Of a stretch of 64,000 bases of DNA, positions 1 through 64,000 are shown piece after piece; within the stretch, counting starts at the first letter, position 1, and each line of letters opens with the position of its first letter. This stretch comes from Burkholderiales bacterium (GTDB taxonomy: Bacteria; Pseudomonadota; Gammaproteobacteria; Burkholderiales; Burkholderiaceae_C). The stretch spans positions 496,001-560,000 of the forward strand of contig JACPOK010000014.1 in the NCBI GenBank assembly GCA_016191525.1, in the 5' to 3' direction. The translations under genes were made by a program, and so were the position numbers. The notes beneath the pieces were generated by a model. The model ran no database searches. It was not told where the DNA came from and saw only the letters and a list, made by a program, of their open reading frames with translations.

Positions 1-221
1 TTGATGTGGAAGCGGTCGATCCAGGCCACGTTCTCGACGAACTGCATGGCCGAGGTGCCCAGCTTGAAGCCGTCGTACAGCGGCAGGGTCACCAGCAGGC
101 TGATGACCGCGCCGACCAGCGCGATCCAGCGCACGCTGTGCGCCTGGTCGTCGCGGCCCAGGGCCAGCAGGACAAGGCCGAAGAAGATCGGTGTCCAGAT
201 TGCAAGGCTCAGCAAACCCAT
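1..221 (-). CDS. nuoM: NADH-quinone oxidoreductase subunit M (N-terminal part, cut by window edge)
   Basis: This is the start of NuoM, one of the antiporter-like proton-pumping membrane subunits of respiratory complex I. Only the first 73 codons are present; the gene runs off the left edge. The visible protein begins MGLLSLAIWTPIFFG, a hydrophobic first helix typical of NuoM, followed by a short basic loop and a second helix. It starts 18 bases after the nuoL stop, as expected in the conserved nuoL-M-N order. The identity rests on this N-terminus and the gene order; the catalytic helices lie outside the window. Confidence 0.9.
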   Translation of the reverse strand, partial: MGLLSLAIWTPIFFGLVLLALGRDDQAHSVRWIALVGAVISLLVTLPLYDGFKLGTSAMQFVENVAWIDRFHI

Positions 222-239
222 TTTTATTCTTCCGCCTCG

Positions 240-2181
240 TTAATTCTTAATCCATACGAACCACGTCATCAGCACGAACACGCCCAGGATCATCCCGAAC
301 GCATAGTGGTAGATGTAGCCCGACTGGAACCAGCGCACCACGCCGGAGAACCAGCCGGCGAGCTTCCAGGAGCCGTTGACCAGCGCGCCGTCGATGATGG
401 CTTGGTCGCCGCCCTTCCACAGGCCCATGCCCAGGCCGCGGGCGCCGCGCGCCAGGATGTTCTCGTTGATCCAGTCCATGTAGTACTTGTTGTCCAGCAG
501 CTTGTACACGGGCTGCACCATGGACTGGATCTTCGCGGGCAGCGCGGTATTGACCATGTACAGGTAGTAGGCCAGCGCCACGCCCGACAGCGCCAGCCAG
601 AACGGAAGCGAAGTGAGGCCGTGCAGCGCCATCTGCGCGGGGCCGTGGAAGGCCTTGGCCAGCTCTTCCATGGCCGGGTGCTTTTCCAGGTTGACGAAGA
701 TCGAATCCTTGAAGAATTCGCCGAACAGCATGGGCTGGATGGTGAGGAAGCCGATCACCACCGAGGGGAAGGCCAGCAGCAGCAGCGGCGCCGTCACCAC
801 CCAGGGTGACTCGTGCGGCTCGTGGTGGTCGTCGTGGTGGTGATGCGGGTCAGGCTCTTCATGGGCATCGTGGTGGTGCAGCTCGGGGTTCTGGTCGAAG
901 CGCTCCTTGCCGTGGAACACCAGGAAGTACATGCGGAACGAATAGAAGGCCGTGACGAACACGCCGGCCAGCACCGCGAAGTGCGCGAAGCCGGCGCCCC
1001 ACAGGTGGCTCTCGCCCACCGCCTCGATGATGCTGTCCTTGGAATAGAAGCCCGCGAACAGCGGCGTGCCGATCAGCGCGAGCGAACCCAGCAGCGAGGT
1101 GATCCAGGTGATGGGCATGTACTTGCGCACGCCGCCCATCCAGCGGATGTCCTGGTTGTGGTGCATGCCGATGATGACGGAGCCGGCCGCGAGGAACAGC
1201 AGCGCCTTGAAGAAGGCGTGCGTCATCAGGTGGAACACGGCCACCGAGTAGGCCCATGAACAGGGCCGTGATGGCGCCGATCACCATGATGAAGGACAGC
1301 GCGGTATCCGACAGCTCGAACAGCGGCGACATGCGCGCGACCATGAAGATGCCGGCCGTCACCATGGTGGCGGCGTGGATCAGCGCGGAGATGGGCGTCG
1401 GGCCTTCCATCGAATCAGGCAGCCACACATGCAGCGGGAATTGCGCGCTCTTGCCCATGGCGCCGATGAACAGGCAAATGCAGATCACGGTGACCAGCAT
1501 CCACTCGGTGCCCGGGAAGCCCAGCTTGGCCAGCTCGCCCGACTTGCCGAAGACCTCGGCATAGTTCAGCGAACCGGCGTAGGCGGTGATGAGGCCGATG
1601 CCCAGGATGAAGCCGAAGTCGCCCACGCGGTTGACCAGGAAGGCCTTCATGTTGGCGAAGATGGCCGTGGGCTTGTTGAACCAGAAGCCGATCAGCAGGT
1701 ACGACACCAGGCCCACCGCTTCCCAGCCGAAGAACAGCTGCAGGAAGTTGTTGCTCATCACCAGCATCAGCATGGAGAAGGTGAATAGGGAGATGTAGCC
1801 GAAGAAGCGGTTGTAGCCGTCGTCTTCCTCCATGTAGCCGATGGTGTAGATGTGCACCATCAGCGACACGAAGGTCACCACGCACATCATCATGGCCGTC
1901 AGGCCGTCGACGAGGAAGCCCACTTCCATCTTCAGGCCGCCGACGACCATCCACTCGTACAGGGTGGCGTTGAAGCGCGCGCCGTCGATGGCGACGCTCT
2001 TGAGCGTCATGGCGGAAATGACGAACGCAACGAACACGCCCAGGATGGTGAGCGTGTGCGACAGGCGCCGGCCGATCAGGTTGCCGCCGAAGCTGGTGCC
2101 GAAGACACCCGCCAGCACGGCGCCCGCCAGGGGCGCCAGCGGGACGGCGAGCAGGGTGGAAGCGGTGAGGGTTTGGCTCAT
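240..2181 (-). pseudogene. nuoL: NADH-quinone oxidoreductase subunit L, internal deletion with frameshift
   Basis: NuoL is the distal proton-pumping subunit of complex I. Frame 1 from ATG 2181 encodes about 310 good residues, including KSAQFPLHVWLPDSMEGP and the ALIHAATMVTAG helix, then leaves the family sequence right after ALFMG near 1252. A second frame resumes at AYSVAVFHLMTHAFFKALL (1253 downwards) and runs to the stop at 240. Compared with the family from memory, about 31 residues between these points are absent, including the conserved DIKRVxAYST segment, and the loss is not a multiple of three (about 95 bases). The junction lies at a GGCC, compatible with microhomology deletion or assembly collapse. 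If real, translation would stop at 859 after 440 residues. The C-terminal half carries a His/Asp-rich loop encoded around 810-895. Confidence 0.8.
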
Positions 2182-2203
2182 GTTGTTGTGGGGCGCGCCG
2201 CCC

Positions 2204-2512
2204 TTAGCCCTTGAGCGTGTTGAGTTCGTCGACGTTGATGTTCGACTTGTTGCGGAACAGCAGCACCAGGATGGCCAGGCCGATGGCCGATTCGGCCGCC
2301 GCCACCGTCAGGATGAAGAACACGAACACCTGGCCGTGCATGTCGTTCAGGTAATAGGAGAACGCCACGAAATTCATGTTCACGGCCAGCAGCATCAGCT
2401 CGATGGCCATCAGCAGCACGATGAGGTTGCGGCGGTTCAGGAAGATGCCGATCACCGACAGCGCGAACAGGATGGCGCCCAGCGAAAGAAAGTGCCCCAG
2501 GGTGATGCTCAT
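2204..2512 (-). CDS. nuoK: NADH-quinone oxidoreductase subunit K
   Basis: NuoK (102 residues) is a small three-helix membrane subunit of complex I that takes part in proton translocation next to NuoJ and NuoN. The sequence shows three hydrophobic stretches and the family motif [20 protein letters not shown], whose Glu in the second helix is the conserved membrane carboxylate; a second conserved Glu lies in [10 protein letters not shown]. Length matches the family (about 100). Its ATG overlaps the nuoJ stop by four bases, so the two are probably translationally coupled. Confidence 0.97.
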
Positions 2513-3168
2513 GCCTTGGTCTCCGCGGCGGCAGCCGCCGGTTGCGGTTCGGGCGCGGCCATGGTGGGCTCGAGCTTCACCATCCTGACCCGGTCGCGGG
2601 CCTTCACGCGCACCTGGTCCGAGGGGTCCATGTGCTTGCTGTCCTTGCGCTGGCGCAGCGTGAGCGCGATGGCCGCGATGATGGCCACCAGCAGGATCAC
2701 GGCCGCGATTTCCAGCGGGTACAGGTACTGGGTGTACAGCAGCTTGCCCAGTTCCTTGGTATTGGAGAACTGCGCGGCGGCGGCCGGCAGCGCGGCGGCG
2801 GCCGGCTTGGTCTCCTCGCCCAGGCGGAAGCCGCCCAGCAGCACGCCCGCCATTTCAAGCGCGATGACGGCGCCCACGGCCGCGGCCAGCGGAAAATGCT
2901 TCCAGAAGCCGGCGCGCAGCGAATCGACGTTGATGTCCAGCATCATCACGACGAACAGGAACAGCACCATCACCGCGCCCACGTACACCAGCACCAGCGA
3001 GATGGCCAGGAACTCGGCCTTCAGCAGGATCCAGACGGCGGCCGCCTGGAAGAAGGCCAGCACCAGGTACAGCGCGGCGTAGACCGGGTTGCGGGCGGTG
3101 ATGACGCGGAAGGCCGCGAACAGCAGCACCGCGGAAAACAGGTAGAAGAAGCCGGCTCGGATGTCCAT
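2509..3168 (-). CDS. nuoJ: NADH-quinone oxidoreductase subunit J
   Basis: NuoJ (219 residues) is a five-helix membrane subunit of complex I at the base of the membrane arm. The hydrophobic N-terminal two thirds contain the family stretch [18 protein letters not shown]. The C-terminal tail of about 45 residues is charged and then Ala/Pro-rich (ending [10 protein letters not shown]), longer and less conserved than in enteric NuoJ. The gene starts 14 bases after the nuoI stop and overlaps nuoK by four bases. Confidence 0.96.
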
Positions 3169-3182
3169 GGGGGATTCTTTTT

Positions 3183-3701
3183 CTAGCGGTACTTGGCGTC
3201 AGCCGCCTTGGCCGCCGCGATCTCGGGCTCGTAGCGGTCGCCCACGGCCAGCAGCATGTCCTTGGTGAAATACAGGTCGCCCCGCTTTTCGCCGTGGTAT
3301 TCAAAGATGTGCGTCTCCACGATGGAGTCGACCGGGCAGCTTTCTTCGCAGAAGCCACAGAAGATGCACTTGGTGAGGTCGATGTCGTAGCGGGTGGTGC
3401 GGCGCGAGCCGTCCTCGCGCACGTCGGATTCGATGGTGATGGCCAGCGCCGGGCACACGGCCTCGCACAGCTTGCAGGCGATGCAGCGCTCTTCGCCGTT
3501 CTCGTAGCGGCGCAGCGCGTGCAGGCCGCGGAAGCGCGGGGACATCGGCGTCTTCTCTTCCGGGAACTGCACCGTGATCTTGCGGCTGAAGGCGTACTTG
3601 CCGGTGATGGCCAGGCCCTTGAACAGCTCGAACAGCATGAAGCTGGACAGGAAGTCCTTGAGCGAAAACGCCGACGGCGGGGAAACTGCTTGGGTGGACA
3701 T
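3183..3701 (-). CDS. nuoI: NADH-quinone oxidoreductase subunit I
   Basis: NuoI (172 residues) carries the two [4Fe-4S] clusters N6a and N6b that pass electrons to NuoB in the peripheral arm of complex I. Both ligand sets are visible: [12 protein letters not shown] (Cys 73, 76, 79, 83) and [12 protein letters not shown] (Cys 112, 115, 118, 122). An amphipathic N-terminal segment (about 14-35) would lie on the membrane. It sits 9 bases downstream of nuoH in the usual order. Confidence 0.98.
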
Positions 3702-3710
3702 GGTGCCTGC

Positions 3711-4787
3711 CTACTTCCAGATGTTGAATGGCGTCTGCATCCAGGCGCCCACCACCACCAGCCACACCAGCGTGACCGGGATGAAGATCTTCCAGCCCAG
3801 CCGCATGATCTGGTCATAGCGGTAGCGCGGGAACGTGGAGCGCACCCACAGGAACATGGTGACGACGCAGAAGGTCTTGATGCCCAGCCAGATCCAGCCG
3901 GGAATGAAGGCCAGGAAACCGACCGGGGGCAGCCAGCCGCCGAGGAACATGACCACGGCCAGGATGGAGACCAGCCACATGTTGGCGTATTCGGCGAGGA
4001 AGAACATGGCGAAGCTCATGCCCGAGTACTCGATCATGTGGCCCGCGACGATTTCGGATTCGCCTTCCACCACGTCGAACGGGTGGCGGTTGGTCTCGGC
4101 CAGGCCCGAAATGAAATACACGACGAAGATCGGCAGCAGCGGCAGCCAGTTCCAGGACAGGAAGCCCAGGCCCATTTCGGCGAACTGACCCTTGCCCTGC
4201 CCCATCACCACGTCGGTCATGTTCAGGCTGCCGGCCACCATCAGCACCACCACCAGGCAAAAGCCCATGGCGATTTCGTAGCTGACCATCTGGGCCGAGG
4301 CGCGCAGCGCGCCCAGGAAGGCGTACTTGGAGTTGGAAGCCCAGCCCGCGATGATCACGCCGTACACCTCGAGCGAGGTGATGGCCATGATGAACAGCAG
4401 GCCGGCGTTGATGTTGGCCAGCGCCACGTCGGGGCCGAAGGGAATCACCACCCACGCGGCCAGTGCCGGCATGATGGTCATGATCGGCCCCAGCAGGAAC
4501 AGGCCCTTGTTGGCCACCGTGGGCAGGATGATTTCCTTGGTCAGCAGCTTCAGCGCGTCGGCGATCGGCTGCAGCAGGCCCAGCGGGCCGGTGCGGTTGG
4601 GGCCGATGCGGATCTGCGTGAAGCCGATGGCCTTGCGCTCCCACAGCGTGAGGTAGGCCACCGCGCCCATCAGGGGCAGCACCACGAGGACGATCTTGAT
4701 GAGGGTCCAGATGACGGGCCAGCCGGCGGCCGTCCACCAGCCCGCGCCTATCAACCCGTTGCCGAAGCCGTAGATCTGGTCGATCAT
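3711..4787 (-). CDS. nuoH: NADH-quinone oxidoreductase subunit H
   Basis: NuoH (358 residues) is the eight-helix membrane subunit that joins the peripheral and membrane arms of complex I and forms much of the quinone chamber. Family motifs are clear: [19 protein letters not shown] in the first large loop, and [19 protein letters not shown] with its chain of conserved acidic residues. Its ATG overlaps the nuoG stop by four bases. Length is normal for the family. Confidence 0.98.
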
Positions 4788-6928
4788 GTCGCGACCTCCT
4801 CGGCCTTGCGGGCCAGCTGGCCATCGGCCGTCATCTGCAGCGACGGGGCACGGCGGACGATGCCGTCCAGCTGGTAGATGGAAGCCGTTGCGGGCCTGCC
4901 ATCCGATGCCGTCAGATCGGCAGCGGCAGACGTTGCATTGCCCAGCGCGCCGCCCTGCACCAGCGCGGCCTGCGCATCCTGCGCGCCGCGAGCAGCCACC
5001 AGCACTTCGTTGGCAGATTCGTATTCAAAGCCCGGCAGGCCCAGCATGTTGGCCAGCACGCGCAGCACCTTCCAGGCGGGGCGCGTCTCGCCCAGCGGCT
5101 TGACCACGGCATGGAAGCCCTGGACCCGGCCTTCGGCATTGACGAAAGTGCCCGGCGTTTCGGTGAACGGCGCGATGGGCAGCAGCACGTCGCTGAATTC
5201 CATGTTGGCCTTGAAGGGGCTGAGCGTGACGACCATCTGCGCCTTGTTCAGGCCGAGCGCGGCGGCACGGCCGGCAGCGGAATCGAACTGCGGTTCGGTG
5301 TTGAGCAGCAGCACGGCCTTCAGGGCCCCGTCCGCGTTGGCCAGCATCTGGCCGGCGTTCAGGCCGCCCTCGCCCGGCAGCGCGCCGGCAAGCTGCGCGC
5401 CCACGGTGTTGGCGGCCTCGGTGAGGTAGCCCACGGTGGCGCCGGTCTGCTCGGCTATCCAGTTGGCCAGCGACAGCAGGCTGGAGGCATTCGCATGGTG
5501 CGCCGCCGCGTTGCCCAGCAGGATGGCCTTGCGCTCGCCACCCATCAGGGATTTGGCGATGGCTTTCGCGCTGTCGGTTGCGTTGCCCGAAACCGGCGCA
5601 GAAACGCCCTTCTCCGCGCCGATGGCCGTGGCCACGTCGGCCAGGGCCTGCGCCCACTGGCCTGCCGGAGCGACCAGCGAATTGGCGATGGGCATGGCCC
5701 AGTCGTGCTCGACGTCGTGAATGACGGACACCGCGGCGCCCTTGCGCACAGCGCCGCGCACGCGCAGCGCGAACAGCGGGTGCTCCTTGCGCAGGTTGGA
5801 ACCCACCACCAGCGCGCGCTGCAGCGTGGACAGCGATGCGATGGAAGTGCCCAGCCAGCGCACGCCCTCGGGCTTCGCGAACTCGGCGTTGCGCAGGCGG
5901 TAGTCGATGTTCTCGCTGCCCAGGCCGCGCATCAGTGCGCCGGCCAGGTACAGCTCTTCCACCGTGCTGTGCGGGCTGGCCAGGGTGCCGACGCTGCCGG
6001 CGCCGTGGTCGGCCTTGATCTGCCTCAGCCCGTTGGCCACGTATTCCAGCGCGGTCTGCCAATCCACCTGCTTCCATTCGCCGCCCTGCTTGAGCATGGG
6101 CTGCGTCAGGCGCTCTTCGGTGTTGAGTGCTTCATACGAGAAGCGGTCGCGGTCGGCCAGCCAGCATTCGTTGACATCGTCGTTTTCCAGCGGCAGCACG
6201 CGCAGCACCTTGTTGCCCTTGACCTGCACGATCAGGTTGGCGCCGGTGGAGTCATGCGGGCTGACGGACTTGCGGCGCGACAGCTCCCAGGTGCGGGCCT
6301 GGTAGCGGAAGGGCTTGCTGGTGAGCGCGCCCACGGGGCACAGGTCGATCATGTTGCCCGACACTTCGGAGTCGACCGTGTCGTTCAGCACGGTGGTGAT
6401 CTCGGAGTGCTCGCCGCGGTGGATCATGCCCAGCTCCATCACGCCGGCCACTTCCTGGCCGAAGCGCACGCAGCGGGTGCAGTGGATGCAGCGCTCCATC
6501 TCCTTCATGGAGATCAGCGGGCCGACGTCCTTGACGGGCACGGTGCGCTTTTCTTCCTCGTAACGGGAAGCGGAGCCGCCATAGCCCACAGCCAGGTCCT
6601 GCAGCTGGCATTCGCCGCCCTGGTCGCAGATGGGGCAGTCCAGCGGGTGGTTGATCAGCAGGAACTCCATGACCGACTGCTGGGCCTTGATGGCCTTGTC
6701 GCTCTTGGTGCGCACGATCATGCCCTGCGTGACGGGCGTGGCGCAGGCCGGCATGGGCTTGGGCGCCTTCTCCACGTCGACCAGGCACATGCGGCAGTTG
6801 GCCGCGATGCTCAGTTTCTTGTGATAGCAGAAGTGCGGGATGTAGGTGCCCGCCTTGTCGGCCGCATGCATGATCATGCTGCCCTCGGTGATCTCCACCT
6901 TCTGGCCGTCGAGTTCGATTTCAACCAT
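4784..6928 (-). CDS. nuoG: NADH-quinone oxidoreductase subunit G
   Basis: NuoG (714 residues) is the largest subunit of the NADH-dehydrogenase arm of complex I and holds several iron-sulfur clusters. The N-terminus has a [2Fe-2S] ferredoxin fold with Cys 34, 45, 48 and 62, followed by the [17 protein letters not shown] cluster segment and the [16 protein letters not shown] segment. The remaining 480 residues form the molybdopterin-oxidoreductase-like domain, which keeps the fold but carries no molybdenum in this family. It lies between nuoF (20 bases upstream) and nuoH (overlapping). Confidence 0.97.
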
Positions 6929-6948
6929 AGTTTTCTCGTTCCGCCCGC

Positions 6949-8307
6949 TCAGGCCTGCACGGCCGGCTGCCGTGCCTTGTCGATCAGCGCCTGGAATTCA
7001 GGCCGGAAGTGCTTGATCATGGCGCGCACCGGCATGGCCGCCGCGTCGCCGAGCGCGCAGATGGTGCGGCCCTGGATGTTGTCGGCCACGGAATTCAGCA
7101 GGTCCATGTCGCTCTGCCTGCCGTGGCCGGTATGGATGCGGTCCACCACGCGCCACAGCCAGCCCGTGCCTTCGCGGCAGGGCGTGCACTGGCCGCAGGA
7201 CTCGTGCATATAGAAGTAGGAAAGGCGCTTGAGCGACTCCACCATGCAGCGCGAATCGTCCATCACGATGACGGCACCCGAGCCCAGCATGGAGCCGGCC
7301 TTGGCGATGGAGTCGTAGTCCATCGTGCATTCCATCATGGTGGCCGCCGGCAGCACCGGCGCCGACGAGCCGCCGGGAATCACGGCCTTGAGCGTGCGGC
7401 CCTTGCGCACGCCGCCGGCCAGCTCCAGCAGCTTGGCGAACGGCGTGCCCAGCGGCACTTCGTAGTTGCCGGGCAGCTCGACGTCGCCCGAGACCGAATA
7501 GATCTTGGTGCCGCCGTTGTTGGGCTTGCCCACTTCCAGGAAGGCCTGGCCGCCGTTGCGGATGATCCAGGGCACCGCCGCGAAAGTCTCGGTGTTGTTG
7601 ATGGTGGTCGGCTTGCCGTACAGGCCGAAGCTGGCCGGGAACGGCGGCTTGAAGCGCGGCTGGCCCTTCTTGCCTTCCAGCGATTCCAGCAGGCCGGTTT
7701 CCTCGCCGCAGATATAGGCACCGAAGCCGTGGGCCGCATGCAGCTGGAAGCTGAAGTTGCTGCCCAGTATCTTGTCGCCCAGGTAGCCGGCGGCGCGCGC
7801 TTCTTCCAGCGCTTCCTCGAACCGGTCGTACGTGGTGAAAATTTCACCGTGGATGTAGTTGTAGCCGACGCTGATGCCCATGGCGAAGGCGGCAATCGCC
7901 ATGCCTTCGATCACCTGGTGCGGGTTGAACTGAAGCAGGTCGCGGTCCTTGCAGGTGCCCGGCTCGCCCTCGTCGGAGTTGCACACCAGGTATTTCTGGC
8001 CCGGGAACTGGCGGGGCATGAAGCTCCACTTCAGGCCCGTGGGAAAGCCCGCGCCGCCGCGGCCACGCAAGCCCGACTCCTTGACGGTGGCGATCACCTG
8101 GTCCTGCGTCAGGCCCACGACGCCTGCGTCGTTCACATCCGTCAAAATTTTGCGCAGCGCCTTGTAGCCGTCGCGCGCTTCATAGTCTTTCAGGCGCCAG
8201 TTGCTGCCGTTCAGGTCGGCATAGATCTGGGGGCTGATGTGGCGGCCGTGAAAGCAGGTCTGCACGCCCGTGGCCTGGAACTGGGCCAGCACCTGGTCGG
8301 CGGTCAT
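6949..8307 (-). CDS. nuoF: NADH-quinone oxidoreductase subunit F
   Basis: NuoF (452 residues) binds NADH and FMN and is the electron entry point of complex [12 protein letters not shown] (residues 81-91) is the nucleotide-binding loop; the N3 [4Fe-4S] ligands are Cys 371, 374 and 377 in [12 protein letters not shown], with a fourth Cys about 40 residues on. The reading frame stays open upstream, but ATG 8307 begins the conserved N-terminus [10 protein letters not shown] and forms an ATGA overlap with the nuoE stop, so it is chosen as the start. Confidence 0.97.
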
Positions 8308-8789
8308 GCGGATGCTCCCTTCAGGCCGTCGATCAGCTGGTCGAGCTTGTCGTTGCTCATGAAGCTGCACATGGTGCGGTCGTTCACCAGCATCACGGGC
8401 GAATCGGCGCAGGCGCCCAGGCACTCGCTTTGCTGCAGCGTGAACAGGCCGTCGGCCGTGGTCTCGCCCATGCTGATGCCCAGCTTGTGCTCCAAGTGGT
8501 GCAGGGCCTTCTGCCCATCGCGCAGCTGGCACGGCAGGTTGGTGCAGACGTTCAGCTTGAACTTGCCCACGGGCTGCTGGTTGTACATGTTGTAGAAGGT
8601 CGTGACCTCGTGCACCGCGATCGGCGGCATGCGCAGGTACTCGGCCACCAGGTTCTCGCTTTCGCGGCTGACCCAGCCCTGTTCCTTCTGGATGATCGTC
8701 AGGCAGGCCATCACGGCCGACTGCCTCTGGTCGGGCGGGTACTTGGCGACTTCGCGGTCAAAAGCCGCGCGGGTGGAATCAGAAATCAT
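8304..8789 (-). CDS. nuoE: NADH-quinone oxidoreductase subunit E
   Basis: NuoE (161 residues) is the thioredoxin-fold [2Fe-2S] subunit (cluster N1a) beside NuoF. The four ligands are Cys 82 and 87 in CTNLPC and Cys 123 and 127 in ECLGAC. A helical N-terminal domain of about 75 residues precedes them. Both ends overlap neighbours by four bases (nuoD upstream, nuoF downstream), the tight coupling typical of nuoDEF. Confidence 0.98.
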
Positions 8790-10039
8790 CGGTCAATCTC
8801 TCCGAACACGATGTCCATGGTGCCGATCACGGCCACGGCGTCGGCAATCATGTGGCCCCGGGACATTTCGTCCATGGCGGCCAGGTGCGGGAAGCCCGGC
8901 GGGCGGATCTTCAGGCGGTAGGGCTTGTTGGCGCCATCGCTCACGATGTAGATGCCGAACTCGCCCTTGGGGTGCTCCACCGCGGCATAGGCCTCGCCCT
9001 CGGGGACGCGGAAGCCTTCGGTGAACAGCTTGAAATGGTGGATCAGCTCTTCCATGTTGGCCTTCATGGATTCGCGGTCGGGCGCGGCCACCTTGTGGTT
9101 GCTGGTGATCACCGGGCCGGGGTTCACGCGCAGCCAGTCCACGCACTGCTTGATGATGCGGTTGGACTGGCGCAGCTCTTCCACCCGCACCAGGTAGCGG
9201 TCGTAGCAGTCGCCCGTCTTGCCGACCGGGATGTCGAAATCCATCTTGTCGTACACCTCGTACGGCTGCTTCTTGCGCAGGTCCCAGGCAAAGCCCGAGC
9301 CGCGCAGCATCGGGCCGGTGAAGCCCAGGCTGAGCGCCCGCTCGGGTGTCACCACGCCGATGCCGACGGTGCGCTGCTTCCAGATGCGGTTGTCGGTCAG
9401 CAGCGTCTCGTATTCGTCCACGTAGTGCGGGAAGCGCCTGGTGAAATCCTCGATGAAGTCCAGAAGCGAGCCCTGGCGGTTCTCGTTCAGCCGGCCGATG
9501 GCGCGCTCGTTCTTGATCTTGCTGACCTTGTACTGCGGCATGCTGTCCGGCAGGTCGCGGTACACGCCGCCCGGGCGGAAGTAGGCGGCATGCATGCGCG
9601 CACCCGACACGGCTTCGTACATGTCGAACAGGTCTTCCCGCTCGCGGAAGCAGTAGATCAGCATGTTCATCGCGCCGCAGTCCAGCCCGTGCGCGCCGAG
9701 CCACAGCAGGTGGTTCAGCAGGCGCGTGATCTCGGAGAACATCACGCGGATGTACTGCGCGCGCAGCGGCACGTCGATGCCCATCAGCTTCTCGATGGCC
9801 AGGCAGTAGGCGTGCTCGTTGCACATCATCGAGACGTAATCCAGCCGGTCCATATAGGGCAGCGACTGGATGTAGGTGCGGGTTTCAGCCAGCTTCTCGG
9901 TGGCGCGGTGCAGCAGGCCGATGTGCGGGTCGGCGCGCTGGATCACTTCGCCGTCCAGCTCCAGCACCAGGCGCAGCACGCCGTGCGCGGCCGGGTGCTG
10001 CGGGCCGAAGTTCAGGGTGTAGTTCTTGATCTCGGCCAT
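8786..10039 (-). CDS. nuoD: NADH-quinone oxidoreductase subunit D
   Basis: NuoD (417 residues) is the 49-kDa-type subunit, related to the large subunit of NiFe hydrogenases, that forms the quinone-binding pocket with NuoB. The family N-terminus [20 protein letters not shown], including the quinone-pocket His residues, is present, as is [18 protein letters not shown]. No nickel-binding cysteines remain, as expected. Its ATG shares one base with the nuoC stop (TAATG). It is a separate gene from nuoC, not the nuoCD fusion of enterics. Confidence 0.98.
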
Positions 10040-10662
10040 TACTTTTTACCGCCGTTGATGCCGCCGTAGTTGTCTTCGCGGATGATGCGCGGGGTGATCT
10101 CGCGCGGCTCGATCGAGACGGGCTGGTAGATCACGCGCTTGCGCTCCGGGTCATAGCGCATCTCGACGTGGCCCGACACCGGGAAGTCCTTGCGGAACGG
10201 GTGGCCGATGAAGCCGTAGTCGGTGAGGATGCGGCGCAGGTCGTCGTGGCCCTCGAAGACGATGCCGTACAGGTCGAAGGCTTCGCGCTCGAACCAGTTG
10301 GCGGCGCTCCAGATGCCGTTGATGGAATCGACCACCGGCAGGTCGTCATCGGGCGCAAACACCTTCAGGCGCACGCGCTGGTTCAGGCTGACGGACAGCA
10401 GGTGCGAAACCACGCAATAGCGCTGGCCGTCCCAGCCGCCTTCGCGGTAGTCGGAATAGTCCACGCCGCACAGGTCGATCAGCTGCTCGAACTGGCAGCC
10501 GCGCGCGTCGCGCAGCATGGTCGCGGCCACGAGGTAATCGGTGGACGCCACCGTGACGGTGATCTCGCCCAGGCGCAGGTCGATGCGCCTGGCCAGCGCG
10601 CCCAGCGTGGTGGCGATGTGGCCCCTGAGCGTTTCGGGATTGACGGCGAATGCAACGGTCAT
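10039..10662 (-). CDS. nuoC: NADH-quinone oxidoreductase subunit C
   Basis: NuoC (207 residues) is the 30-kDa-type subunit that packs against NuoD in the peripheral arm; it carries no cofactor. The family signature is visible as [19 protein letters not shown] followed by [19 protein letters not shown]. The gene is separate from nuoD and overlaps it by one base; nuoB ends four bases upstream. Confidence 0.97.
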
Positions 10663-10666
10663 CGGC

Positions 10667-11146
10667 CTACACCCGCGCGATGGTTTGCGTGCGGCGGATC
10701 TTCTGCTGCAGCTGGATGATCCCGTACAGCAGCGCCTCGGCAGTGGGCGGGCAGCCGGGCACGTACACGTCCACCGGCACGATGCGGTCGCAGCCGCGCA
10801 CGACCGAGTAGCTGTAGTGGTAGTAGCCGCCGCCGTTGGCGCACGACCCCATGGACAGGACCCAGCGCGGCTCGGGCATCTGGTCGTACACCTTGCGCAG
10901 GGCCGGCGCCATCTTGTTGCACAGCGTGCCGGCCACGATCATCAGGTCGGACTGGCGCGGGCTGGGTCGGAACAGCATGCCGAAGCGGTCGATGTCGTAG
11001 CGGGCGGCGCCCGCGTGCATCATCTCCACCGCGCAGCACGCCAGGCCGAACGTCATGGGCCAGAGCGAGCCGGTCTTGGCCCAGTTGATGACCGAGTCCA
11101 CGGTCGTGGTGACCATGCCCTCTTTGAGAATGCCGTCGATTGCCAT
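10667..11146 (-). CDS. nuoB: NADH-quinone oxidoreductase subunit B
   Basis: NuoB (159 residues) carries cluster N2, the [4Fe-4S] centre that hands electrons to quinone. The tandem cysteines Cys 37-38 in [11 protein letters not shown], the GSCANGGG motif and [14 protein letters not shown] supply the ligands. The frame is open for about 160 codons further upstream through nuoA, but ATG 11146 gives the standard N-terminus [10 protein letters not shown] and the normal family length, so it is preferred. Confidence 0.97.
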
Positions 11147-11172
11147 GGTTACTGCCGTTGTGTTGTTTAGCG

Positions 11173-11532
11173 CTATTCCCAGTCGAGGGCGCCTTTTTTC
11201 CACTCGTAGGCGAAGCCCACGACGAGGATGCCCAGGAAAATCATCATGGCCCAGAAGCCGGTCGCCCCGATTTCCTTGAGCGAGACGGCCCAGGGGAAGA
11301 GGAAGGCGATTTCCAGGTCGAACAGGATGAACAGGATGGCCACGAGGTAGTAGCGCACATCGAACTTCATGCGCGCGTCCTCGAAGGCCTCGAAGCCACA
11401 TTCGTAGGGGGAGTTCTTGGCCGCGTCGGGCCGGTTGGGGCCGAGCAGCCAGCCAAGCACCTGGGGCACGATGCCGACGCCGACGCCGACCAGGATGAAC
11501 AAGAGAACGGGGAGGTACTGGTCGAGGTTCAT
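11173..11532 (-). CDS. nuoA: NADH-quinone oxidoreductase subunit A
   Basis: NuoA (119 residues) is a three-helix membrane subunit at the junction of the two complex I arms and the first gene of the operon. The conserved loop [20 protein letters not shown] with its functional Cys lies between helices 1 and 2, and the acidic residue in [13 protein letters not shown] in helix 2. It begins 61 bases downstream of the tRNA-Leu 3' end, with a GCCGGC/GCCGGC hairpin (11563-11577) but no T-run between them, so read-through from the secG-tRNA unit is possible. Confidence 0.97.
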
Positions 11533-11593
11533 CTGAAGGCAGTGGTCCGCGCTTTCGAGTCCGCCGGCGGTGCCGGCAGGCTTTGCTTTTTGT

Positions 11594-11678
11594 TGGTGCC
11601 GTCGGCGAGACTCGAACTCGCACAGCTTTCGCCACTACCCCCTCAAGATAGCGTGTCTACCAATTTCACCACGACGGC
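11594..11678 (-). tRNA. tRNA-Leu (anticodon GAG)
   Basis: An 85-base cloverleaf on the minus strand, including an encoded CCA (complement of 11594-11596). The 7-bp acceptor stem pairs GCCGTCG with CGACGGC. The anticodon stem pairs CTATC with GGTAG around the loop TTGAGGG, giving anticodon GAG, which reads Leu codons CUC and CUU. A long variable arm (GTGGCGAAAGCTGT) marks it as a class II tRNA, and the T-arm has GAGTTCGAGTCTC. The position between secG and nuoA is conserved in Burkholderiales as far as I recall. Confidence 0.95.
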
Positions 11679-11792
11679 GGTTTTTTCTGCCCGGATGGCA
11701 TGAGGAAACCTTGCGGTTTTTGGCTCTCCAGACAGCCTAGGAGTTTACCCTGAAACCAGGGCAGCTCTTCCAGTGAAACGCCCCCCTCGCGA

Positions 11793-12212
11793 TTACTTCG
11801 TGGGAATCTGGGCCGCGCCCGATGCGGGGATGGCAGGCGCTGCCGGGGCGGTGCTGGCTGCAGGGGCCGCGGGAGCCGTGGTTCCGGGGATGGCCGCGGC
11901 GCCGGAGGCGGCGGGCGCCATGGCGGGTGCGGCGGCGCCGGCACGCTCGAGCACCGAGCCGGAATCGGCCGGGCGCAGGTTGCCGAAGTAAGCCAGCGCC
12001 AGCGTGCAGACGAAGAACACGCCCGCCAGCACAGCCGTCGTGCGCGACAGGAAGTTGGCGCTGCCGCTGGCGCCAAACAGGCTGCCCGAGCCGCCGCTGC
12101 CGAAAGCCGCGCCCATGTCGGCGCCCTTGCCGTGCTGGATGAGGATGAGGCCGATCATGCCCAGCGCCGACAGCATCTGCACGGCCAGGATGATGGTGAG
12201 GAAAATGTTCAT
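11793..12212 (-). CDS. secG: Preprotein translocase subunit SecG
   Basis: SecG (139 residues) is the small membrane partner of SecYE that helps the translocation motor. Helix 1 (about 4-26) is followed by the family loop LIQHGKGADMGAAFGSGGSG and SLFGASGSANFLSRTTAVLA, then helix 2 (about 58-76). A long Ala/Pro-rich cytoplasmic tail of about 55 residues follows; such tails are common in betaproteobacteria but absent from the 110-residue E. coli protein. An AGGAG ribosome site sits 8 bases before the ATG. It lies between tpiA and tRNA-Leu. Confidence 0.95.
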   Translation of the reverse strand: MNIFLTIILAVQMLSALGMIGLILIQHGKGADMGAAFGSGGSGSLFGASGSANFLSRTTAVLAGVFFVCTLALAYFGNLRPADSGSVLERAGAAAPAMAPAASGAAAIPGTTAPAAPAASTAPAAPAIPASGAAQIPTK

Positions 12213-12249
12213 TGATTACTCCTGAATTTGTAGCGCCATACGCAGGCCC

Positions 12250-12996
12250 CTAGCGGGCTGCTGCGATGATCGTGAGGAAATCGGCGGCCTTCAGCGAAGC
12301 CCCGCCGATCAGCCCGCCGTCGATGTCGGGCTGGGCCAGCAGGCTGGCGGCGTTGGCCGCGTTCATGCTGCCGCCGTAGAGGATATGCACGCGTTCGGCG
12401 TGCGGCGTGGCGGCCTTGAGCTGGGCGCGCAGCACCGCGTGCACCTGCTGCGCCTGCTCGGGCGTGGCGGTCTTGCCGGTGCCGATGGCCCAGACGGGTT
12501 CGTAAGCCACGGCGATCTCGCTGATGCAGTGGCCATTGGTGTGGATGACGGCCGCGAGCTGGCGCTTCACGACTTCTTCGGTCTTGCCGGCTTCGCGTTC
12601 GGCCAGCGTTTCTCCCACGCAGCAGATCGGCGTGATGCCGTGGGCCAGCGCGGCCTTGGCCTTGTCGGCCACCAGCGCATCGGTTTCGCCATGGTATTGC
12701 CGGCGCTCCGAGTGGCCGACGATGGCGTAGCGCACGCCGAATTCCTTGAGCATCGCGGCCGACAGCTCGCCGGTATAGGCGCCCTGCTCGTGCGCCGACA
12801 CGTCCTGCGCGCCCAGCTCCAGCGCGGACCCGGCGCGCAGCGCCTGCAGCTGCGCCAGGTACGGCGCGGGCACGCAGACGGCGGCAATGCAGCCGGCCGG
12901 ACCCATGCCGGCGGCCAGCGCGCGCACCAGTGCTTCATTGGCAGCCAGGCTGCCATTCATCTTCCAGTTGCCGGCGATGAGCTTTTTCTTTTCCAT
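12250..12996 (-). CDS. tpiA: Triose-phosphate isomerase
   Basis: TpiA (248 residues) interconverts dihydroxyacetone phosphate and glyceraldehyde 3-phosphate in glycolysis and gluconeogenesis. The N-terminus GNWKMNG holds the catalytic Lys; the electrophile His is in VGHSERR and the catalytic Glu in [13 protein letters not shown], followed by the phosphate-gripping loop and the YGGSM segment. ATG 12996 is two bases after the stop of the upstream oxidoreductase and gives the standard start [11 protein letters not shown]; a TTG nine bases earlier is less likely. Confidence 0.98.
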
Positions 12997-12998
12997 GG

Positions 12999-13984
12999 CT
13001 ACCAAGTGAGCACGATCTTGCCGATGTGCTGGTTGGATTCCATCAGCTCATGGGCTTTCGCCGCCTCGGCGGCCGGGAAGGTGCTGTGGATCACGGGCTT
13101 CACGGCGCCCTTTTCCAGCAACGGCCAGACCTTTTCCTTCAGCGAGGCGGCGATGGCCGCCTTGAAGGCCACCGGGCGCGGCCGCAGCGTGGAGCCGGTG
13201 ACCAGCAGGCGCCGGCGCAGCACCAGGCCCGCATTGAACTCGGCTTTGGTGCCGCCCTGCACCGCGATGATCACCAGTCGGCCGTCCTCTGCCATGCAGC
13301 CGATTTCGCGCGCCACGTAGCTGCCCGCCACCATGTCCAGGATGACGTTGACGCCGGCGCCGCCGGTGATGGACTTCACCTCTTCGGCGAAATCCTTCGT
13401 CTTGTAATTGATGGCGTGGTCGGCGCCGAGCTTCACGCAGGCCTCGCACTTGTCGTCGCTGCCGGCCGTGGCAATAACGGTCGCGCCCATGGCTTTGGCC
13501 AGCTGGATGGCGGTGACGCCGATGCCGCTGGTGCCGCCCTGCACCATGAAAGTCTCGCCCGCCTGCAGGCGCCCACGGTCGAACACGTTGCTCCACACGG
13601 TGAAGAAGGTCTCAGGCAGGGAAGCCGCTTCCACGTCGCTGAAGCCCGCGGGCACGGGCAGGCACTGGCCCACCGGCGCCACGCAGAGTTCGGCGTAACC
13701 GCCGCCGGCCACCAGCGCGCAGACACGATCGCCCGCCTTGATGCCCGCGGCCTTCATGGCCTGCTCGTCGCCGGACACCACCACGCCCGCCACTTCCAGG
13801 CCCGGGATGTCCGAGGCGCCGGGCGGAACGGGGTAGTTTCCGGTGCGCTGCAGCACGTCGGGCCGGTTGATGCCGCTGGCCGCGACGCGGATCAGCAGCT
13901 CGCCGGCGCCGGCCACGGGATCGGGCCGCTCGCCGAGCCGCAAGACCTCAGGCAGCCCGTAGCTGCTGATTTCAACGGCTTTCA

Positions 13985-13985
<1 letters not shown>
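12999..13985 (-). CDS. NAD(P)H-quinone oxidoreductase (zinc-free MDR family, Qor/PIG3 type)
   Basis: A 328-residue medium-chain dehydrogenase/reductase of the quinone oxidoreductase group (PIG3/TP53I3-like). The nucleotide-binding motif is [20 protein letters not shown], and the N-terminal GroES-like domain ends in [14 protein letters not shown]. No zinc-ligand cysteines of alcohol dehydrogenases are present. It probably reduces quinones or enals with NADPH. Its ATG shares one base with the pnp stop (TGATG) and tpiA starts two bases after it, so it sits in one unit with pnp, tpiA and secG. Confidence 0.88.
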
Positions 13986-16243
<2,258 letters not shown>

Positions 16244-16300
16244 GTCTTGCTCTCTTTCTTCTCGGTTTTAAGGGCGGAGCGACAGGGCTGGAAACGATGC

Positions 16301-16337
16301 CATTCCAGAAGAAACCCGGCGGGTTGCTTGTGGAATG
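16301..16337 (-). promoter_or_regulatory. Hairpin in the pnp 5' leader
   Basis: In the 183-base rpsO-pnp gap, CATTCCA (16301-16307) pairs with TGGAATG (16331-16337), and inside it AACCC (16313-16317) pairs with GGGTT (16321-16325) around a 3-base loop. The structure lies about 60 bases before the pnp start. E. coli pnp has a leader hairpin cut by RNase III and used for PNPase autoregulation; the same role here is an inference from position. Confidence 0.5.
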
Positions 16338-16372
16338 ACACAGCGCGTTTGCAGTTCTTGCCGTCTCCGAAG

Positions 16373-16409
16373 TGAAAAACGCCTGAGCTAGCGGGCTAAC
16401 TCAGGCGTT
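16373..16409 (-). terminator. Intrinsic terminator/attenuator after rpsO
   Basis: On the minus strand AACGCCTGAG pairs with CTCAGGCGTT (arms at 16400-16409 and 16378-16387), with a TAGC/GCTA inner pairing, and the 3' arm runs into TTTTTC. It lies 17 bases after the rpsO stop and before pnp, the same place as the rpsO terminator of E. coli, so part of the transcripts probably ends here and part reads into pnp. Confidence 0.85.
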
Positions 16410-16426
16410 CTTGCTTTCAAATGTTC

Positions 16427-16693
16427 TTACTTGCGCAGGCCCAGCTTGGCGATCAGCGCGGTGTAACGCTCGGCGTCCTTGTCCTTCAGGTAGGTCAGGA
16501 GGCTCTTGCGGCGGTTCACCATGCGCAGCAGGCCGCGGCGGCCGTGGTGGTCCTTGGCGTGCGTCTTGAAGTGCGGGGTGAGCTCGTTGATGCGTGCCGT
16601 GAGCAGTGCGACTTGCACTTCGGGGCTGCCGGTGTCGGTTGCGCTGCGCGCATTGGCCTTGACGACGTCGGCCTTGATGGAGGAGGCGATCAT
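16427..16693 (-). CDS. rpsO: 30S ribosomal protein S15
   Basis: S15 (88 residues) binds the central domain of 16S rRNA early in 30S assembly. The sequence has the family segments [19 protein letters not shown] and [19 protein letters not shown], and ends in KLGLRK, with normal length. It is the first gene of the rpsO-pnp unit. A TATAAT lies about 80 bases upstream on the minus strand. Confidence 0.98.
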
Positions 16694-16772
16694 TGTGTTT
16701 CCTGGTGGGTTGCAACTTGCGCTGGGACTGGAGGGGCCCCAACGTGCGCTCTGCGAAATGCAAAGCCTTGGA

Positions 16773-16801
16773 ATTATAGCCCGAAAGGCGTTTTCAGGCC
16801 T
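16773..16801 (-). promoter_or_regulatory. Candidate sigma-70 promoter of rpsO
   Basis: A perfect TATAAT -10 box on the minus strand (complement of 16773-16778) lies 79 bases before the rpsO start. No good -35 hexamer sits at 16-18 bases (GGCCTG is nearest). The region overlaps the last bases of the upstream aminotransferase gene. The call rests on the -10 box and position. Confidence 0.5.
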
Positions 16802-17972
16802 TCTGGCGGTCCAGCCAGGCCCTCAGCCGCTCCACTCCCAGCGCCAGCCGGGCCGGGTCCTTGGAGGCAAAGCACCAGCGCAGCCAGCCCTGGGCCTCGG
16901 GCGCAAAGGCATTGCCGGGGGCCAGGCCGATGCCGGCCTCGGCCACCAGCCGCTTGGCCAGGGCCAGGGCATCGTCGAAGCCGTGAAGCCTGAAAAAGGC
17001 GTACATCCCGCCCCGGGCCGCCTCCACCTGCACCCCGGGCACGGCCTGCAGCAGCGGCACCAGCGTGTCACGGCAGAGCTTGAGGTGTGCCACCACCCGG
17101 GGCGTCACCTCATCTGTGCGCTGCAGCGCCACGATGCCGGCGCGCTGGGTGAACACGCTGGCACAGGAGGTATTGAATTCCAGCAGCTTGCCCATGTGGT
17201 GGGTCAGTGCGGGCGGCATCACCAGCCAGCCCAGGCGCCAACCCGTCATGAGGAAGCTCTTGGAGAAGCTGTGCACCACCACCAGCCGGTCATCCGGCTC
17301 GGCCAGGTCCAGGAAGCTGGGGGCGCAGCGGTTGGCCGTCGGCTCGTAGTACAGGCGCTCATAGACCTCGTCGGCCAGGATCCAGGTGCCGGTTTCGCGG
17401 CAGTGGTCCAGGATGAGCTGCTGCTCCTCGCGGCCCAGCGTCCAGCCGGTCGGGTTGTTGGGTGCGTTGACGATCAGCAGTTTGGTGGCGGGCGTGATGG
17501 CGGCCAGCAGCGCCTGCACGTCCAGCACCCAGCTGCCGCCCTGCGCCACGAGCGATACGCGCTTGAGCTTCGCGCCCATGATCGCCGGCTGCGCCGTCAG
17601 GTTCGGCCACACCGGCGTGACGGCGACCACCTCGTCGCCCGCGTCCACCAGCGCCTGCACCGCCAGCATCAGCGCGTTGACGCCGCCGGAAGTAATGGCC
17701 AGCCGGTCGCTGCTGATCTCGCCGTGCAGCGAGCTCATGTAGTCGGCCACTGCTTCACGCAGCTCGGGCAGGCCCAGGTTGTGCGAATAGAAGGTCTCGC
17801 CCTTTTGCAGCGAATCGATCGCCGCCTGGCGGATGAATTCGGGCGTGACTTCGTCGCTTTCACCGAACCAGAAGGCCAGCACGTCGCTGCGCCCCATGCC
17901 GGCGTTGGCGACTTCGCGGATCTTCGATTCTTCGAGGTTGACGAGGGTTTGGCGCATCGCCTGGATTGTCAC
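16794..17972 (-). CDS. Pyridoxal-phosphate aminotransferase, class I/II
   Basis: A 392-residue fold-type I aminotransferase. Visible features are [20 protein letters not shown] (cofactor phosphate region), [16 protein letters not shown], the [10 protein letters not shown] aspartate/tyrosine pair, and [15 protein letters not shown] with the Schiff-base Lys, then the substrate-binding Arg near the C-terminus. Amino-acid specificity cannot be read from sequence. The GTG at 17972 overlaps the stop of the upstream binding-protein gene (GTGA), which suggests coupling; an ATG five codons further in (17957) is an alternative start. Confidence 0.88.
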
Positions 17973-19240
17973 GCAGGCCGCGCCATCCTGCAGGTGGTGG
18001 GCATTTCAGCCTGCGCGGCCGGCACGGTCTTGATGACGCGGAAGCCGTAGCCCGAACCCTCCACGTCGAACTTCACGCCGGGCGTGCCCTGCCGGTCCAT
18101 CACGCCCACCACCAGCGGCTGCTGGAACTGATGGTCCGATGCGCGCATGGTGCCCGTCTGGGAGGAAAAAGTGACCGCGGAGCGCTCCAGCTGTGCTGCG
18201 ACTGCTATCGGATCTGTAGCACCCGCCTTTTCCAGCGCCTGCGCCAGCGCCTCGATCATGAGCTGCAGCCGCATGTGCACATAGTCGTCCTCCGGGCGCG
18301 GGTAGCGCTGGCGGAAGGCCTTGTAGAAGGCTTCGCTCTGCGGCGTGGCGACGTTGGGCAGCCAGTCGGCCACCGCGATCACGCGGCCCAAGCCGGCCTC
18401 GCCGATCGCGGCCGGCGCGCCCAGCGCGTTGCCGTAGAAGGTGTAGAACTTGCCGTCGAAGCCCACCTCGCGCGCGGCCTTCACCAGCAGCGTGAGGTCG
18501 TTGCTGAAGTTGCCGGTGATCACCGCGTCGGCGCCGCTGGCCTTGATCTTGGTGGCGTAGGGCGCGAAGTCCTTGATGCGCATCAGAGGGTGCAGCTCGT
18601 CGCCCACGATGCGCACGTCGGGCCGCTGCGCGGCCAGCTGCCTGCGCGCCTCGCGCAGCACGGCATGGCCGAAGCTGTAGTCCTGGCCCAGCAGGTAGGC
18701 AGACTTCACGCCCGTGTCAGCCTGCAGCACCGACATCAGCGCGGCCATGCGCATGTCGGCATGGGCATCGAAGCGGAAGTGCCAGAAGCTGCACTTCTCG
18801 TTGGTGAGGATGGGGTCCACCGCCGAATAGTTCAGGAACAGCACGCGCTGCGCCGGCTCGCGCTCGTTGTGCTTGTTGATGGCCTCGATCAGCGCGGCGG
18901 CGACGGCGGACGAGTTGCCCTGCAGGATGATGCGTGCGCCGTCGTCGATGGCCGAGCGCAGCGCCGCCAGCGCTTCCTCGATCTGGCCCTTGCTGTCGTA
19001 GCGCACCAGCTGCAGCGGCCGACGGCCCTGCGCCAGCTTCACGCCGCCGCGCTCGTTGACGCGCTCCACCGCCCACACCAGGTTGCGGAACACCGACTCG
19101 CCGCCGTTGGCGTTGCCGCCGGAAAAGCCCTCGATCATCGCCAGCTTGACGGGGGCGGCGCCGGGCTGGGCCAGCGCGAGGGCGGGAAGAAATAAAGCTG
19201 CTCCCAGCGATTTCAAGAGGTGGCGGCGCGGATTTTTCAT
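17969..19240 (-). CDS. Periplasmic substrate-binding protein of the branched-chain amino-acid (Peripla_BP_6) type
   Basis: A 423-residue type I periplasmic binding protein like those of LivJ-type ABC importers. The N-terminus MKNPRRHLLKSLGAALFLPALALA looks like a signal peptide with a twin-arginine-like NPRRHLLK. The mature part begins VKLAMIEGFSGGNANGGESV and includes YDSKGQIEEALAALRSAIDDGA, typical of the family. The frame is open upstream to 19591, but ATG 19240 has an AGGG ribosome site and the signal peptide. No permease or ATPase gene adjoins it; its partner is the overlapping aminotransferase. Confidence 0.85.
   Translation of the reverse strand: MKNPRRHLLKSLGAALFLPALALAQPGAAPVKLAMIEGFSGGNANGGESVFRNLVWAVERVNERGGVKLAQGRRPLQLVRYDSKGQIEEALAALRSAIDDGARIILQGNSSAVAAALIEAINKHNEREPAQRVLFLNYSAVDPILTNEKCSFWHFRFDAHADMRMAALMSVLQADTGVKSAYLLGQDYSFGHAVLREARRQLAAQRPDVRIVGDELHPLMRIKDFAPYATKIKASGADAVITGNFSNDLTLLVKAAREVGFDGKFYTFYGNALGAPAAIGEAGLGRVIAVADWLPNVATPQSEAFYKAFRQRYPRPEDDYVHMRLQLMIEALAQALEKAGATDPIAVAAQLERSAVTFSSQTGTMRASDHQFQQPLVVGVMDRQGTPGVKFDVEGSGYGFRVIKTVPAAQAEMPTTCRMARPA
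18204..18220. repeat. Dispersed 17-base palindrome, copy in binding-protein gene
   Basis: GCTATCGGATCTGTAGC: GCTAT and GTAGC arms with a seven-base middle, inside the coding sequence of the periplasmic binding protein on the minus strand. Confidence 0.6.
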
Positions 19241-19340
19241 TGATTGTTTTCCCTTGAAAAAGGTGCCGCTGGGCACAGATGGTGTGCATGCGGCGCTCGT
19301 GTTGAAAGCCGCGCAGTTTACTTGTCCAAAGGAGCCCACC

Positions 19341-19721
19341 ATGTTTTTCGCACCCGTTGTCCGCAGCCGCGCTGCCGCCCCCTCCTTCCGTTCGTTTGAC
19401 CGCAGCTTCGAGCGCTTCGTCAACGAAGCCTTCTTCACGCCGGGCGCCGCCGGCTTCAAGGTCGAACAGGACGACAAGGCCTGGACCGTCACGCTGGACG
19501 TGCCCGGCATCGCCCGTGAAGACCTGGCCATCAACATCGAAGGCGCCATCGTGCGCATCGAGACCAGGGCCGAAGCCAAGCGCCAGTACAAGGCCGCCTA
19601 CGAGCTGCCCCAGGACATCGACGCCGCCAACACCAGCGCCAGGCTGGAAAACGGCGTGCTGGTGCTGACCCTGGCCAAGCTGGTGCCGGTCAGCAACGTC
19701 AAGAGCATCGAGATCAAATAA
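19341..19721 (+). CDS. Small heat-shock protein, Hsp20/alpha-crystallin family
   Basis: A 126-residue ATP-independent chaperone that holds unfolding proteins. The alpha-crystallin domain covers about residues 35-126: [40 protein letters not shown] and the closing [14 protein letters not shown]. The usual C-terminal IxI tail is seen as IEIK. ATG 19341 has an AAAGGAG ribosome site; the longer open frame upstream is ignored. It is divergent from the binding-protein gene and its stop overlaps the convergent tsaD stop by eight bases. Confidence 0.88.
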
Positions 19722-20754
19722 GCGCCGACAGCTCGGCCAGCGGCCACCGCGGTTTCACGTCGAAGGCGTAAACCCCGGTGGCCGCCTGCATTCCGGATTG
19801 CAGGCGCATCGCGGCGGCCATGGCGATCATGGCGCCGTTGTCGGTGCACAGGTGCAACTCGGGGTAGTGCACGCGCACGCGGCGCTTCGCACACTCGGCA
19901 TCGAGCTGTTCGCGCAGCAGCCGGTTGGCGCCCACGCCGCCCGCCACCACCACGCGCTGCAGGCCGGTGGCGTCCAGCGCGGCCAGCGTTTTCTTCACCA
20001 GCACTTCCACAATTGCGGCTTCGGTTGAAGCGGCCAGGTCGGCCTTGCGCGCTTCCAGTTCATCGCCCAGCTTCTTGGCCTGCGTGAGCACCGCCGTCTT
20101 CAGCCCGGCAAACGAGAAATCCAGGTCGCCGCTGCGCAGCAGCGGGCGCGGCAGCTTGAACGCCGTGGCGCTGCCCTGCTGCGCCAGTTTCGACAGCGCC
20201 GGCCCGCCGGGGTAGCCCAGGCCCATCAGTTTGGCCGACTTGTCAAAGGCCTCGCCGGCGGCGTCGTCTATCGTTTCACCGAGCAATTCATACCGGCCCA
20301 CCCCCTCCACCCGCATCAGTTGCGTGTGGCCGCCGGACACCAGCAGCGCGACAAAGGGAAATTGCGGCGGGTCGGCGCTGAGGAAGGGCGACAGCAAATG
20401 GCCTTCCAGGTGGTGCACGCCCAGCACCGGCTTGCGCAGGGCCGCGCCCAGGGCGCAGGCAACGCCGGCGCCCACCAGCAGCGCGCCCGCCAGCCCCGGG
20501 CCGCGGGTGTAGGCCACCACGTCAACTTCATCCAGCCCGCGCCCGCTGTCCTGCAGCACTTTTTCGGTCAGCGGCAGCACGCGGCGGATATGATCGCGGC
20601 TCGCGAGTTCGGGCACCACGCCCCCGTAGGCCTGGTGCATGTCGATCTGGCTGTGAAGGGCGTGCGCGAGCAGCACAGGCGCCTGGGCGCCATGCACCTG
20701 CACCACGGCAACACCCGTTTCATCGCATGACGATTCAATTCCCAGCACCAGCAT
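19714..20754 (-). CDS. tsaD: tRNA N6-adenosine threonylcarbamoyltransferase
   Basis: TsaD (346 residues) transfers the threonylcarbamoyl group to A37 of ANN-decoding tRNAs together with TsaB and TsaE. The ASKHA fold is shown by [17 protein letters not shown], the metal-binding His 115 and His 119 in [17 protein letters not shown] and [13 protein letters not shown]. Length is standard. It is convergent with hsp20 (eight shared bases) and divergent from the ANTAR gene. Confidence 0.98.
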
Positions 20755-20831
20755 CCGGCGAGTTTAGGTGAACCCCTCTTTCCCCCGCGCCGCCGGGGCC
20801 TGGCTGGCCCGAATCTTGCGCCATCTGGCTC

Positions 20832-21458
20832 ATGACTGAGCCATTGCGAATCGTGGTCGTGGCGCCCGACCTGGTGGTCAGCGATCTCACCGACGACCAT
20901 GCCCTGGAACAGGCCGAGCGTTCCCGCAGCCTGCGCATCGGCCTGCTTGAAAACGGCTTCAACCTCATCGCCAGCCTGCCCGCGGACGTGTTCCTTGCCG
21001 AGCGCATTGCCCAGCTGCAACCCGACCTGATCATCGTGGACGCGGAAAGCGCGGCACGCGACGCGCTGGAGCACGTCGTGATGGCCACCCGCGATGAGCG
21101 GCGGCCCATAGTGATGTTCACCAACGACAACGACACCAGCCACGTGAAGGCGGCGGTGGCAGCGGGCGTGTCGGCCTACATCGTGGCCGGGCTGGCGCCC
21201 GAACGCATCCGCCCCATTCTCGACGTGGCCATGGCGCGGTTCCAGCATGAGGAAGAACTGCGCCGCGAACTTGCCGACGCACGCTCCGAGCTCAGCCAGC
21301 GCAAGGTGATCGACCGCGCCAAGGGGCTTCTGATGCAGCGCCAGGGCCTGAGTGAGCAGCAGGCCTTCGAGAAGCTGCGCAAGGCGGCGATGGACCGGGG
21401 CCTGAAACTCGCCGAAGTGGCGCAGCGCATCCTCGACGCAGCCGACCTGCTGGGCTGA
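20832..21458 (+). CDS. ANTAR-domain response regulator, NasT-like transcription antiterminator
   Basis: A 208-residue receiver plus ANTAR RNA-binding protein. The ANTAR domain (about 148-205) is textbook: RKVIDRAKGLLMQRQGLSEQ, then AFEKLRKAAMDRGLKLAEVA. The receiver has the phospho-acceptor position Asp 70 (LIIVD) but is unusual: about 22 extra residues (13-34) follow the first strand, the N-terminal acidic pair is reduced to APD, and the conserved Lys near 119 is replaced (YIVAGL). In nitrate systems NasT is held by the nitrate sensor NasS; no separate nasS is adjacent. Its likely target is the leader at 21614-21725 just downstream. Confidence 0.9.
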   Translation: MTEPLRIVVVAPDLVVSDLTDDHALEQAERSRSLRIGLLENGFNLIASLPADVFLAERIAQLQPDLIIVDAESAARDALEHVVMATRDERRPIVMFTNDNDTSHVKAAVAAGVSAYIVAGLAPERIRPILDVAMARFQHEEELRRELADARSELSQRKVIDRAKGLLMQRQGLSEQQAFEKLRKAAMDRGLKLAEVAQRILDAADLLG

Positions 21459-21460
21459 AG

Positions 21461-21497
21461 TGCATGCCGTTGGTGCGGCGCACAAAAGCGGTGCGCC
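21461..21497 (+). promoter_or_regulatory. Two NtrC-like enhancer sites upstream of nrtA
   Basis: The better site has GGCGCAC (21477-21483) and GTGCGCC (21491-21497), a perfect 7-bp inverted repeat with a 7-base spacer; its core GCAC-N7-GTGC equals the NtrC core TGCACC-N5-GGTGCA. The second, GCAT-N7-GTGC (21462-21476), lies next to it with one mismatch. Both begin just after the ANTAR stop, about 95-125 bases upstream of the sigma-54 promoter, a normal enhancer distance. The rest of 21498-21586 holds only a copy of the dispersed palindrome (21550-21570). Confidence 0.65.
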
Positions 21498-21549
21498 AGC
21501 GCAGCTTCCGGGAAGAAAACCGGTGTAGCGAGCGCCAGTCATGCACAGG

Positions 21550-21570
21550 GCGCTATTAAAAGTATAGCGC
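21550..21570. repeat. Dispersed palindrome, intergenic copy upstream of nrtA
   Basis: GCGCTAT and ATAGCGC, perfect 7-base arms around TAAAAGT, located between the NtrC-like sites and the sigma-54 promoter. It is the most symmetric copy in the window. Confidence 0.65.
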
Positions 21571-21586
21571 GCTCCCGCCATGGAGC

Positions 21587-21603
21587 CTGGCACGGCACTT
21601 GCT
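21587..21603 (+). promoter_or_regulatory. Sigma-54 promoter of the nitrate transport operon
   Basis: CTGGCACGGCACTTGCT matches the sigma-54 consensus YTGGCACGRNNNTTGCW at every defined position. The -24 GG is 21589-21590 and the -12 GC is 21601-21602, predicting transcription from about 21614, immediately before the leader hairpins. The match to consensus is read directly; activity is inferred. Confidence 0.85.
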
Positions 21604-21613
21604 CATACCTTTC

Positions 21614-21679
21614 GTATAAACCAATGACGGTTTGTTGGCCACCCGCTTCAACGGCGAAGTTGTGGTGGCCACACGGACG
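21614..21679 (+). promoter_or_regulatory. ANTAR-type RNA target: two hexaloop hairpins in the nrtA leader
   Basis: Hairpin 1: AAACC (21618-21622), loop AATGAC, GGTTT (21629-21633). Hairpin 2: CTTC (21646-21649), loop AACGGC, GAAG (21656-21659), enclosed by a perfect outer stem TGGCCACC (21636-21643) with GGTGGCCA (21664-21671). Both loops have six bases with A at 1 and G at 4, the published hallmark of RNAs bound by ANTAR proteins. A further pairing, GGTGG (21664-21668) with CCACC (21689-21693), would trap the terminator's 5' arm and competes with the outer stem. Confidence 0.75.
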
Positions 21680-21725
21680 AAGGCGTCCCCACCAACACTC
21701 TGTGTTGCGTGCGGACGCCTTTTTT
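21680..21725 (+). terminator. Intrinsic terminator in the nrtA leader (attenuator)
   Basis: AAGGCGTCC (21680-21688) pairs with GGACGCCTT (21713-21721), and the 3' arm runs into six T residues (21720-21725). It lies 35 bases before the nrtA ATG and downstream of the two ANTAR-type hairpins, so nrtA would be transcribed only when this terminator is overridden. An alternative GGACG/CGTCC hairpin (21675-21679 with 21684-21688) uses the same 5' arm. Confidence 0.85.
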
Positions 21726-21759
21726 GTTGCCTTTTTCGTTGCCTGGAGATGTGCCTGTG

Positions 21760-23004
21760 ATGACCGACCTGCTCAAAACCAAACTTTCCCGCCGCGCGGT
21801 GCTGCAAGCCGCCGCTGTCGGCGCCGTGGGCGTATCGCCCGCGCTGCGCTCAGTGGTGTACGCCCAGGGCTCGGACAAGCCGGAGAAGGAAGAGGTCAAG
21901 ATCGGCTTCATCCCGCTGACGGATTGCGCCAGCGTGGTGATGGCCTCGGTGCTGGGCATCGACAAGAAGTACGGCGTCAAGATCATCCCGACCAAGGAAG
22001 CCTCCTGGGCCGGCGTGCGCGACAAGCTTGTGAACGGCGAACTGGACTTCGCCCACGTGCTGTACGGCCTGGTCTACGGCGTGCACATGGGCACCTCGGG
22101 TCCCAAGAAGGACATGGCCGTCCTGATGACGCTCAACAACAACGGGCAGGCCATCACGCTTTCCAAGAAGCTGGCCGACAAGGGCGCCGTGGACGGCGCC
22201 GGCCTGGCCAAGCTGATGGCGGCTGAAAAGCGCGAATACACCTTCGCCCAGACATTCCCCACCGGCACCCACGCGATGTGGCTTTACTACTGGCTGGCGG
22301 CCAACGGCATCAACCCGATGAAGGACGCCAAGGTCATCACCGTGCCGCCGCCCCAGATGGTGGCCAACATGCGCGTCGGCAACATGGACGGCTTCTGCGT
22401 GGGCGAGCCCTGGGGCCACCGCGCCATCATCGACGGCATCGGCGTCACCGCGGTCACCACGCAGGACATCTGGAAGGACCACCCCGAGAAGGTGCTGGGC
22501 ACCTCGGCCGAATTTGTCAAGAAAAACCCCAACACCGCGCGCGCGGTAACGGCGGCGATCCTGGAGGCGGGCAAGTGGATCGACGCCAGCCTGGGCAACA
22601 AGCAGAAGATGGCTGAAACCATCGCTGACAAGAGCTACGTCAACACCAGCGTGGACGCGATCAACCAGCGCATCCTGGGCCGCTACCAGAACGGCATGGG
22701 CAAGACCTGGGACGACCAGAACTACATGAAGTTCTACAACGACGGCGCCGTCAACTTCCCCTACCTGTCCGACGGCATGTGGTTCATCACCCAGCACAAG
22801 CGCTGGGGGCTGATCAAGGACCACCCCGACTACCTGGCGATCGCAAAGCAGATCAACCACATCGACGTCTACAAGCAGGCCGCCACCGCGACCAAGACGC
22901 CCGTGCCCAAGGAGCCGATGCGCAACTCCAAACTCCTGGACGGCGTCGTCTGGGACGGCAAGGACCCGAAGAAGTATGCCGATTCATTCAAGGTCCACGC
23001 CTGA
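21760..23004 (+). CDS. nrtA: Nitrate ABC transporter substrate-binding protein (CmpA/NrtA family)
   Basis: NrtA (414 residues) binds nitrate (and probably nitrite) in the periplasm. The N-terminus KLSRRAVLQAAAVGAVGVSP is a twin-arginine signal, consistent with export of a folded protein. The mature part starts VKIGFIPLTDCASVVMASVL and contains YTFAQTFPTGTHAMWLYYWL, TVPPPQMVANMRVGNMDGFC and VGEPWGHRAI, hallmarks of the NrtA/CmpA/NasF group. ATG 21760 follows a GGAG site and the leader terminator; the upstream open frame crosses the terminator and is not used. Confidence 0.95.
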   Translation: MTDLLKTKLSRRAVLQAAAVGAVGVSPALRSVVYAQGSDKPEKEEVKIGFIPLTDCASVVMASVLGIDKKYGVKIIPTKEASWAGVRDKLVNGELDFAHVLYGLVYGVHMGTSGPKKDMAVLMTLNNNGQAITLSKKLADKGAVDGAGLAKLMAAEKREYTFAQTFPTGTHAMWLYYWLAANGINPMKDAKVITVPPPQMVANMRVGNMDGFCVGEPWGHRAIIDGIGVTAVTTQDIWKDHPEKVLGTSAEFVKKNPNTARAVTAAILEAGKWIDASLGNKQKMAETIADKSYVNTSVDAINQRILGRYQNGMGKTWDDQNYMKFYNDGAVNFPYLSDGMWFITQHKRWGLIKDHPDYLAIAKQINHIDVYKQAATATKTPVPKEPMRNSKLLDGVVWDGKDPKKYADSFKVHA

Positions 23005-23026
23005 AATCCCCCACCAGGAGAACACC

Positions 23027-23968
23027 ATGGTCAGTGCCGTGTTTCATTCCCCGCTCGACAAGTCCGTCGCCGCGCCCCTGCTGCAGGCCCGCGAGGTACA
23101 GCTGTCGGTGAAGACCGTGGCGGCCAACGCTTCGGTCGCGCCCGCCGCCGTGGCCGAGGCGCCCGCGCCGTTCAAGCCCTCGTTCGACTGGCGGGGCCTG
23201 TGGCTGAAGGTGCTGCCGCCGGTCTTCGGCATGGGCCTGCTGGTCGGCCTGTGGGCGCTGATCTCTCTCAAGAGCACCAGCGGATTTCCCTCGCCGATCG
23301 AGACCTTCAAGCAGGCGATCGAAGTGTTCAGCGACCCCTTCTATTCCAAGGGGCCCAACGACCAGGGCATCGGCTGGAACGTGCTGTCCTCGCTCAAGCG
23401 CGTGGCCATGGGCTTTGGCCTCGCGGCCATCGTCGGCATCCCGGCGGGCTTCCTGATCGGCCGCTTCACCTTCCTGTCGCGGATGTTCAACCCGCTGATC
23501 AGCCTGCTGCGCCCGGTCTCGCCGCTGGCCTGGCTGCCGATCGGGCTGATGGTGTTCAAGGGCGCCAACCCGGCCGCCATCTGGACCATCTTCATCTGCT
23601 CCATCTGGCCCATGATCATCAATACCGCGGTGGGCGTTCAGCGCGTGCCCAGCGACTACATGAACGTGGCGCGCGTGCTCAATCTTTCCGAATGGAAGAT
23701 CGTCACCAAGATCCTGTTCCCCGCCGTGCTGCCCTACATGCTCACCGGCGTGCGCCTGGCCGTGGGCACCGCCTGGCTGGTGATCGTGGCCGCCGAGATG
23801 CTCACCGGCGGCGTCGGCATCGGCTTCTGGGTGTGGGACGAGTGGAACAACCTGAACGTCAAGAACATCATCATCGCCATCTTCATGATCGGCATCGTCG
23901 GGCTCGTCCTCGAGTACGCGTTGATCAAGCTGGCCACCGCATTTACTTTCGAAGAGGTGAAGACATGA
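23027..23968 (+). CDS. nrtB: Nitrate ABC transporter permease
   Basis: NrtB (313 residues) is the membrane permease that pairs with NrtA and the ATPase below. The first 55 residues are a non-membrane Ala/Pro-rich tail, followed by about six helices and the EAA-type loop that contacts the ATPase (YMNVARVLNLSEWKIVTKIL). RPVSPLAWLPIGLMVFKGAN is typical of the nitrate/taurine permease group. ATG 23027 has a CAGGAG site; the ending ATGA overlaps the ATPase start by four bases. Confidence 0.94.
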   Translation: MVSAVFHSPLDKSVAAPLLQAREVQLSVKTVAANASVAPAAVAEAPAPFKPSFDWRGLWLKVLPPVFGMGLLVGLWALISLKSTSGFPSPIETFKQAIEVFSDPFYSKGPNDQGIGWNVLSSLKRVAMGFGLAAIVGIPAGFLIGRFTFLSRMFNPLISLLRPVSPLAWLPIGLMVFKGANPAAIWTIFICSIWPMIINTAVGVQRVPSDYMNVARVLNLSEWKIVTKILFPAVLPYMLTGVRLAVGTAWLVIVAAEMLTGGVGIGFWVWDEWNNLNVKNIIIAIFMIGIVGLVLEYALIKLATAFTFEEVKT

Positions 23969-24801
23969 GCGCCAGTTTCAGCAGCAAGTACATCGAGATC
24001 CAGGGCGTCGAGCAGACCTTCAAGACGGCGAAGGGTCCCTTCGTCGCGCTGAAGGACATCAACCTCACCGTGGCCAAGGGCGAGTTCGTGGCGCTGATCG
24101 GGCACTCGGGCTGCGGCAAGTCCACGCTGCTGAACCTGATCGCCGGCCTCACCACGCCCACGCAGGGCAGCCTGATCTGCGCCAACCGCGAAATCGCCGG
24201 CCCCGGCCCCGACCGCGGCGTGGTGTTCCAGAACCACTCGCTGCTGCCCTGGCTGACCTGCTTCGAGAACGTCTACCTGGCGGTGGAACGCGTGTTCGGC
24301 CAGACCCGCGAAGCCGGCATTCCCGCCGAGACCCGGGCGCAGCTGCGCGAACGCACCGAAGCCGCGCTGGCCATGGTGGGCCTGACGCCCGCCGCGCAGA
24401 AGCGCCCCGGCGAGATATCCGGCGGCATGAAGCAGCGCGTGGGCATCGCCCGCGCCCTGTCGATGGAGCCCAACGTGCTGCTGCTGGACGAGCCGTTCGG
24501 CGCGCTGGATGCGCTGACGCGCGCCAAGCTGCAGGACGAGCTGCTGCAGATCGTGTCCACCACGCACAGCACGGTGGTGATGGTCACCCACGACGTGGAC
24601 GAGGCGGTGCTGCTGTCCGACCGCATCGTGATGATGACCAACGGGCCGGCCGCCACCATTGGCGAGGTGCTGCACGTGGAGCTGGAGCGCCCGCGCAGCC
24701 GGGTGGAACTGGCCGAGGACACGCGCTACCTGCACTACCGCAAGGCCGTGATCGACTTCCTCTACACGCGCCAGTCGCACGTGGAAAAAATGGCCGCGTA
24801 A
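23965..24801 (+). CDS. nrtD: Nitrate ABC transporter ATP-binding protein
   Basis: A 278-residue ABC ATPase of the nitrate/sulfonate/taurine class. Walker A GHSGCGKST, Q-loop QNHSLLPWLT, signature ISGGMKQRVGIARAL, Walker B LLLDEPFGALD and the switch His in THDVDEA are all intact. It is the NrtD type without the extra binding-protein domain of cyanobacterial NrtC. ATG 23965 overlaps the permease stop by four bases; the longer open frame through nrtB is ignored. The kinase gene follows after 49 bases. Confidence 0.94.
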   Translation: MSASFSSKYIEIQGVEQTFKTAKGPFVALKDINLTVAKGEFVALIGHSGCGKSTLLNLIAGLTTPTQGSLICANREIAGPGPDRGVVFQNHSLLPWLTCFENVYLAVERVFGQTREAGIPAETRAQLRERTEAALAMVGLTPAAQKRPGEISGGMKQRVGIARALSMEPNVLLLDEPFGALDALTRAKLQDELLQIVSTTHSTVVMVTHDVDEAVLLSDRIVMMTNGPAATIGEVLHVELERPRSRVELAEDTRYLHYRKAVIDFLYTRQSHVEKMAA

Positions 24802-24850
24802 GCCGGCCACGTGCTGCGAAAAATCAAAAACAGACTGAAGGGATCCCGTC

Positions 24851-26992
24851 ATGGCCGCCGTATTTCCCCTTGATCCCGGCGCCGGGGGCGCCGCCCCCAG
24901 CCGCTCATCGAAGTCGCGCAGCCGCAAGAAGCGCGGCGGCTTCGCCTTCGGCAAGTACCGCGAGATCATCATCGCGGTGGCCTTCTTCCTGCTGTTCGAC
25001 CTGGGCGTGCTGGTCCTGAACTTCTACACCTCGTTCAAGATCGACCAGGACACGGTGGCCATCAACCTGGCGGGCCGCCAGCGCTACGTGTCGCAGCGCA
25101 TCGCCCGCACCCTGCTGGAAATGGATGCGGCCCGCGCCGCCGGCCAGCCCTTCAAGAAGGAAACCCTGGCCGAGCTGCGCGGCGGCACCAATATCTTCAA
25201 CAACTCGCACCAGGCCTTCCGCGAAGGCGGCACCGTGCCCGGCGGCGACGGCAAGCCGGTGTTCCTGGAAGCCGTGACCACTCCCCGCGGCCGCGAGCTG
25301 GAAGCAGGCGTGGACGCGCTCTGGAAACCCTACTTCGAGAAACTGCAGCCTATCCTCAAGGACGAGAGCTTCACGCCGCAGGACCTGGCCGACGCCCTGG
25401 CCTACAGCCAGGCCAACAACAGCAAGCTGCTGAACACGGCCAACGACTTCGTCACCGAGACGCAGCAGATCGGCGCCTCGCGGGCCGCCACGCTGCGCAT
25501 GGTGCAGACCGGCGGCATCCTGCTGGCGCTGCTGAACTTCGCCTTCATCCTGTTCAAGTTCCTGCGCCGCCTGTCCACCTCCGACGCGGCGATCGAGGCG
25601 GCCACCGAGGAGAACCGCGAAATCCTGGTCAGCGTGCGCGAAGGCCTGTTCCTGCTGACGCCCGAGTTCCAGATCGGCTCGCAGCTGTCCCAGTCGGCCC
25701 ACACCCTGTTCGGGCGCAAGCTGGCGCCGGGCGACGACTTCTTCGACCTGCTCGCGCCGCTGGTTTCCGACAAGGCGCTGACCGACGCGCGCGACTACGT
25801 GCAGCTGCTGTTCGCGCCCCACGTCAAGGAAGCACTGGTGCAGGGCATCAACCCGCTGTCGGAGGTGGAGGTCTCGGTCAAGAACCGGCTGGGCCACGAC
25901 ACGCGCCGCTACCTGTCTTTCCATTTCAACCGGGTGCAGGACGACGGCGCGGTGCGCCACCTGCTGGTGACGGTGCAGGACATCTCCGCGCGCATCGAGC
26001 TGGAGACCAAGCTGCAGGGTGAGCGCCAGCGCTCGCAGAAGGAATTCGCGATGCTGCTCAAGGCGATCGACGCGGACCCGGCCCTGCTGCGCCAGTTCGT
26101 CTCGCGCGCCGAGATGAGCCTGCTGGAAGTCAACGACCTGCTGCGCAGCACCTCCGCCGCGCACGGTGAGGGCGCCATCATCAAGCGGCTGGACGAGGCC
26201 GCGCGCCGCATCCACTCGGTCAAGGGCGACGCCGCGATGCTCGGGCTGGAGACCGTGTCGGGCCAGGCCCACCTTTTCGAGACCGAGCTGCAGCGCATCC
26301 GCCAGTCGGGCGGCGCCAGCGGCGACCTGGGCAACGCGCTGCTGTCGCTGCCGATGCCCCTGGAGGAATTGCTCAACAAGGTGGCCGCGCTCAAGAGCCT
26401 GACGGGCCTGCAGCGGCCGGGCATGGCCGAGTTGAACACGGGGGAGGCCATCAATGAAGCGCTGTCCTCGCTGGCGGGCAAGGTGGCGGCCGACAGCGGC
26501 AAGCGGGTGCGGGTGCTGGTGCGCATGGGCAGCCAGAGCGACCTGGAAGAGGCGCCCGGCCACCTGGTGCGCGAGATCGCCGTGCAGCTGGTGCGCAATG
26601 CTGTGGCGCACGGCGTCGAATCGCCGGCGTCGCGCGCCGCGGCAGGCAAGTCGGAGGAAGGGTTCGTGGAAGTGCAGCTGTTGCGCAGCGAAAGCGAGTG
26701 GACACTGTCGGTGCGCGATGACGGCGCGGGCCTGTCGGCGCCGCGCATCCGCCAGGCGCTGCTGGCGCTGGGGTGGTACAACGGCGCGCAGCTCGACAGC
26801 TTCGACGACCGGCAGATCGTCAGCCACATCTTCAAGCCGGGATTCACCACGGCCGGGACGGCGTCGCAGCATGCGGGCCGCGGCGTGGGCCTGGATGTGG
26901 TGCAGGCCAACGTGCAAAAGCTCGGCGCGCGGATGCTGCTCAGTTCGGCGCCTGGCCAGTTCACTGAATTCAAGGTCCGCTTCGCGGCATGA
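24851..26992 (+). CDS. PilJ-type sensor histidine kinase with HPt and CheA-like ATPase domains
   Basis: A 713-residue membrane sensor. After a basic N-terminus come helix 1 (about 39-60), a periplasmic domain with AINLAGRQRYVSQRIA (70-85), which resembles the P-box of NarX/PilJ-type nitrate sensors, and helix 2 (about 219-238). A PAS-like stretch (about 255-385) precedes an HPt domain with phospho-acceptor His 454 (RIHSVKGDAAML) and a HATPase domain with N583/H587, DDGAGL (623-628) and GRGVGLD (677-683). There is no CheW-like domain, so it is not a standard CheA. It lies in the nitrate operon ahead of cheY- and cheX-like genes, so nitrate or nitrite is the likely ligand. Confidence 0.85.
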   Translation: MAAVFPLDPGAGGAAPSRSSKSRSRKKRGGFAFGKYREIIIAVAFFLLFDLGVLVLNFYTSFKIDQDTVAINLAGRQRYVSQRIARTLLEMDAARAAGQPFKKETLAELRGGTNIFNNSHQAFREGGTVPGGDGKPVFLEAVTTPRGRELEAGVDALWKPYFEKLQPILKDESFTPQDLADALAYSQANNSKLLNTANDFVTETQQIGASRAATLRMVQTGGILLALLNFAFILFKFLRRLSTSDAAIEAATEENREILVSVREGLFLLTPEFQIGSQLSQSAHTLFGRKLAPGDDFFDLLAPLVSDKALTDARDYVQLLFAPHVKEALVQGINPLSEVEVSVKNRLGHDTRRYLSFHFNRVQDDGAVRHLLVTVQDISARIELETKLQGERQRSQKEFAMLLKAIDADPALLRQFVSRAEMSLLEVNDLLRSTSAAHGEGAIIKRLDEAARRIHSVKGDAAMLGLETVSGQAHLFETELQRIRQSGGASGDLGNALLSLPMPLEELLNKVAALKSLTGLQRPGMAELNTGEAINEALSSLAGKVAADSGKRVRVLVRMGSQSDLEEAPGHLVREIAVQLVRNAVAHGVESPASRAAAGKSEEGFVEVQLLRSESEWTLSVRDDGAGLSAPRIRQALLALGWYNGAQLDSFDDRQIVSHIFKPGFTTAGTASQHAGRGVGLDVVQANVQKLGARMLLSSAPGQFTEFKVRFAA

Positions 26993-27007
26993 CCTGAAAG
27001 CAATGCC

Positions 27008-27379
27008 ATGCGCCTCCTGATCGTCGATGACTCCAACATGATCCGCTCCCGGATTTCCCGGGTGGTGCAGAACGGCGGGCTGGCCGGCGTAGCGCTGGTG
27101 GGCCTGGCCCGCAACGGCGCCGAGGCCGTGCGAATCGCGCGCGCCACCCAGCCCGAGGTGGTCACCATGGATCTGACCATGCCCGAGATGGACGGCGTGG
27201 AGTGCATCACGCAGCTGCTGCGCATGTTCCCGAAGATCAACATCCTGGTGGTCAGCGCGCTGTCCGACAAATCCACCGCCATCGCGGCGCTCCGGCAGGG
27301 CGCCCGCGGCTTCGTGGCCAAGCCCTTTTCCGACGACGAACTGAAAATGGCGTTGCTCGACGTCATGGAAGTGAGATAA
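27008..27379 (+). CDS. Single-domain CheY-like response regulator
   Basis: A 123-residue receiver with no output domain. Active-site residues are intact: Asp 7/Asp 8, phospho-acceptor Asp 55 (VTMDLTMPEMDG), Ser 83 (VVSAL) and Lys 105 (AKPF). It starts 15 bases after the kinase stop and ends four bases before the CheX gene, so it is probably the kinase's partner. Without an output domain it must act by protein contact; its target is not evident. Confidence 0.92.
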   Translation: MRLLIVDDSNMIRSRISRVVQNGGLAGVALVGLARNGAEAVRIARATQPEVVTMDLTMPEMDGVECITQLLRMFPKINILVVSALSDKSTAIAALRQGARGFVAKPFSDDELKMALLDVMEVR

Positions 27380-27383
27380 CCCC

Positions 27384-27842
27384 ATGGACTCCCTCCACGA
27401 ATCCGAACTCAAGCTCTTCGTCGACTCGGTGCAGCGCTACTTCCAGGTTGTGACCAAGCAGGAGCCGCAGATCACCTCCGCCTTCCTGGGCACCGGCGAC
27501 ATCGAGGGCTACGACTTCAACGGCATCGTCACCTTCTCGGGCAGCTACAACGGGCACGTGATCGTCTCCATGCCCCAGCAGCTGCTGCGCGAGCTGCTGC
27601 TGCTGCAGCGCGAGACCGACCTGTCGGACGGCAACCTGCTGGACGCGGTGGGCGAGATCGCCAACACGCTGGGCGGCAACGCCCGCAAGACGCTGGGCTC
27701 GCAGCTGCAGATCTCGGTGCCCATGAAGCTGCAGGGCGCCTCGGGCATCAAGGCGCGCGTGCGCAAGCACCCCTACGTCATCACGCTGCGCTGGAACCAC
27801 CAGCCGGCGCTGGTGTGCGTGGACATGGAAAAGCGGCTGTGA
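27384..27842 (+). CDS. CheX-family phosphatase
   Basis: A 152-residue CheX/CheC-type protein. The family catalytic motif ExxN is seen as EIANTLGGNARKTLG (Glu 91, Asn 94), and the N-terminal half has the beta-sheet pattern FNGIVTFSGSYNGHVIVSMP typical of CheX. CheX dephosphorylates CheY~P, so the likely substrate is the CheY immediately upstream. It is the last gene of the first nitrate unit. Confidence 0.88.
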   Translation: MDSLHESELKLFVDSVQRYFQVVTKQEPQITSAFLGTGDIEGYDFNGIVTFSGSYNGHVIVSMPQQLLRELLLLQRETDLSDGNLLDAVGEIANTLGGNARKTLGSQLQISVPMKLQGASGIKARVRKHPYVITLRWNHQPALVCVDMEKRL

Positions 27843-27849
27843 GACATGA

Positions 27850-27866
27850 CGCACCTGATGCGTGCA
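27850..27866 (+). promoter_or_regulatory. NtrC-like site upstream of nirB
   Basis: GCAC (27851-27854), seven bases, GTGC (27862-27865) gives the same GCAC-N7-GTGC core as the site before nrtA. It lies directly after the cheX stop and about 115 bases upstream of the -24 box of the nirB sigma-54 promoter. A weaker half-matching site (GCACCAAATAGGCGT) follows at 27869-27883. Confidence 0.55.
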
Positions 27867-27973
27867 TCGCACCAAATAGGCGTCATGCGTGCCGGTCCCG
27901 GCCGCACGAATACCCACATTGGTGCGAATGCCGCGCCAGGCCCCAACTCCTTTTGGTGCGGCAGCCCCAAAAA

Positions 27974-27990
27974 CTGGCATAGCGCTTGCT
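27974..27990 (+). promoter_or_regulatory. Sigma-54 promoter of the nirB operon
   Basis: CTGGCATAGCGCTTGCT matches YTGGCACGRNNNTTGCW except for TA in place of CG at two less critical positions. The -24 GG is 27976-27977 and the -12 GC is 27988-27989, predicting a start near 28001 and a leader of about 24 bases holding only the CTGGAG ribosome site. Unlike nrtA there is no terminator here. Confidence 0.75.
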
Positions 27991-28004
27991 CAATCGAAGC
28001 AAGC
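27984..28004 (+). repeat. 7-bp inverted repeat across the nirB promoter -12 box and start site
   Basis: GCTTGCT (27984-27990) and AGCAAGC (27998-28004) are perfect inverted copies with a 7-base spacer. The left arm contains the -12 element and the right arm the predicted start. It could be an operator or a 5'-end RNA feature; no protein can be named from sequence. Confidence 0.5.
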
Positions 28005-28024
28005 AGTTTTCCTGGAGCACAAGA

Positions 28025-30460
28025 GTGAAAAAATCGAAGTTGGTGATGGTCGGCAATGGCATGGCGGGAGTGCGGACCATTGAAGAGCTTTTGAAGGTCG
28101 CGCCCGACCTGTACGACATCGCCGTGTTCGGCGGCGAACCCCACCCCAACTACAACCGCATCCTGCTGTCGCCGGTGCTTGCCGGCGAACAGACGCTGGA
28201 CGAGATCGTCCTGAACTCCTGGGACTGGTACAAGGAAAACAACATCCGCCTGCACGCCGGCAAGATGGTGACCGAGGTCGACCGCATCCGCCGCGTGGTG
28301 CGCGCCGCCGACGGCACGGAAGAAGAATACGACCGCCTGCTGATGTGCACCGGCTCCAACCCCTTCATCCTGCCGGTGCCGGGCAAGGATTTGAAGGGCG
28401 TGATCGCCTACCGCGACATCGCCGACACCAACACGATGATCGATGCCGCCGCCAGATACAGGAAGGCGGTCGTCATCGGCGGCGGCCTGCTCGGCCTGGA
28501 GGCGGCCAACGGCCTGATGAAGCGCGGCATGGAAGTCACCGTGGTGCACGTGATGCCCTGGCTGATGGAGCGCCAGCTGGATGACGTGGCGGGCAAGCTG
28601 CTGCAGAAGTCGCTGGAAGAGCGCGGCCTGAAATTCATGATCGGCGCGCAGACGCAGGAACTGATCCCCGACAAGGATGGACGTGTGATGGCCATCAAGT
28701 TCAAGGACGGCACCGAAGTGCCGACCGACCTGGTGGTGATGGCCGTCGGCATCCGCCCCAACACGCAGCTGGCCGAGCAGATGCGGCTGCACGTCAACCG
28801 CGGCATCGTTGTGAACGACACCATGCAGACCGTCACCGACGCGCGCATCTATTCCGTCGGTGAATGCGCGGCGCACCGCGGCATCGCCTATGGCCTGGTG
28901 GCCCCGCTGTTCGAGCAGGCCAAGGTCGCCGCCAACCACCTGGCGCAGTTCGGCATCGGCCGCTACACCGGCTCGCTCACCTCCACCAAGCTGAAAGTCA
29001 CGGGCATCGACCTGTTCTCGGCCGGGGAATTCATGGGCGGCGAAGGCACCGAGGAAATCGTGATGTCCGACCCCTTCGCCGGCGTCTACAAGAAGCTGGT
29101 GATCAAGGACGACAAGCTGGTGGGCGCCTGCCTGTACGGCGACACGGTGGACGGCAGCTGGTACTTCAAGCTGTTGCGCGACGGCCGCAGCGTCAGCGAC
29201 ATCCGCGACAAGCTGATGTTCGGCGAGTCCAGCATCGGCGATGTGGGCCACGAAGGCCACACCAAGGCCGCCTCCATGCCCGACGACGCCGAAGTCTGCG
29301 GCTGCAACGGCGTGAACAAGGGCACCATCTGCAAGGCCATCAAGGAAAAGGGCCTGTTCACGCTGGACGAGGTGCGCAAGCACACCAAGGCCAGCGCCTC
29401 CTGCGGCTCCTGCACCGGACTGGTGGAACAGATCCTCATGTTCACCGCGGGCGGCGACTACTCCTCCGCGCCCAAGAAGAAGGCCATGTGCGGCTGCACC
29501 GACCACAGCCACCAGGAAGCCCGCGACACCATCCGCCAGCTGAAGCTGCTGACGATAGCCGACGTGTACAAGACCATGGAATGGCGCACGCCCAACGGCT
29601 GCGCCTCGTGCCGCCCGGCCATCAACTACTACCTGCTGTCCACCTGGCCCAAGGAAGCCAAGGACGATCCGCAGAGCCGCTACATCAATGAGCGCAGCCA
29701 CGCCAATATCCAGAAAAACGGCACCTACTCGGTGATCCCGCGCATGTGGGGCGGCGAAACCACGGCCGACGAGCTGCGCCGCATCGCCGACGCGGTGGAT
29801 AAATACAAGATTCCCACCGTCAAGGTCACCGGCGGCCAGCGCATCGACCTGCTGGGCGTTAAGAAGGAAGACCTGCAGAACGTCTGGAAGGACATCGGCA
29901 TGCCCTCCGGCCACGCTTATGCCAAGGCGCTGCGCACGGTGAAGACCTGTGTGGGCAGCGAATGGTGCCGCTTCGGCACCCAGGACAGCACGCAGATGGG
30001 CAAGGACCTGGAGCGGGCCCTGTGGCGCATGTACGCGCCGCACAAGGTCAAGCTGGCCGTCTCGGGGTGCCCGCGCAACTGCGCCGAGGCCGGCATCAAG
30101 GACGTCGGCGTGATCGGCGTGGACAGCGGCTGGGAAATCTACGTCGCCGGCAACGGCGGCATCAAGACCGAGGTGGCGCACTTCTTCTGCAAGCTCAAGA
30201 CCGCCGCCGAAGTGCTGGAATACAGCGGCGCCTTCCTGCAGCTGTACCGCGAGGAAGGCTTCTACCTGGAGCGCACGCTGCACTACGTGAACCGCGTGGG
30301 CCTGGACTACGTGAAGAAGAAGATCCTGGAAGACCACGAAGGCCGCAAGGCCCTGTGGGAACGGCTGCAGTTCAGCCTGGACGGCGAGCCCGATCCCTGG
30401 TTCGAGCACAGCAAGGCCTCGGTGGACACGCGCCAGTTCGAAAAGCTCGAAACGGCCTGA
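28025..30460 (+). CDS. nirB: Nitrite reductase [NAD(P)H] large subunit
   Basis: NirB (811 residues) reduces nitrite to ammonium in the cytoplasm with NAD(P)H. Domains in order: FAD-binding (VMVGNGMAGVRTIEELL), NAD-binding (AVVIGGGLLGLEAANGL, near 155), a BFD-like [2Fe-2S] domain (CGCNGVNKGTICKAI to SCGSCTGLV), and the siroheme/[4Fe-4S] reductase domain with TCVGSEWCRFG and SGCPRNCAEAG supplying the four cluster Cys. The GTG at 28025 follows a CTGGAG site at good spacing and starts MKKSKLVMVG, so it is preferred to the ATG 39 bases earlier, which would precede the predicted transcription start. Confidence 0.96.
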   Translation: MKKSKLVMVGNGMAGVRTIEELLKVAPDLYDIAVFGGEPHPNYNRILLSPVLAGEQTLDEIVLNSWDWYKENNIRLHAGKMVTEVDRIRRVVRAADGTEEEYDRLLMCTGSNPFILPVPGKDLKGVIAYRDIADTNTMIDAAARYRKAVVIGGGLLGLEAANGLMKRGMEVTVVHVMPWLMERQLDDVAGKLLQKSLEERGLKFMIGAQTQELIPDKDGRVMAIKFKDGTEVPTDLVVMAVGIRPNTQLAEQMRLHVNRGIVVNDTMQTVTDARIYSVGECAAHRGIAYGLVAPLFEQAKVAANHLAQFGIGRYTGSLTSTKLKVTGIDLFSAGEFMGGEGTEEIVMSDPFAGVYKKLVIKDDKLVGACLYGDTVDGSWYFKLLRDGRSVSDIRDKLMFGESSIGDVGHEGHTKAASMPDDAEVCGCNGVNKGTICKAIKEKGLFTLDEVRKHTKASASCGSCTGLVEQILMFTAGGDYSSAPKKKAMCGCTDHSHQEARDTIRQLKLLTIADVYKTMEWRTPNGCASCRPAINYYLLSTWPKEAKDDPQSRYINERSHANIQKNGTYSVIPRMWGGETTADELRRIADAVDKYKIPTVKVTGGQRIDLLGVKKEDLQNVWKDIGMPSGHAYAKALRTVKTCVGSEWCRFGTQDSTQMGKDLERALWRMYAPHKVKLAVSGCPRNCAEAGIKDVGVIGVDSGWEIYVAGNGGIKTEVAHFFCKLKTAAEVLEYSGAFLQLYREEGFYLERTLHYVNRVGLDYVKKKILEDHEGRKALWERLQFSLDGEPDPWFEHSKASVDTRQFEKLETA

Positions 30461-30480
30461 AGAGACAAGACAAGAAAAGA

Positions 30481-30912
30481 ATGAGCAACATGAGCGAATG
30501 GAAAGTGATCTGCCGCGTCGACGACATCCCGGTGCTGGGCTCGCGCCGCGTGGCGCGCCCCCACGGCATGGACGTGGCCGTGTTCCGCAACGGCGAGGAC
30601 CAGGTCTTCGCGCTGCTGGACCGCTGCCCGCACAAGGGCGGCCCGCTGTCGCAGGGCATCGTCTTCGGCACCCACGTGGCCTGCCCGCTGCACAACTGGT
30701 CCATCAGCCTGGAAGACGGCTGCGCCAGGGCGCCGGACGAAGGCTGCACGCAGAGCTTCGCCTGCAAGGTGGAGGCCGGCCAGGTGCACCTGGACGCGCG
30801 CGAACTCGCCACCCTGGCCATCGACCTGCAGCCCCCGCTGGCCGGCCCGTGCGCCTCCACCGGCGCGGTGGGCGACGCAACCTACGACGTGCAGGCGCCG
30901 CACACAGCGTGA
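30481..30912 (+). CDS. nirD: Nitrite reductase [NAD(P)H] small subunit (Rieske-type)
   Basis: NirD (143 residues) is the small partner of NirB. The fold is Rieske-like, and here both ligand pairs are present: CPHKGG and CPLHNW (Cys-x-His and Cys-x-x-His). As I recall, E. coli NirD lacks these, so this one may bind a [2Fe-2S] cluster. ATG 30481 is the first in-frame start after the nirB stop, with a second Met at codon 4; a long open frame inside nirB is ignored. The C-terminal 40 residues are extra relative to enteric NirD. Confidence 0.93.
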   Translation: MSNMSEWKVICRVDDIPVLGSRRVARPHGMDVAVFRNGEDQVFALLDRCPHKGGPLSQGIVFGTHVACPLHNWSISLEDGCARAPDEGCTQSFACKVEAGQVHLDARELATLAIDLQPPLAGPCASTGAVGDATYDVQAPHTA

Positions 30913-30925
30913 TACCGGCGCCTTC

Positions 30926-33709
30926 ATGACAGAGACTCGTTCGACCTGCCCGTACTGTGGGGTCGGCTGCGGCGTAGTCATCGAGAGCGAAGGCGGCCAG
31001 ATCACCGGCGTGCGCGGTGACCCCGAGCACCCGGCCAACTTCGGCCGCCTTTGCAGCAAGGGCTCCACCCTGCACCTCACGGCCTCGGCGCCGGTGACGC
31101 TCCAGACACGCCTGCTGCACCCCATGCGCCGCGAGCACCGCGGCGAGCGGCCGCTGCGCGTGGGCTGGGACCAGGCGCTGGGCTTCGCCGCCGAAACCTT
31201 CGCGCAGGTGATCCGCAAGCACGGGCCCGATGCGGTGGGCTTCTATATTTCCGGCCAGCTGCTGACCGAGGACTATTACGTCTTCAACAAGCTGGCCAAG
31301 GGCCTGATCGGCACCAACAACGTCGACACCAATTCACGCCTGTGCATGAGCAGCGCCGTGGCGGGCTACAAGATGACGCTGGGCGCGGATGCGCCGCCCA
31401 ACTGCTACGACGACGTGAACCATGCGCAGTGCATCTTCATCGTCGGCAGCAACACGGCCTGGGCCCACCCTGTCCTGTTCCGCCGCATCGAGGACGCGCG
31501 CGCGGCCAACCCGGCGATGAAGATCATCTTCTGCGACCCGCGCCGCACCGACACGGCCGAGATCGCCGACCTGTACCTGCCCATCCAGCCTGGCACCGAC
31601 GTGATGCTGTTCAACGGCATGCTGCACATCATGCTGTGGGAAGGCTGGACCAGCGCCGCCTACATCGCCGCCCACACCACCGGCTTCGATGAGCTCAAGG
31701 CCACGGTGCGCGAATGCACGCCCGATGCGGTGGCCCAGGTCTGCGGCATCAAAAAAGAAGACCTGTTCACCGCGGCGAGGATGTTCGCCACTTCGCAGTC
31801 CACGCTCAGCCTGTACTGCCAGGGCCTGAACCAGTCCACCAGCGGCACCGCCAAGAACGCGGCGCTGATCAACCTGCACCTGGCCACGGGGCAGATCGGC
31901 AAGCCCGGCGCCGGCCCTTTCTCGCTGACCGGCCAGCCCAACGCCATGGGCGGGCGCGAAGTGGGCGGCCTGGCCAACCTGCTCTCGGCGCACCGCGACA
32001 TGGCCAACCCGCAGCACCGCGCCGAAGTGGCCGCGCTGTGGGGCGTGGACAGCGTTCCCGACAAGCCCGGCAAGACCGCGGTGGAAATGTTCCAGGCCGC
32101 GGCCGACGGCGAGATCAAGGCGCTGTGGATAGCCTGCACCAACCCCGCGCAGTCCATGCCCGACCAGGCCACCGTGCGCCGCGCGCTGGAGCGTGCCGAA
32201 TTCGTGGTGGTGCAGGAAGCCTTTTCCACCACCGCCAGCTGCGACTACGCCGACCTGCTGCTGCCCGCCACCACCTGGGGCGAGAAGACCGGCACCGTGA
32301 CCAACAGCGAGCGGCGCATCAGCCGCGTGCGGCCCGCCGTGCCCAAGCCCGCCGGCACCCGGCACGACTGGGCCATCGCGGTGGAATTCGCGCAGCGGCT
32401 GGAGTCGCTGCTGCGGCCCGGCCAGCCCACGCTGTTCCCGTACTCGCTGATCGACGAAGCCGCGGGCGTGGAAACCGTGTGGAACGAGCACCGCGAATCC
32501 ACTCGCGGCCGCGACCTGGACATCACCGGCATGAGCTACGCCATGCTGGAACTGGGCCCTCTGCAGTGGCCCATGACCCCGGGCAAGGCGAACGGCAAGG
32601 AGCGCCTGTATGAAGACGGTGTCTTCCCCACCGCCGACGGCAAAGCCCGCTTCGCCAACACGGTGTACAAGCCGGTCGCCGAGCCGCGCGAATCGCGCTA
32701 CCCCTTCTCGCTGACCACGGGCCGCCTGCGCGACCAGTGGCATGGCATGAGCCGCACCGGCACCGTGGGCCGCCTGTTCGGCCACGTGGCCGAGCCGGTG
32801 GTGCAGATGAACGCGCAGGACATGGAACGGCGCGGCCTGGCCGAAGGCGCGCTGGTGCACGTGACCAGCAAGCGCGGCTCCATCGTCATCCCGGTGCAGG
32901 CCAGCGCCGAGGTCGGGCTGTCGCAGGCCTTCATCGCCATGCATTGGGGCAGCGAATACCTGAGCGGCTGTTCCGCCAGCGGCGAGCCGCTGGCGGGCGT
33001 GAATGCGCTTACCACCTCGGCCTATTGCCCCAGCTCGAAGCAGCCCGAACTCAAGCACGCCGCCGTGAAGATCCTGAAGGCCGAGCTGCCCTGGTCGCTG
33101 CTGGCCGTGGCCTGGCTGCCGCAGGACGAGGCGCTGGCGGTGCAGGAAGAACTGCGCCACCTGATGCGGGCGTTCCCGTTCGCCTCCTGCGTGCCCTTCG
33201 GGCGCGAGCGCAGCGGCGTGCTGTTCCGCGCGGCGGCGCACGAAGCCCCGCCAGACGAGATGCTGCAGCGGCTGGAAGGCTTGCTGGGCGTTGGCGGCGC
33301 CGATGCGCTGCGCTACGCCGACAAGCGCAAGGGCCAGCGCCGCGCCATGCGGCTGGTGCGCGTGGGCGATGCCACCCACCTGGAAGCCTTTGTGCTGGCC
33401 GGCGACACCAGCGCCGAAGCCTGGATCAAGACCCTGCTGCAGGAAGAGCTGCCGGCGCAGGCCTATGGGCGCCTGCTTCTTTCGCCGGGGTCGAGGGCGC
33501 CCGTGGCCGTGCAGTCGCGCGGCAAGCAGGTGTGCACCTGCTTCAACGTGGTGGACAGCCAGATCAGCGGCTTCCTGGCCGGCTGCGAGGGCTTCGAGGA
33601 CGCGCGGCTGGCGGCCCTGCAGGCCGAACTCAAGTGCGGCACCAACTGCGGCTCGTGCATCCCCGAGCTGCGGCGCATGGTCAAGGCCACCGCGCCGCAA
33701 TTCACCTAA
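30926..33709 (+). CDS. nasA: Assimilatory nitrate reductase, catalytic subunit
   Basis: NasA (927 residues) reduces nitrate to nitrite in the cytoplasm with a bis-MGD molybdenum centre. The N-terminus TCPYCGVGCGVVIE, followed by GRLCSKG, binds a [4Fe-4S] cluster; the molybdopterin domain includes GTNNVDTNSRLCMSSAV and GQPNAMGGREVGGLANLL, and a dinucleotide-binding C-terminal domain follows (about 590-710). The last 70 residues are a BFD-like [2Fe-2S] domain (CTCFNV ... CGTNCGSCIPEL). No separate flavin reductase subunit adjoins, so electrons probably come from ferredoxin, flavodoxin or a distant partner. It follows nirD by 13 bases. Confidence 0.96.
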   Translation: MTETRSTCPYCGVGCGVVIESEGGQITGVRGDPEHPANFGRLCSKGSTLHLTASAPVTLQTRLLHPMRREHRGERPLRVGWDQALGFAAETFAQVIRKHGPDAVGFYISGQLLTEDYYVFNKLAKGLIGTNNVDTNSRLCMSSAVAGYKMTLGADAPPNCYDDVNHAQCIFIVGSNTAWAHPVLFRRIEDARAANPAMKIIFCDPRRTDTAEIADLYLPIQPGTDVMLFNGMLHIMLWEGWTSAAYIAAHTTGFDELKATVRECTPDAVAQVCGIKKEDLFTAARMFATSQSTLSLYCQGLNQSTSGTAKNAALINLHLATGQIGKPGAGPFSLTGQPNAMGGREVGGLANLLSAHRDMANPQHRAEVAALWGVDSVPDKPGKTAVEMFQAAADGEIKALWIACTNPAQSMPDQATVRRALERAEFVVVQEAFSTTASCDYADLLLPATTWGEKTGTVTNSERRISRVRPAVPKPAGTRHDWAIAVEFAQRLESLLRPGQPTLFPYSLIDEAAGVETVWNEHRESTRGRDLDITGMSYAMLELGPLQWPMTPGKANGKERLYEDGVFPTADGKARFANTVYKPVAEPRESRYPFSLTTGRLRDQWHGMSRTGTVGRLFGHVAEPVVQMNAQDMERRGLAEGALVHVTSKRGSIVIPVQASAEVGLSQAFIAMHWGSEYLSGCSASGEPLAGVNALTTSAYCPSSKQPELKHAAVKILKAELPWSLLAVAWLPQDEALAVQEELRHLMRAFPFASCVPFGRERSGVLFRAAAHEAPPDEMLQRLEGLLGVGGADALRYADKRKGQRRAMRLVRVGDATHLEAFVLAGDTSAEAWIKTLLQEELPAQAYGRLLLSPGSRAPVAVQSRGKQVCTCFNVVDSQISGFLAGCEGFEDARLAALQAELKCGTNCGSCIPELRRMVKATAPQFT

Positions 33710-33746
33710 TAGCCATTCGTCATGAGGCATCGGGGACAATCCCCCG

Positions 33747-34652
33747 GTGGGCATCAGCCAGTACATCAAGGAAATCGGCCGCGGCAAGCAGGGCGCGCGC
33801 CCGCTTGCGCGCGAGCAGGCGGCCGACCTGTTCGGCCAGGTGCTGGACGGCACCGTAACCGACCTGGAAGTGGGCGCCTTCTGCCTGGCCATGCGCATCA
33901 AGGGCGAAACGGCCGAGGAGATGGCGGGCTTCCTCGACGCCACCTATGCCCGCATGCACCGCCTGCCGGCGAGCGACCGGCCGCTGGTGGTGCTGCCCAG
34001 CTACAACGGCGCGCGCAAGCTGCCCTTGCTCACGCCGCTGCTGGGCCTGCTGCTGGCCCGGCGCGGGCTGCCGGTGCTGATTCATGGCGCGCAAACCGAA
34101 TCCAGCCGCGTTTCAGTGGCAAATGTGCTTGAAACGCTCGCCCAGCCTGCTAAAGGCGCTATAGAAAAGGTAGCAAACGGCGAACTGGCCTGGCTGCCGG
34201 TGGAGCGGCTCAGCCCCGGCCTGAAGCGCCTGCTCGACGTGCGCAAGGTGGTCGGCCTGCGCAACCCGGCGCACAGCCTGGTGAAGCTGATGAACCCCAG
34301 CGAGGGCCCGGCCGTGGTGGTGGGCAGCTACACGCATCCGGAATACGCGATTTCCATGGCCGCCGTGTTCGAGCTGATGGGCAGCACCGCCCTGCTGCTG
34401 CGGGGCACCGAGGGCGAGGTGGTGGCCGACGCGCGCCGCCTGCCGCAGATGGATGGCTTCGTGAAAGGCCGCAAGGTCACCCTGCAGGAAGGCCGCAAGG
34501 GAACGCTCACGGATTTGCCGGATCTACCCAAAGAGATCGACCCGGCCACCACCGCCGCTTACATCGCCGACGTGCTGGCCGGCCGCAAGCCGGTGCCTGA
34601 GTCGATGGCGGCGCAGGTGGAACACATCTTGCATCTGGCTGACGCATCATGA
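33747..34652 (+). CDS. ybiB: YbiB/TrpD2-family DNA-binding protein (anthranilate phosphoribosyltransferase fold)
   Basis: A 301-residue relative of TrpD. The fold signature appears as TVTDLEVGAFCLAMRIKGET, GAQTESSRVSVANVLETL and the SYTHPEYAISMAAVFELMG segment, but the TrpD catalytic glycine loop is not conserved. E. coli YbiB (TrpD2) binds nucleic acid without sequence specificity; an enzymatic role is unknown. The GTG start lies 37 bases after nasA and the stop overlaps cobA by four bases, tying it to the nitrate operon. It contains one copy of the dispersed palindrome (34158-34174). Confidence 0.85.
   Translation: MGISQYIKEIGRGKQGARPLAREQAADLFGQVLDGTVTDLEVGAFCLAMRIKGETAEEMAGFLDATYARMHRLPASDRPLVVLPSYNGARKLPLLTPLLGLLLARRGLPVLIHGAQTESSRVSVANVLETLAQPAKGAIEKVANGELAWLPVERLSPGLKRLLDVRKVVGLRNPAHSLVKLMNPSEGPAVVVGSYTHPEYAISMAAVFELMGSTALLLRGTEGEVVADARRLPQMDGFVKGRKVTLQEGRKGTLTDLPDLPKEIDPATTAAYIADVLAGRKPVPESMAAQVEHILHLADAS
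34158..34174. repeat. Dispersed 17-base palindrome, copy in ybiB
   Basis: GCTATAGAAAAGGTAGC inside ybiB, in frame, encoding part of KGAIEKVANG. It is an A-rich island in GC-rich coding sequence. Confidence 0.6.
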
Positions 34653-35419
34653 CCGAAGGAAAAGTCACACTGGTAGGCGCGGGCCCGGGCGATCCGGAAC
34701 TGCTGACGCTCAAGGCACTCAAGGCCATCCAGGCCGCCACGGTGCTGCTGGTGGACGACCTGGTCAGCCCCGAGATCGTGGCGTTCGCCCCGTCCACCGC
34801 GCGCATCGTCTACGTGGGCAAGCGCGGCGGCTGCAAGAGCACGCCGCAGGCCTTCATCGAAAAGCTGATGGTGCTGGCCGCGCGCGAGGGCGAGAACGTG
34901 GTGCGCCTCAAGGGCGGGGACCCCTTCATCTTCGGCCGCGGCGGCGAAGAGCTGGAACACCTGCAGGCCGCGGGCGTCATCGCCGAAGTCATCAGCGGCA
35001 TCACCTCCGGCCTGGCGGCCGTCACCTCCCTGGGCGTGCCGCTCACGCACCGCCTGCACGCGCATGGCGTGGTGTTCGTCACCGGCCACGCCCGCCCCGG
35101 CGCCAAGGGCACCGACTGGCGCGCCCTGGCGAATACGGCGCGCGAGGCCCGCCTCACCCTGGTGATCTACATGGGCGTGAGCGGCGCCCAGCAGATCCAG
35201 GACGAACTGCTCACCGGCCTGCCGGCCAGCACGCCCGTGGCCGTGATCCAGCGCGCGAGCATGCCCGACCAGCGCCACGCCGTCACCACGCTGGGCGAAC
35301 TCACGGCCACCATCGATCGCGAGCAGCTTGCCAGCCCCTCGGTCATCGTGGTCGGCGACGTGATCGGCGGCATCGCCGCGACCAGCAGCGCGATGCCCGT
35401 GCAGTTCCACGCCGCCTGA
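34649..35419 (+). CDS. cobA: Uroporphyrinogen-III C-methyltransferase
   Basis: CobA/SUMT (256 residues) makes precorrin-2 from uroporphyrinogen III with two S-adenosylmethionine, the first step to siroheme. Family motifs are VGAGPGDPELLTLKALKAIQ, VVRLKGGDPFIFGRGGEE and the later GVPLTHR and VIYMGV segments. It is the single-domain type, so the ferrochelatase step (CysG N-terminal part) must be encoded elsewhere. Its place at the end of the nirBD-nasA unit fits supply of siroheme to NirB. Confidence 0.95.
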   Translation: MTEGKVTLVGAGPGDPELLTLKALKAIQAATVLLVDDLVSPEIVAFAPSTARIVYVGKRGGCKSTPQAFIEKLMVLAAREGENVVRLKGGDPFIFGRGGEELEHLQAAGVIAEVISGITSGLAAVTSLGVPLTHRLHAHGVVFVTGHARPGAKGTDWRALANTAREARLTLVIYMGVSGAQQIQDELLTGLPASTPVAVIQRASMPDQRHAVTTLGELTATIDREQLASPSVIVVGDVIGGIAATSSAMPVQFHAA

Positions 35420-35422
35420 GAC

Positions 35423-35442
35423 GCGGCGCGCCGACGCGCCGC
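35423..35442 (+). terminator. GC-rich hairpin after cobA, no T-run
   Basis: GCGGCGCG (35423-35430) pairs perfectly with CGCGCCGC (35435-35442) around a four-base loop, three bases after the cobA stop. There is no T-tract, so it is a terminator-like or 3'-end-stabilising structure only. A TACACT (35444-35449) follows and could be the -10 box of the next gene, which would then have almost no leader. Confidence 0.4.
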
Positions 35443-35456
35443 ATACACTGCGGCCC

Positions 35457-36704
35457 ATGCAATCGTTTGATGTTGTCGTCGCCGGCGCCGGCGCGGCCGG
35501 CCTGTTCTGCGCGGCGATGGCGGGGCAGCGCGGGCTCAAGGTGCTGCTGGTGGACCACGGCGAGAAGATCGCCGAGAAGATGCGCATCGCGGGCGGGGGC
35601 CGCTGCAACTTCACCAACCGCGACCTGGACGTCCGCGCGCCGCAAAAACACTTCCTGGGCGAGAACCCGAATTTCTGCCGCTCGGCGCTGTCGCGCTACA
35701 CACCGCAGGACTTCATCGCGCTGGTGCAGCGCCACGGCATCCCGTTCCACGAGAAGCACAAGGGCCAGCTGTTCGGCGACCGCTCTTCCGACGACTTCAT
35801 CCGCATGCTGCTGGCCGAATGCGACGCGGGCGGCGTCACGCGCTGGCAGCCCTGCGGCCTCAAATCCATTGAGAAAAAGGCCGCGGAGGCGCATGGGGAA
35901 AGCGTGGGCAGCTATGAAATCGATAGCGACCGCGGTCTCATCCATTGCCGCAGCGTTGTCATCGCCACCGGCGGGCTGTCGATCCCGAAGATCGGCGCCA
36001 CCGATTTCGGCTACCGCGTGGCCAGGCAATTCGGCCACCGCATCGTGGATCCGCGCCCTGCCCTCGTGCCGCTGACTTTCGACGGCGATGCCTGGGCGCC
36101 CTATGCACAGCTGGCGGGCCTGTCGCTGCCGGTGGTGATCGAAACCGGCACGAAGAAGGACCGCATGTCGTTCCATGAAGACCTGCTGTTCACGCACCGC
36201 GGCCTTTCCGGCCCGGCCGTGCTGCAGATCTCCAGCTACTGGCGTGAAGGCGAGCCCATTCGCCTGAACCTGGCGCCCGAGGTGGACCTGGCCGCGGCGC
36301 TGCTGCGCGCCAAGGCCACTTCGCGCAAGCTCATCGCCAACGAGCTGGCCGCCTTCGTGCCCGCGCGGCTGGCCGACGCCTGGGTGCAGCAGGAGAGCAG
36401 CTGGCAGCGCCCCGTCAACGAGGCCACCGACAAGGCCCTGCTGGCGCTGGCCGAGCGCCTGGCGCGCTGGGAGCTGGTGCCCACCGGCACCGAGGGCTAC
36501 AAGAAAGCCGAAGTCACCGCCGGCGGCGTGGACACGCGCGAGCTTTCGTCGCAGACGATGGAATCCGCAAAGCAGCACGGCCTGTACTTCATCGGCGAGG
36601 TGGTGGACGTGACGGGCTGGCTGGGCGGCTACAACTTCCAGTGGGCCTGGGCCAGCGGCCATGCCTGCGCGCAGGCGCTGGCGGCGAAGCTTCAGGCCGC
36701 CTGA
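35457..36704 (+). CDS. NAD(P)/FAD-dependent oxidoreductase, HI0933/YhiN family
   Basis: A 415-residue flavoprotein of the HI0933/BaiN family. The FAD motif is VVAGAGAAGLFCAAMAGQRG, followed by the family signature RIAGGGRCNFTN, a second nucleotide-contact site IATGGLSIPKIGATDFGY, and the C-terminal GEVVDVTGWLGGYNFQWAW. The physiological substrate is not established for most members. The stop overlaps the convergent kinase gene by 13 bases. It holds one copy of the dispersed palindrome (35911-35927). Confidence 0.9.
   Translation: MQSFDVVVAGAGAAGLFCAAMAGQRGLKVLLVDHGEKIAEKMRIAGGGRCNFTNRDLDVRAPQKHFLGENPNFCRSALSRYTPQDFIALVQRHGIPFHEKHKGQLFGDRSSDDFIRMLLAECDAGGVTRWQPCGLKSIEKKAAEAHGESVGSYEIDSDRGLIHCRSVVIATGGLSIPKIGATDFGYRVARQFGHRIVDPRPALVPLTFDGDAWAPYAQLAGLSLPVVIETGTKKDRMSFHEDLLFTHRGLSGPAVLQISSYWREGEPIRLNLAPEVDLAAALLRAKATSRKLIANELAAFVPARLADAWVQQESSWQRPVNEATDKALLALAERLARWELVPTGTEGYKKAEVTAGGVDTRELSSQTMESAKQHGLYFIGEVVDVTGWLGGYNFQWAWASGHACAQALAAKLQAA
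35911..35927. repeat. Dispersed 17-base palindrome, copy in HI0933-type gene
   Basis: GCTATGAAATCGATAGC with perfect GCTAT/ATAGC arms inside the flavoprotein coding sequence, encoding part of SYEIDSD. Confidence 0.6.
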
Positions 36705-38848
36705 GGCGCCTGCATCAACCCGGCCATCACCTGCAGCAGCCGGTCGATGTTCACCGGCTTGACCAGGTGCTCATCGAAACCCGCGGCCAGGGCGCGGGCC
36801 CGGTCGTTCTCGCGGCCATAGCCCGTCAGCGCCACCAGGCGCATGCCAGCGGCGCGCGGGTCGGCGCGCAGCAGGCGGGCCAGCTGGTAGCCGTCGATGC
36901 CGGGCAGCCCGATGTCCAGCAGTGCCAGTTGCGGCACAAAGCTGCCCAGCAGGTCCAGCGCGGCCTGCGCGTGCGGCACTGTGATGGTTTGATAGCCGAC
37001 CATGCGCAGCAGCTCGGCCAGGCTTTCGCCGGCGTCGGTGTTGTCGTCCACCACCAGCACCCGGCCGGTGGCGGCCAGGCCGGCCGGCGGCGCGGCCACG
37101 GGCTCAGGCAGCGCCACGCCCTGGGCCAGCGGCAGGCGCACCGTGAAGCGGCTGCCGCGCCCCAGACCCTCGCTCTCGGCGTTGACGCTGCCGCCGTGCA
37201 TTTCGGTGAGGGAGCGCACGATGGCCAGGCCCAGCCCCAGCCCGCCGGCCTGCCGGTCGATGGCCTGCCCGCCCTGCACGAAAAGGTCGAATACACGGGG
37301 TAGCAGCTCGGGCGCGATGCCGCTGCCTGAATCCTCCACGCTGATTTCAGCCACGGCGCCCTGTACCCGCAGCTGCAGCGTGACGTGCCCGTCCGGTGGC
37401 GTGAACTTGGAAGCATTGACCAGCAGGTTGCACAGCACCTGCGTCAGGCGCACCGCGTCGCCCACGGTGGCCACGGGTTCGGGCGGCTGAAGCAACTTCA
37501 CCGGGCGGCTGTGCTTTTCAAACACGGGCTGGGTCAGCTCGAGCGCGTTGGCCAGCACCGCCTTCAAGTCCACCGGCTCGCGCTGGAGCTGGATCTTGCC
37601 CTGCGTGATGCGCGAGATGTCCAGCAGGTCGTCGATCAGGCGCGACAGGTGCGCCACCTGCCGGCCGATCACACGGCGCTCGTTCTCGCTGGCCGCGGGG
37701 TCGCGCCGGGCCATCAGCTCCAGCGCGGTGGCGATGGGCGCCAGCGGGTTGCGCAGCTCGTGCCCCAGCATGGCCAGGAATTCATCCTTGGCGCGGTTGG
37801 CCGATTCGGCCTGGCGGCGCGTGGCCTCGGCTTCGGCGTACAGGCGGGCGTTGTCCAGCGCCAGCGCGGCACGCTGGCCCAGCTCCTGGATCAGCGCGCG
37901 GTCGTCCTCGCTGAGTTCGCGCTTCGACTCGGCCTGGATCACCGCCAGCGCGCCGATGATGCGGCCGCGCGCCAGCAGCGGAATGATGAAGTGCGCGCTC
38001 ATGCCGAAGGTCTGGGTGTACAAGCGCAGCGCCGGATCGGCCAGCGCCTCGGGCGCGGAAAAGTGCCCGTAATGGGGCCGGCCGTTCTCGATCACCCAGG
38101 CCATGGAGCCGGTGGTGCTGGGCGCGGCGCGCAGCTGCAGCGCCATCTCCAGCGCTTTTTGCGCCACGGCCGGGTCGCTGTGCCAGGCCAGCCGCCGCTG
38201 CAGCACGCCCGCGTCGTCCAGCAGGTCGATGCGGCACCAGTCGGCGATACCGGGCACCAGCGTGGTGGCGATGGCCTTGAGCGTGTCCTGCGGGTCCAGC
38301 GAGCGGGCCAGCTCGGCGCCGGCGCTGGCCAGCAATTCGAGCCGCCGGCGTGCGGCTTCGGCGTCGCCCCGGGCCTGGCGTTCGGCCGAGAGCAGCTCGA
38401 CCCGCTCGGTGACATCGGTGCTGGCGCCCACCATGCGCAGCGGTCGGCCCTGGGCATCGAACAACAGGCGGCTCTGGGTGGCGATCCAGCGGATGCCGCC
38501 GCCGGGCAGGCGGGCCCGGAATTCAACCTCATAGGGCGCACCGCCCGCGAGCGCGGCAGCCATCGCGGCCTCCACCCGGGCCAAGTCATCGGGGTGCACC
38601 CGGTCGCGAAAGCCCTGCAGGCCGCCGGTGTCGCTGCCCGGCGCCATGCCGTGCATCGCGTAGACCCGGTCGGACCAGGTCACCTGGTTGTTGGCGATGT
38701 CCCAGTCCCAGATGCCGACGCCCCCGGCCTCCACGGCCATCCGCAGCCGCTCCTCGCTGGCCCGCAGTGCCGCCTCGGCCGAGGCCAGCCGCTGGGCGTC
38801 CGGCTGGGCGGCGCCCGCGCCGGCGGGCTGGTCTGATGGATGAGTCAC
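36692..38848 (-). CDS. Hybrid sensor histidine kinase/response regulator (PAS-GAF-HisKA-HATPase-REC)
   Basis: A 718-residue cytoplasmic hybrid kinase without membrane helices. A short coiled coil (about 20-40) leads into a PAS domain (EERLRMAVEAGGVGIWDWDI, about 30-150), a GAF domain (about 160-325), a dimerisation domain with phospho-acceptor His in LAMLGHELRNPLAP, a HATPase domain (DSGSGIAPELLPRVF, GGLGLGLAIV) and a C-terminal receiver (VLVVDDNTDAG, LLDIGLPGIDG). No output domain is present. The stimulus is unknown. The same architecture class recurs at 61906-63807. Confidence 0.9.
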   Translation of the reverse strand: MTHPSDQPAGAGAAQPDAQRLASAEAALRASEERLRMAVEAGGVGIWDWDIANNQVTWSDRVYAMHGMAPGSDTGGLQGFRDRVHPDDLARVEAAMAAALAGGAPYEVEFRARLPGGGIRWIATQSRLLFDAQGRPLRMVGASTDVTERVELLSAERQARGDAEAARRRLELLASAGAELARSLDPQDTLKAIATTLVPGIADWCRIDLLDDAGVLQRRLAWHSDPAVAQKALEMALQLRAAPSTTGSMAWVIENGRPHYGHFSAPEALADPALRLYTQTFGMSAHFIIPLLARGRIIGALAVIQAESKRELSEDDRALIQELGQRAALALDNARLYAEAEATRRQAESANRAKDEFLAMLGHELRNPLAPIATALELMARRDPAASENERRVIGRQVAHLSRLIDDLLDISRITQGKIQLQREPVDLKAVLANALELTQPVFEKHSRPVKLLQPPEPVATVGDAVRLTQVLCNLLVNASKFTPPDGHVTLQLRVQGAVAEISVEDSGSGIAPELLPRVFDLFVQGGQAIDRQAGGLGLGLAIVRSLTEMHGGSVNAESEGLGRGSRFTVRLPLAQGVALPEPVAAPPAGLAATGRVLVVDDNTDAGESLAELLRMVGYQTITVPHAQAALDLLGSFVPQLALLDIGLPGIDGYQLARLLRADPRAAGMRLVALTGYGRENDRARALAAGFDEHLVKPVNIDRLLQVMAGLMQAPQAA

Positions 38849-38890
38849 GGGGCCAATCTAGCGCATTTCGGGGGGCTTGGGCGGACCGGC

Positions 38891-38918
38891 TTGCCCGGAG
38901 CCGCCAAGAGGCTATAAT
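38891..38918 (+). promoter_or_regulatory. Sigma-70 promoter of rpsU
   Basis: TTGCCC (38891-38896), 16 bases, then a perfect TATAAT (38913-38918). Transcription would start near 38925, leaving a leader of about 98 bases before rpsU. It lies between the divergent hybrid kinase gene and rpsU. Confidence 0.8.
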
Positions 38919-38921
38919 CAC

Positions 38922-38969
38922 GGGCTTTGCTGGCAAACCCCCAACGGCCTGATCACCTTTTAGTTGGGG
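38922..38969 (+). promoter_or_regulatory. Competing hairpins in the rpsU leader
   Basis: GGGcTTTGC (38922-38930) can pair with GCAAACCC (38933-38940), while CCCCAAC (38939-38945) can pair with GTTGGGG (38963-38969). The two share bases 38939-38940, so they are partly exclusive. Ribosomal-protein leaders often hold autoregulatory structures; function here is a guess. Confidence 0.4.
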
Positions 38970-39022
38970 ACCCCCGCCCGGAGCCCGATCTTCTCCAGGC
39001 ACATTATTGAAATCATTAGCTG

Positions 39023-39235
39023 ATGACGACCATCCGTGTAAAAGAAAACGAGCCCTTTGACGTGGCCCTGCGCCGCTTCAAGCGCACCATTGAAAAGCTC
39101 GGCCTGCTGACCGAGCTGCGTGCCCGCGAGTTCTACGAAAAGCCCACCGCCGAGCGCAAGCGCAAGAAGGCAGCCGCCGTCAAGCGCCACTACAAGCGCG
39201 TTCGCAGCATGCAGCTGCCCAAGAAGCTGTATTAA
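39023..39235 (+). CDS. rpsU: 30S ribosomal protein S21
   Basis: S21 (70 residues) is a small basic protein near the anti-Shine-Dalgarno end of 16S rRNA. The sequence [20 protein letters not shown] and the basic tail with [16 protein letters not shown] match the family. No Shine-Dalgarno sequence is seen in the 15 bases before the ATG (TCATTAGCTG). It is followed by a terminator and yqeY; dnaG and rpoD do not follow within this window. Confidence 0.98.
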
Positions 39236-39257
39236 GCACCTGCCCTCGCGGCACACC

Positions 39258-39293
39258 AAAAGCCTGCCTGGGGACGCTCAAGCAGGCTTTTTT
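39258..39293 (+). terminator. Intrinsic terminator after rpsU
   Basis: AAAGCCTGC pairs with GCAGGCTTT (39259-39267 with 39282-39290), followed by TTT, 23 bases after the rpsU stop. It separates rpsU from yqeY, whose ATG is 20 bases further on, so yqeY depends on read-through or its own promoter. Confidence 0.85.
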
Positions 39294-39312
39294 CATTAGA
39301 AGGACCCCCGCA

Positions 39313-39759
39313 ATGTCACTCAAAGAACGCATCACCGAAGACATGAAGGCCGCCATGCGTGCCAAGGACAGCGAGCGGCTGGGCACCATCCGCCTGCTGA
39401 CGGCCGCCATGAAGCAGAAGGAAGTGGACGAGCGCATCGAGCTGGACGACGTGGCCGTGATCGCCATCGTCGACAAGATGCTCAAGCAGCGCAAGGACAG
39501 CATCGAGGCCTTCGAGAAGGCGAACCGGCAGGACTTGGCTGACAAGGAAAAGTCAGAGACCGCCGTGCTGCAGGCCTACCTGCCCGCGCGCCTGTCGGCC
39601 GACGAAGTGGCCGCGGAGGTAAAGGCCATCGTCGCCGAACTGGGCGCCAAGGGCCCGGGCGACATGGGCAAGGTGATGGGCGCCGTGAAAGCCCGGCTGG
39701 CCGGCAAGGCCGACATGGGCCAGGTCTCAGCGGCCGTGAAAGCCGCGTTGGCCCCTTAA
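39313..39759 (+). CDS. GatB/YqeY domain-containing protein
   Basis: A 148-residue stand-alone YqeY protein, related to the tail domain of the amidotransferase subunit GatB. The family pattern is MSLKERITEDMKAAMRAKDS at the start, then LRLLTAAMKQKEVDER-like text and QAYLPARLSADEV, with GDMGKVMGAVKARLAGKADM at the end. Its cellular role is not settled; a tRNA-related function is assumed from GatB. An AAGGA site precedes the ATG. rpsU-yqeY adjacency is widespread. Confidence 0.9.
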   Translation: MSLKERITEDMKAAMRAKDSERLGTIRLLTAAMKQKEVDERIELDDVAVIAIVDKMLKQRKDSIEAFEKANRQDLADKEKSETAVLQAYLPARLSADEVAAEVKAIVAELGAKGPGDMGKVMGAVKARLAGKADMGQVSAAVKAALAP

Positions 39760-41132
39760 GAGCCTGCGATCTTCATCTTGTTCACCAGGATGGAGCCGAC
39801 GGTTTTCGCGCCATAGTTGTAGGTATCGGCGCCCACCGCCACGATGCCGGCCAGCATGTCCTTCATGTTGCCGGCGATGGTGATCTCCTGCACCGGGAAC
39901 TTGATCTTTCCCTTCTCCACCCAGAAGCCGCTGGCCCCGCGCGAATAGTCGCCGGTGACGTAGTTCACGCCCTGGCCCATGAGCTCGATGACGAACAGGC
40001 CGGTGCCCAGCTTGCGCAGCATTTCGTCCAGGTCGTCCGACGGCCGGGTCTGGCGCGACAGCATGGCCAGGTTGTGCGAGCCGCCAGCGTTGCCGGTGGT
40101 CTTCATGCCCAGCTTGCGGGCCGAGTAGCTGCTGAGGAAGTAGCCTTCCACCCGCCCTGCGTCAACGACCTTGCGCGCCTTGGTGCGCACGCCTTCCTCG
40201 TCAAACGATGCGCTGCCCTTGCCGCGCCGGACCATCGGGTCTTCGGTGATGTCGATGTGGTCCGGAAAGACCTTCTTGCCCATGGAGTCCAGCAGGAAGC
40301 TGCTCTTGCGGTAGAGGGCCCCGCCGCTGACAGCCTGCACGAAGGCGCCCAGCAGGCCGGCTGCCAGCGGCGACTCGAACAGCACCGGGCATTGCGTGGT
40401 GGCGATCTTGCGCGACTTCAGGCGGGCCAGCGCCCGCTCGGCGGCGTAGCTGCCGATGGCTTCGGGCGCCGCAAGCTCCTTGGCGCTTCGCATCGAGCTG
40501 TACCAGGCGTCGCGCTGCATGCCGTCGCCCTTGCCGGCGATGGGCGCCACCGAAACCGAGTGGCGCGAGCTGGCATAGCCGCCGCGAAAGCCCCGCGTGT
40601 GGGAGCTGAAAAAATGGCTTTGCTGGGCCGAAACACCGGCGCCCTCGCTGTTGGTGATGCGGCGGTCGGTCTTCATGGCGGCGGCCTCGCACACCAGCGC
40701 GATCTGCGCGGCCTTCTCGCTGTCGATGGCCCAGGGATGGAACAGGTCCAGGTCGGGCTGCTCGCCGGCACCGGCGATGTCGCCGGCGTCGGGCAGGCCG
40801 GCCACCGGGTCTTCCGCCGTGAAACGGGCGATGTCGTAGGCCGCCTGCACGGTCTGCTCGATGGCGGCCGGCGAAAAATCGGAGGTGCTGGCGTTGCCGC
40901 GGCGGGCCCCGACATAGACCGTGACGCCCAGCGATTTGTCGCGGTTGCGCTCCACGTTTTCCAGTTCGCCCTTGCGCACCGAAACCGACAGGCCGCAGCC
41001 CTCCGAGGCTTCGGCACCGGCGTCGGTGGCACCCAGTTTCTTCGCGTGGGCCAGGGCGGTGTCGACCAGTTCTTCGAAATAGGCGCGGCTGTAACTGAAG
41101 CCGCGGTCGGCACGAGAGTCGGGTTTTGTCAT
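39756..41132 (-). CDS. pmbA: Metalloprotease PmbA/TldE
   Basis: PmbA/TldE (458 residues) is the partner of TldD in a cytoplasmic protease that matures small peptides and clears antitoxins. Family stretches include SEGCGLSVSVRKGELENVER, KSLGVTVYVGARRGNAS, TRGFRGGYASSRHSVSVAPI, and near the end MGQGVNYVTGDYSRGASGFW and ITIAGNMKDML. TldD carries the zinc ligands, so their absence here is normal. A much longer open frame upstream is ignored; ATG 41132 gives family length. It is divergent from darP. Confidence 0.95.
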   Translation of the reverse strand: MTKPDSRADRGFSYSRAYFEELVDTALAHAKKLGATDAGAEASEGCGLSVSVRKGELENVERNRDKSLGVTVYVGARRGNASTSDFSPAAIEQTVQAAYDIARFTAEDPVAGLPDAGDIAGAGEQPDLDLFHPWAIDSEKAAQIALVCEAAAMKTDRRITNSEGAGVSAQQSHFFSSHTRGFRGGYASSRHSVSVAPIAGKGDGMQRDAWYSSMRSAKELAAPEAIGSYAAERALARLKSRKIATTQCPVLFESPLAAGLLGAFVQAVSGGALYRKSSFLLDSMGKKVFPDHIDITEDPMVRRGKGSASFDEEGVRTKARKVVDAGRVEGYFLSSYSARKLGMKTTGNAGGSHNLAMLSRQTRPSDDLDEMLRKLGTGLFVIELMGQGVNYVTGDYSRGASGFWVEKGKIKFPVQEITIAGNMKDMLAGIVAVGADTYNYGAKTVGSILVNKMKIAGS

Positions 41133-41192
41133 AGGCGGACTATGATACTTGCGAGCCGTCCCTTCGAGCGGCAACGCAACGGAAACCCCTGA

Positions 41193-41807
41193 ATGTCCCG
41201 CAAACCCAAAAAAGGCTATTTCGTGCGCGGCCAGTTCGTCGCCGAAGGCAGCGAACTTGACCTGGAGCTCAAGGCCGAGCTCAAGGGCACGTCGGAAGCC
41301 AGCAAGACCGACCTGAAGCGCGAAAGCACCGAGCTGCAGAAGCTGGGTGAAGACCTGCTCACGCTGCGCGCCGACCTGCTGGAGCGGCTGGAATTGCCCA
41401 CCCGCCTGATGGACGCGCTGGCCGAGGTACGCCGCATCACCAATTTCGAAGGACGCCGCCGGCAGATGCAGTACGTCGGCAAGCTGATGCGCCTGCTCGA
41501 CCCCGGGGTGCAGCAGGCCGCCCGTGACGCGCTGCAGGAGCAGAACAAGGGCTCGGCGCGCGAGACGCTGGCGCTGCATGAAGCCGAGAAGTGGCGTGAC
41601 GACCTGGTCGCGCGCGAGGGAGCGCTGGAAGAGTGGCTGGCCCGCCACCCGGAAACCGACACCCAGCAGCTGCGCGCCCTGATCCGCCAGGCCCGCAAGG
41701 ACAACCCGCCCGACCGGGACGCCGAATCCAAAGGGCTGGCACCGCGCCACAGCCGCGCCTGGCGCGATATTTTCCAGATCGTGCGGGAGCACCTGAACCA
41801 TGAGTGA
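41193..41807 (+). CDS. darP: Ribosome biogenesis factor DarP (YjgA, DUF615)
   Basis: DarP/YjgA (204 residues) binds late 50S precursors and helps peptidyl-transferase centre maturation in E. coli. The conserved block LEKLxLPTRLMDALAEVRRI is seen as RLELPTRLMDALAEVRRITN, followed by EGRRRQMQYVGKLMRLLD and RQARKDNPPDR. ATG 41193 begins MSRKPKKGYFVRGQFV. It is divergent from pmbA and overlaps mog by eight bases. Confidence 0.93.
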   Translation: MSRKPKKGYFVRGQFVAEGSELDLELKAELKGTSEASKTDLKRESTELQKLGEDLLTLRADLLERLELPTRLMDALAEVRRITNFEGRRRQMQYVGKLMRLLDPGVQQAARDALQEQNKGSARETLALHEAEKWRDDLVAREGALEEWLARHPETDTQQLRALIRQARKDNPPDRDAESKGLAPRHSRAWRDIFQIVREHLNHE

Positions 41808-42405
41808 TGCCCTCGACGCCGTGAAAATCGGCATCGTGTCGGTGAGCGACCGCGCCTCCACCGGCGTGTACGAGGACAAGGGCCTGCCGGCACTGCGCGA
41901 CTGGCTGGGCCGCGCGCTGAAGAACACCATCACCTTCGAATCGCGCCTGATCCCCGACGAGAAGGACGGCATCAGCGCCGCGCTGATTGAGCTGGCCCAG
42001 GCGGGCTGCGCGCTGGTGCTAACCACCGGCGGCACCGGCCCCGCCGTGCGCGACGTGACGCCTGAGGCCACGCTGGCCGTGGCCGACCGGGAAATGCCGG
42101 GCTTTGGCGAGCAGATGCGCCAGATCAGCCTGAAATTCGTGCCCACCGCCATCCTGTCGCGCCAATGCGCGGTGATCCGCGGCAAAACGCTGATCATCAA
42201 CCTGCCGGGCCAGCCCAAGGCCATCCAGGAAACGCTGGAAGGCCTGAAGGATGCGGGCGGCCAGCAGTTGGTGGCCGGCATCTTCGCGGCCGTGCCCTAC
42301 TGCATCGACCTGATCGGCGGGCCCTACCTGGAAACGCACGACGATGTCTGCAAGGCATTCCGCCCCAAATCGGCGCGGCGCCCGCTGCCAGAAAAGGCTC
42401 CATGA
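41800..42405 (+). CDS. mog: Molybdopterin adenylyltransferase
   Basis: Mog (201 residues) activates molybdopterin with ATP before molybdenum insertion, the cofactor that nitrate reductase needs. The family signatures are VKIGIVSVSDRASTGVYEDK, the phosphate loop LTTGGTGPAVRDVTPEATLA, and LIINLPGQPKAIQETLEGL. It overlaps darP by eight bases at the start and the FecR-domain gene by four at the end. Confidence 0.95.
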   Translation: MSDALDAVKIGIVSVSDRASTGVYEDKGLPALRDWLGRALKNTITFESRLIPDEKDGISAALIELAQAGCALVLTTGGTGPAVRDVTPEATLAVADREMPGFGEQMRQISLKFVPTAILSRQCAVIRGKTLIINLPGQPKAIQETLEGLKDAGGQQLVAGIFAAVPYCIDLIGGPYLETHDDVCKAFRPKSARRPLPEKAP

Positions 42406-43769
42406 AGTTCACGCCCCTGCTGCTGGCTTGCCTGGTCGCCTCGCCTGCGGCCTGGGCGCAAAACGCAGCCGCGCCGGCGCCTGAGCCCAGCCTTCCGTTC
42501 GTGGTGCAGAAATCCGACAAGCTGATCCGCCTGTCGCGCGACCTGCTGATCCGCCCCACCGACTGGGCGGAAGTGGCCCGCTTCAATGGCATGCCCGACC
42601 CGAACCTGATCTTTCCGGGGCAAAAGCTGAACATTCCGCTGCGGCTGATGAAATCCAAACCGGCCGCCGCGCGCGTGGTCAGCGCCGAGGGCACCGTCAC
42701 GCTGGGCGGCGCCCCGGTGGCGGCCGGCGCCGCGCTCGTCGAGGGCGCGCGGCTGGAGACCGGGCCCAACAGTTCCGCGGTGATCGAGCTGGGCGACGGC
42801 AGCCGCGTGAAGCTGCTGCCGCGCACGCTGGCCGAGGTGCTGGCCAACCGCGACTACGCCATGCGCGACGCCTCGGCCAGCCGCTCCACCAACTGGTTCT
42901 CCGGCGCCATGCGGCTGGCCCAGGGTGCACTGGAAACCGTGGCCGCCAGGATCGCCAACCGGGCGCAGCCGCTGGAGGTCAAGACACCCACGTCCACCAT
43001 CGGCGTGCGCGGCACCGAGTTTCGCGTGGCGTTCGACGACCCGGCCACGCGCAACGCGCGCACCGAGGTGATCGAAGGGCGCGTGCAGGCCGACAACAGC
43101 GAACAGAAGTCCAGCGCGGACGTGCCCGGCGGCAAGGGCGCGCTGGTGAACCCCGCCGAGCGCGAGATAAAAGTGGTGCCGCTGCTGCCGGCACCGGACC
43201 TGTCCGCCTCGCCGGCCGAAGTGCTCAAGCCCCTGGGCAACTGGCCGCTGCCGGTGCTGGCGGGCGCCGCGGCCTTCCGGGTCCAGGTGGCCAGCGACGA
43301 CAAGTTCGAGAAGATCGTTCGCGACCTGAAGGTGGCCACCGCCGGCGCGGTGGAACTGGGCAGCCTGGACATCGCGAACTGGTATGCCCGAGTGCGCGGC
43401 ATCGACGCCGACGGCATCGAGGGCTTCGACGCCGTCAAGCCGCTGGCGGTGAAGGCCCGCCTGCGCGTCACGGATTCGTCCATGCAGCACCGCAACGGCC
43501 GCACCGAATTGCGCTTCACCCTGGACGCCGCGGCTGCCGGCCCCATCCAGGCCGTGCTGTCGCGCGAGCGCACGATGGCGCAGCCGGTGCTGCAGGCCAC
43601 GCTGGCCGAAACCAGGTGGGACCTGGGCGCCCTGCCCCAGGGCACCTACTACGTGCAGTTCCGCGTGGGCACGCCGCCCGTCGTCACCGAGGCCTACGAG
43701 CTGGAAATCACCGACAGCTGGGGCCTGACGGTCTTTGACAGTTCTTTCTCGCTGCACCTGCCGCGCTAG
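42402..43769 (+). CDS. LysM and FecR domain-containing periplasmic protein
   Basis: A 455-residue exported protein. A Sec signal peptide (1-20, ending AAWAQ) is followed by a LysM peptidoglycan-binding domain (about 33-78, DWAEVARFNGMPDPNLIFPG), a FecR domain (about 88-200; VSAEGTVTLGG, GARLETGPNSSAVIELGDGS, TPTSTIGVRGTEFRV), and a C-terminal region of beta-rich repeats (about 255-455). In this arrangement FecR-domain proteins are often encoded beside nucleotide cyclases; here the next gene binds cyclic nucleotides. The ATGA overlaps the mog stop. Confidence 0.85.
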   Translation: MKFTPLLLACLVASPAAWAQNAAAPAPEPSLPFVVQKSDKLIRLSRDLLIRPTDWAEVARFNGMPDPNLIFPGQKLNIPLRLMKSKPAAARVVSAEGTVTLGGAPVAAGAALVEGARLETGPNSSAVIELGDGSRVKLLPRTLAEVLANRDYAMRDASASRSTNWFSGAMRLAQGALETVAARIANRAQPLEVKTPTSTIGVRGTEFRVAFDDPATRNARTEVIEGRVQADNSEQKSSADVPGGKGALVNPAEREIKVVPLLPAPDLSASPAEVLKPLGNWPLPVLAGAAAFRVQVASDDKFEKIVRDLKVATAGAVELGSLDIANWYARVRGIDADGIEGFDAVKPLAVKARLRVTDSSMQHRNGRTELRFTLDAAAAGPIQAVLSRERTMAQPVLQATLAETRWDLGALPQGTYYVQFRVGTPPVVTEAYELEITDSWGLTVFDSSFSLHLPR

Positions 43770-43775
43770 GCCGCC

Positions 43776-44318
43776 ATGGAAACCATCAACACTGAAAACC
43801 GCAAGTGGTCGCGCGCCGAGGTGGCCGAGCTGCTGGTCTCGCGCAACGCGCTGACCGAGATGAAGATGGAGCACGCGCTGCAGGTGGTGCGCCTGCTCTC
43901 GCCCCAGCGCGTGTCGGCCGGCACGGTGCTGATCGCCGAGGGCGTCACCAGCACCGGCTTCATGGCGCTGGTGCTTTCCGGCGAGGCGGTGGTGGTGAAC
44001 GAATCGCGCGCCAGCCACGAGGATTCGGTGATGCTCAGCCAGCTGCGCTGCGGCAGCGTGTTCGGCGAACTGGGGGTGCTGGACGGCAAGCCGCGATCGG
44101 CCACCGTCACCGCGTTGACCGATATGGACATCGCCGTGCTGGACCGGCCCGCGCTGGCCCGCCTGATCGAGACCGTGCCCAGCGTCGCCTGCGCGCTGCT
44201 GGGCGCGATCATGGAGCGGGTGGCGCAGCGGCTGCGCGCGACCAACACCAAGGTGAAGTCGCTGGCCGCCGCCAACCACGCGCTGCGCGAAGAACTGGAT
44301 GCGCTGAAGGGGAAGTAG
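43776..44318 (+). CDS. Cyclic nucleotide-binding domain protein without DNA-binding domain
   Basis: A 180-residue protein with a single cNMP-binding (Crp-like) beta-roll, about residues 40-155: SAGTVLIAEGVTSTGFMALV and the phosphate-binding cassette GSVFGELGVLDGKPRSATVT, with Gly-Glu-Leu and Arg-Ser-Ala in the right places to contact a cyclic nucleotide. No helix-turn-helix follows; the tail is a short coiled coil. It starts six bases after the FecR gene and is convergent with cysE. Confidence 0.85.
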   Translation: METINTENRKWSRAEVAELLVSRNALTEMKMEHALQVVRLLSPQRVSAGTVLIAEGVTSTGFMALVLSGEAVVVNESRASHEDSVMLSQLRCGSVFGELGVLDGKPRSATVTALTDMDIAVLDRPALARLIETVPSVACALLGAIMERVAQRLRATNTKVKSLAAANHALREELDALKGK

Positions 44319-44324
44319 CCGCGG

Positions 44325-45098
44325 CTACTTGCCGACCAGCTGCGTCAGCTTCTCGGCTTCGAAACACTCCGTGCGCGCGGCATCGCCGGGCACGCAGTCG
44401 TCGGTCTTGCGCGCCGCCGAAAGCTTTTCGATGGCCTCCCACAGCAGCGCGATCTGGTGTTCCTGCGAGGAAGCGTTGTCGATCAGGCCCTTCATGGCCT
44501 GGGACAGCGGGTCGTCTTCCAGCGTGATGCCGTAGGCCGAGAAAGTGGCCGGCTGGCCGGTCACATCGGCGCTGGTGCCTTCTTTCGAAGGAATGATGCG
44601 TGCGGGGATGCCCACCGCCGTGGCGCCCGCCGGCACCGGCTTGATCACCACCGCGTTGCTGCCGATCTTGGCGCCGTCGCCCACCAGGAAGCCGCCCAGC
44701 ACCTTGGCGCCGGCGCTCACCACCACATTGCGCCCCAGCGTCGGGTGCCGCTTGGTGCCCTTGTAGAGCGAGGTGCCGCCCAGTGTCACGCCCTGGTAGA
44801 TCGTGCACCCGTCGCCGATCTCTGCCGTCTCGCCCACCACCACGCCCATGGCATGGTCGAAGAAAACGCGCTCGCCGATCACCGCGCCGGGATGGATCTC
44901 GATGCCGGTCAGCCAGCGCGCCACCATGGAAACGAAGCGGCCCAGCCACTTGAGGCCGCCGGTCCAGAACCAGTGCGCCACGCGGTGCATCCAGATCGCA
45001 TGCAGGCCCGGATAACAGGTGACAACCTCCCACGTGCTGCGCGCGGCAGGATCGCGGTCGAGGATGCACTGGATGTCGGAACGCAGGCGGGAGAACAT
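44325..45098 (-). CDS. cysE: Serine O-acetyltransferase
   Basis: CysE (257 residues) acetylates serine with acetyl-CoA in the first step of cysteine synthesis. Left-handed beta-helix hexapeptide repeats are evident in the middle: [20 protein letters not shown] (active-site Asp/His), [40 protein letters not shown] and [20 protein letters not shown]. The C-terminal 70 residues extend past the helix and lack the usual Ile terminus that binds CysK. It is convergent with the cNMP gene and 33 bases downstream of trmJ. Confidence 0.94.
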
Positions 45099-45131
45099 GG
45101 ATCTTTTCGCTCTGTGGTTATGCAGCGCAGT

Positions 45132-45857
45132 CTATAGCTTTGGCTTTAACGCCGCTTCGGACATGGCTTTGGCAACACCACGCAGGATGTGGATTTCCTC
45201 GGGGGTGGGTTGCGCCCGGTTGAAAAGCTGGTTCAGCCTGGGCATCAGCTTCTTGGGCGCCGCCGGATCCAGGAAGCCGATGTCCACCAGCGATTTCTCC
45301 CAGTGCGCCAGCATGCCGGCCACCGCCTGCGCATCGGCCGCATCCCGGCGCGGCCCGGCGTCGCGCACCTCGAAGCCGCCCAGGGCCATGCGCCACTCAT
45401 AGGCGATCACCTGGATGGCCGAGGCCAGGTTGAGCGAGCCGAAAGCGGGGTTGGAGGGAATGCTCAGCGCTGCGTGGCAGCGGTACACGTCCTCGTTGCT
45501 CATGCCGAAGCGTTCGGTACCAAACAGGAAGGCCACGTTGGGCGGCGCCGCGGCGAGCTGGCTGAAATGGGCGCGCGGCGCCACCGTGGGCGGGCCGAAA
45601 TCGCGCGGCGTCATGGCCGTGGCGCACAGGTGGTCCATGCCTTCCAGCGCCTCGTCCAGCGTGGCGACGATGCGGGCCTTTTCCAGCACGTCCAGCGCTC
45701 CGCTGGCCCGCTGGATCGCCTCTTCCTTGCGCAGCACATTGGCCCAGCGCGGCGCCACCAGCACCAGGTCGTCGAACCCCATCACCTTCATGGCGCGCGC
45801 GGCCGCGCCGACGTTGCCGGCGTGGCTGGTATGGATGAGGACGAAGCGGGTGGCCAT
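45132..45857 (-). CDS. trmJ: tRNA (cytidine/uridine-2'-O-)-methyltransferase TrmJ
   Basis: TrmJ (241 residues) methylates the ribose at position 32 of several tRNAs. The SPOUT knot motifs are FVLIHTSHAGNVGAAARAMK, FLFGTERFGMSNEDV and IPSNPAFGSLNLASAIQVIA. ATG 45857 is chosen because it begins the conserved MATRFVLIHTS; the open frame continues 51 bases upstream. It is divergent from suhB with 84 bases between them. Confidence 0.93.
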   Translation of the reverse strand: MATRFVLIHTSHAGNVGAAARAMKVMGFDDLVLVAPRWANVLRKEEAIQRASGALDVLEKARIVATLDEALEGMDHLCATAMTPRDFGPPTVAPRAHFSQLAAAPPNVAFLFGTERFGMSNEDVYRCHAALSIPSNPAFGSLNLASAIQVIAYEWRMALGGFEVRDAGPRRDAADAQAVAGMLAHWEKSLVDIGFLDPAAPKKLMPRLNQLFNRAQPTPEEIHILRGVAKAMSEAALKPKL

Positions 45858-45941
45858 GGCGGGTAAAATGGGGATATTGTCGCTGCCCCGCATCGCCGGC
45901 CAGCCCATTCCGCCCCCCGGGGCCCGCTCTTCTTACAACCT

Positions 45942-46844
45942 ATGTCGTCCCCCAACCTGCACCCCATGCTCAATGTGGCCGTCAAGGCCGCCCGCGCCGC
46001 CGGCGCCATCATCAACCGCGCCGCGCTGGATGTTGAATCCGTCCGCATTTCGCAAAAGCAGGTCAACGACTTCGTCACCGAAGTCGACCACGCCAGCGAA
46101 GCGGCCATCATCGAGACACTGCTGGGTGCGTACCCGGGGCACGGCATCTGGGCCGAGGAATCGGGCAAGACCCATGGCGCCAAGGACTCGGACCTGGTCT
46201 GGATCATCGACCCGCTGGACGGCACCACCAACTTCATCCACGGCTTCCCCGTCTACTGCGTCAGCATCGCGCTGGCCAACAAGGGCAAAGTCGAGCAGGC
46301 CGTCATCTATGACCCCAGCCGCAATGACCTGTTCACCGCCACCAAAGGCCGCGGCGCCTACATGAACGACCGGCGCCTGCGCGTTTCCAAGCGCATCGAC
46401 CTGAAGACCTGCCTGGTTTCCACCGGCTTCCCGTTCCGCCCGGGCGACAACTTCAACAGCTACCTCAAGATGATGGCCGACGTGATGCAGCGCACCGCCG
46501 GCCTGCGCCGCCCCGGCGCCGCCGCGCTCGACCTGGCTTATGTGGCGGCCGGCTTCACCGACGGCTTTTTCGAAACCGGCCTGTCGGCCTGGGACGTGGC
46601 CGCGGGCTCGCTGCTGGTGCAGGAAGCGGGCGGCCTGGTGGGCAATTTCAGCGGCGACTCCGACTTCATGGAGCAGCGCGAATGCGTGGCCGGCAACCCG
46701 AAAATCTATTCGCAGCTGGTCTCCATCCTCGGGCGTTACAGCAAATTCGCGAGCGCCGGCGAAAAAGCCAGCGTGCGGCAGGAAACCCTGAACCTGGTGG
46801 CGCCGGCCACCACGCCCGGCGCCGGCATCGACGAAGCCGCCTGA
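45942..46844 (+). CDS. suhB: Inositol monophosphatase family protein (SuhB-like)
   Basis: A 300-residue Mg-dependent phosphatase of the inositol monophosphatase family. Metal ligands are seen in [23 protein letters not shown] and the downstream [17 protein letters not shown]. The E. coli homologue SuhB also acts in rRNA antitermination complexes. The C-terminus is about 30 residues longer than in E. coli and low in complexity. It is convergent with the HPP-CBS gene. Confidence 0.92.
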
Positions 46845-46852
46845 GGCGAAAC

Positions 46853-48004
46853 TCAGGCCGGCTGCACGGCGCGGTACAACGCGCCCACCAGGTCCGACTG
46901 GGTGATGATGCCCACCAGCCGCTTGTCGGCGTCGATGATCGGGATATGGTGGTGCCCGCCTTCGGAGAACACCGGCACCAGCTCGATCAGAAAGCGGTCG
47001 GCGCTGGCCACGCGCACCTGGCGCGTCATGATCTGCCCCACCACCTCCGGCTGCTCGGTATGGCTCACGCCCAGCCTGCGCACCAGCCCGCGCAGGCGCT
47101 CGCCGATGCCTTCGTGCTTGTCCAGGTCGGCATGGCGCATGAAGTCGGCCACCGTCACGATGCCCGCGATGCGGCGGGCCTTGTCGGTCACCGGCAGCGC
47201 CTTGATGCCGCGCTTGCGCATTAACGCCCAGGCATCGGCCAGCGGGGTGCCGAACTCCACGGCGATCGGGTCCCTGGTCATCACGTCCTCGCAGCGCAGC
47301 GCGCCCAGCTTGCGCTCATAGGCCGCCGTCTCGGCGTCGTGCAGCAGCGCTTCCAGGTCGTCGCGGCTCACGTCCAGCACCTGGTTGTAGTGGGCCAGCG
47401 CCGTGTCCAGGTCAGCCGCGGAAAACCGGGCTCCGGCCTGCGGCGCGCTCTGCCCGGGCGCAGACTGCACATGCGGGTAGGCGCGGCCGGTGAGCGTGTT
47501 GTAGGCAATGCCGGCGGCCACCAGCAGCACCGAATTGGCCAGCACCGGAAAAGCCGCGAACTGGAACTGGTCGGCATGCGCCAGCACCGCGAACAGCGCC
47601 GTGGCGCCGCCGGGCGGGTGCAGGCAGCGCAGCTGGAACATCAGGGCAATAGCCAGGCCCACGGCGACGGCGCTGGCCAGCACCGGGTTGGGAATCAGCA
47701 GCACGCAGGCCGTGCCCACCAGCGCCGAGACGGTGTTGCCGCCCACCACCGACCAGGGCTGGGCCAGCGGGCTGCCGGGCACGGCGAAAACCAGCACGGC
47801 GCTGGCGCCGATGGGCGCCACCAGCCAGGGCGACAGGCCGCCAGCGCCGCCCACCCAGTGCGACAGCAGCCCCGCCACCAGGATGCCGGCGCCCGCACCG
47901 GCAAAGGCGCGCAGGCGCTCTTTTGCATCCACCCGCACCGGCATCGGCCAGAAAGCGGCCAGCCAGGCGCGAACCCTTGAGTTGCTTGATTGAAAAACTG
48001 CCAT
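46853..48004 (-). CDS. HPP-family membrane protein with two CBS domains
   Basis: A 383-residue protein with four hydrophobic helices in the first 175 residues bearing the family motif [17 protein letters not shown], then a linker and two CBS domains (about 245-300, [20 protein letters not shown]; about 325-380, [20 protein letters not shown]). HPP proteins have been linked to nitrite transport in plastids and cyanobacteria, and CBS pairs usually bind adenine nucleotides; the substrate here is unknown. ATG 48004 gives [10 protein letters not shown]; it is divergent from mutS. Confidence 0.88.
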
Positions 48005-48054
48005 GGGGCGCAACGATACACTCCCAGCACAGGCCAAAGCGACACGATTCCCCC

Positions 48055-50652
48055 ATGAGCAAACCAGACACCGGCGCCCACACGCCGATGATGCAGCAGT
48101 ACCTCGGGCTGAAGGCCGACTTCCCCGGCACGCTGCTGTTCTACCGGATGGGGGATTTCTACGAGCTCTTCTATGCTGACGCAGAGAAGGCCGCGCGCCT
48201 GCTCGACATCACCCTCACCCAGCGCGGCCAGTCCGCCGGCCAGCCGGTGCAGATGGCCGGCGTGCCCTTCCATTCGGTCGATGGCTACCTGGCCCGGCTG
48301 ATCCGCTTGGGCGAGTCGGTGGCCATCTGCGAGCAGGTGGGCGACGTGGCCACCTCCAAGGGCCCGGTGGAACGCAAGGTGGTGCGGGTGGTCACGCCCG
48401 GCACGCTGACCGACACCGAGCTGCTGAACGACAAATCCGAAGCCATCCTGCTGGCCGTGCACCAGGGCTCGCGGCATCGCTGCGGCCTGGCCTGGCTGAG
48501 CGTGACGCAGGGCGCGCTGCAGCTGGCCGAGTGCGCGGGCGACGAGCTGGAAGGCTGGGTGGCCCGCATCGCCCCCAGCGAACTGCTGCACAGCGCCGAC
48601 ATCACGCCCGCCTTCGAGGTGCGGCTGAAGGCGCTGAAGTTTTCCTCGTCGCTTTCGCTCACGCAGCGCCCCGAATTCCAGTTCGACGCCGGGCTGGGCC
48701 TGCGCAAGCTGCTGGAGCAGCTGAACTCCGCCACGCTGGCCGCCTGGCAGGCCGAGCCGCTGGTGCATGCCCACGCCGCCGCCGGTGCCCTGCTCTCCTA
48801 TGCCGAGCACACCCAGGGCCGCGCGCTGACGCACGTGAAGAGCCTGCAGGTGCAGCGCGACGACGAGCTGATCGACCTTCCAATCACCACCCGGCGCAAC
48901 CTGGAGCTGGTGCAGACCCTGCGCGGCGAGGCCTCGCCCACCGTGTTCTCGCTGCTGGACACCTGCATGACCGGCATGGGCAGCCGCATGCTCAAGGGCT
49001 GGCTGCTGGAGCCGCGGCGCGAGCGCACGCAGGCCGAGCAGCGGCTGGCCGCGCTGGAGGCGCTGCGCGCCGGCCCGTGGCAGAAGCTGCGCGAGGAACT
49101 GCGCGGCACGGGCGACGTGGAGCGCATCACCGCGCGCGTGGCGTTGCGCCAGGTGCGCCCGCGCGAGCTGATCAACCTGGGCCACGCGCTACAAAAATCA
49201 GAGCAGCTCACGCAATCCCTGCGCGGCCTCCCGGCACTTTTGTCTCTGATTTCGCGGGAACTGACGCCCCCGGACGGCTGCGCGGGCCTGCTGGCGCGCG
49301 CATTGCAGCAAGAGCCCGCCGCGCTGGTGCGCGACGGCGGCGTGATCGCTGCCGGCTTCGACGCCGAGCTGGATGAGCTGCGCGGCATCCAGAACAACTG
49401 CGACGCCTTCCTGCTCGACCTGGAAACCCGCGAGAAGGCCCGCACCGGCATCGCCAACCTGCGCGTGCAGTTCAACAAGGTCCATGGCTTCTACATCGAG
49501 GTCACGCAGGGCCAGGCGTCCAAGGTGCCCGACGACTACCGCCGCCGCCAGACGCTGAAGAACGCCGAGCGTTTCATCACGCCGGAGCTCAAGGCTTTCG
49601 AGGACAAGGCGCTGTCGGCCCAGGAGCGCGGCCTGGCGCGCGAGAAATTCCTGTATGAGCAGCTGCTGGATGACCTGCAGCCCCACATCCAGGCGCTGAC
49701 GCGGCTGGCGCGATCGCTCGCTTCGCTGGACGCCTTGTGCGCGCTGGCCGAGCGCTCCCTCACGCTCAACTGGTGCCGCCCGCAGTTCATGAAGGAGCCG
49801 GGCATCGAGATCACGCAGGGCCGCCACCCGGTGGTGGAATCGCGGCTGGCCGAAACCTCGGGCGGGGCCTTCATCGCCAACGACACGCGGCTGGGCCCCA
49901 AGCAGCGCATGCAGGTCATCACCGGCCCCAACATGGGCGGCAAGTCCACCTACATGCGGCAGGTGGCGCTGGTCTGCCTGCTGGCTTCCATGGGTTCCTT
50001 CGTGCCCGCCAGCGCCTGCCGGCTGGGGCCGATGGACGCCATCCACACCCGCATCGGCGCGGCCGACGACCTGGCCAACGCGCAGTCGACCTTCATGCTG
50101 GAGATGACCGAGGCGGCGCAGATCCTGCACGGCGCCACCGCGCAAAGCCTGGTGCTGATGGACGAGATCGGCCGCGGCACCTCCACCTTCGATGGCCTGG
50201 CACTTGCTTCAGGCATTGCCGCGCACCTGCACGACAAAAGCCAGGCCTTCACCCTGTTCGCCACCCACTACTTCGAGCTGACCGAGTTCCCCGCCAAGCA
50301 CCATGCGGCGGTGAACGTGCACGTCAGCGCCACCGAATCGGGCGCCGACATCGTCTTCCTGCATGAGATCCAGCCCGGCCCGGCCAGCCGCAGCTGGGGC
50401 ATCCAGGTGGCGCGGCTGGCCGGCATGCCCGGCGCGGTGGTCAGCCATGCCCGGCACGCGCTGGCCGCGCTGGAAAGCCAGCAGGAACAAAGCCGCGAGC
50501 AGGTAGACTTGTTCGCACCCCCGCCCGCCGCCGAGAGCCCCGCGCCCAGCGCCACGGAAGCGGCGCTCGCGGCCATCAATCCCGATGCGCTGAGCCCGCG
50601 TGAAGCGCTCGACGCGCTGTACGCCCTGAAGAAACTGGGAGAAAAGAAATGA
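48055..50652 (+). CDS. mutS: DNA mismatch repair protein MutS
   Basis: MutS (865 residues) recognises mismatches and starts repair with MutL. The N-terminal mismatch motif MGDFYELFY (Phe-x-Glu) is at about 31-39, the connector, lever and clamp domains follow, and the ATPase domain has Walker [10 protein letters not shown] (from 624), [14 protein letters not shown] and ATHYFELTE. The C-terminal dimerisation tail is present. ATG 48055 starts [10 protein letters not shown]. It overlaps the Anbu gene by four bases and contains a degenerate copy of the dispersed palindrome (49188-49204). Confidence 0.98.
49188..49204. repeat. Degenerate dispersed 17-base repeat, copy in mutS
   Basis: GCTACAAAAATCAGAGC has the same length and A-rich centre but a damaged right arm; it lies inside mutS and encodes part of ALQKSEQ. 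Confidence 0.45.
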
Positions 50653-51473
50653 CCTATTGCGTCGGCATCAAGCTCAACGAAGGCCTGGTGTTCCTGTCCG
50701 ACTCGCGCACCAACGCGGGCGTGGACAACATCAGCACCTACCGCAAGATGATCGTGTACGAAAAGCCGGGCGACCGCTTCATGGTGCTGCTGTCGGCGGG
50801 CAACCTGTCGATCTCGCAGTCGGTGCGCGAGATCCTGCAGGTCGAACAGCTCAAGGAGGCCGAGGGCGCCGAGCCCATCACCATCTGGAACGCCCGCAGC
50901 ATGTTCGACGCGGCCCGCGTGCTGGGCCAGGCGGTGCGGCATGTGTACGACCGGGACGCCGAGGCGCTGAAGTACGCGGGCGTGGAATTCAACGTGGGCC
51001 TGATCTTCGGCGGCCAGATCCAGGGCGAAGGCATGCGCCTGTTCCATGTGTACTCGGCCGGCAACTTCATCGAAGCCACGCCCGAGACGCCCTACTTCCA
51101 GATCGGCGAATCCAAGTACGGCAAACCGGTGCTGGACCGCGTGCTCACGCCCGAGACGCCGCTGGCCGAAGCCGCCAAGTGCGCGCTGGTCTCCATGGAT
51201 TCCACGATGAAGTCCAACCTCTCGGTCGGCCCGCCGCTGGACCTTGTGGTGTACGAAGCCAACAAGTTCGAGACCGACCGCATCGCCTGCCTGGACATGA
51301 ACAACCCCTACTACCGCATGCTGCACAGCACCTGGGGCCAGAAGCTGCGCGAGGTGTTCGACAGCCTGGAAGACCCGGTCTGGGACGGTGCCCACACCGA
51401 AACGCCGCTGAAGGTGGAGGGGCGCAGCAAGCCGATGAAGAAGATCACGCGGCCCGAGGAACGCCTGATTTGA
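50649..51473 (+). CDS. Proteasome-type peptidase Anbu
   Basis: A 274-residue member of the Anbu group, bacterial relatives of HslV and proteasome beta subunits. The N-terminus [20 protein letters not shown] places Thr 2 where the N-terminal nucleophile lies after Met removal, and [18 protein letters not shown] and [15 protein letters not shown] match the family. Anbu usually sits in a cluster with alpha-E, ATP-grasp and transglutaminase genes; none is seen here, and instead it overlaps mutS (ATGA) and a hydrolase gene (TTGA). Confidence 0.88.
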
Positions 51474-52279
51474 GTTTGATCGTCTTCTCGCACGCCAACA
51501 GCTTTCCCGCCGCCACCTACAGCGTGCTGTTCAAGAGCCTGCGTTCGCGCGGCTTCGTGGTCAAGGCGGTGGACAAGTTCGGCCACGACGAAGCGCACCC
51601 GGTCACCAATAACTGGCCGCACCTGGTTTCGCAGCTGCAGGAATTCGCCCAGCGCGAAGTGGACAAGGCGGGCGAGTCCGCCTTCCTGGTGGGGCACTCG
51701 CTGGGCGGCCTGCTGAGCGTGATGTGCGCGGCGCGCCACCCGCAGCTCGCGCGCGGCGTGCTGCTGCTGGACTCACCCCTGCTGGGCGGCTGGCGCGCCA
51801 CCGCGCTGGGCGCCATCAAGCGCACGCAACTGGTCGGCTCCATCTCGCCCGGCGCCGTGAGCCGCCGCCGCAAGAACACCTGGCCTTCGCGCCAGGCAGC
51901 GCTGGAGCACCTGCGCCACAAGAAGGCGTTCGCGAAGTGGGACGAGCAGGTGCTCAACGACTACATCACCCACTGCACGCACGACCACGACGGCCAGCGC
52001 GTGCTCAGCTTCGACCGCGATGTGGAAACCGCCATCTACAACACCCTGCCCGACAACCTGGACCGGCTGCTGCGCCGCCACCCCTTGAGGTGCCCGGTGG
52101 CCTTCATCGGCGGGCTGGCATCGCAAGAGATGAAGCAGGTGGGCATGGCCATGACGATGCAGGTGACGCGGGGCCGCGTGATGATGATGGATGGCAGCCA
52201 CCTGTTCCCCATGGAAAAGCCGCTGGCCACCGCCGCCGCCATGGAGGCTTGCTTACGGGCGATTGACGGCCCGGCCTGA
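51470..52279 (+). CDS. Alpha/beta hydrolase
   Basis: A 269-residue alpha/beta-hydrolase. The nucleophile elbow is VGHSLGG (Ser near 70), the oxyanion region is FSHANSFPA near the N-terminus, and the late catalytic His is in MDGSHLFPMEKP. The start is a TTG at 51470 that overlaps the Anbu stop (TTGA) with a GAGGAA site upstream; no ATG or GTG fits as well. Substrate unknown. It ends the mutS-Anbu-hydrolase unit. Confidence 0.85.
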   Translation: MSLIVFSHANSFPAATYSVLFKSLRSRGFVVKAVDKFGHDEAHPVTNNWPHLVSQLQEFAQREVDKAGESAFLVGHSLGGLLSVMCAARHPQLARGVLLLDSPLLGGWRATALGAIKRTQLVGSISPGAVSRRRKNTWPSRQAALEHLRHKKAFAKWDEQVLNDYITHCTHDHDGQRVLSFDRDVETAIYNTLPDNLDRLLRRHPLRCPVAFIGGLASQEMKQVGMAMTMQVTRGRVMMMDGSHLFPMEKPLATAAAMEACLRAIDGPA

Positions 52280-52352
52280 TCAGGCTGCGTCCTACAGCGG
52301 CCCTGCCCGGCAGCCCACAGGCCGATTGCGCGGCGCGCCCCACATTCAGGGC

Positions 52353-53132
52353 ATGCATTCAGCCCATACCCTGCCCTCTTCCCACAGCGCGCCGCCGCTT
52401 TCCCTGCTGGCCATGGAGCCGCTGCGCGCGGTGTTCGATTACTTTTCCTCGCGCCTTGCCAGCCAGGCCGTGCACGTTGGCGACGGCCACCCCGTCATCG
52501 TGTACCCCGGCCTGGGCGGCGGGGCCATCACCACCTCGCACCTGCGCACCTTCCTCAAGCACTCGGGCTTCGAAGCGCACGACTGGGGCGGTGGCATCAA
52601 CACCGGCCCCGGTGGGCACATCGATCCGTGGCTGGAAGGCCTGGTCGCCAACGTGCGCGCGGTGCAGGCCGCCAGCGGCGGCCGCAAGGTCAGCCTGGTC
52701 GGCTGGAGCCTGGGCGGCGTCTATGCCCGCGAAATCGCCAAGCGCGTGCCTGATGCGGTGCGCCAGGTCATCACGCTTGGAACGCCTTTCGCCATGCTGG
52801 GCGGCGGCAACCATGCCGGCGCGGTGTTCAAGCTGCTGAACGGCGACAGCTCGCAGCTCACCCCCGAACTGCAGGCCCGCCTGCGCGAATGCCCGCCGGT
52901 GCCCACCACCTCGGTGTTCAGCAAGACCGACGGCATCGTCAGCTGGCGCGGCTGCATCGAAAAGCGCAGCGAGCGTTCGGAAAGCATCGAGGTGGGCGCC
53001 AGCCACCTGGGCATGGGCACGCACCCCGAGGTGCTGCGCGTGATCACCGACCGGCTGGCGCAGCCCGAAGGCAAGTGGCGCGCAATGCGCCGGGGCAGCC
53101 GCCTGGGCCGCGCCCGGGCCCGCGCCGCCTGA
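52353..53132 (+). CDS. Lipase-like alpha/beta hydrolase
   Basis: A 259-residue hydrolase of the triacylglycerol-lipase-like group. It shows VIVYPGLGGG (oxyanion loop), the nucleophile VGWSLGGVYAREIA, TLGTPF and a C-terminal VGASHLGMGTHPEV with the catalytic His. The nucleophile motif is GWSLGG. No signal peptide is evident. ATG 52353 begins MHSAHTLPSS; a longer frame upstream overlaps the previous gene and is rejected. Convergent with uppP, whose stop directly abuts. Confidence 0.83.
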   Translation: MHSAHTLPSSHSAPPLSLLAMEPLRAVFDYFSSRLASQAVHVGDGHPVIVYPGLGGGAITTSHLRTFLKHSGFEAHDWGGGINTGPGGHIDPWLEGLVANVRAVQAASGGRKVSLVGWSLGGVYAREIAKRVPDAVRQVITLGTPFAMLGGGNHAGAVFKLLNGDSSQLTPELQARLRECPPVPTTSVFSKTDGIVSWRGCIEKRSERSESIEVGASHLGMGTHPEVLRVITDRLAQPEGKWRAMRRGSRLGRARARAA

Positions 53133-53960
53133 TCAGGCGGCCCAGGTCACCAGGCCGCTCCACGCGGTGGCCAGGACCACGATGCCGAAGGCAATGCGGT
53201 ACCAGGCGAACGGCACGAAGCTGTGCGTGGAGATGTAGCGCAGCAGCCAGCGCACGCACAGCCATGCGCTGATGAATGAGAACACCAGGCCCACGATGAA
53301 CAGGGGAAGGTCGGCGGCCGAAAGCAGGTGCCGCTCCTTGTACAGGCTGTAGACGCCCGCGCCCACCAGGGTCGGGATGGCCAGGAAGAACGAGAAATCG
53401 GTAGCTGCCTTGCGCGACAGGCCCAGCAGCATGCCGCCGATGATGGTGGCGCCGCTGCGGCTGGTGCCGGGGATCATGCCCAGGCACTGCACAAAGCCCA
53501 CTTTCAGCGCATCGAGCATCGTCATGTCATCCACGGTCTCGATGCGGGAAATGCGGGTGGCGCCCCGCCGTTCCACCCACAGGATGACCAGCGCGCCCAC
53601 GATGAACGCCCCGGCCACCACGCCCGGATTGAATAGATGCTGCTTGATCGTCTTGTACGCCAGCAGCCCGATCACTGCGGCGGGAAGAAAGCCGATCAGC
53701 ACATTCAGGGCGAACCGCTGCGCCTTGCGCTGCGTGGGCAGGGCCACCAACGTCTCGCGGATCTTCTGCCAGTAGACAATGATCACGGCCAGGATGGCGC
53801 CGGTCTGGATGGCGATGTCGAAGACCTTGGCCTTCTCGTCGTCAAAGCCCAGCAGCGCGCCCGCCAGGATGAGGTGGCCCGTGCTCGAAACGGGCAGGAA
53901 TTCGGTCAGCCCCTCCACCACGCCCATGATGGCGGCCTTGGCCAGCAAAACAATGTCCAC
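53133..53960 (-). CDS. uppP: Undecaprenyl-diphosphatase
   Basis: UppP/BacA (275 residues) dephosphorylates undecaprenyl diphosphate to recycle the peptidoglycan lipid carrier and contributes to bacitracin tolerance. The two catalytic motifs are [15 protein letters not shown] and [10 protein letters not shown], set among eight predicted helices. GTG 53960 is chosen because it starts the conserved [13 protein letters not shown] and follows a CTGGAG site; an in-frame ATG 63 bases upstream would add an atypical N-terminus. Confidence 0.95.
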
Positions 53961-54094
53961 GCGCGCGCTCCAGGCAAAGATCGGATTATCGCTGTAGGCC
54001 GAAAGCTGCACGAAGGACGGCACACCTTCCTACGCCCAGCCGCCGCTGTGCCAGCCCACAATGGCTCATCGGTAACCCCGACAAGGAGCAACTC

Positions 54095-54919
54095 ATGAAC
54101 AAGACACTGAAAACCGCCCTGGCCATCTCGGCCATCTGCCTGGCCGGCCACGCCGCCGCCCAGATCACCTTCTACGAAGGCGAGGGCTATCGCGGCCGCG
54201 CTTTCACCACCAACCAGCGCGTGGGCGATTTCACCCGCTACGGCTTCAACGACCAGGCCTCTTCGGTCGTGATCGACCGCGGCCGCTGGGAAGTCTGCGA
54301 GCACGCGCGCTTCGAGGGCCGCTGCGTGGTCCTGCGCCGCGGCAGCTACGACTCGCTGCGCGCCCTGGGCATGGAAAACAAGGTCTCGTCCGTTCGCCCG
54401 GCCGACAACAACCGCCGCTACGAAAACGAGCGTGAGCCGATCGCCAGCGCACCGGATTATGAATACCGCCGCCGCCCGAGCGAAGCCGTCTACAACGTGC
54501 CGGTGACTTCCGTGCGCGCCGTGGTCGGTGCGCCGAACGAGCGCTGCTGGATCGAACGCCAGCAGGTGGCCGTGCCCACCCAGCAGAACAACAACGCCAA
54601 CATCGGCGGCGCCCTCATCGGCGGCCTGATCGGCGGCGTGCTGGGCCACCAGGTGGGTGGCGGCTCCGGCAAGGACCTGGCCACGGCGGCAGGTGCTGTC
54701 GGCGGCGCGGTGGTGGGCTCCAATGTAGCCAACCGCAACGGCCAGCCCGGCACCGCGATCGAGAACCGTGACGTGCGCAAGTGCGAAACCACGGCCAACA
54801 CCACGCCCGCCTACTACGACGTGACCTACAACTACCGGGGCCTTGAGCACCGCGTGCAGATGGCCGCCGCTCCTGGCCCGACCATCATCGTGAACGCCAA
54901 GGGCGAACCGCGGATGTAA
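54095..54919 (+). CDS. Beta/gamma-crystallin and glycine-zipper 2TM domain protein
   Basis: A 274-residue exported protein. A signal peptide (1-22, ending GHAAA) is followed by a beta/gamma-crystallin domain (about 24-108; ITFYEGEGYRGRAFTTNQRV, ASSVVIDRGRWEVCE), a Tyr/Arg-rich linker, and a glycine-zipper segment (about 170-210; IGGALIGGLIGGVLGHQVGG) like those of outer-membrane Rickettsia 17-kDa-type lipoproteins. Crystallin domains often bind calcium, and the zipper could insert in or sit on a membrane. An AAGGAGC site precedes the ATG. Function unknown. Confidence 0.85.
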   Translation: MNKTLKTALAISAICLAGHAAAQITFYEGEGYRGRAFTTNQRVGDFTRYGFNDQASSVVIDRGRWEVCEHARFEGRCVVLRRGSYDSLRALGMENKVSSVRPADNNRRYENEREPIASAPDYEYRRRPSEAVYNVPVTSVRAVVGAPNERCWIERQQVAVPTQQNNNANIGGALIGGLIGGVLGHQVGGGSGKDLATAAGAVGGAVVGSNVANRNGQPGTAIENRDVRKCETTANTTPAYYDVTYNYRGLEHRVQMAAAPGPTIIVNAKGEPRM

Positions 54920-54926
54920 TCCGCCG

Positions 54927-55568
54927 CTAGGCCAGCCGCCGCCGCAGTTCCGCGACGGCGCTGTCCACGGTCGTCAACACAGCAAGCCCGGTGGCCTGTT
55001 CGCAGGCCACGCGGGCTTTTGCCATGCTGAACTGCGCCAGCGCGATGGCGCCGCAGCCCTGCTCGCGCAGGTGCAGCGCGGCCTCCACCACCAGCGCGTC
55101 GTGCCGCGCAATGTCGCCGGCATTCAGCGCGTCCATCGCGCCCGGCGCCAGCGCCGTCGCATGCAGCACGCCAGGCGGAAACTCCGGCGGCATCGAAGCC
55201 AGGGTGGGGGCGAAGCTGGCCAGCAGCCCCACGCGCAGCCCGCTCTTCGCCGCCTGCGCAATCATGGCTTCGTTGGGCTTTAGCACGGGCACGCCGGGCC
55301 GCCGGCTGGCCACGGCCTCGATGCATGGCCCGAACGCCGAGCAGGTGAACAGGATGGCCTGCGCACCCGCTTCATCCAGCACGTAGCTGGCCAGGCTTTC
55401 AAAGCGGGCATGCATGGCCTGGTCCAGCTGCCCGCCCGAGGCGGCCAGGTCGGCCGACAGGCTGTCGTCCATCAGGTTCATCAGCCGCGCCTGCGGCCAG
55501 TCGCGGGCGAACGCCTCGTTGATGGGGGCGATGGAGTGCGTGAGGGCGTGGATCAGCGCGATTTTCAT
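54927..55568 (-). CDS. Aspartate/glutamate (hydantoin) racemase family protein
   Basis: A 213-residue protein of the Asp/Glu racemase superfamily. It begins MKIALIHALTHSIAPINEAF, has one conserved active-site Cys in ILFTCSAFGPCIEA (about 73-82) and a second-half GAIALAQFSMAKARV where the other Cys of true racemases is replaced by Gln-Phe-Ser, so classic two-base racemisation is doubtful. Substrate unknown. It is divergent from the DUF2306 operon; the LytTR-type repeats lie just past its start. Confidence 0.78.
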   Translation of the reverse strand: MKIALIHALTHSIAPINEAFARDWPQARLMNLMDDSLSADLAASGGQLDQAMHARFESLASYVLDEAGAQAILFTCSAFGPCIEAVASRRPGVPVLKPNEAMIAQAAKSGLRVGLLASFAPTLASMPPEFPPGVLHATALAPGAMDALNAGDIARHDALVVEAALHLREQGCGAIALAQFSMAKARVACEQATGLAVLTTVDSAVAELRRRLA

Positions 55569-55591
55569 CGCGCCATCTTAGGCTGGGCCCC

Positions 55592-55640
55592 GCTTTTCGC
55601 CCCTCGCGGCTGCATTTCGCACCGCAAATCCCGCATTTCG
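55592..55640 (+). promoter_or_regulatory. Direct repeats GCATTTCG 21 bases apart, probable LytTR-regulator binding site
   Basis: GCATTTCG occurs at 55612-55619 and 55633-55640, starts exactly 21 bases apart (two helical turns); a weaker copy GCTTTTCG is at 55592-55599. LytTR regulators bind pairs of about 9-10 base direct repeats with 11-13 base gaps; E. coli YpdB binds GGCATTTCAT-N11-GGCATTTCAT, almost the same word and spacing. The site lies 77 bases before the first gene of the operon that ends with a LytTR regulator. Confidence 0.65.
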
Positions 55641-55716
55641 TCCCAAACCGGTCGCCCCCAGGGGGCCCCGGCGGCAAAGTCGCGTCCATCGAGACAGACA
55701 AGCCCAGGAGAACACC

Positions 55717-56127
55717 ATGCAACTGACCCCCCTGATCGCCGTGCACATGACCGCCGCCCTCGGCGCCATCGTCACCGGCCCGGTGGCGCTGTGGGCCCGC
55801 AAGGGCCGCGAGCAGCACCCCCGGCTGCATCGCGCCTTCGGTTACGCCTGGGTCACGCTGATGCTGGTCACCGCCGTCTCGGCCATCTTCATCCGCGACC
55901 GCACGCTGCCCAACATCGCCGGCTACACCCCCATCCACGTCCTGGTGCCGGTGGTGCTGATCGGCCTGTTCGGCGCCTTCTGGTTCCTGGCCCGCGGCAA
56001 CATCCGCGGCCACCGCCGGGTGATGCAGAACCTGTACATCGGCGCGTGCATCGTCGCCGGCAGCTTCACCCTGCTGCCCAACCGTTACCTGGGCCAGCTG
56101 GTCTGGGGCGGCCTGGGCCTGATTTAA
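55717..56127 (+). CDS. DUF2306 membrane protein
   Basis: A 136-residue protein with four hydrophobic helices. The family pattern is GPVALWARKGREQHPRLHRA followed by FGYAWVTLMLVTAVSAIFIR and NIRGHRRVMQNLYIGA, with conserved His residues (HRAFGY, GHRRVM) at membrane edges. Function unknown. A CCAGGAG site precedes the ATG. First gene of a run of small membrane proteins leading to the LytS/LytTR pair. Confidence 0.85.
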   Translation: MQLTPLIAVHMTAALGAIVTGPVALWARKGREQHPRLHRAFGYAWVTLMLVTAVSAIFIRDRTLPNIAGYTPIHVLVPVVLIGLFGAFWFLARGNIRGHRRVMQNLYIGACIVAGSFTLLPNRYLGQLVWGGLGLI

Positions 56128-56147
56128 CTTTTTTTTAGGAGAAACAC

Positions 56148-56714
56148 ATGCTTATCCAGCTCGTCGCCAACCACCCCGAAGCCCTGGTCACCATCGTCAA
56201 GAACACGCCCACCTGGGTGTTCGGCCTGTTCGCCGCCCTCGCCGCCCTGGGCCTGTCCCAGGTGCGCACCCGTGACGTCAGCGCCGTGCGCATGGCGATC
56301 ATGCCGGTGGCCATGAGCGGGCTGTCCCTGTGGGGCACCATCTCGGCCTTCAGCGCCTCGCCGATGTTCGGCTACGTGCTGCTGGCCTGGGCCGCGGGCG
56401 CCGCGCTGATGTTCGGCCTGCTCGCGCCGCTGGCCCCGCAGGCCGGCGCCAGCTACAACAGCACCACCCGCACCTTCAACGTGCCCGGCAGCCTGGTGCC
56501 GATGGTCCTGATCATGGGCATCTTCCTGACCAAGTACATCGTGGGCGTGGAGCTGGCCATGCAGCCGGGCCTGGCGCACGACGGCCAGTACACGCTGGTG
56601 GTCGGCGGCCTGTACGGCGTATTCAGCGGCACCTTCGCCGGCCGCGCGGCACGCCTGTGGCGCCTGGCGCTGCGCCCCGCCGGCGCGGCTTCCACCGCCG
56701 CATTCAACGCCTGA
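56148..56714 (+). CDS. DUF6622-type membrane protein
   Basis: A 188-residue protein with five hydrophobic helices. It starts MLIQLVANHPEALVTIVKNT and contains VFGLFAALAALGLSQVRTRD and RAARLWRLAL at the end. I recognise it as the DUF6622 group, which has no known function. A TTAGGAG site precedes the ATG, 20 bases after the DUF2306 gene, so the two are in one unit. Confidence 0.72.
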   Translation: MLIQLVANHPEALVTIVKNTPTWVFGLFAALAALGLSQVRTRDVSAVRMAIMPVAMSGLSLWGTISAFSASPMFGYVLLAWAAGAALMFGLLAPLAPQAGASYNSTTRTFNVPGSLVPMVLIMGIFLTKYIVGVELAMQPGLAHDGQYTLVVGGLYGVFSGTFAGRAARLWRLALRPAGAASTAAFNA

Positions 56715-56750
56715 CCTTTCCACCTCTTTTTTCCTTTCAAGGAGACCGCC

Positions 56751-57053
56751 ATGAGAAACCGCCACCTGAACCTCAGCCCCGAGCAGGAAATCGAACGGCT
56801 GGCACGCCGCCGCGCCGGCGCCAAGATGGGCCTGTTCATCCATGCCACCGTCTACATCGTGGTGAACCTGCTGCTGGCCGCGCTGTCGGCATCGAGCGGG
56901 CGCCACTGGGCGGTGTTCCCCGCCTTCGGCTGGGGCATCGGCCTGGCCATCCACGCCTTCATCGTGTTCTTCGCCACCGGCGGCGGCGGGCTGCATGCCC
57001 GCATGGTCCAGGCCGAGCGCAACCGCCTGCAGCTGCAGCGCGACCCGTGGTAA
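56751..57053 (+). CDS. 2TM domain protein (copy 1)
   Basis: A 100-residue protein with a basic N-terminal helix (EQEIERLARRRAGAKMGLFI), two transmembrane helices (about 26-48 and 56-78) and a short charged tail. This is the 2TM domain, which in other bacteria is often fused to or encoded beside LytS-type kinases. It is about 40% identical by eye to the protein at 59121-59414. A CAAGGAG site precedes the ATG. Confidence 0.82.
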   Translation: MRNRHLNLSPEQEIERLARRRAGAKMGLFIHATVYIVVNLLLAALSASSGRHWAVFPAFGWGIGLAIHAFIVFFATGGGGLHARMVQAERNRLQLQRDPW

Positions 57054-57076
57054 TTCGAATCAAAAAGGAGCAAGCC

Positions 57077-58117
57077 ATGAACCCATCCTTCCTCAAGCAC
57101 CTGGCGGTCTGCCTGCTGGCGGTGGCAGCCGCCTGCGCCCATGCCGGCGTCGGCGTCACCCAGATCCCCGGCGTGCAGGGCGGCAGCGCCGTCACGGTGT
57201 TCTACCCCACCGCCGATGAAGACAAGCCGGTCACGCGCGGGCCCTTCACCATGATGCTGGCCGAGCGCGGCGCCCCGCTGCGCGGCAACGGCCGGCTGGT
57301 GATGTTCTCGCATGGCTCGGGCGGCAACGCCTGGGTGCACAGCGACCTGGCGCGCGCACTGGTGCAGGCCGGCTTCATCGTCGCCGCGCCAACCCACCGC
57401 GGCGACACAGCCGGCGACAACGGCACGCCCGGGCCCGAAAGCTGGAAGCAGCGCCCGGGTGAAATCTCCCTGGCCATCGACGCCGTGGCGAAGGACCCGC
57501 GCTTCGCGCCGCTGGTTTCCTTCGAGCGGGTCGGCATGTACGGCATGTCCGCGGGCGGCCACACCGCTCTCAGCCTGGCCGGCGGCAGCTGGTCGCCTGC
57601 CCTGTTCGCGAGGCACTGCGAAGCGAACATCGCGCAGGACTTCCCGGCCTGCGTGGGCCTGATGACGGCGCTGAAGGACAACTTCCTGGACGGCTTGAAA
57701 AAGACCGTGGCGCTGGGCGTTATCCGCAGCCGCTTTGACGACGCGACGCCGCAGGCCCACAACGAGCCACGCATCCAGGCGGTGGTCGCCGCGGTGCCGT
57801 TCGCCGCCGACTTCGACCCCGCTTCGCTGGCAAAACCACGCGTGCCGCTGGGCCTTGTCATCGCGCGGCAGGACAAGTGGCTGGCCACGCAATTCCACAG
57901 CGGCGCCATCCGCGCGGCCTGTGCTTCCTGCGAAACCGTGGCCGACCTGCCCACCGCGGGGCACGGCGCCATGCTGTCGCCGCCCGTCCCGCGCAGCGTG
58001 ATGAGCGCGCTGGAGACCGACCTGATCGGCGACCCGCCCGGCTTCGACCGAGCCGCGCTGATGCCCGAAGTGGACCGCAGGATCACCGCTTTCTTCACCA
58101 GGCACCTGCTGCCATGA
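57077..58117 (+). CDS. Exported alpha/beta hydrolase, dienelactone-hydrolase-like
   Basis: A 346-residue hydrolase with a signal peptide (1-23, ending ACAHA). The oxyanion region MFSHGSGGNAWVH, the nucleophile GMYGMSAGGHTALSL (Ser near 159) and the late His in AGHGAMLSPP are seen, typical of predicted dienelactone-hydrolase/PAF-acetylhydrolase-like proteins. ATG 57077 has an AAGGAG site; the larger frame upstream overlaps two real genes. Its stop overlaps the next hydrolase by four bases. Periplasmic substrate unknown. Confidence 0.82.
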   Translation: MNPSFLKHLAVCLLAVAAACAHAGVGVTQIPGVQGGSAVTVFYPTADEDKPVTRGPFTMMLAERGAPLRGNGRLVMFSHGSGGNAWVHSDLARALVQAGFIVAAPTHRGDTAGDNGTPGPESWKQRPGEISLAIDAVAKDPRFAPLVSFERVGMYGMSAGGHTALSLAGGSWSPALFARHCEANIAQDFPACVGLMTALKDNFLDGLKKTVALGVIRSRFDDATPQAHNEPRIQAVVAAVPFAADFDPASLAKPRVPLGLVIARQDKWLATQFHSGAIRAACASCETVADLPTAGHGAMLSPPVPRSVMSALETDLIGDPPGFDRAALMPEVDRRITAFFTRHLLP

Positions 58118-59097
58118 ACAGCAGGATGATTCTTGCCGCGGCGGCCGTGCCCGCCGTGCTGCTGGCCGTGCTCGCCGGCGCCATCGCCTTCGGCGGGCCG
58201 GCGCCGATCCCCCCGCTGGCCAGCATCAACGAGCCCTTCGCCAGGGTTGATTTTTCCGGCGTGCCCGCGCCGCGCCATTACACGGCGCGCGACGGGACAG
58301 CCATGGCCTGGCTGCGCTACCCCGCCGCCGGCAATGAAGCCAATGGCCGCCGCGTGGTGCTGGTGCACGGCTCCTCGTCGAGGGCCCGCAGCATGCACGT
58401 GCTGGCACGCGCGCTCGCGGCATCGGGCCTGGAAGTGGCTGTGCTGGACATGCGTGGCCACGGCGACTCGGGTCCGCGCGGCCATGCCGCCTACATCGGG
58501 CAGCTGGAGGATGACGTGGAGGACTTCATGCGCGCCGTGCCGCACGCGGGACCCAGCACGCTCGCGGGCTTTTCGGCGGGCGGCGGCTTCGTGCTGCGCT
58601 TTGCGGCCGGCACGCGCCAGGCGCTGTTCGACCGCTACCTGCTGCTCGCGCCGTTCCTGCACCACAACGCCGCCATCAACAAGCCCGGCAACAGCGGCTG
58701 GGTCTCGGTGGGGCTGCCCCGCGCGGTAGCCCTGACGCTGCTCAACACCGCGGGCATTGCCACGTTCAACCACCTGCCGGTGGTGAATTTCGGCCTGGAC
58801 GGCGCGGCCCGTGAATTTCTCACCCCCAGCTACGACTTCACGCTGGGCACCAACTTCCGCCCGCACGACGACTACCAGCGCGACATCCGCAACGCGAAGC
58901 AACCGCTGCGCATTGTGGCGGGCCGCGACGACGAGCTGTTCACCGCCACGGGATTCGCCGCGGTTTTCGAGGCCGCCGGCCAGCCCGTGCCGGTGACGCT
59001 GGTGGACGGGACCAACCACATGGGGTTGATGCTGCAGGCCGCAGCGGTGCAGGCCGTGGCCCGGGTGGCGCGCGGAGATACAGCCCCTCTGCCCTAG
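58114..59097 (+). CDS. Membrane-anchored or exported alpha/beta hydrolase
   Basis: A 327-residue hydrolase with one N-terminal hydrophobic segment (about 5-27) that could be a signal or anchor. It shows VVLVHGSSSRARSMHVLARA, the nucleophile LAGFSAGGGFVLRFA (Ser near 155), an acid in AGRDDELF and the His in DGTNHMGLM, the monoglyceride-lipase-like order. It overlaps the preceding hydrolase by four bases (ATGA), so they are coupled. Substrate unknown. Confidence 0.82.
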   Translation: MNSRMILAAAAVPAVLLAVLAGAIAFGGPAPIPPLASINEPFARVDFSGVPAPRHYTARDGTAMAWLRYPAAGNEANGRRVVLVHGSSSRARSMHVLARALAASGLEVAVLDMRGHGDSGPRGHAAYIGQLEDDVEDFMRAVPHAGPSTLAGFSAGGGFVLRFAAGTRQALFDRYLLLAPFLHHNAAINKPGNSGWVSVGLPRAVALTLLNTAGIATFNHLPVVNFGLDGAAREFLTPSYDFTLGTNFRPHDDYQRDIRNAKQPLRIVAGRDDELFTATGFAAVFEAAGQPVPVTLVDGTNHMGLMLQAAAVQAVARVARGDTAPLP

Positions 59098-59120
59098 AAT
59101 GTTTTGAAAATCCCCCCAGC

Positions 59121-59414
59121 ATGACCACTCGCCTGTCCCCCGAAGAAATCGACCGCCTGGCCCACAAACGCGTGCGCGCCAAGATGGGCTGGTACATGCA
59201 CGCCTCGCTGTACGTGGTGGTCAACCTTTTCATCTTCGCCATGTCCGAATACGCCTTCGGCCACCGCCGCTGGTCCGTCTTTCCCCTGATGGGCTGGGGC
59301 GTGGGCCTGGCGCTGCACGGCATCTCGGTGTTCGTTCTGGGCAAGGGCAGCGGGCTGCGCGAGCGGATGGTCCAGAAGGAGCGCGAGCGGCTTCAGCGCG
59401 AGCGCGGCGGCTAG
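59121..59414 (+). CDS. 2TM domain protein (copy 2)
   Basis: A 97-residue protein with the same plan as the one at 56751: EEIDRLAHKRVRAKMGWYMH, helix 1, RRWSVFPLMGWGVGLALHGI (helix 2), and a charged tail RERMVQKERERLQRERGG. The shared words AKMG, WxVFPxxGWGxGLAxH and RMVQ show common origin. It sits nine bases before the LytS-type kinase gene, so it may be an accessory or sensory partner of that kinase. Confidence 0.83.
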   Translation: MTTRLSPEEIDRLAHKRVRAKMGWYMHASLYVVVNLFIFAMSEYAFGHRRWSVFPLMGWGVGLALHGISVFVLGKGSGLRERMVQKERERLQRERGG

Positions 59415-59423
59415 CAGGCCCGG

Positions 59424-60464
59424 ATGAAATTCGACTGGATCGCCAAGCTTCGCTACGCGCTGCAGGTCTGGGCCTTCGCGCTGGCGATCGCCACCATCCA
59501 GTACGCCTTCATGCCCGACAAGCCCTATGGGCCGCTGGTGGTGTATTCGCTGCTGATCGCCACATCCACCTGGGCGCTGATCGACTTCGGCCGCCACTTC
59601 TTCCCATCCGCCGCCGAGACCGGCTGGCCGCAGGGCTACGCCGGAATCGTGCTGGTGGTGGCCAGCATTTTCTCGGGCTACATGCTGGGCAACTGGGTGG
59701 CCGACGGCATTTGCGTCTACTACGGTCTGTACCCGCCGGGCGCGGTGCGGCCCAGCACCGCGGAGTTGCGCACCTCTGTGCTGATCACCGCGCTGGCCGG
59801 CGTGGTGGTCACCTATTACTTCTACAGCGTCAACAAGGCGGCGTACCTCGAACGCAAGATGGGCGAGGCGCACAAGCACGCCAGCGAGGCGCGCCTGAAA
59901 CTGCTGGAGACGCAGCTGGAGCCGCACATGCTGTTCAACACGCTGGCCAACCTGCGCGTGCTGATCGCCACCGACGCGCAGCGTGCCCAGCAGATGCTGG
60001 ACCACATGATTGCCTACCTGCGCGCCACGCTGGCCGCCTCGCGCGCCACCACCCACCCGCTGCAGGCCGAGTTCGACCGGCTGCGCGACTACCTGGAGCT
60101 GATGGCCGTGCGCATGGGACCGCGGCTGGCCTACACGCTTCAGTTGCCGGACGACCTGGCGCAGCAGCCCGTGCCCACGCTGCTGCTGCAGCCGCTGGTG
60201 GAAAACGCCATCCAGCACGGGCTGGAGCCCAAGGTGCAGGGCGGCAGCGTGACGGTGCGCGCGCGGCGTGACGGCGCCAACGTGGTGCTGGAGGTGGAAG
60301 ACACCGGCGTGGGCGCCGGCGCGGACATGGCAGGTGCCAAGGGCTTCGGCGTGGCCCAGGTGCGCGAGCGCCTGGCGGCCCTGTACGGAACCGGCGCTGC
60401 TATTGAATTTGTAGCGCCTCACGCACAGGGGGTGCGGGCTGTGGTCACTTTTCCCTCTGAATAA
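59424..60464 (+). CDS. LytS/AlgZ-type sensor histidine kinase
   Basis: A 346-residue membrane kinase of the His_kinase/LytS family. Four hydrophobic helices fill residues 12-135; the phospho-acceptor His 168 is in LEPHMLFNTLANLRVL, and the ATPase domain has VENAIQHGLEPK, VEDTGVGAG and GFGVAQVRERLAALYG. No extracytoplasmic sensor domain is evident, so sensing may be within the membrane or through the 2TM protein. Its TAA shares one base with the ATG of the LytTR gene. One dispersed palindrome lies at 60399-60415. Confidence 0.92.
   Translation: MKFDWIAKLRYALQVWAFALAIATIQYAFMPDKPYGPLVVYSLLIATSTWALIDFGRHFFPSAAETGWPQGYAGIVLVVASIFSGYMLGNWVADGICVYYGLYPPGAVRPSTAELRTSVLITALAGVVVTYYFYSVNKAAYLERKMGEAHKHASEARLKLLETQLEPHMLFNTLANLRVLIATDAQRAQQMLDHMIAYLRATLAASRATTHPLQAEFDRLRDYLELMAVRMGPRLAYTLQLPDDLAQQPVPTLLLQPLVENAIQHGLEPKVQGGSVTVRARRDGANVVLEVEDTGVGAGADMAGAKGFGVAQVRERLAALYGTGAAIEFVAPHAQGVRAVVTFPSE
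60399..60415. repeat. Dispersed 17-base palindrome, copy in LytS-type kinase gene
   Basis: GCTATTGAATTTGTAGC near the 3' end of the kinase gene, encoding part of AIEFVAP; compare AIEKVAN from the ybiB copy, which uses the same frame. Confidence 0.6.
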
Positions 60465-61285
60465 TGACTGAAAAAACCGCCACCGCCCTGATCGCCGAGG
60501 ACGAGCCGCTGCTGGCCCAGGCCCTGGCCATGGAGCTGGCCAAAGCCTGGCCGGGGCTGCACGTCGCGGCCACGGTGGGCGACGGCGCCTCGGCCGTCAC
60601 GCAGGCGCTGGCCCTGAGGCCCGACGTGCTGTTTTTCGACATCCGCATGCCCGGCCAGAGCGGGCTTGAAGCGGCGGTCGAGCTGGCCGATGTATGGGAA
60701 CAGGACGGGCCGCAGGGCAAGCCGTTCCCGGCGCTGGTTTTCATCACCGCCTACGACCAGTACGCGGTGCAGGCGTTCGAGACGCAGGCCGTGGACTATG
60801 TGCTCAAGCCGGTGCAGCAGGCCCGCCTGCAAAAAACGGTGGCCAAGGTGCAGGACCTGCTGGCCCGCCGCACGCAGGGAGCTGCGGGCGCCGGCGACTT
60901 CGAATCCACGCTGGGCCAGCTGCGCCACCTTCTGGGCGCGGCCCAGGGTGCGCCGGTGCCGCCGCTGAAAGTCATCCAGGCCAGCGTGGGCACCAGCATT
61001 CGCATGGTGCCGGTGGATGACGTGCTGTACTTCGAGGCCGCGGACAAATACGTGCGCGTGCTCACCGCCGAGCACGAATACCTGATCCGCACGCCGCTGA
61101 AGGAACTGCTGCCCCAGCTGGACACCGCCACCTTCTGGCAGGTGCACCGGGGCACCGTGGTGCGGGCCTCTGCCATCGAGTCTGTCCTGCGCGACGAGGC
61201 CGGCAAGCTGCACCTGCAGCTGCGCGGCAGCAAGGACAAGCTGGCCGTCAGCCGGCTCTATGCGCATCTTTTCAAGGCCATGTGA
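60464..61285 (+). CDS. LytTR-family response regulator
   Basis: A 273-residue regulator with an N-terminal receiver (EDEP 12-15, phospho-acceptor Asp 59 in LFFDIRMPGQSG, Lys in YVLKPVQQ) and a C-terminal LytTR DNA-binding domain (about 167-270; IRMVPVDDVLYFEAADKYVR, FWQVHRGTVVRASAIESV, LAVSRLYAHLF). It overlaps the kinase gene by one base, so the two form a two-component pair. The GCATTTCG repeats at 55612-55640 are a likely target, which would make the operon self-regulated. Confidence 0.92.
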   Translation: MTEKTATALIAEDEPLLAQALAMELAKAWPGLHVAATVGDGASAVTQALALRPDVLFFDIRMPGQSGLEAAVELADVWEQDGPQGKPFPALVFITAYDQYAVQAFETQAVDYVLKPVQQARLQKTVAKVQDLLARRTQGAAGAGDFESTLGQLRHLLGAAQGAPVPPLKVIQASVGTSIRMVPVDDVLYFEAADKYVRVLTAEHEYLIRTPLKELLPQLDTATFWQVHRGTVVRASAIESVLRDEAGKLHLQLRGSKDKLAVSRLYAHLFKAM

Positions 61286-61356
61286 ATCTGAGCGGCGGCT
61301 GACTGCGTAGAGGCTTTGTGCGCACACCGCGCCACCAACCACTACAGGAGCTGCCC

Positions 61357-61899
61357 ATGATCCGCCACGCCACCGCCCTTTCCGCCCTCGCCCTGATCGG
61401 CGCCTGCGCCAGCAGCCCGATGATGATGAAGCCCTACGACCAGTCCGGCCTGCCCGCCGGCGTAATGGTGCCGGCCGGCAACAAGGTGGCGATGGAAACC
61501 GTGGGCATGGGCGATATCACCTACGAATGCCGCGCCAAGGCCGGCGCCGCCGGCCAGTTCGAATGGGTGTTCGTCGGCCCCGATGCGAAGCTGATGGACC
61601 GCAGCGGCACGCAGGTGGGCAAGTACTACGGCCCGCCCGCCACCTGGGAAAACATGGACGGCTCCAAGGTCACCGCCACGCAAGTGGCCGTGGCGCCCGG
61701 CGGCGACGGCAACATCCCGTTCCAGCTCGTGAAGGCCAACCCCGCCATGGGCACCGGCATGATGACCGGCACCACCTACATCCAGCGCGTGGTCACCAGG
61801 GGCGGCGTAGCCCCCGCCATGGCCTGCGCCGCCGGCAACATGGGCGCAAAGCAGGTGGTGAAGTACCAGGCCGACTACATCTTCTATAAGGCGATGTAA
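61357..61899 (+). CDS. DUF3455 lipoprotein
   Basis: A 180-residue exported protein. The N-terminus MIRHATALSALALIGACASS has a lipoprotein-like LIGAC box with Cys 17. The DUF3455 domain includes YECRAKAGAAGQFEWVFVGP, KLMDRSGTQVGKYYGPPATW and GVTKVQRVxT-like text (YIQRVVTRGG), ending VVKYQADYIFYKAM. Function unknown. An ACAGGAG site precedes the ATG. It follows the LytTR regulator by 71 bases and is convergent with the hybrid kinase. Confidence 0.83.
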   Translation: MIRHATALSALALIGACASSPMMMKPYDQSGLPAGVMVPAGNKVAMETVGMGDITYECRAKAGAAGQFEWVFVGPDAKLMDRSGTQVGKYYGPPATWENMDGSKVTATQVAVAPGGDGNIPFQLVKANPAMGTGMMTGTTYIQRVVTRGGVAPAMACAAGNMGAKQVVKYQADYIFYKAM

Positions 61900-61905
61900 G
61901 TTTTT

Positions 61906-63807
61906 TCAGGCCGCGGCGATTGCGTCGCGGGCCTGCGCCAGGAATTTCTCCACCAGCGCGAAATCGACCGGCTTGACCAGGTGCACCGAGAAGCCTGCGG
62001 CGTGGCTGCGCTGCTTGTCGTCCTCGTTGCCGTAGCCCGTCATCGCGCCCACCTGCATCGCCGCCCCGCCCGGCAGCTCGCGCAGCCGGCGCAGCAGCTC
62101 GAAGCCGCTCATGTCGGGCATGCCGATGTCCAGCAGCGCGATGTGCGGCGAAAATTCCCGCGCCGCGGCCAGGCCGCTGGCACCGTCGTAAGCCGCCCGC
62201 ACCGACCAGCCCATCAGGCGCACGATCTGCGCCATGCTGTCGGCCGCGTCGCGGTTGTCGTCCACGATCAGGCAGCGCAGGGCCGCGCTCTCGGGCTCGC
62301 TCTCGACATCGTCGGTCTGCGCATTGGGAATGAAGAAGCTGAAGACGCTGCCCTTGCCCACGCCGGGGCTGTGCGCCGTGAGCAGGCCGCCGTGCATTTC
62401 CACCAGCGAGCGCGCCAGCGTGAGGCCGATGCCCAGCCCGCTTTCCTTGGCCGCGCCCTGGCCGTCGCCCTGCGAGAACAGCGCGAAGACCTGGCCGATC
62501 GCTTCCGGCGACAGGCCGATGCCGTTGTCGGCCACCTCGGTCACCAGGCGGCCGCCGTCCAGCCGCACCGAAACGTCGATGCTGCCGCCCTCGGGCGTGA
62601 ACTTGGCCGCGTTGATCATCAGGTTCTGCAGCACCTGCGCCAGCCGGGTGGGGTCCGCTTCGACGTAGATGTCGATAGGCGGCACGCTGGACATCAGCCG
62701 GTGCCGCCGCGAATCCATCATGGGCCGCACCGCTTCCAGCGCGCGCGCCACCACCTGGTTGTAGAGCACGCGCTCCTTGCGCAGGCGGATCTTGCCGGTG
62801 GTCATGCGCCCCACGTCCAGCAGGTCATCGACCAGCCGTGTCATGTGGGTCAGCTGCCGGTCGATCACGTCGCGGCTGGTGCGGATCACCGGGCTTTGCA
62901 CCGGCTCCAGCTGCAGGATGGTGACGGCGTTGCGGATCGGCGCGAGCGGGTTGCGCAGCTCATGCGCCAGCATCGCCAGGAACTCGCTCATGCGCTTGCC
63001 GGAACTCTCCAGTTCAACCAGGCGGCGCCGGTCCGTCATGTCGCGCGTCACCTTGGCAAAGCCGCGCAGCTGCCGGTTGGCATCGTAGATGGGCGCGATG
63101 ACCACGTTGGCCCAGAACACCGAACCATCCTTGCGCACGCGCCAGCCCTCTTCCTCGGCGCGGCCCTTGGCCAGCGCCGTCGTCAGCTCCTGGGCCGGCA
63201 TGTCCTTTTCCAGGTCTTCGGACGTGTAGAACATGCCGAAGTGCCGGCCGATGACTTCCTGCGCCTCGTAGCCCTTGATGGCCTGGGCGCCTGCGTTCCA
63301 GCTCTGGATCAGCCCCGTGGGGTCGAGCATGAAGATGGCGTAATCCTTCACCCCTTCCACCAGCAGCCTGAAGCGCTGTTCGCTCTCGCGCAGCGCCTCC
63401 TCGTGCTTGCGCCGCTCGGACAGGTCACGCGTGACCTTGGCGTAGCCCGTGAGCTTGCCGTCCGGCAGGTAGAGCGGGGTGATTACCACGTTGGCCCAGA
63501 AGCGGGTGCCGTCCTTGCGCACCCGCCAGCCCTCGTCTTCGAACCGGCCGGCCTCGCGCGCCCGCCGCAGTTCCTCGTCGGGCCAGCCGCTGGCCACCGC
63601 CTCGGGCATGTAGAACATCGAGAAATGCCGGCCTATGACTTCATCGGCCCGGTACTGCTTGATGTTCTGGGCGCCGCTGTTCCACGAAGCGATATTTCCC
63701 TCTACATCCAGCATGAAGATGCCGTAGTCCTGCACGGCTTCCACCAGCAGCTGGAAGCGATCGGCGGGAAGGGGGACGTAGGGGCGCGAGGCGGGCACGG
63801 CGGACAT
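61906..63807 (-). CDS. Hybrid sensor histidine kinase with two PAS domains and receiver
   Basis: A 633-residue soluble hybrid kinase. Two similar PAS domains with PAC tails come first (FQLLVEAVQDYGIFMLDVEG; FRLLVEGVKDYAIFMLDPTG, each followed by EGWRVRKDGxxFWANVVIxP), evidence of internal duplication. The dimerisation domain has LAMLAHELRNPLAPIRN, the ATPase domain VADNGIGLSPEAIGQVF and GLGIGLTLAR, and the receiver CLIVDDNRDAADS and LLDIGMPDMSG. No output domain. ATG 63807 is chosen (MSAVPASRPY); an in-frame start at 63963 would add an atypical leader. Confidence 0.9.
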   Translation of the reverse strand: MSAVPASRPYVPLPADRFQLLVEAVQDYGIFMLDVEGNIASWNSGAQNIKQYRADEVIGRHFSMFYMPEAVASGWPDEELRRAREAGRFEDEGWRVRKDGTRFWANVVITPLYLPDGKLTGYAKVTRDLSERRKHEEALRESEQRFRLLVEGVKDYAIFMLDPTGLIQSWNAGAQAIKGYEAQEVIGRHFGMFYTSEDLEKDMPAQELTTALAKGRAEEEGWRVRKDGSVFWANVVIAPIYDANRQLRGFAKVTRDMTDRRRLVELESSGKRMSEFLAMLAHELRNPLAPIRNAVTILQLEPVQSPVIRTSRDVIDRQLTHMTRLVDDLLDVGRMTTGKIRLRKERVLYNQVVARALEAVRPMMDSRRHRLMSSVPPIDIYVEADPTRLAQVLQNLMINAAKFTPEGGSIDVSVRLDGGRLVTEVADNGIGLSPEAIGQVFALFSQGDGQGAAKESGLGIGLTLARSLVEMHGGLLTAHSPGVGKGSVFSFFIPNAQTDDVESEPESAALRCLIVDDNRDAADSMAQIVRLMGWSVRAAYDGASGLAAAREFSPHIALLDIGMPDMSGFELLRRLRELPGGAAMQVGAMTGYGNEDDKQRSHAAGFSVHLVKPVDFALVEKFLAQARDAIAAA

Positions 63808-63937
63808 GGAGGGCCATCTTAAGGCTGACCAAGCGGTAACTTGCGCTGGCTCGGCAGATGGGTAACCGTCTGTCAATACTTGTGGGCCGTGTCCTACACG
63901 GTGCGCGGCGCGGGGCGCTTCTACTAGCTGGATGGTT

Positions 63938-64000
63938 ATGCACCAACCCGCCCACACCGACACCCCGCGCAGCCTCCGCTCGCTGGTGCTGGCGGCCGCC
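63938..64000 (+). CDS. Start of an unidentified gene (cut by window edge)
   Basis: An ATG at 63938 (or in-frame at 63932) opens a frame that stays open to the window end: MHQPAHTDTPRSLRSLVLAAA, 21 codons. Too little is visible to name a family. The divergent gap 63808-63931 holds a small CCGTGT/ACACGG hairpin (about 63887-63901) and no clear promoter. Confidence 0.35.
   Translation, partial: MHQPAHTDTPRSLRSLVLAAA

Follow-up and report, generated by a model that had tools for sequence, protein, structure and literature searches.

Three adjacent genes in a Burkholderiales genome, coding for a membrane sensor kinase (KIN), a stand-alone CheY-like receiver and a CheX phosphatase-like protein, probably form a self-contained nitrate-responsive phospho-switch that tunes nitrate assimilation and is now part of the nitrate locus. 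This reading is based on gene content, conserved gene order, intact catalytic residues, similarities of fold and motif, and clade-wide linkage to nitrate genes. Many relatives have kept the triad in this place, which hints at a mode of control over nitrate use that has not been described; accounts of bacterial nitrate sensing usually centre on NarX/NarQ, NasR and NasS-NasT.

The window, i.e. the whole 64-kb stretch of DNA analysed, belongs to the genome of a soil bacterium and is from an assembly that is 99.97% complete. On the + strand the gene order is nrtA, nrtB and nrtD, then KIN, CheY and CheX, then nirB, nirD and nasA, with NasT (REC-ANTAR) also encoded upstream of the triad. An earlier note on this DNA had placed a tightly spaced three-gene set between the nitrate transporter and nirB, and the reading frames were indeed found there, with intergenic gaps of 15 nt (KIN to CheY) and 4 nt (CheY to CheX). 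The features are the following.

20832..21458 (+), NasT-type REC-ANTAR antiterminator, context gene
21618..21725 (+), nrtA leader with hexaloop hairpins and intrinsic terminator
21760..23004 (+), nrtA, binding protein of the nitrate ABC transporter, twin-arginine-type start
22976..23968 (+), nrtB permease, ORF as listed (TIGR01183 above cut-off)
23965..24801 (+), nrtD ATPase (ABC_tran; named by position)
24851..26992 (+), KIN, membrane sensor kinase of 713 aa, PilJ / PAS-like / HPt / CheA-type HATPase
25025..25363 (+), PilJ periplasmic sensor domain of KIN, residues 59-171 (PF13675)
25061..25096 (+), N-box/P-box-like motif INLAGRQRYVSQ, KIN residues 71-82, with G75-x-x-R78 (patterns from PMC6381276 and PMC8199190)
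26084..26305 (+), HPt domain of KIN, residues 412-485
26213-26215 (+), codon of the predicted phospho-accepting His455 of KIN, in HSVKGD
26573..26983 (+), CheA P4-type HATPase of KIN, residues 575-711, with N, G1 and G2 boxes
27008..27379 (+), stand-alone CheY-like receiver of 123 aa, with D7, D8, D55, S83 and K105
27384..27842 (+), CheX phosphatase-like protein of 152 aa, GExxN with E91 and N94
27986..30460 (+), nirB (TIGR02374, 936 bits), context gene
30481..30912 (+), nirD, named by position and Rieske-like sequence, context gene
30926..33709 (+), nasA, assimilatory nitrate reductase (best matches to Fdh-alpha/NasA/NasC models, all below their cut-offs), context gene

The gap 5' of nirB (27843-27985) folds better than shuffled sequences (z -2.4), and no clear terminator was found in its folding.

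Domains were called with Pfam, considering matches up to E 1. KIN contains PilJ (33.5 bits, cut-off 26.6), Hpt (31.2 bits, cut-off 24.6) and HATPase_c (50.5 bits) domains at the residues listed above, as well as a PAS_4 match below threshold at residues 346-381. The PilJ domain is flanked by a pair of hydrophobic helices at about residues 37-61 and 217-241, and the protein ends two residues past the ATPase match. Neither CheW nor H-kinase_dim, HAMP or HisKA was matched in KIN, even up to E 1; as a positive control, the same library detected H-kinase_dim at 55 bits plus a CheW domain in the CheA of the same genome. The HPt profile aligns with CheA P1 structures, and H455, K458 and G459 are invariant in alignment A2. 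The membrane kinase announced in the earlier note, with its PilJ-type domain, its HPt domain and a CheA-like ATPase but no CheW domain, is thus present as described, apart from the histidine, which is residue 455 and not 454.

With CheA, KIN shares an HPt domain (HxxKG) and a P4-type ATPase. According to a survey of CheA architectures, the core CheA domains include the dimerization and CheW domains, and CheA has no sensor domain of its own but relies on chemoreceptors (PMC10542144). KIN differs from it by lacking H-kinase_dim and CheW (P5) and by carrying its own membrane sensor, the PilJ domain set between hydrophobic helices. It resembles NarX and NarQ (of NarX-NarL and NarQ-NarP) as a membrane kinase with a helical periplasmic sensor, G-x-x-R and a nitrate gene context; unlike them, it has no HAMP or HisKA-type match, bears its predicted phospho-site in an HPt domain, and is partnered by a bare CheY and CheX instead of a DNA-binding NarL.

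The structure model of full-length KIN is of low global confidence (pTM 0.36), so that statements on the sensor fold rest on a separate model of the periplasmic part. The best 10 of 714 PDB structural matches to this model were NarQ (7) and McpN (3), with E-values from 1.5e-3 to 1.8e-2 and none below 0.001, in line with the proposed PilJ/NarX-type domain; the PilJ profile of KIN matched the nitrate receptor McpN (6GCV) at E 2.2e-4. Nitrate chemoreceptors are among the proteins with PilJ domains, their N-box follows the pattern [IVL]-[ND]-x-A-G-x-Q-R-M-L-[ST]-Q, and M62 of McpN touches nitrate (PMC6381276). The KIN of the window matches 10 of these 12 positions, having Y at the M position and V at the L position. 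In the P-box-like motif claimed for it, G75-x-x-R78 is present, R78 being the arginine concerned, and the N-box pattern is matched in part. G-x-x-R, the nitrate-contact motif, occurs in all 32 scorable KINs from nitrate-linked loci, 8 of which have an exact N-box, 5 one mismatch, 11 two and 8 three. Of the 19 unlinked KINs, 4 likewise have an exact N-box, including one from G516, a genome where no NirB passed the cut-off, and 5 lack G-x-x-R. Taken from motif and modelled fold, these similarities support a periplasmic domain of the nitrate-sensor type. KIN resembles McpN in its PilJ-family periplasmic domain and N-box-like motif, but McpN is a chemoreceptor acting via a separate Che pathway, whereas KIN carries the kinase itself.

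We regard it as highly improbable that the PilJ domain reads nitrate-loaded NrtA, rather than the anion itself, and adjusts transport. Genes of the nrtABD type do lie upstream of the triad at linked loci, and other receptors are known to sense through binding proteins; G-x-x-R nevertheless remains constant while the partner NrtA ranges from about 90% to 33-38% identity.

The two small proteins fit their families in domain and motif, in agreement with the earlier note, which had listed a bare CheY and an ExxN-bearing CheX. CheY matches Response_reg with 89.6 bits and has no output domain; CheX matches PF13690 with 65.8 bits (cut-off 27). The acid pair, phospho-Asp, Ser and Lys are kept in 48 of 48 CheY proteins, and GExxN in 47 of 47 CheX proteins. 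The pair is like CheX and CheY of chemotaxis (e.g. in Thermotoga and Borrelia) in family, GExxN and receiver type, but lies outside a chemotaxis operon and has a dedicated sensor kinase. CheX was matched at E <= 0.001 in 60 of 399 genomes of the order. Among 21 matches of at least 56 bits, 12 were in triads and 9 elsewhere; no KIN homologue was found within the 7-10 kb read around these 9.

KIN, CheY and CheX were found in the same order and on the same strand at 47 loci, KIN being in pieces at one of these (L020). This conserved order, together with the retained catalytic residues, goes beyond chance and bears out the idea of a self-contained set. The comparison of neighbourhoods suggested in the earlier note gave a divided answer. 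An nrtD-type gene lies upstream on the same strand, within about 1.1 kb, at 20 of 20 loci of close relatives and 12 of 15 loci of the family, but triads of other Burkholderiales families (identity 28-46%) have no nitrate genes nearby, so the cassette extends beyond nitrate. The linked clade comprises Ramlibacter, Caenimonas, Polaromonas and kin. In a KIN tree of 48 rows built by a quick method, the linked rows fall into one branch (SH-aLRT 100; 30 of its 31 rows linked), and the label changes between linked and unlinked 2 times, against 14.8 in shuffles. The linked loci amount essentially to one clade, for which a single ancestral insertion could account, and the neighbourhood of triad and nitrate genes is no proof of shared function.

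The triad might then be a generic PilJ-kinase cassette that landed once in a nitrate locus and was carried along, with a ligand and an output unrelated to nitrate. Besides the unlinked KINs without G-x-x-R, this is favoured by a genome that carries two tandem triads and where no NirB exceeded the cut-off, and by the unrelated genes beside triads of other families. The ORFs flanking unlinked triads were clustered for 17 loci; ten flanking proteins were named by Pfam, most flanking ORFs being unnamed, and the names included MetG, Kdo hydroxylase, H+-pyrophosphatase, M16 peptidase, photolyase and, at three loci of one genus, EAL-GGDEF. A consistent neighbour that might be the CheY target was not obtained from these loci, as no non-triad cluster covered more than four of them; the widest was short-chain dehydrogenase-like (L060, L062, L064 and L067, two genera). 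We nevertheless consider passive carriage unlikely. The link to nitrate genes extends over 10 genus codes, and the triad is constant while NrtA changes type (77-92% versus 33-38% identity to that of the window) and the antiterminator is either NasT or NIT-ANTAR. G-x-x-R is invariant in the scorable linked copies, and within the linked clade just one row (L111) is unlinked, its genome having no NirB above the cut-off.

The window was also searched with CheA, CheW, CheR, CheB and MCP queries from its own genome. The earlier statement that no receptor, CheR, CheB or CheW is nearby agrees with the result: CheW, CheR and MCP gave no match in the 64 kb, and the hits of CheA and CheB were confined to KIN, the CheY of the triad and some weak places around 60.2-60.9 kb. 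Elsewhere in the genome, CheW matches were found in an ORF of 2024 aa, Chp-like by its size, and in a CheA/CheW/CheR/CheD/CheB/MCP cluster; CheW-domain proteins occur in 27 of 30 genomes with KIN. These proteins, the chemotaxis families of CheY and CheX, and the PilJ domains of nitrate chemoreceptors (PMC6381276) would suit a module for nitrate taxis or surface motility, with the flagellar motor or type IV pili as the target of CheY~P. We hold this to be distinctly unlikely. FliM is absent from the genome of the window, so the flagellum is not the general output of the triad; the earlier note had considered motility as one possible output. Among 30 genomes carrying KIN, 11 have full-length FliM; among the 13 linked ones the figure is 4, and G523 has one fragment in addition. 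Moreover, three genomes with a triad (G168, G202 and G130) have no CheW match, and none of the ten Pfam-named proteins flanking unlinked triads is a motility protein.

The nrtA leader contains two A1/G4 hexaloop hairpins (loops 21623-21628 and 21650-21655), followed by an intrinsic terminator (21682-21725). By the A1/G4 loop rule, which we take as the basis for calling these hairpins ANTAR-type, the leader looks like an ANTAR target attenuator. At least two ANTAR-like hexaloops were present in 26 of 29 leaders before nrtA, against 1.8 expected in shuffles. Like NasS-NasT and NasR, the triad belongs to a nitrate assimilation operon with an ANTAR protein and leader hairpins; unlike them, it has no RNA-binding part. 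NasS, the cytoplasmic partner of NasT that resembles NrtA, was searched for among NrtA-like proteins (E <= 1e-20) and was not detected in any of seven NasT-plus-triad genomes checked, that of the window and six others; these contained only NrtA with a twin-arginine-type start, plus, in four, CynA adjoining a cyanase gene. As a detection control, the same query was applied to 14 NasT loci from other genomes of the class. An NrtA-like neighbour without evident signal was found at 7 of them (E 2.3e-58 or better), NasT lay next to a twin-arginine-type NrtA with no adjacent NasS at three (L176, L177 and L180), and at the other four the picture was unclear or an NrtA-like neighbour was missing.

Since NasS was not detected in the seven NasT genomes checked, the triad might feed NasT. 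In its strict form this would mean that the triad replaces NasS, CheY or CheY~P binding NasT and gating antitermination in the nrtA leader in response to nitrate in the periplasm. The NrtA-like neighbours without evident signal at half of the control loci and the hexaloop hairpins far above shuffles agree with such a replacement, which we still judge unlikely. The three control loci without adjacent NasS indicate that a NasS-less NasT may not need the triad. At L003-L008, L019 and L099-L102 the triad is retained beside NIT-ANTAR in place of NasT, so NasT is not its sole target; the NIT-ANTAR protein is expected to sense nitrate itself. Read by eye, the NasT receiver of the window lacks the usual acid pair and Lys, which makes phosphorylation of NasT unlikely.

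For the nitrate-responsive switch we propose the following course. Nitrate or a closely related compound, nitrite for example, would bind at the PilJ dimer interface via G75-x-x-R78, as fold and motif suggest, and the signal, once across the membrane, would alter autophosphorylation of His455 by the ATPase of KIN itself, an architecture predicted to need neither array nor CheW. The phosphoryl group would pass from His455 to D55 of the bare CheY and, judging from GExxN, would be stripped by CheX, giving a fast reset of the signal. CheY~P may then act by cytoplasmic protein contact on nitrate uptake or assimilation. As its target we prefer, with little conviction, the NasT/ANTAR-controlled attenuator upstream of nrtA, because NasS was undetectable in the NasT genomes of the clade that were checked.

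A description of such a kinase-CheY-CheX nitrate system was not found in the open-access literature searched, among the matches listed, consistent with the earlier claim of novelty; the terms 'CheX' and 'Hpt' do not occur in the main text of a survey of nitrate-sensing kinases (PMC8199190). We put forward only tentatively, and would sooner doubt than assert, that this is a further kind of nitrate signalling, in which a receptor and a CheA-like kinase are fused, work with a CheY that is bare and a CheX of their own, read periplasmic nitrate, set assimilation by protein contact and take the place of NasS in those genomes of the clade that have NasT. The triad also raises the question of how NasT receives the nitrate signal in genomes that have no NasS. 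The triad is a very small kinase, receiver and phosphatase system, in which ligand binding, transfer and decay are measurable with three proteins. With a conserved kinase-CheY-CheX set in nitrate operons, the known means of nitrate sensing would be joined by a phospho-switch that is fast and resets itself. If the reading is true, a minimal circuit derived from chemotaxis, with no array, adaptation enzymes or DNA-binding output, controls metabolism, and this would show that the chemistry of chemotaxis can serve metabolism without motility.

The three genes of the triad, encoding the membrane sensor kinase KIN, a CheY and a CheX, lie at the positions assigned to them in the earlier note, with nasT and nrtABD upstream and nirB, nirD and nasA downstream:

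24851-26992, KIN, 713 aa
27008-27379, CheY, a receiver with no other domain
27384-27842, CheX (PF13690, 65.8 bits), with E91-x-x-N94

Pfam identified in KIN a PilJ domain (residues 59-171) flanked by two hydrophobic helices, a weak PAS-like stretch, an HPt domain (412-485) and an HATPase domain (575-711), the nearest solved structures to the latter being those of CheA. The phospho-accepting residue is His455, one residue off the His 454 of the earlier note. Its description of a kinase devoid of CheW and of a CheX with an ExxN motif was correct: no CheW, H-kinase_dim, HAMP or HisKA was found in KIN by Pfam at E values up to 1, in contrast to the CheA of the same genome, in which CheW and H-kinase_dim were both matched. 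KIN resembles CheA and NarX in parts but is neither by the defining features tested. The triad CheX is the sole CheX match in its genome. The gap between cheX and nirB (27843-27985), which folds more stably than shuffled sequences (z -2.4) and repeats the word TTGGTGC on both strands, is possibly a regulatory site for nirB.

Complete triads in the same order and on the same strand were found in 47 loci, comprising the window, 18 of 20 loci from close relatives (the genome_contigs set), all 15 loci of a family-wide set and 13 of the 17 loci of a further set without nitrate genes nearby. The 18 include Polaromonas sp. P2-4 (L020:8287-9587), in which KIN is in pieces and looks decayed, CheY and CheX being whole. 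The contig edge was reached before the triad was complete in L014, L018, L054 and L066; L065 carries KIN and CheY without an adjoining CheX, and L068 a PilJ match only. Every KIN copy that is long enough retains the HPt and ATPase motifs. The acid pair, Asp, Ser and Lys are kept in 48/48 CheY sequences and GExxN in 47/47 CheX sequences, in agreement with the self-contained circuit proposed earlier. A genome of the same class (L118, G726:C4:247000-266999) with no NirB over the cut-off carries two tandem triads, one of which has an extra CheX.

Long KIN matches (more than 400 residues in all) were obtained in at least 16 of 399 genomes of the order, own genome included, most other matches being CheA-type ATPases, and in at least 15 of 299 genomes of the family; these counts are lower bounds, because two to four candidates were scored per genome. 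A phylum-wide draw of 398 yielded, at E ≤ 1e-30, the own genome and at least two others, one only partial. This is an uncommon cassette, known to date chiefly from Burkholderiales.

Linkage to nitrate genes, on which the earlier note had made its reading depend, is conserved in part of the relatives. Not more than about 1.1 kb upstream, an nrtD-type gene is present on the same strand in 20/20 genome_contigs loci, which are close relatives only (54-79% identity) as they were found by peptide patterns from the window KIN, and in 12/15 family loci. No nitrate linkage was found in the family loci L111 (46%), L112 and L113 (both about 31%), nor in any of the 17 unlinked-set loci when the nitrate genes of the window were used as tblastn queries (up to 20 kb, some stretches short), where the sole matches were ABC-ATPase hits of 29-33% in three loci. 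The window and these 20 and 12 loci form a linked set of 33, defined by linkage, with Ramlibacter, Caenimonas and Polaromonas among its genera; the 13 linked family-search genomes span 10 genus codes. The KINs of L016 and L105 are identical, and both loci probably come from a single organism.

In a KIN tree of 48 rows (L014, L018, L020 and L066 dropped; quick method, several long branches), linked rows fell into one branch with an SH-aLRT of 100, 30 of its 31 rows being linked, and the linkage label changed 2 times vs a mean of 14.8 in shuffles. The lone unlinked row is L111, whose genome has no NirB over the family cut-off; NirB exceeded the cut-off in 13/13 linked genomes. One ancestral insertion could explain the origin of the linkage. 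Within the linked clade NrtA is 77-92% identical to that of the window or is a 33-38% version, the antiterminator is NasT or NIT-ANTAR, and an MFS transporter, a protein kinase/PP2C fusion and an ANTAR-PilJ protein are each present or absent. The triad stays constant while these neighbours change, which argues against mere hitch-hiking in the nitrate locus.

Two of these variable neighbours were observed as follows. Pfam found an ANTAR domain and two PilJ stretches near the triad in L005 (11046-12560) and L013 (15639-16976, with a weak receiver match), the only two loci so searched, and similar places occur in L006, L007, L017, L099, L106, L108 and L109; this protein may likewise sense nitrate, with an RNA-binding output in the same chain. 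The PP2C phosphatase/protein kinase fusion of L002 (13612-15561) is divergent to nirB and adjoins the MFS transporter gene, and other linked loci show similar places.

When a profile built from 16 KIN N-terminal parts was searched against the PDB, the sole sensor structure matched by the periplasmic part was the nitrate-binding domain of McpN (6GCV, E 2.2e-4); coiled-coil proteins (E 0.3-0.8) made up the remaining matches to that part. With a separate structure model of residues 36-245 (pLDDT 85, pTM 0.68), the first 10 of 714 PDB matches were 7 NarQ and 3 McpN chains. Their E values are modest (1.5e-3 to 1.8e-2), and no match among the 714 fell below 0.001. According to passages of PMC8199190 and PMC6381276, NarX/NarQ and McpN contact nitrate through the motif G-x-x-R. 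In the window it is G75-R76-Q77-R78, and 10/12 positions fit the published N-box pattern, Y and V replacing M and L; the Tyr at the M position could shift the ligand. G-x-x-R was kept in all 32 scorable linked KINs (L020 being broken at that place), with an exact N-box in 8, one mismatch in 5, two in 11 and three in 8; among unlinked KINs G-x-x-R occurred in 14/19 and an exact N-box in 4/19. Because of the NarQ/McpN matches and the kept G-x-x-R, nitrate is the likely predicted signal of the PilJ domain.

The antiterminator offers a possible role for the triad. The nrtA leader of the window is as follows:

21618-21725, A1/G4 hexaloop hairpins and an intrinsic terminator, its first strand directly after the second hairpin

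Across 29 leaders of the linked clade (L014 and L018 being too short, L010 and L011 without nrtA), 72 such hairpins were counted vs 11.2 expected from dinucleotide shuffles, and 26/29 had at least two vs 1.8 expected. Terminator-like sites were seen in 17/29, a count without shuffle control and with at least one doubtful site. We take the A1/G4 hexaloop rule to mark these hairpins as an ANTAR target; the leader fits the NasR/NasT attenuator plan, in keeping with ANTAR-controlled attenuation.

NasS lets go of NasT upon sensing nitrate or nitrite (PMC3795266). No NasS was detected in the seven genomes checked that have NasT and the triad, each having one NrtA with a twin-arginine-type start; in 4/7 a further NrtA-like protein is encoded next to a cyanase gene. 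The own genome has a single additional NrtA relative at E ≤ 1e-20, the binding protein of L121 (G000:C33:150000-163000), a locus with ABC transporter genes and a cyanase (Pfam). Signal-less proteins were detectable: of 14 NasT loci taken as controls from other members of the class, 7 had an NrtA-like neighbour without evident signal, and with the window's NrtA as query all seven were matched at E values no worse than 2.3e-58; in L176, L177 and L180 NasT adjoins a twin-arginine-type NrtA only, and in the other 4 the neighbour was ambiguous or none. Since NasS was not found in the seven genomes, the triad might supply NasT with its nitrate signal, in line also with the excess of hairpins before nrtA; however, the triad is also kept where NIT-ANTAR replaces NasT, and we regard this role as rather unlikely.

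As to output, the motility suggested earlier does not hold as a general flagellar output. Flagella cannot be the common target of the triad, because FliM is absent from the window's genome and full-length in only 11/30 genomes with KIN (4/13 linked ones), a twelfth match, in G523, being a 38-position fragment left out of the count. CheW had no match in three triad genomes; therefore a chemoreceptor array is not needed by the triad. No recurrent non-triad neighbour occurred in more than 4 of the 17 unlinked-set loci. The own genome also carries a chemosensory cluster with MCP, CheA, CheW, CheR, CheD and CheB (L120, G000:C8:130000-142999; Pfam), together with CheY-like and Ser/Thr kinase ORFs recognized by eye, which is probably not for flagellar motility, given the lack of FliM.

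The KIN-CheY-CheX observation is real and has more support than could be known at first reading. The triad forms a self-contained circuit that is conserved with its motifs intact; within the linked clade it belongs stably to the nitrate locus. With 20/20 and 12/15 as the fair linkage counts, 33/33 being partly circular, we favour, with some reserve, as the best explanation a predicted phospho-signalling switch that has become part of the nitrate-assimilation locus.
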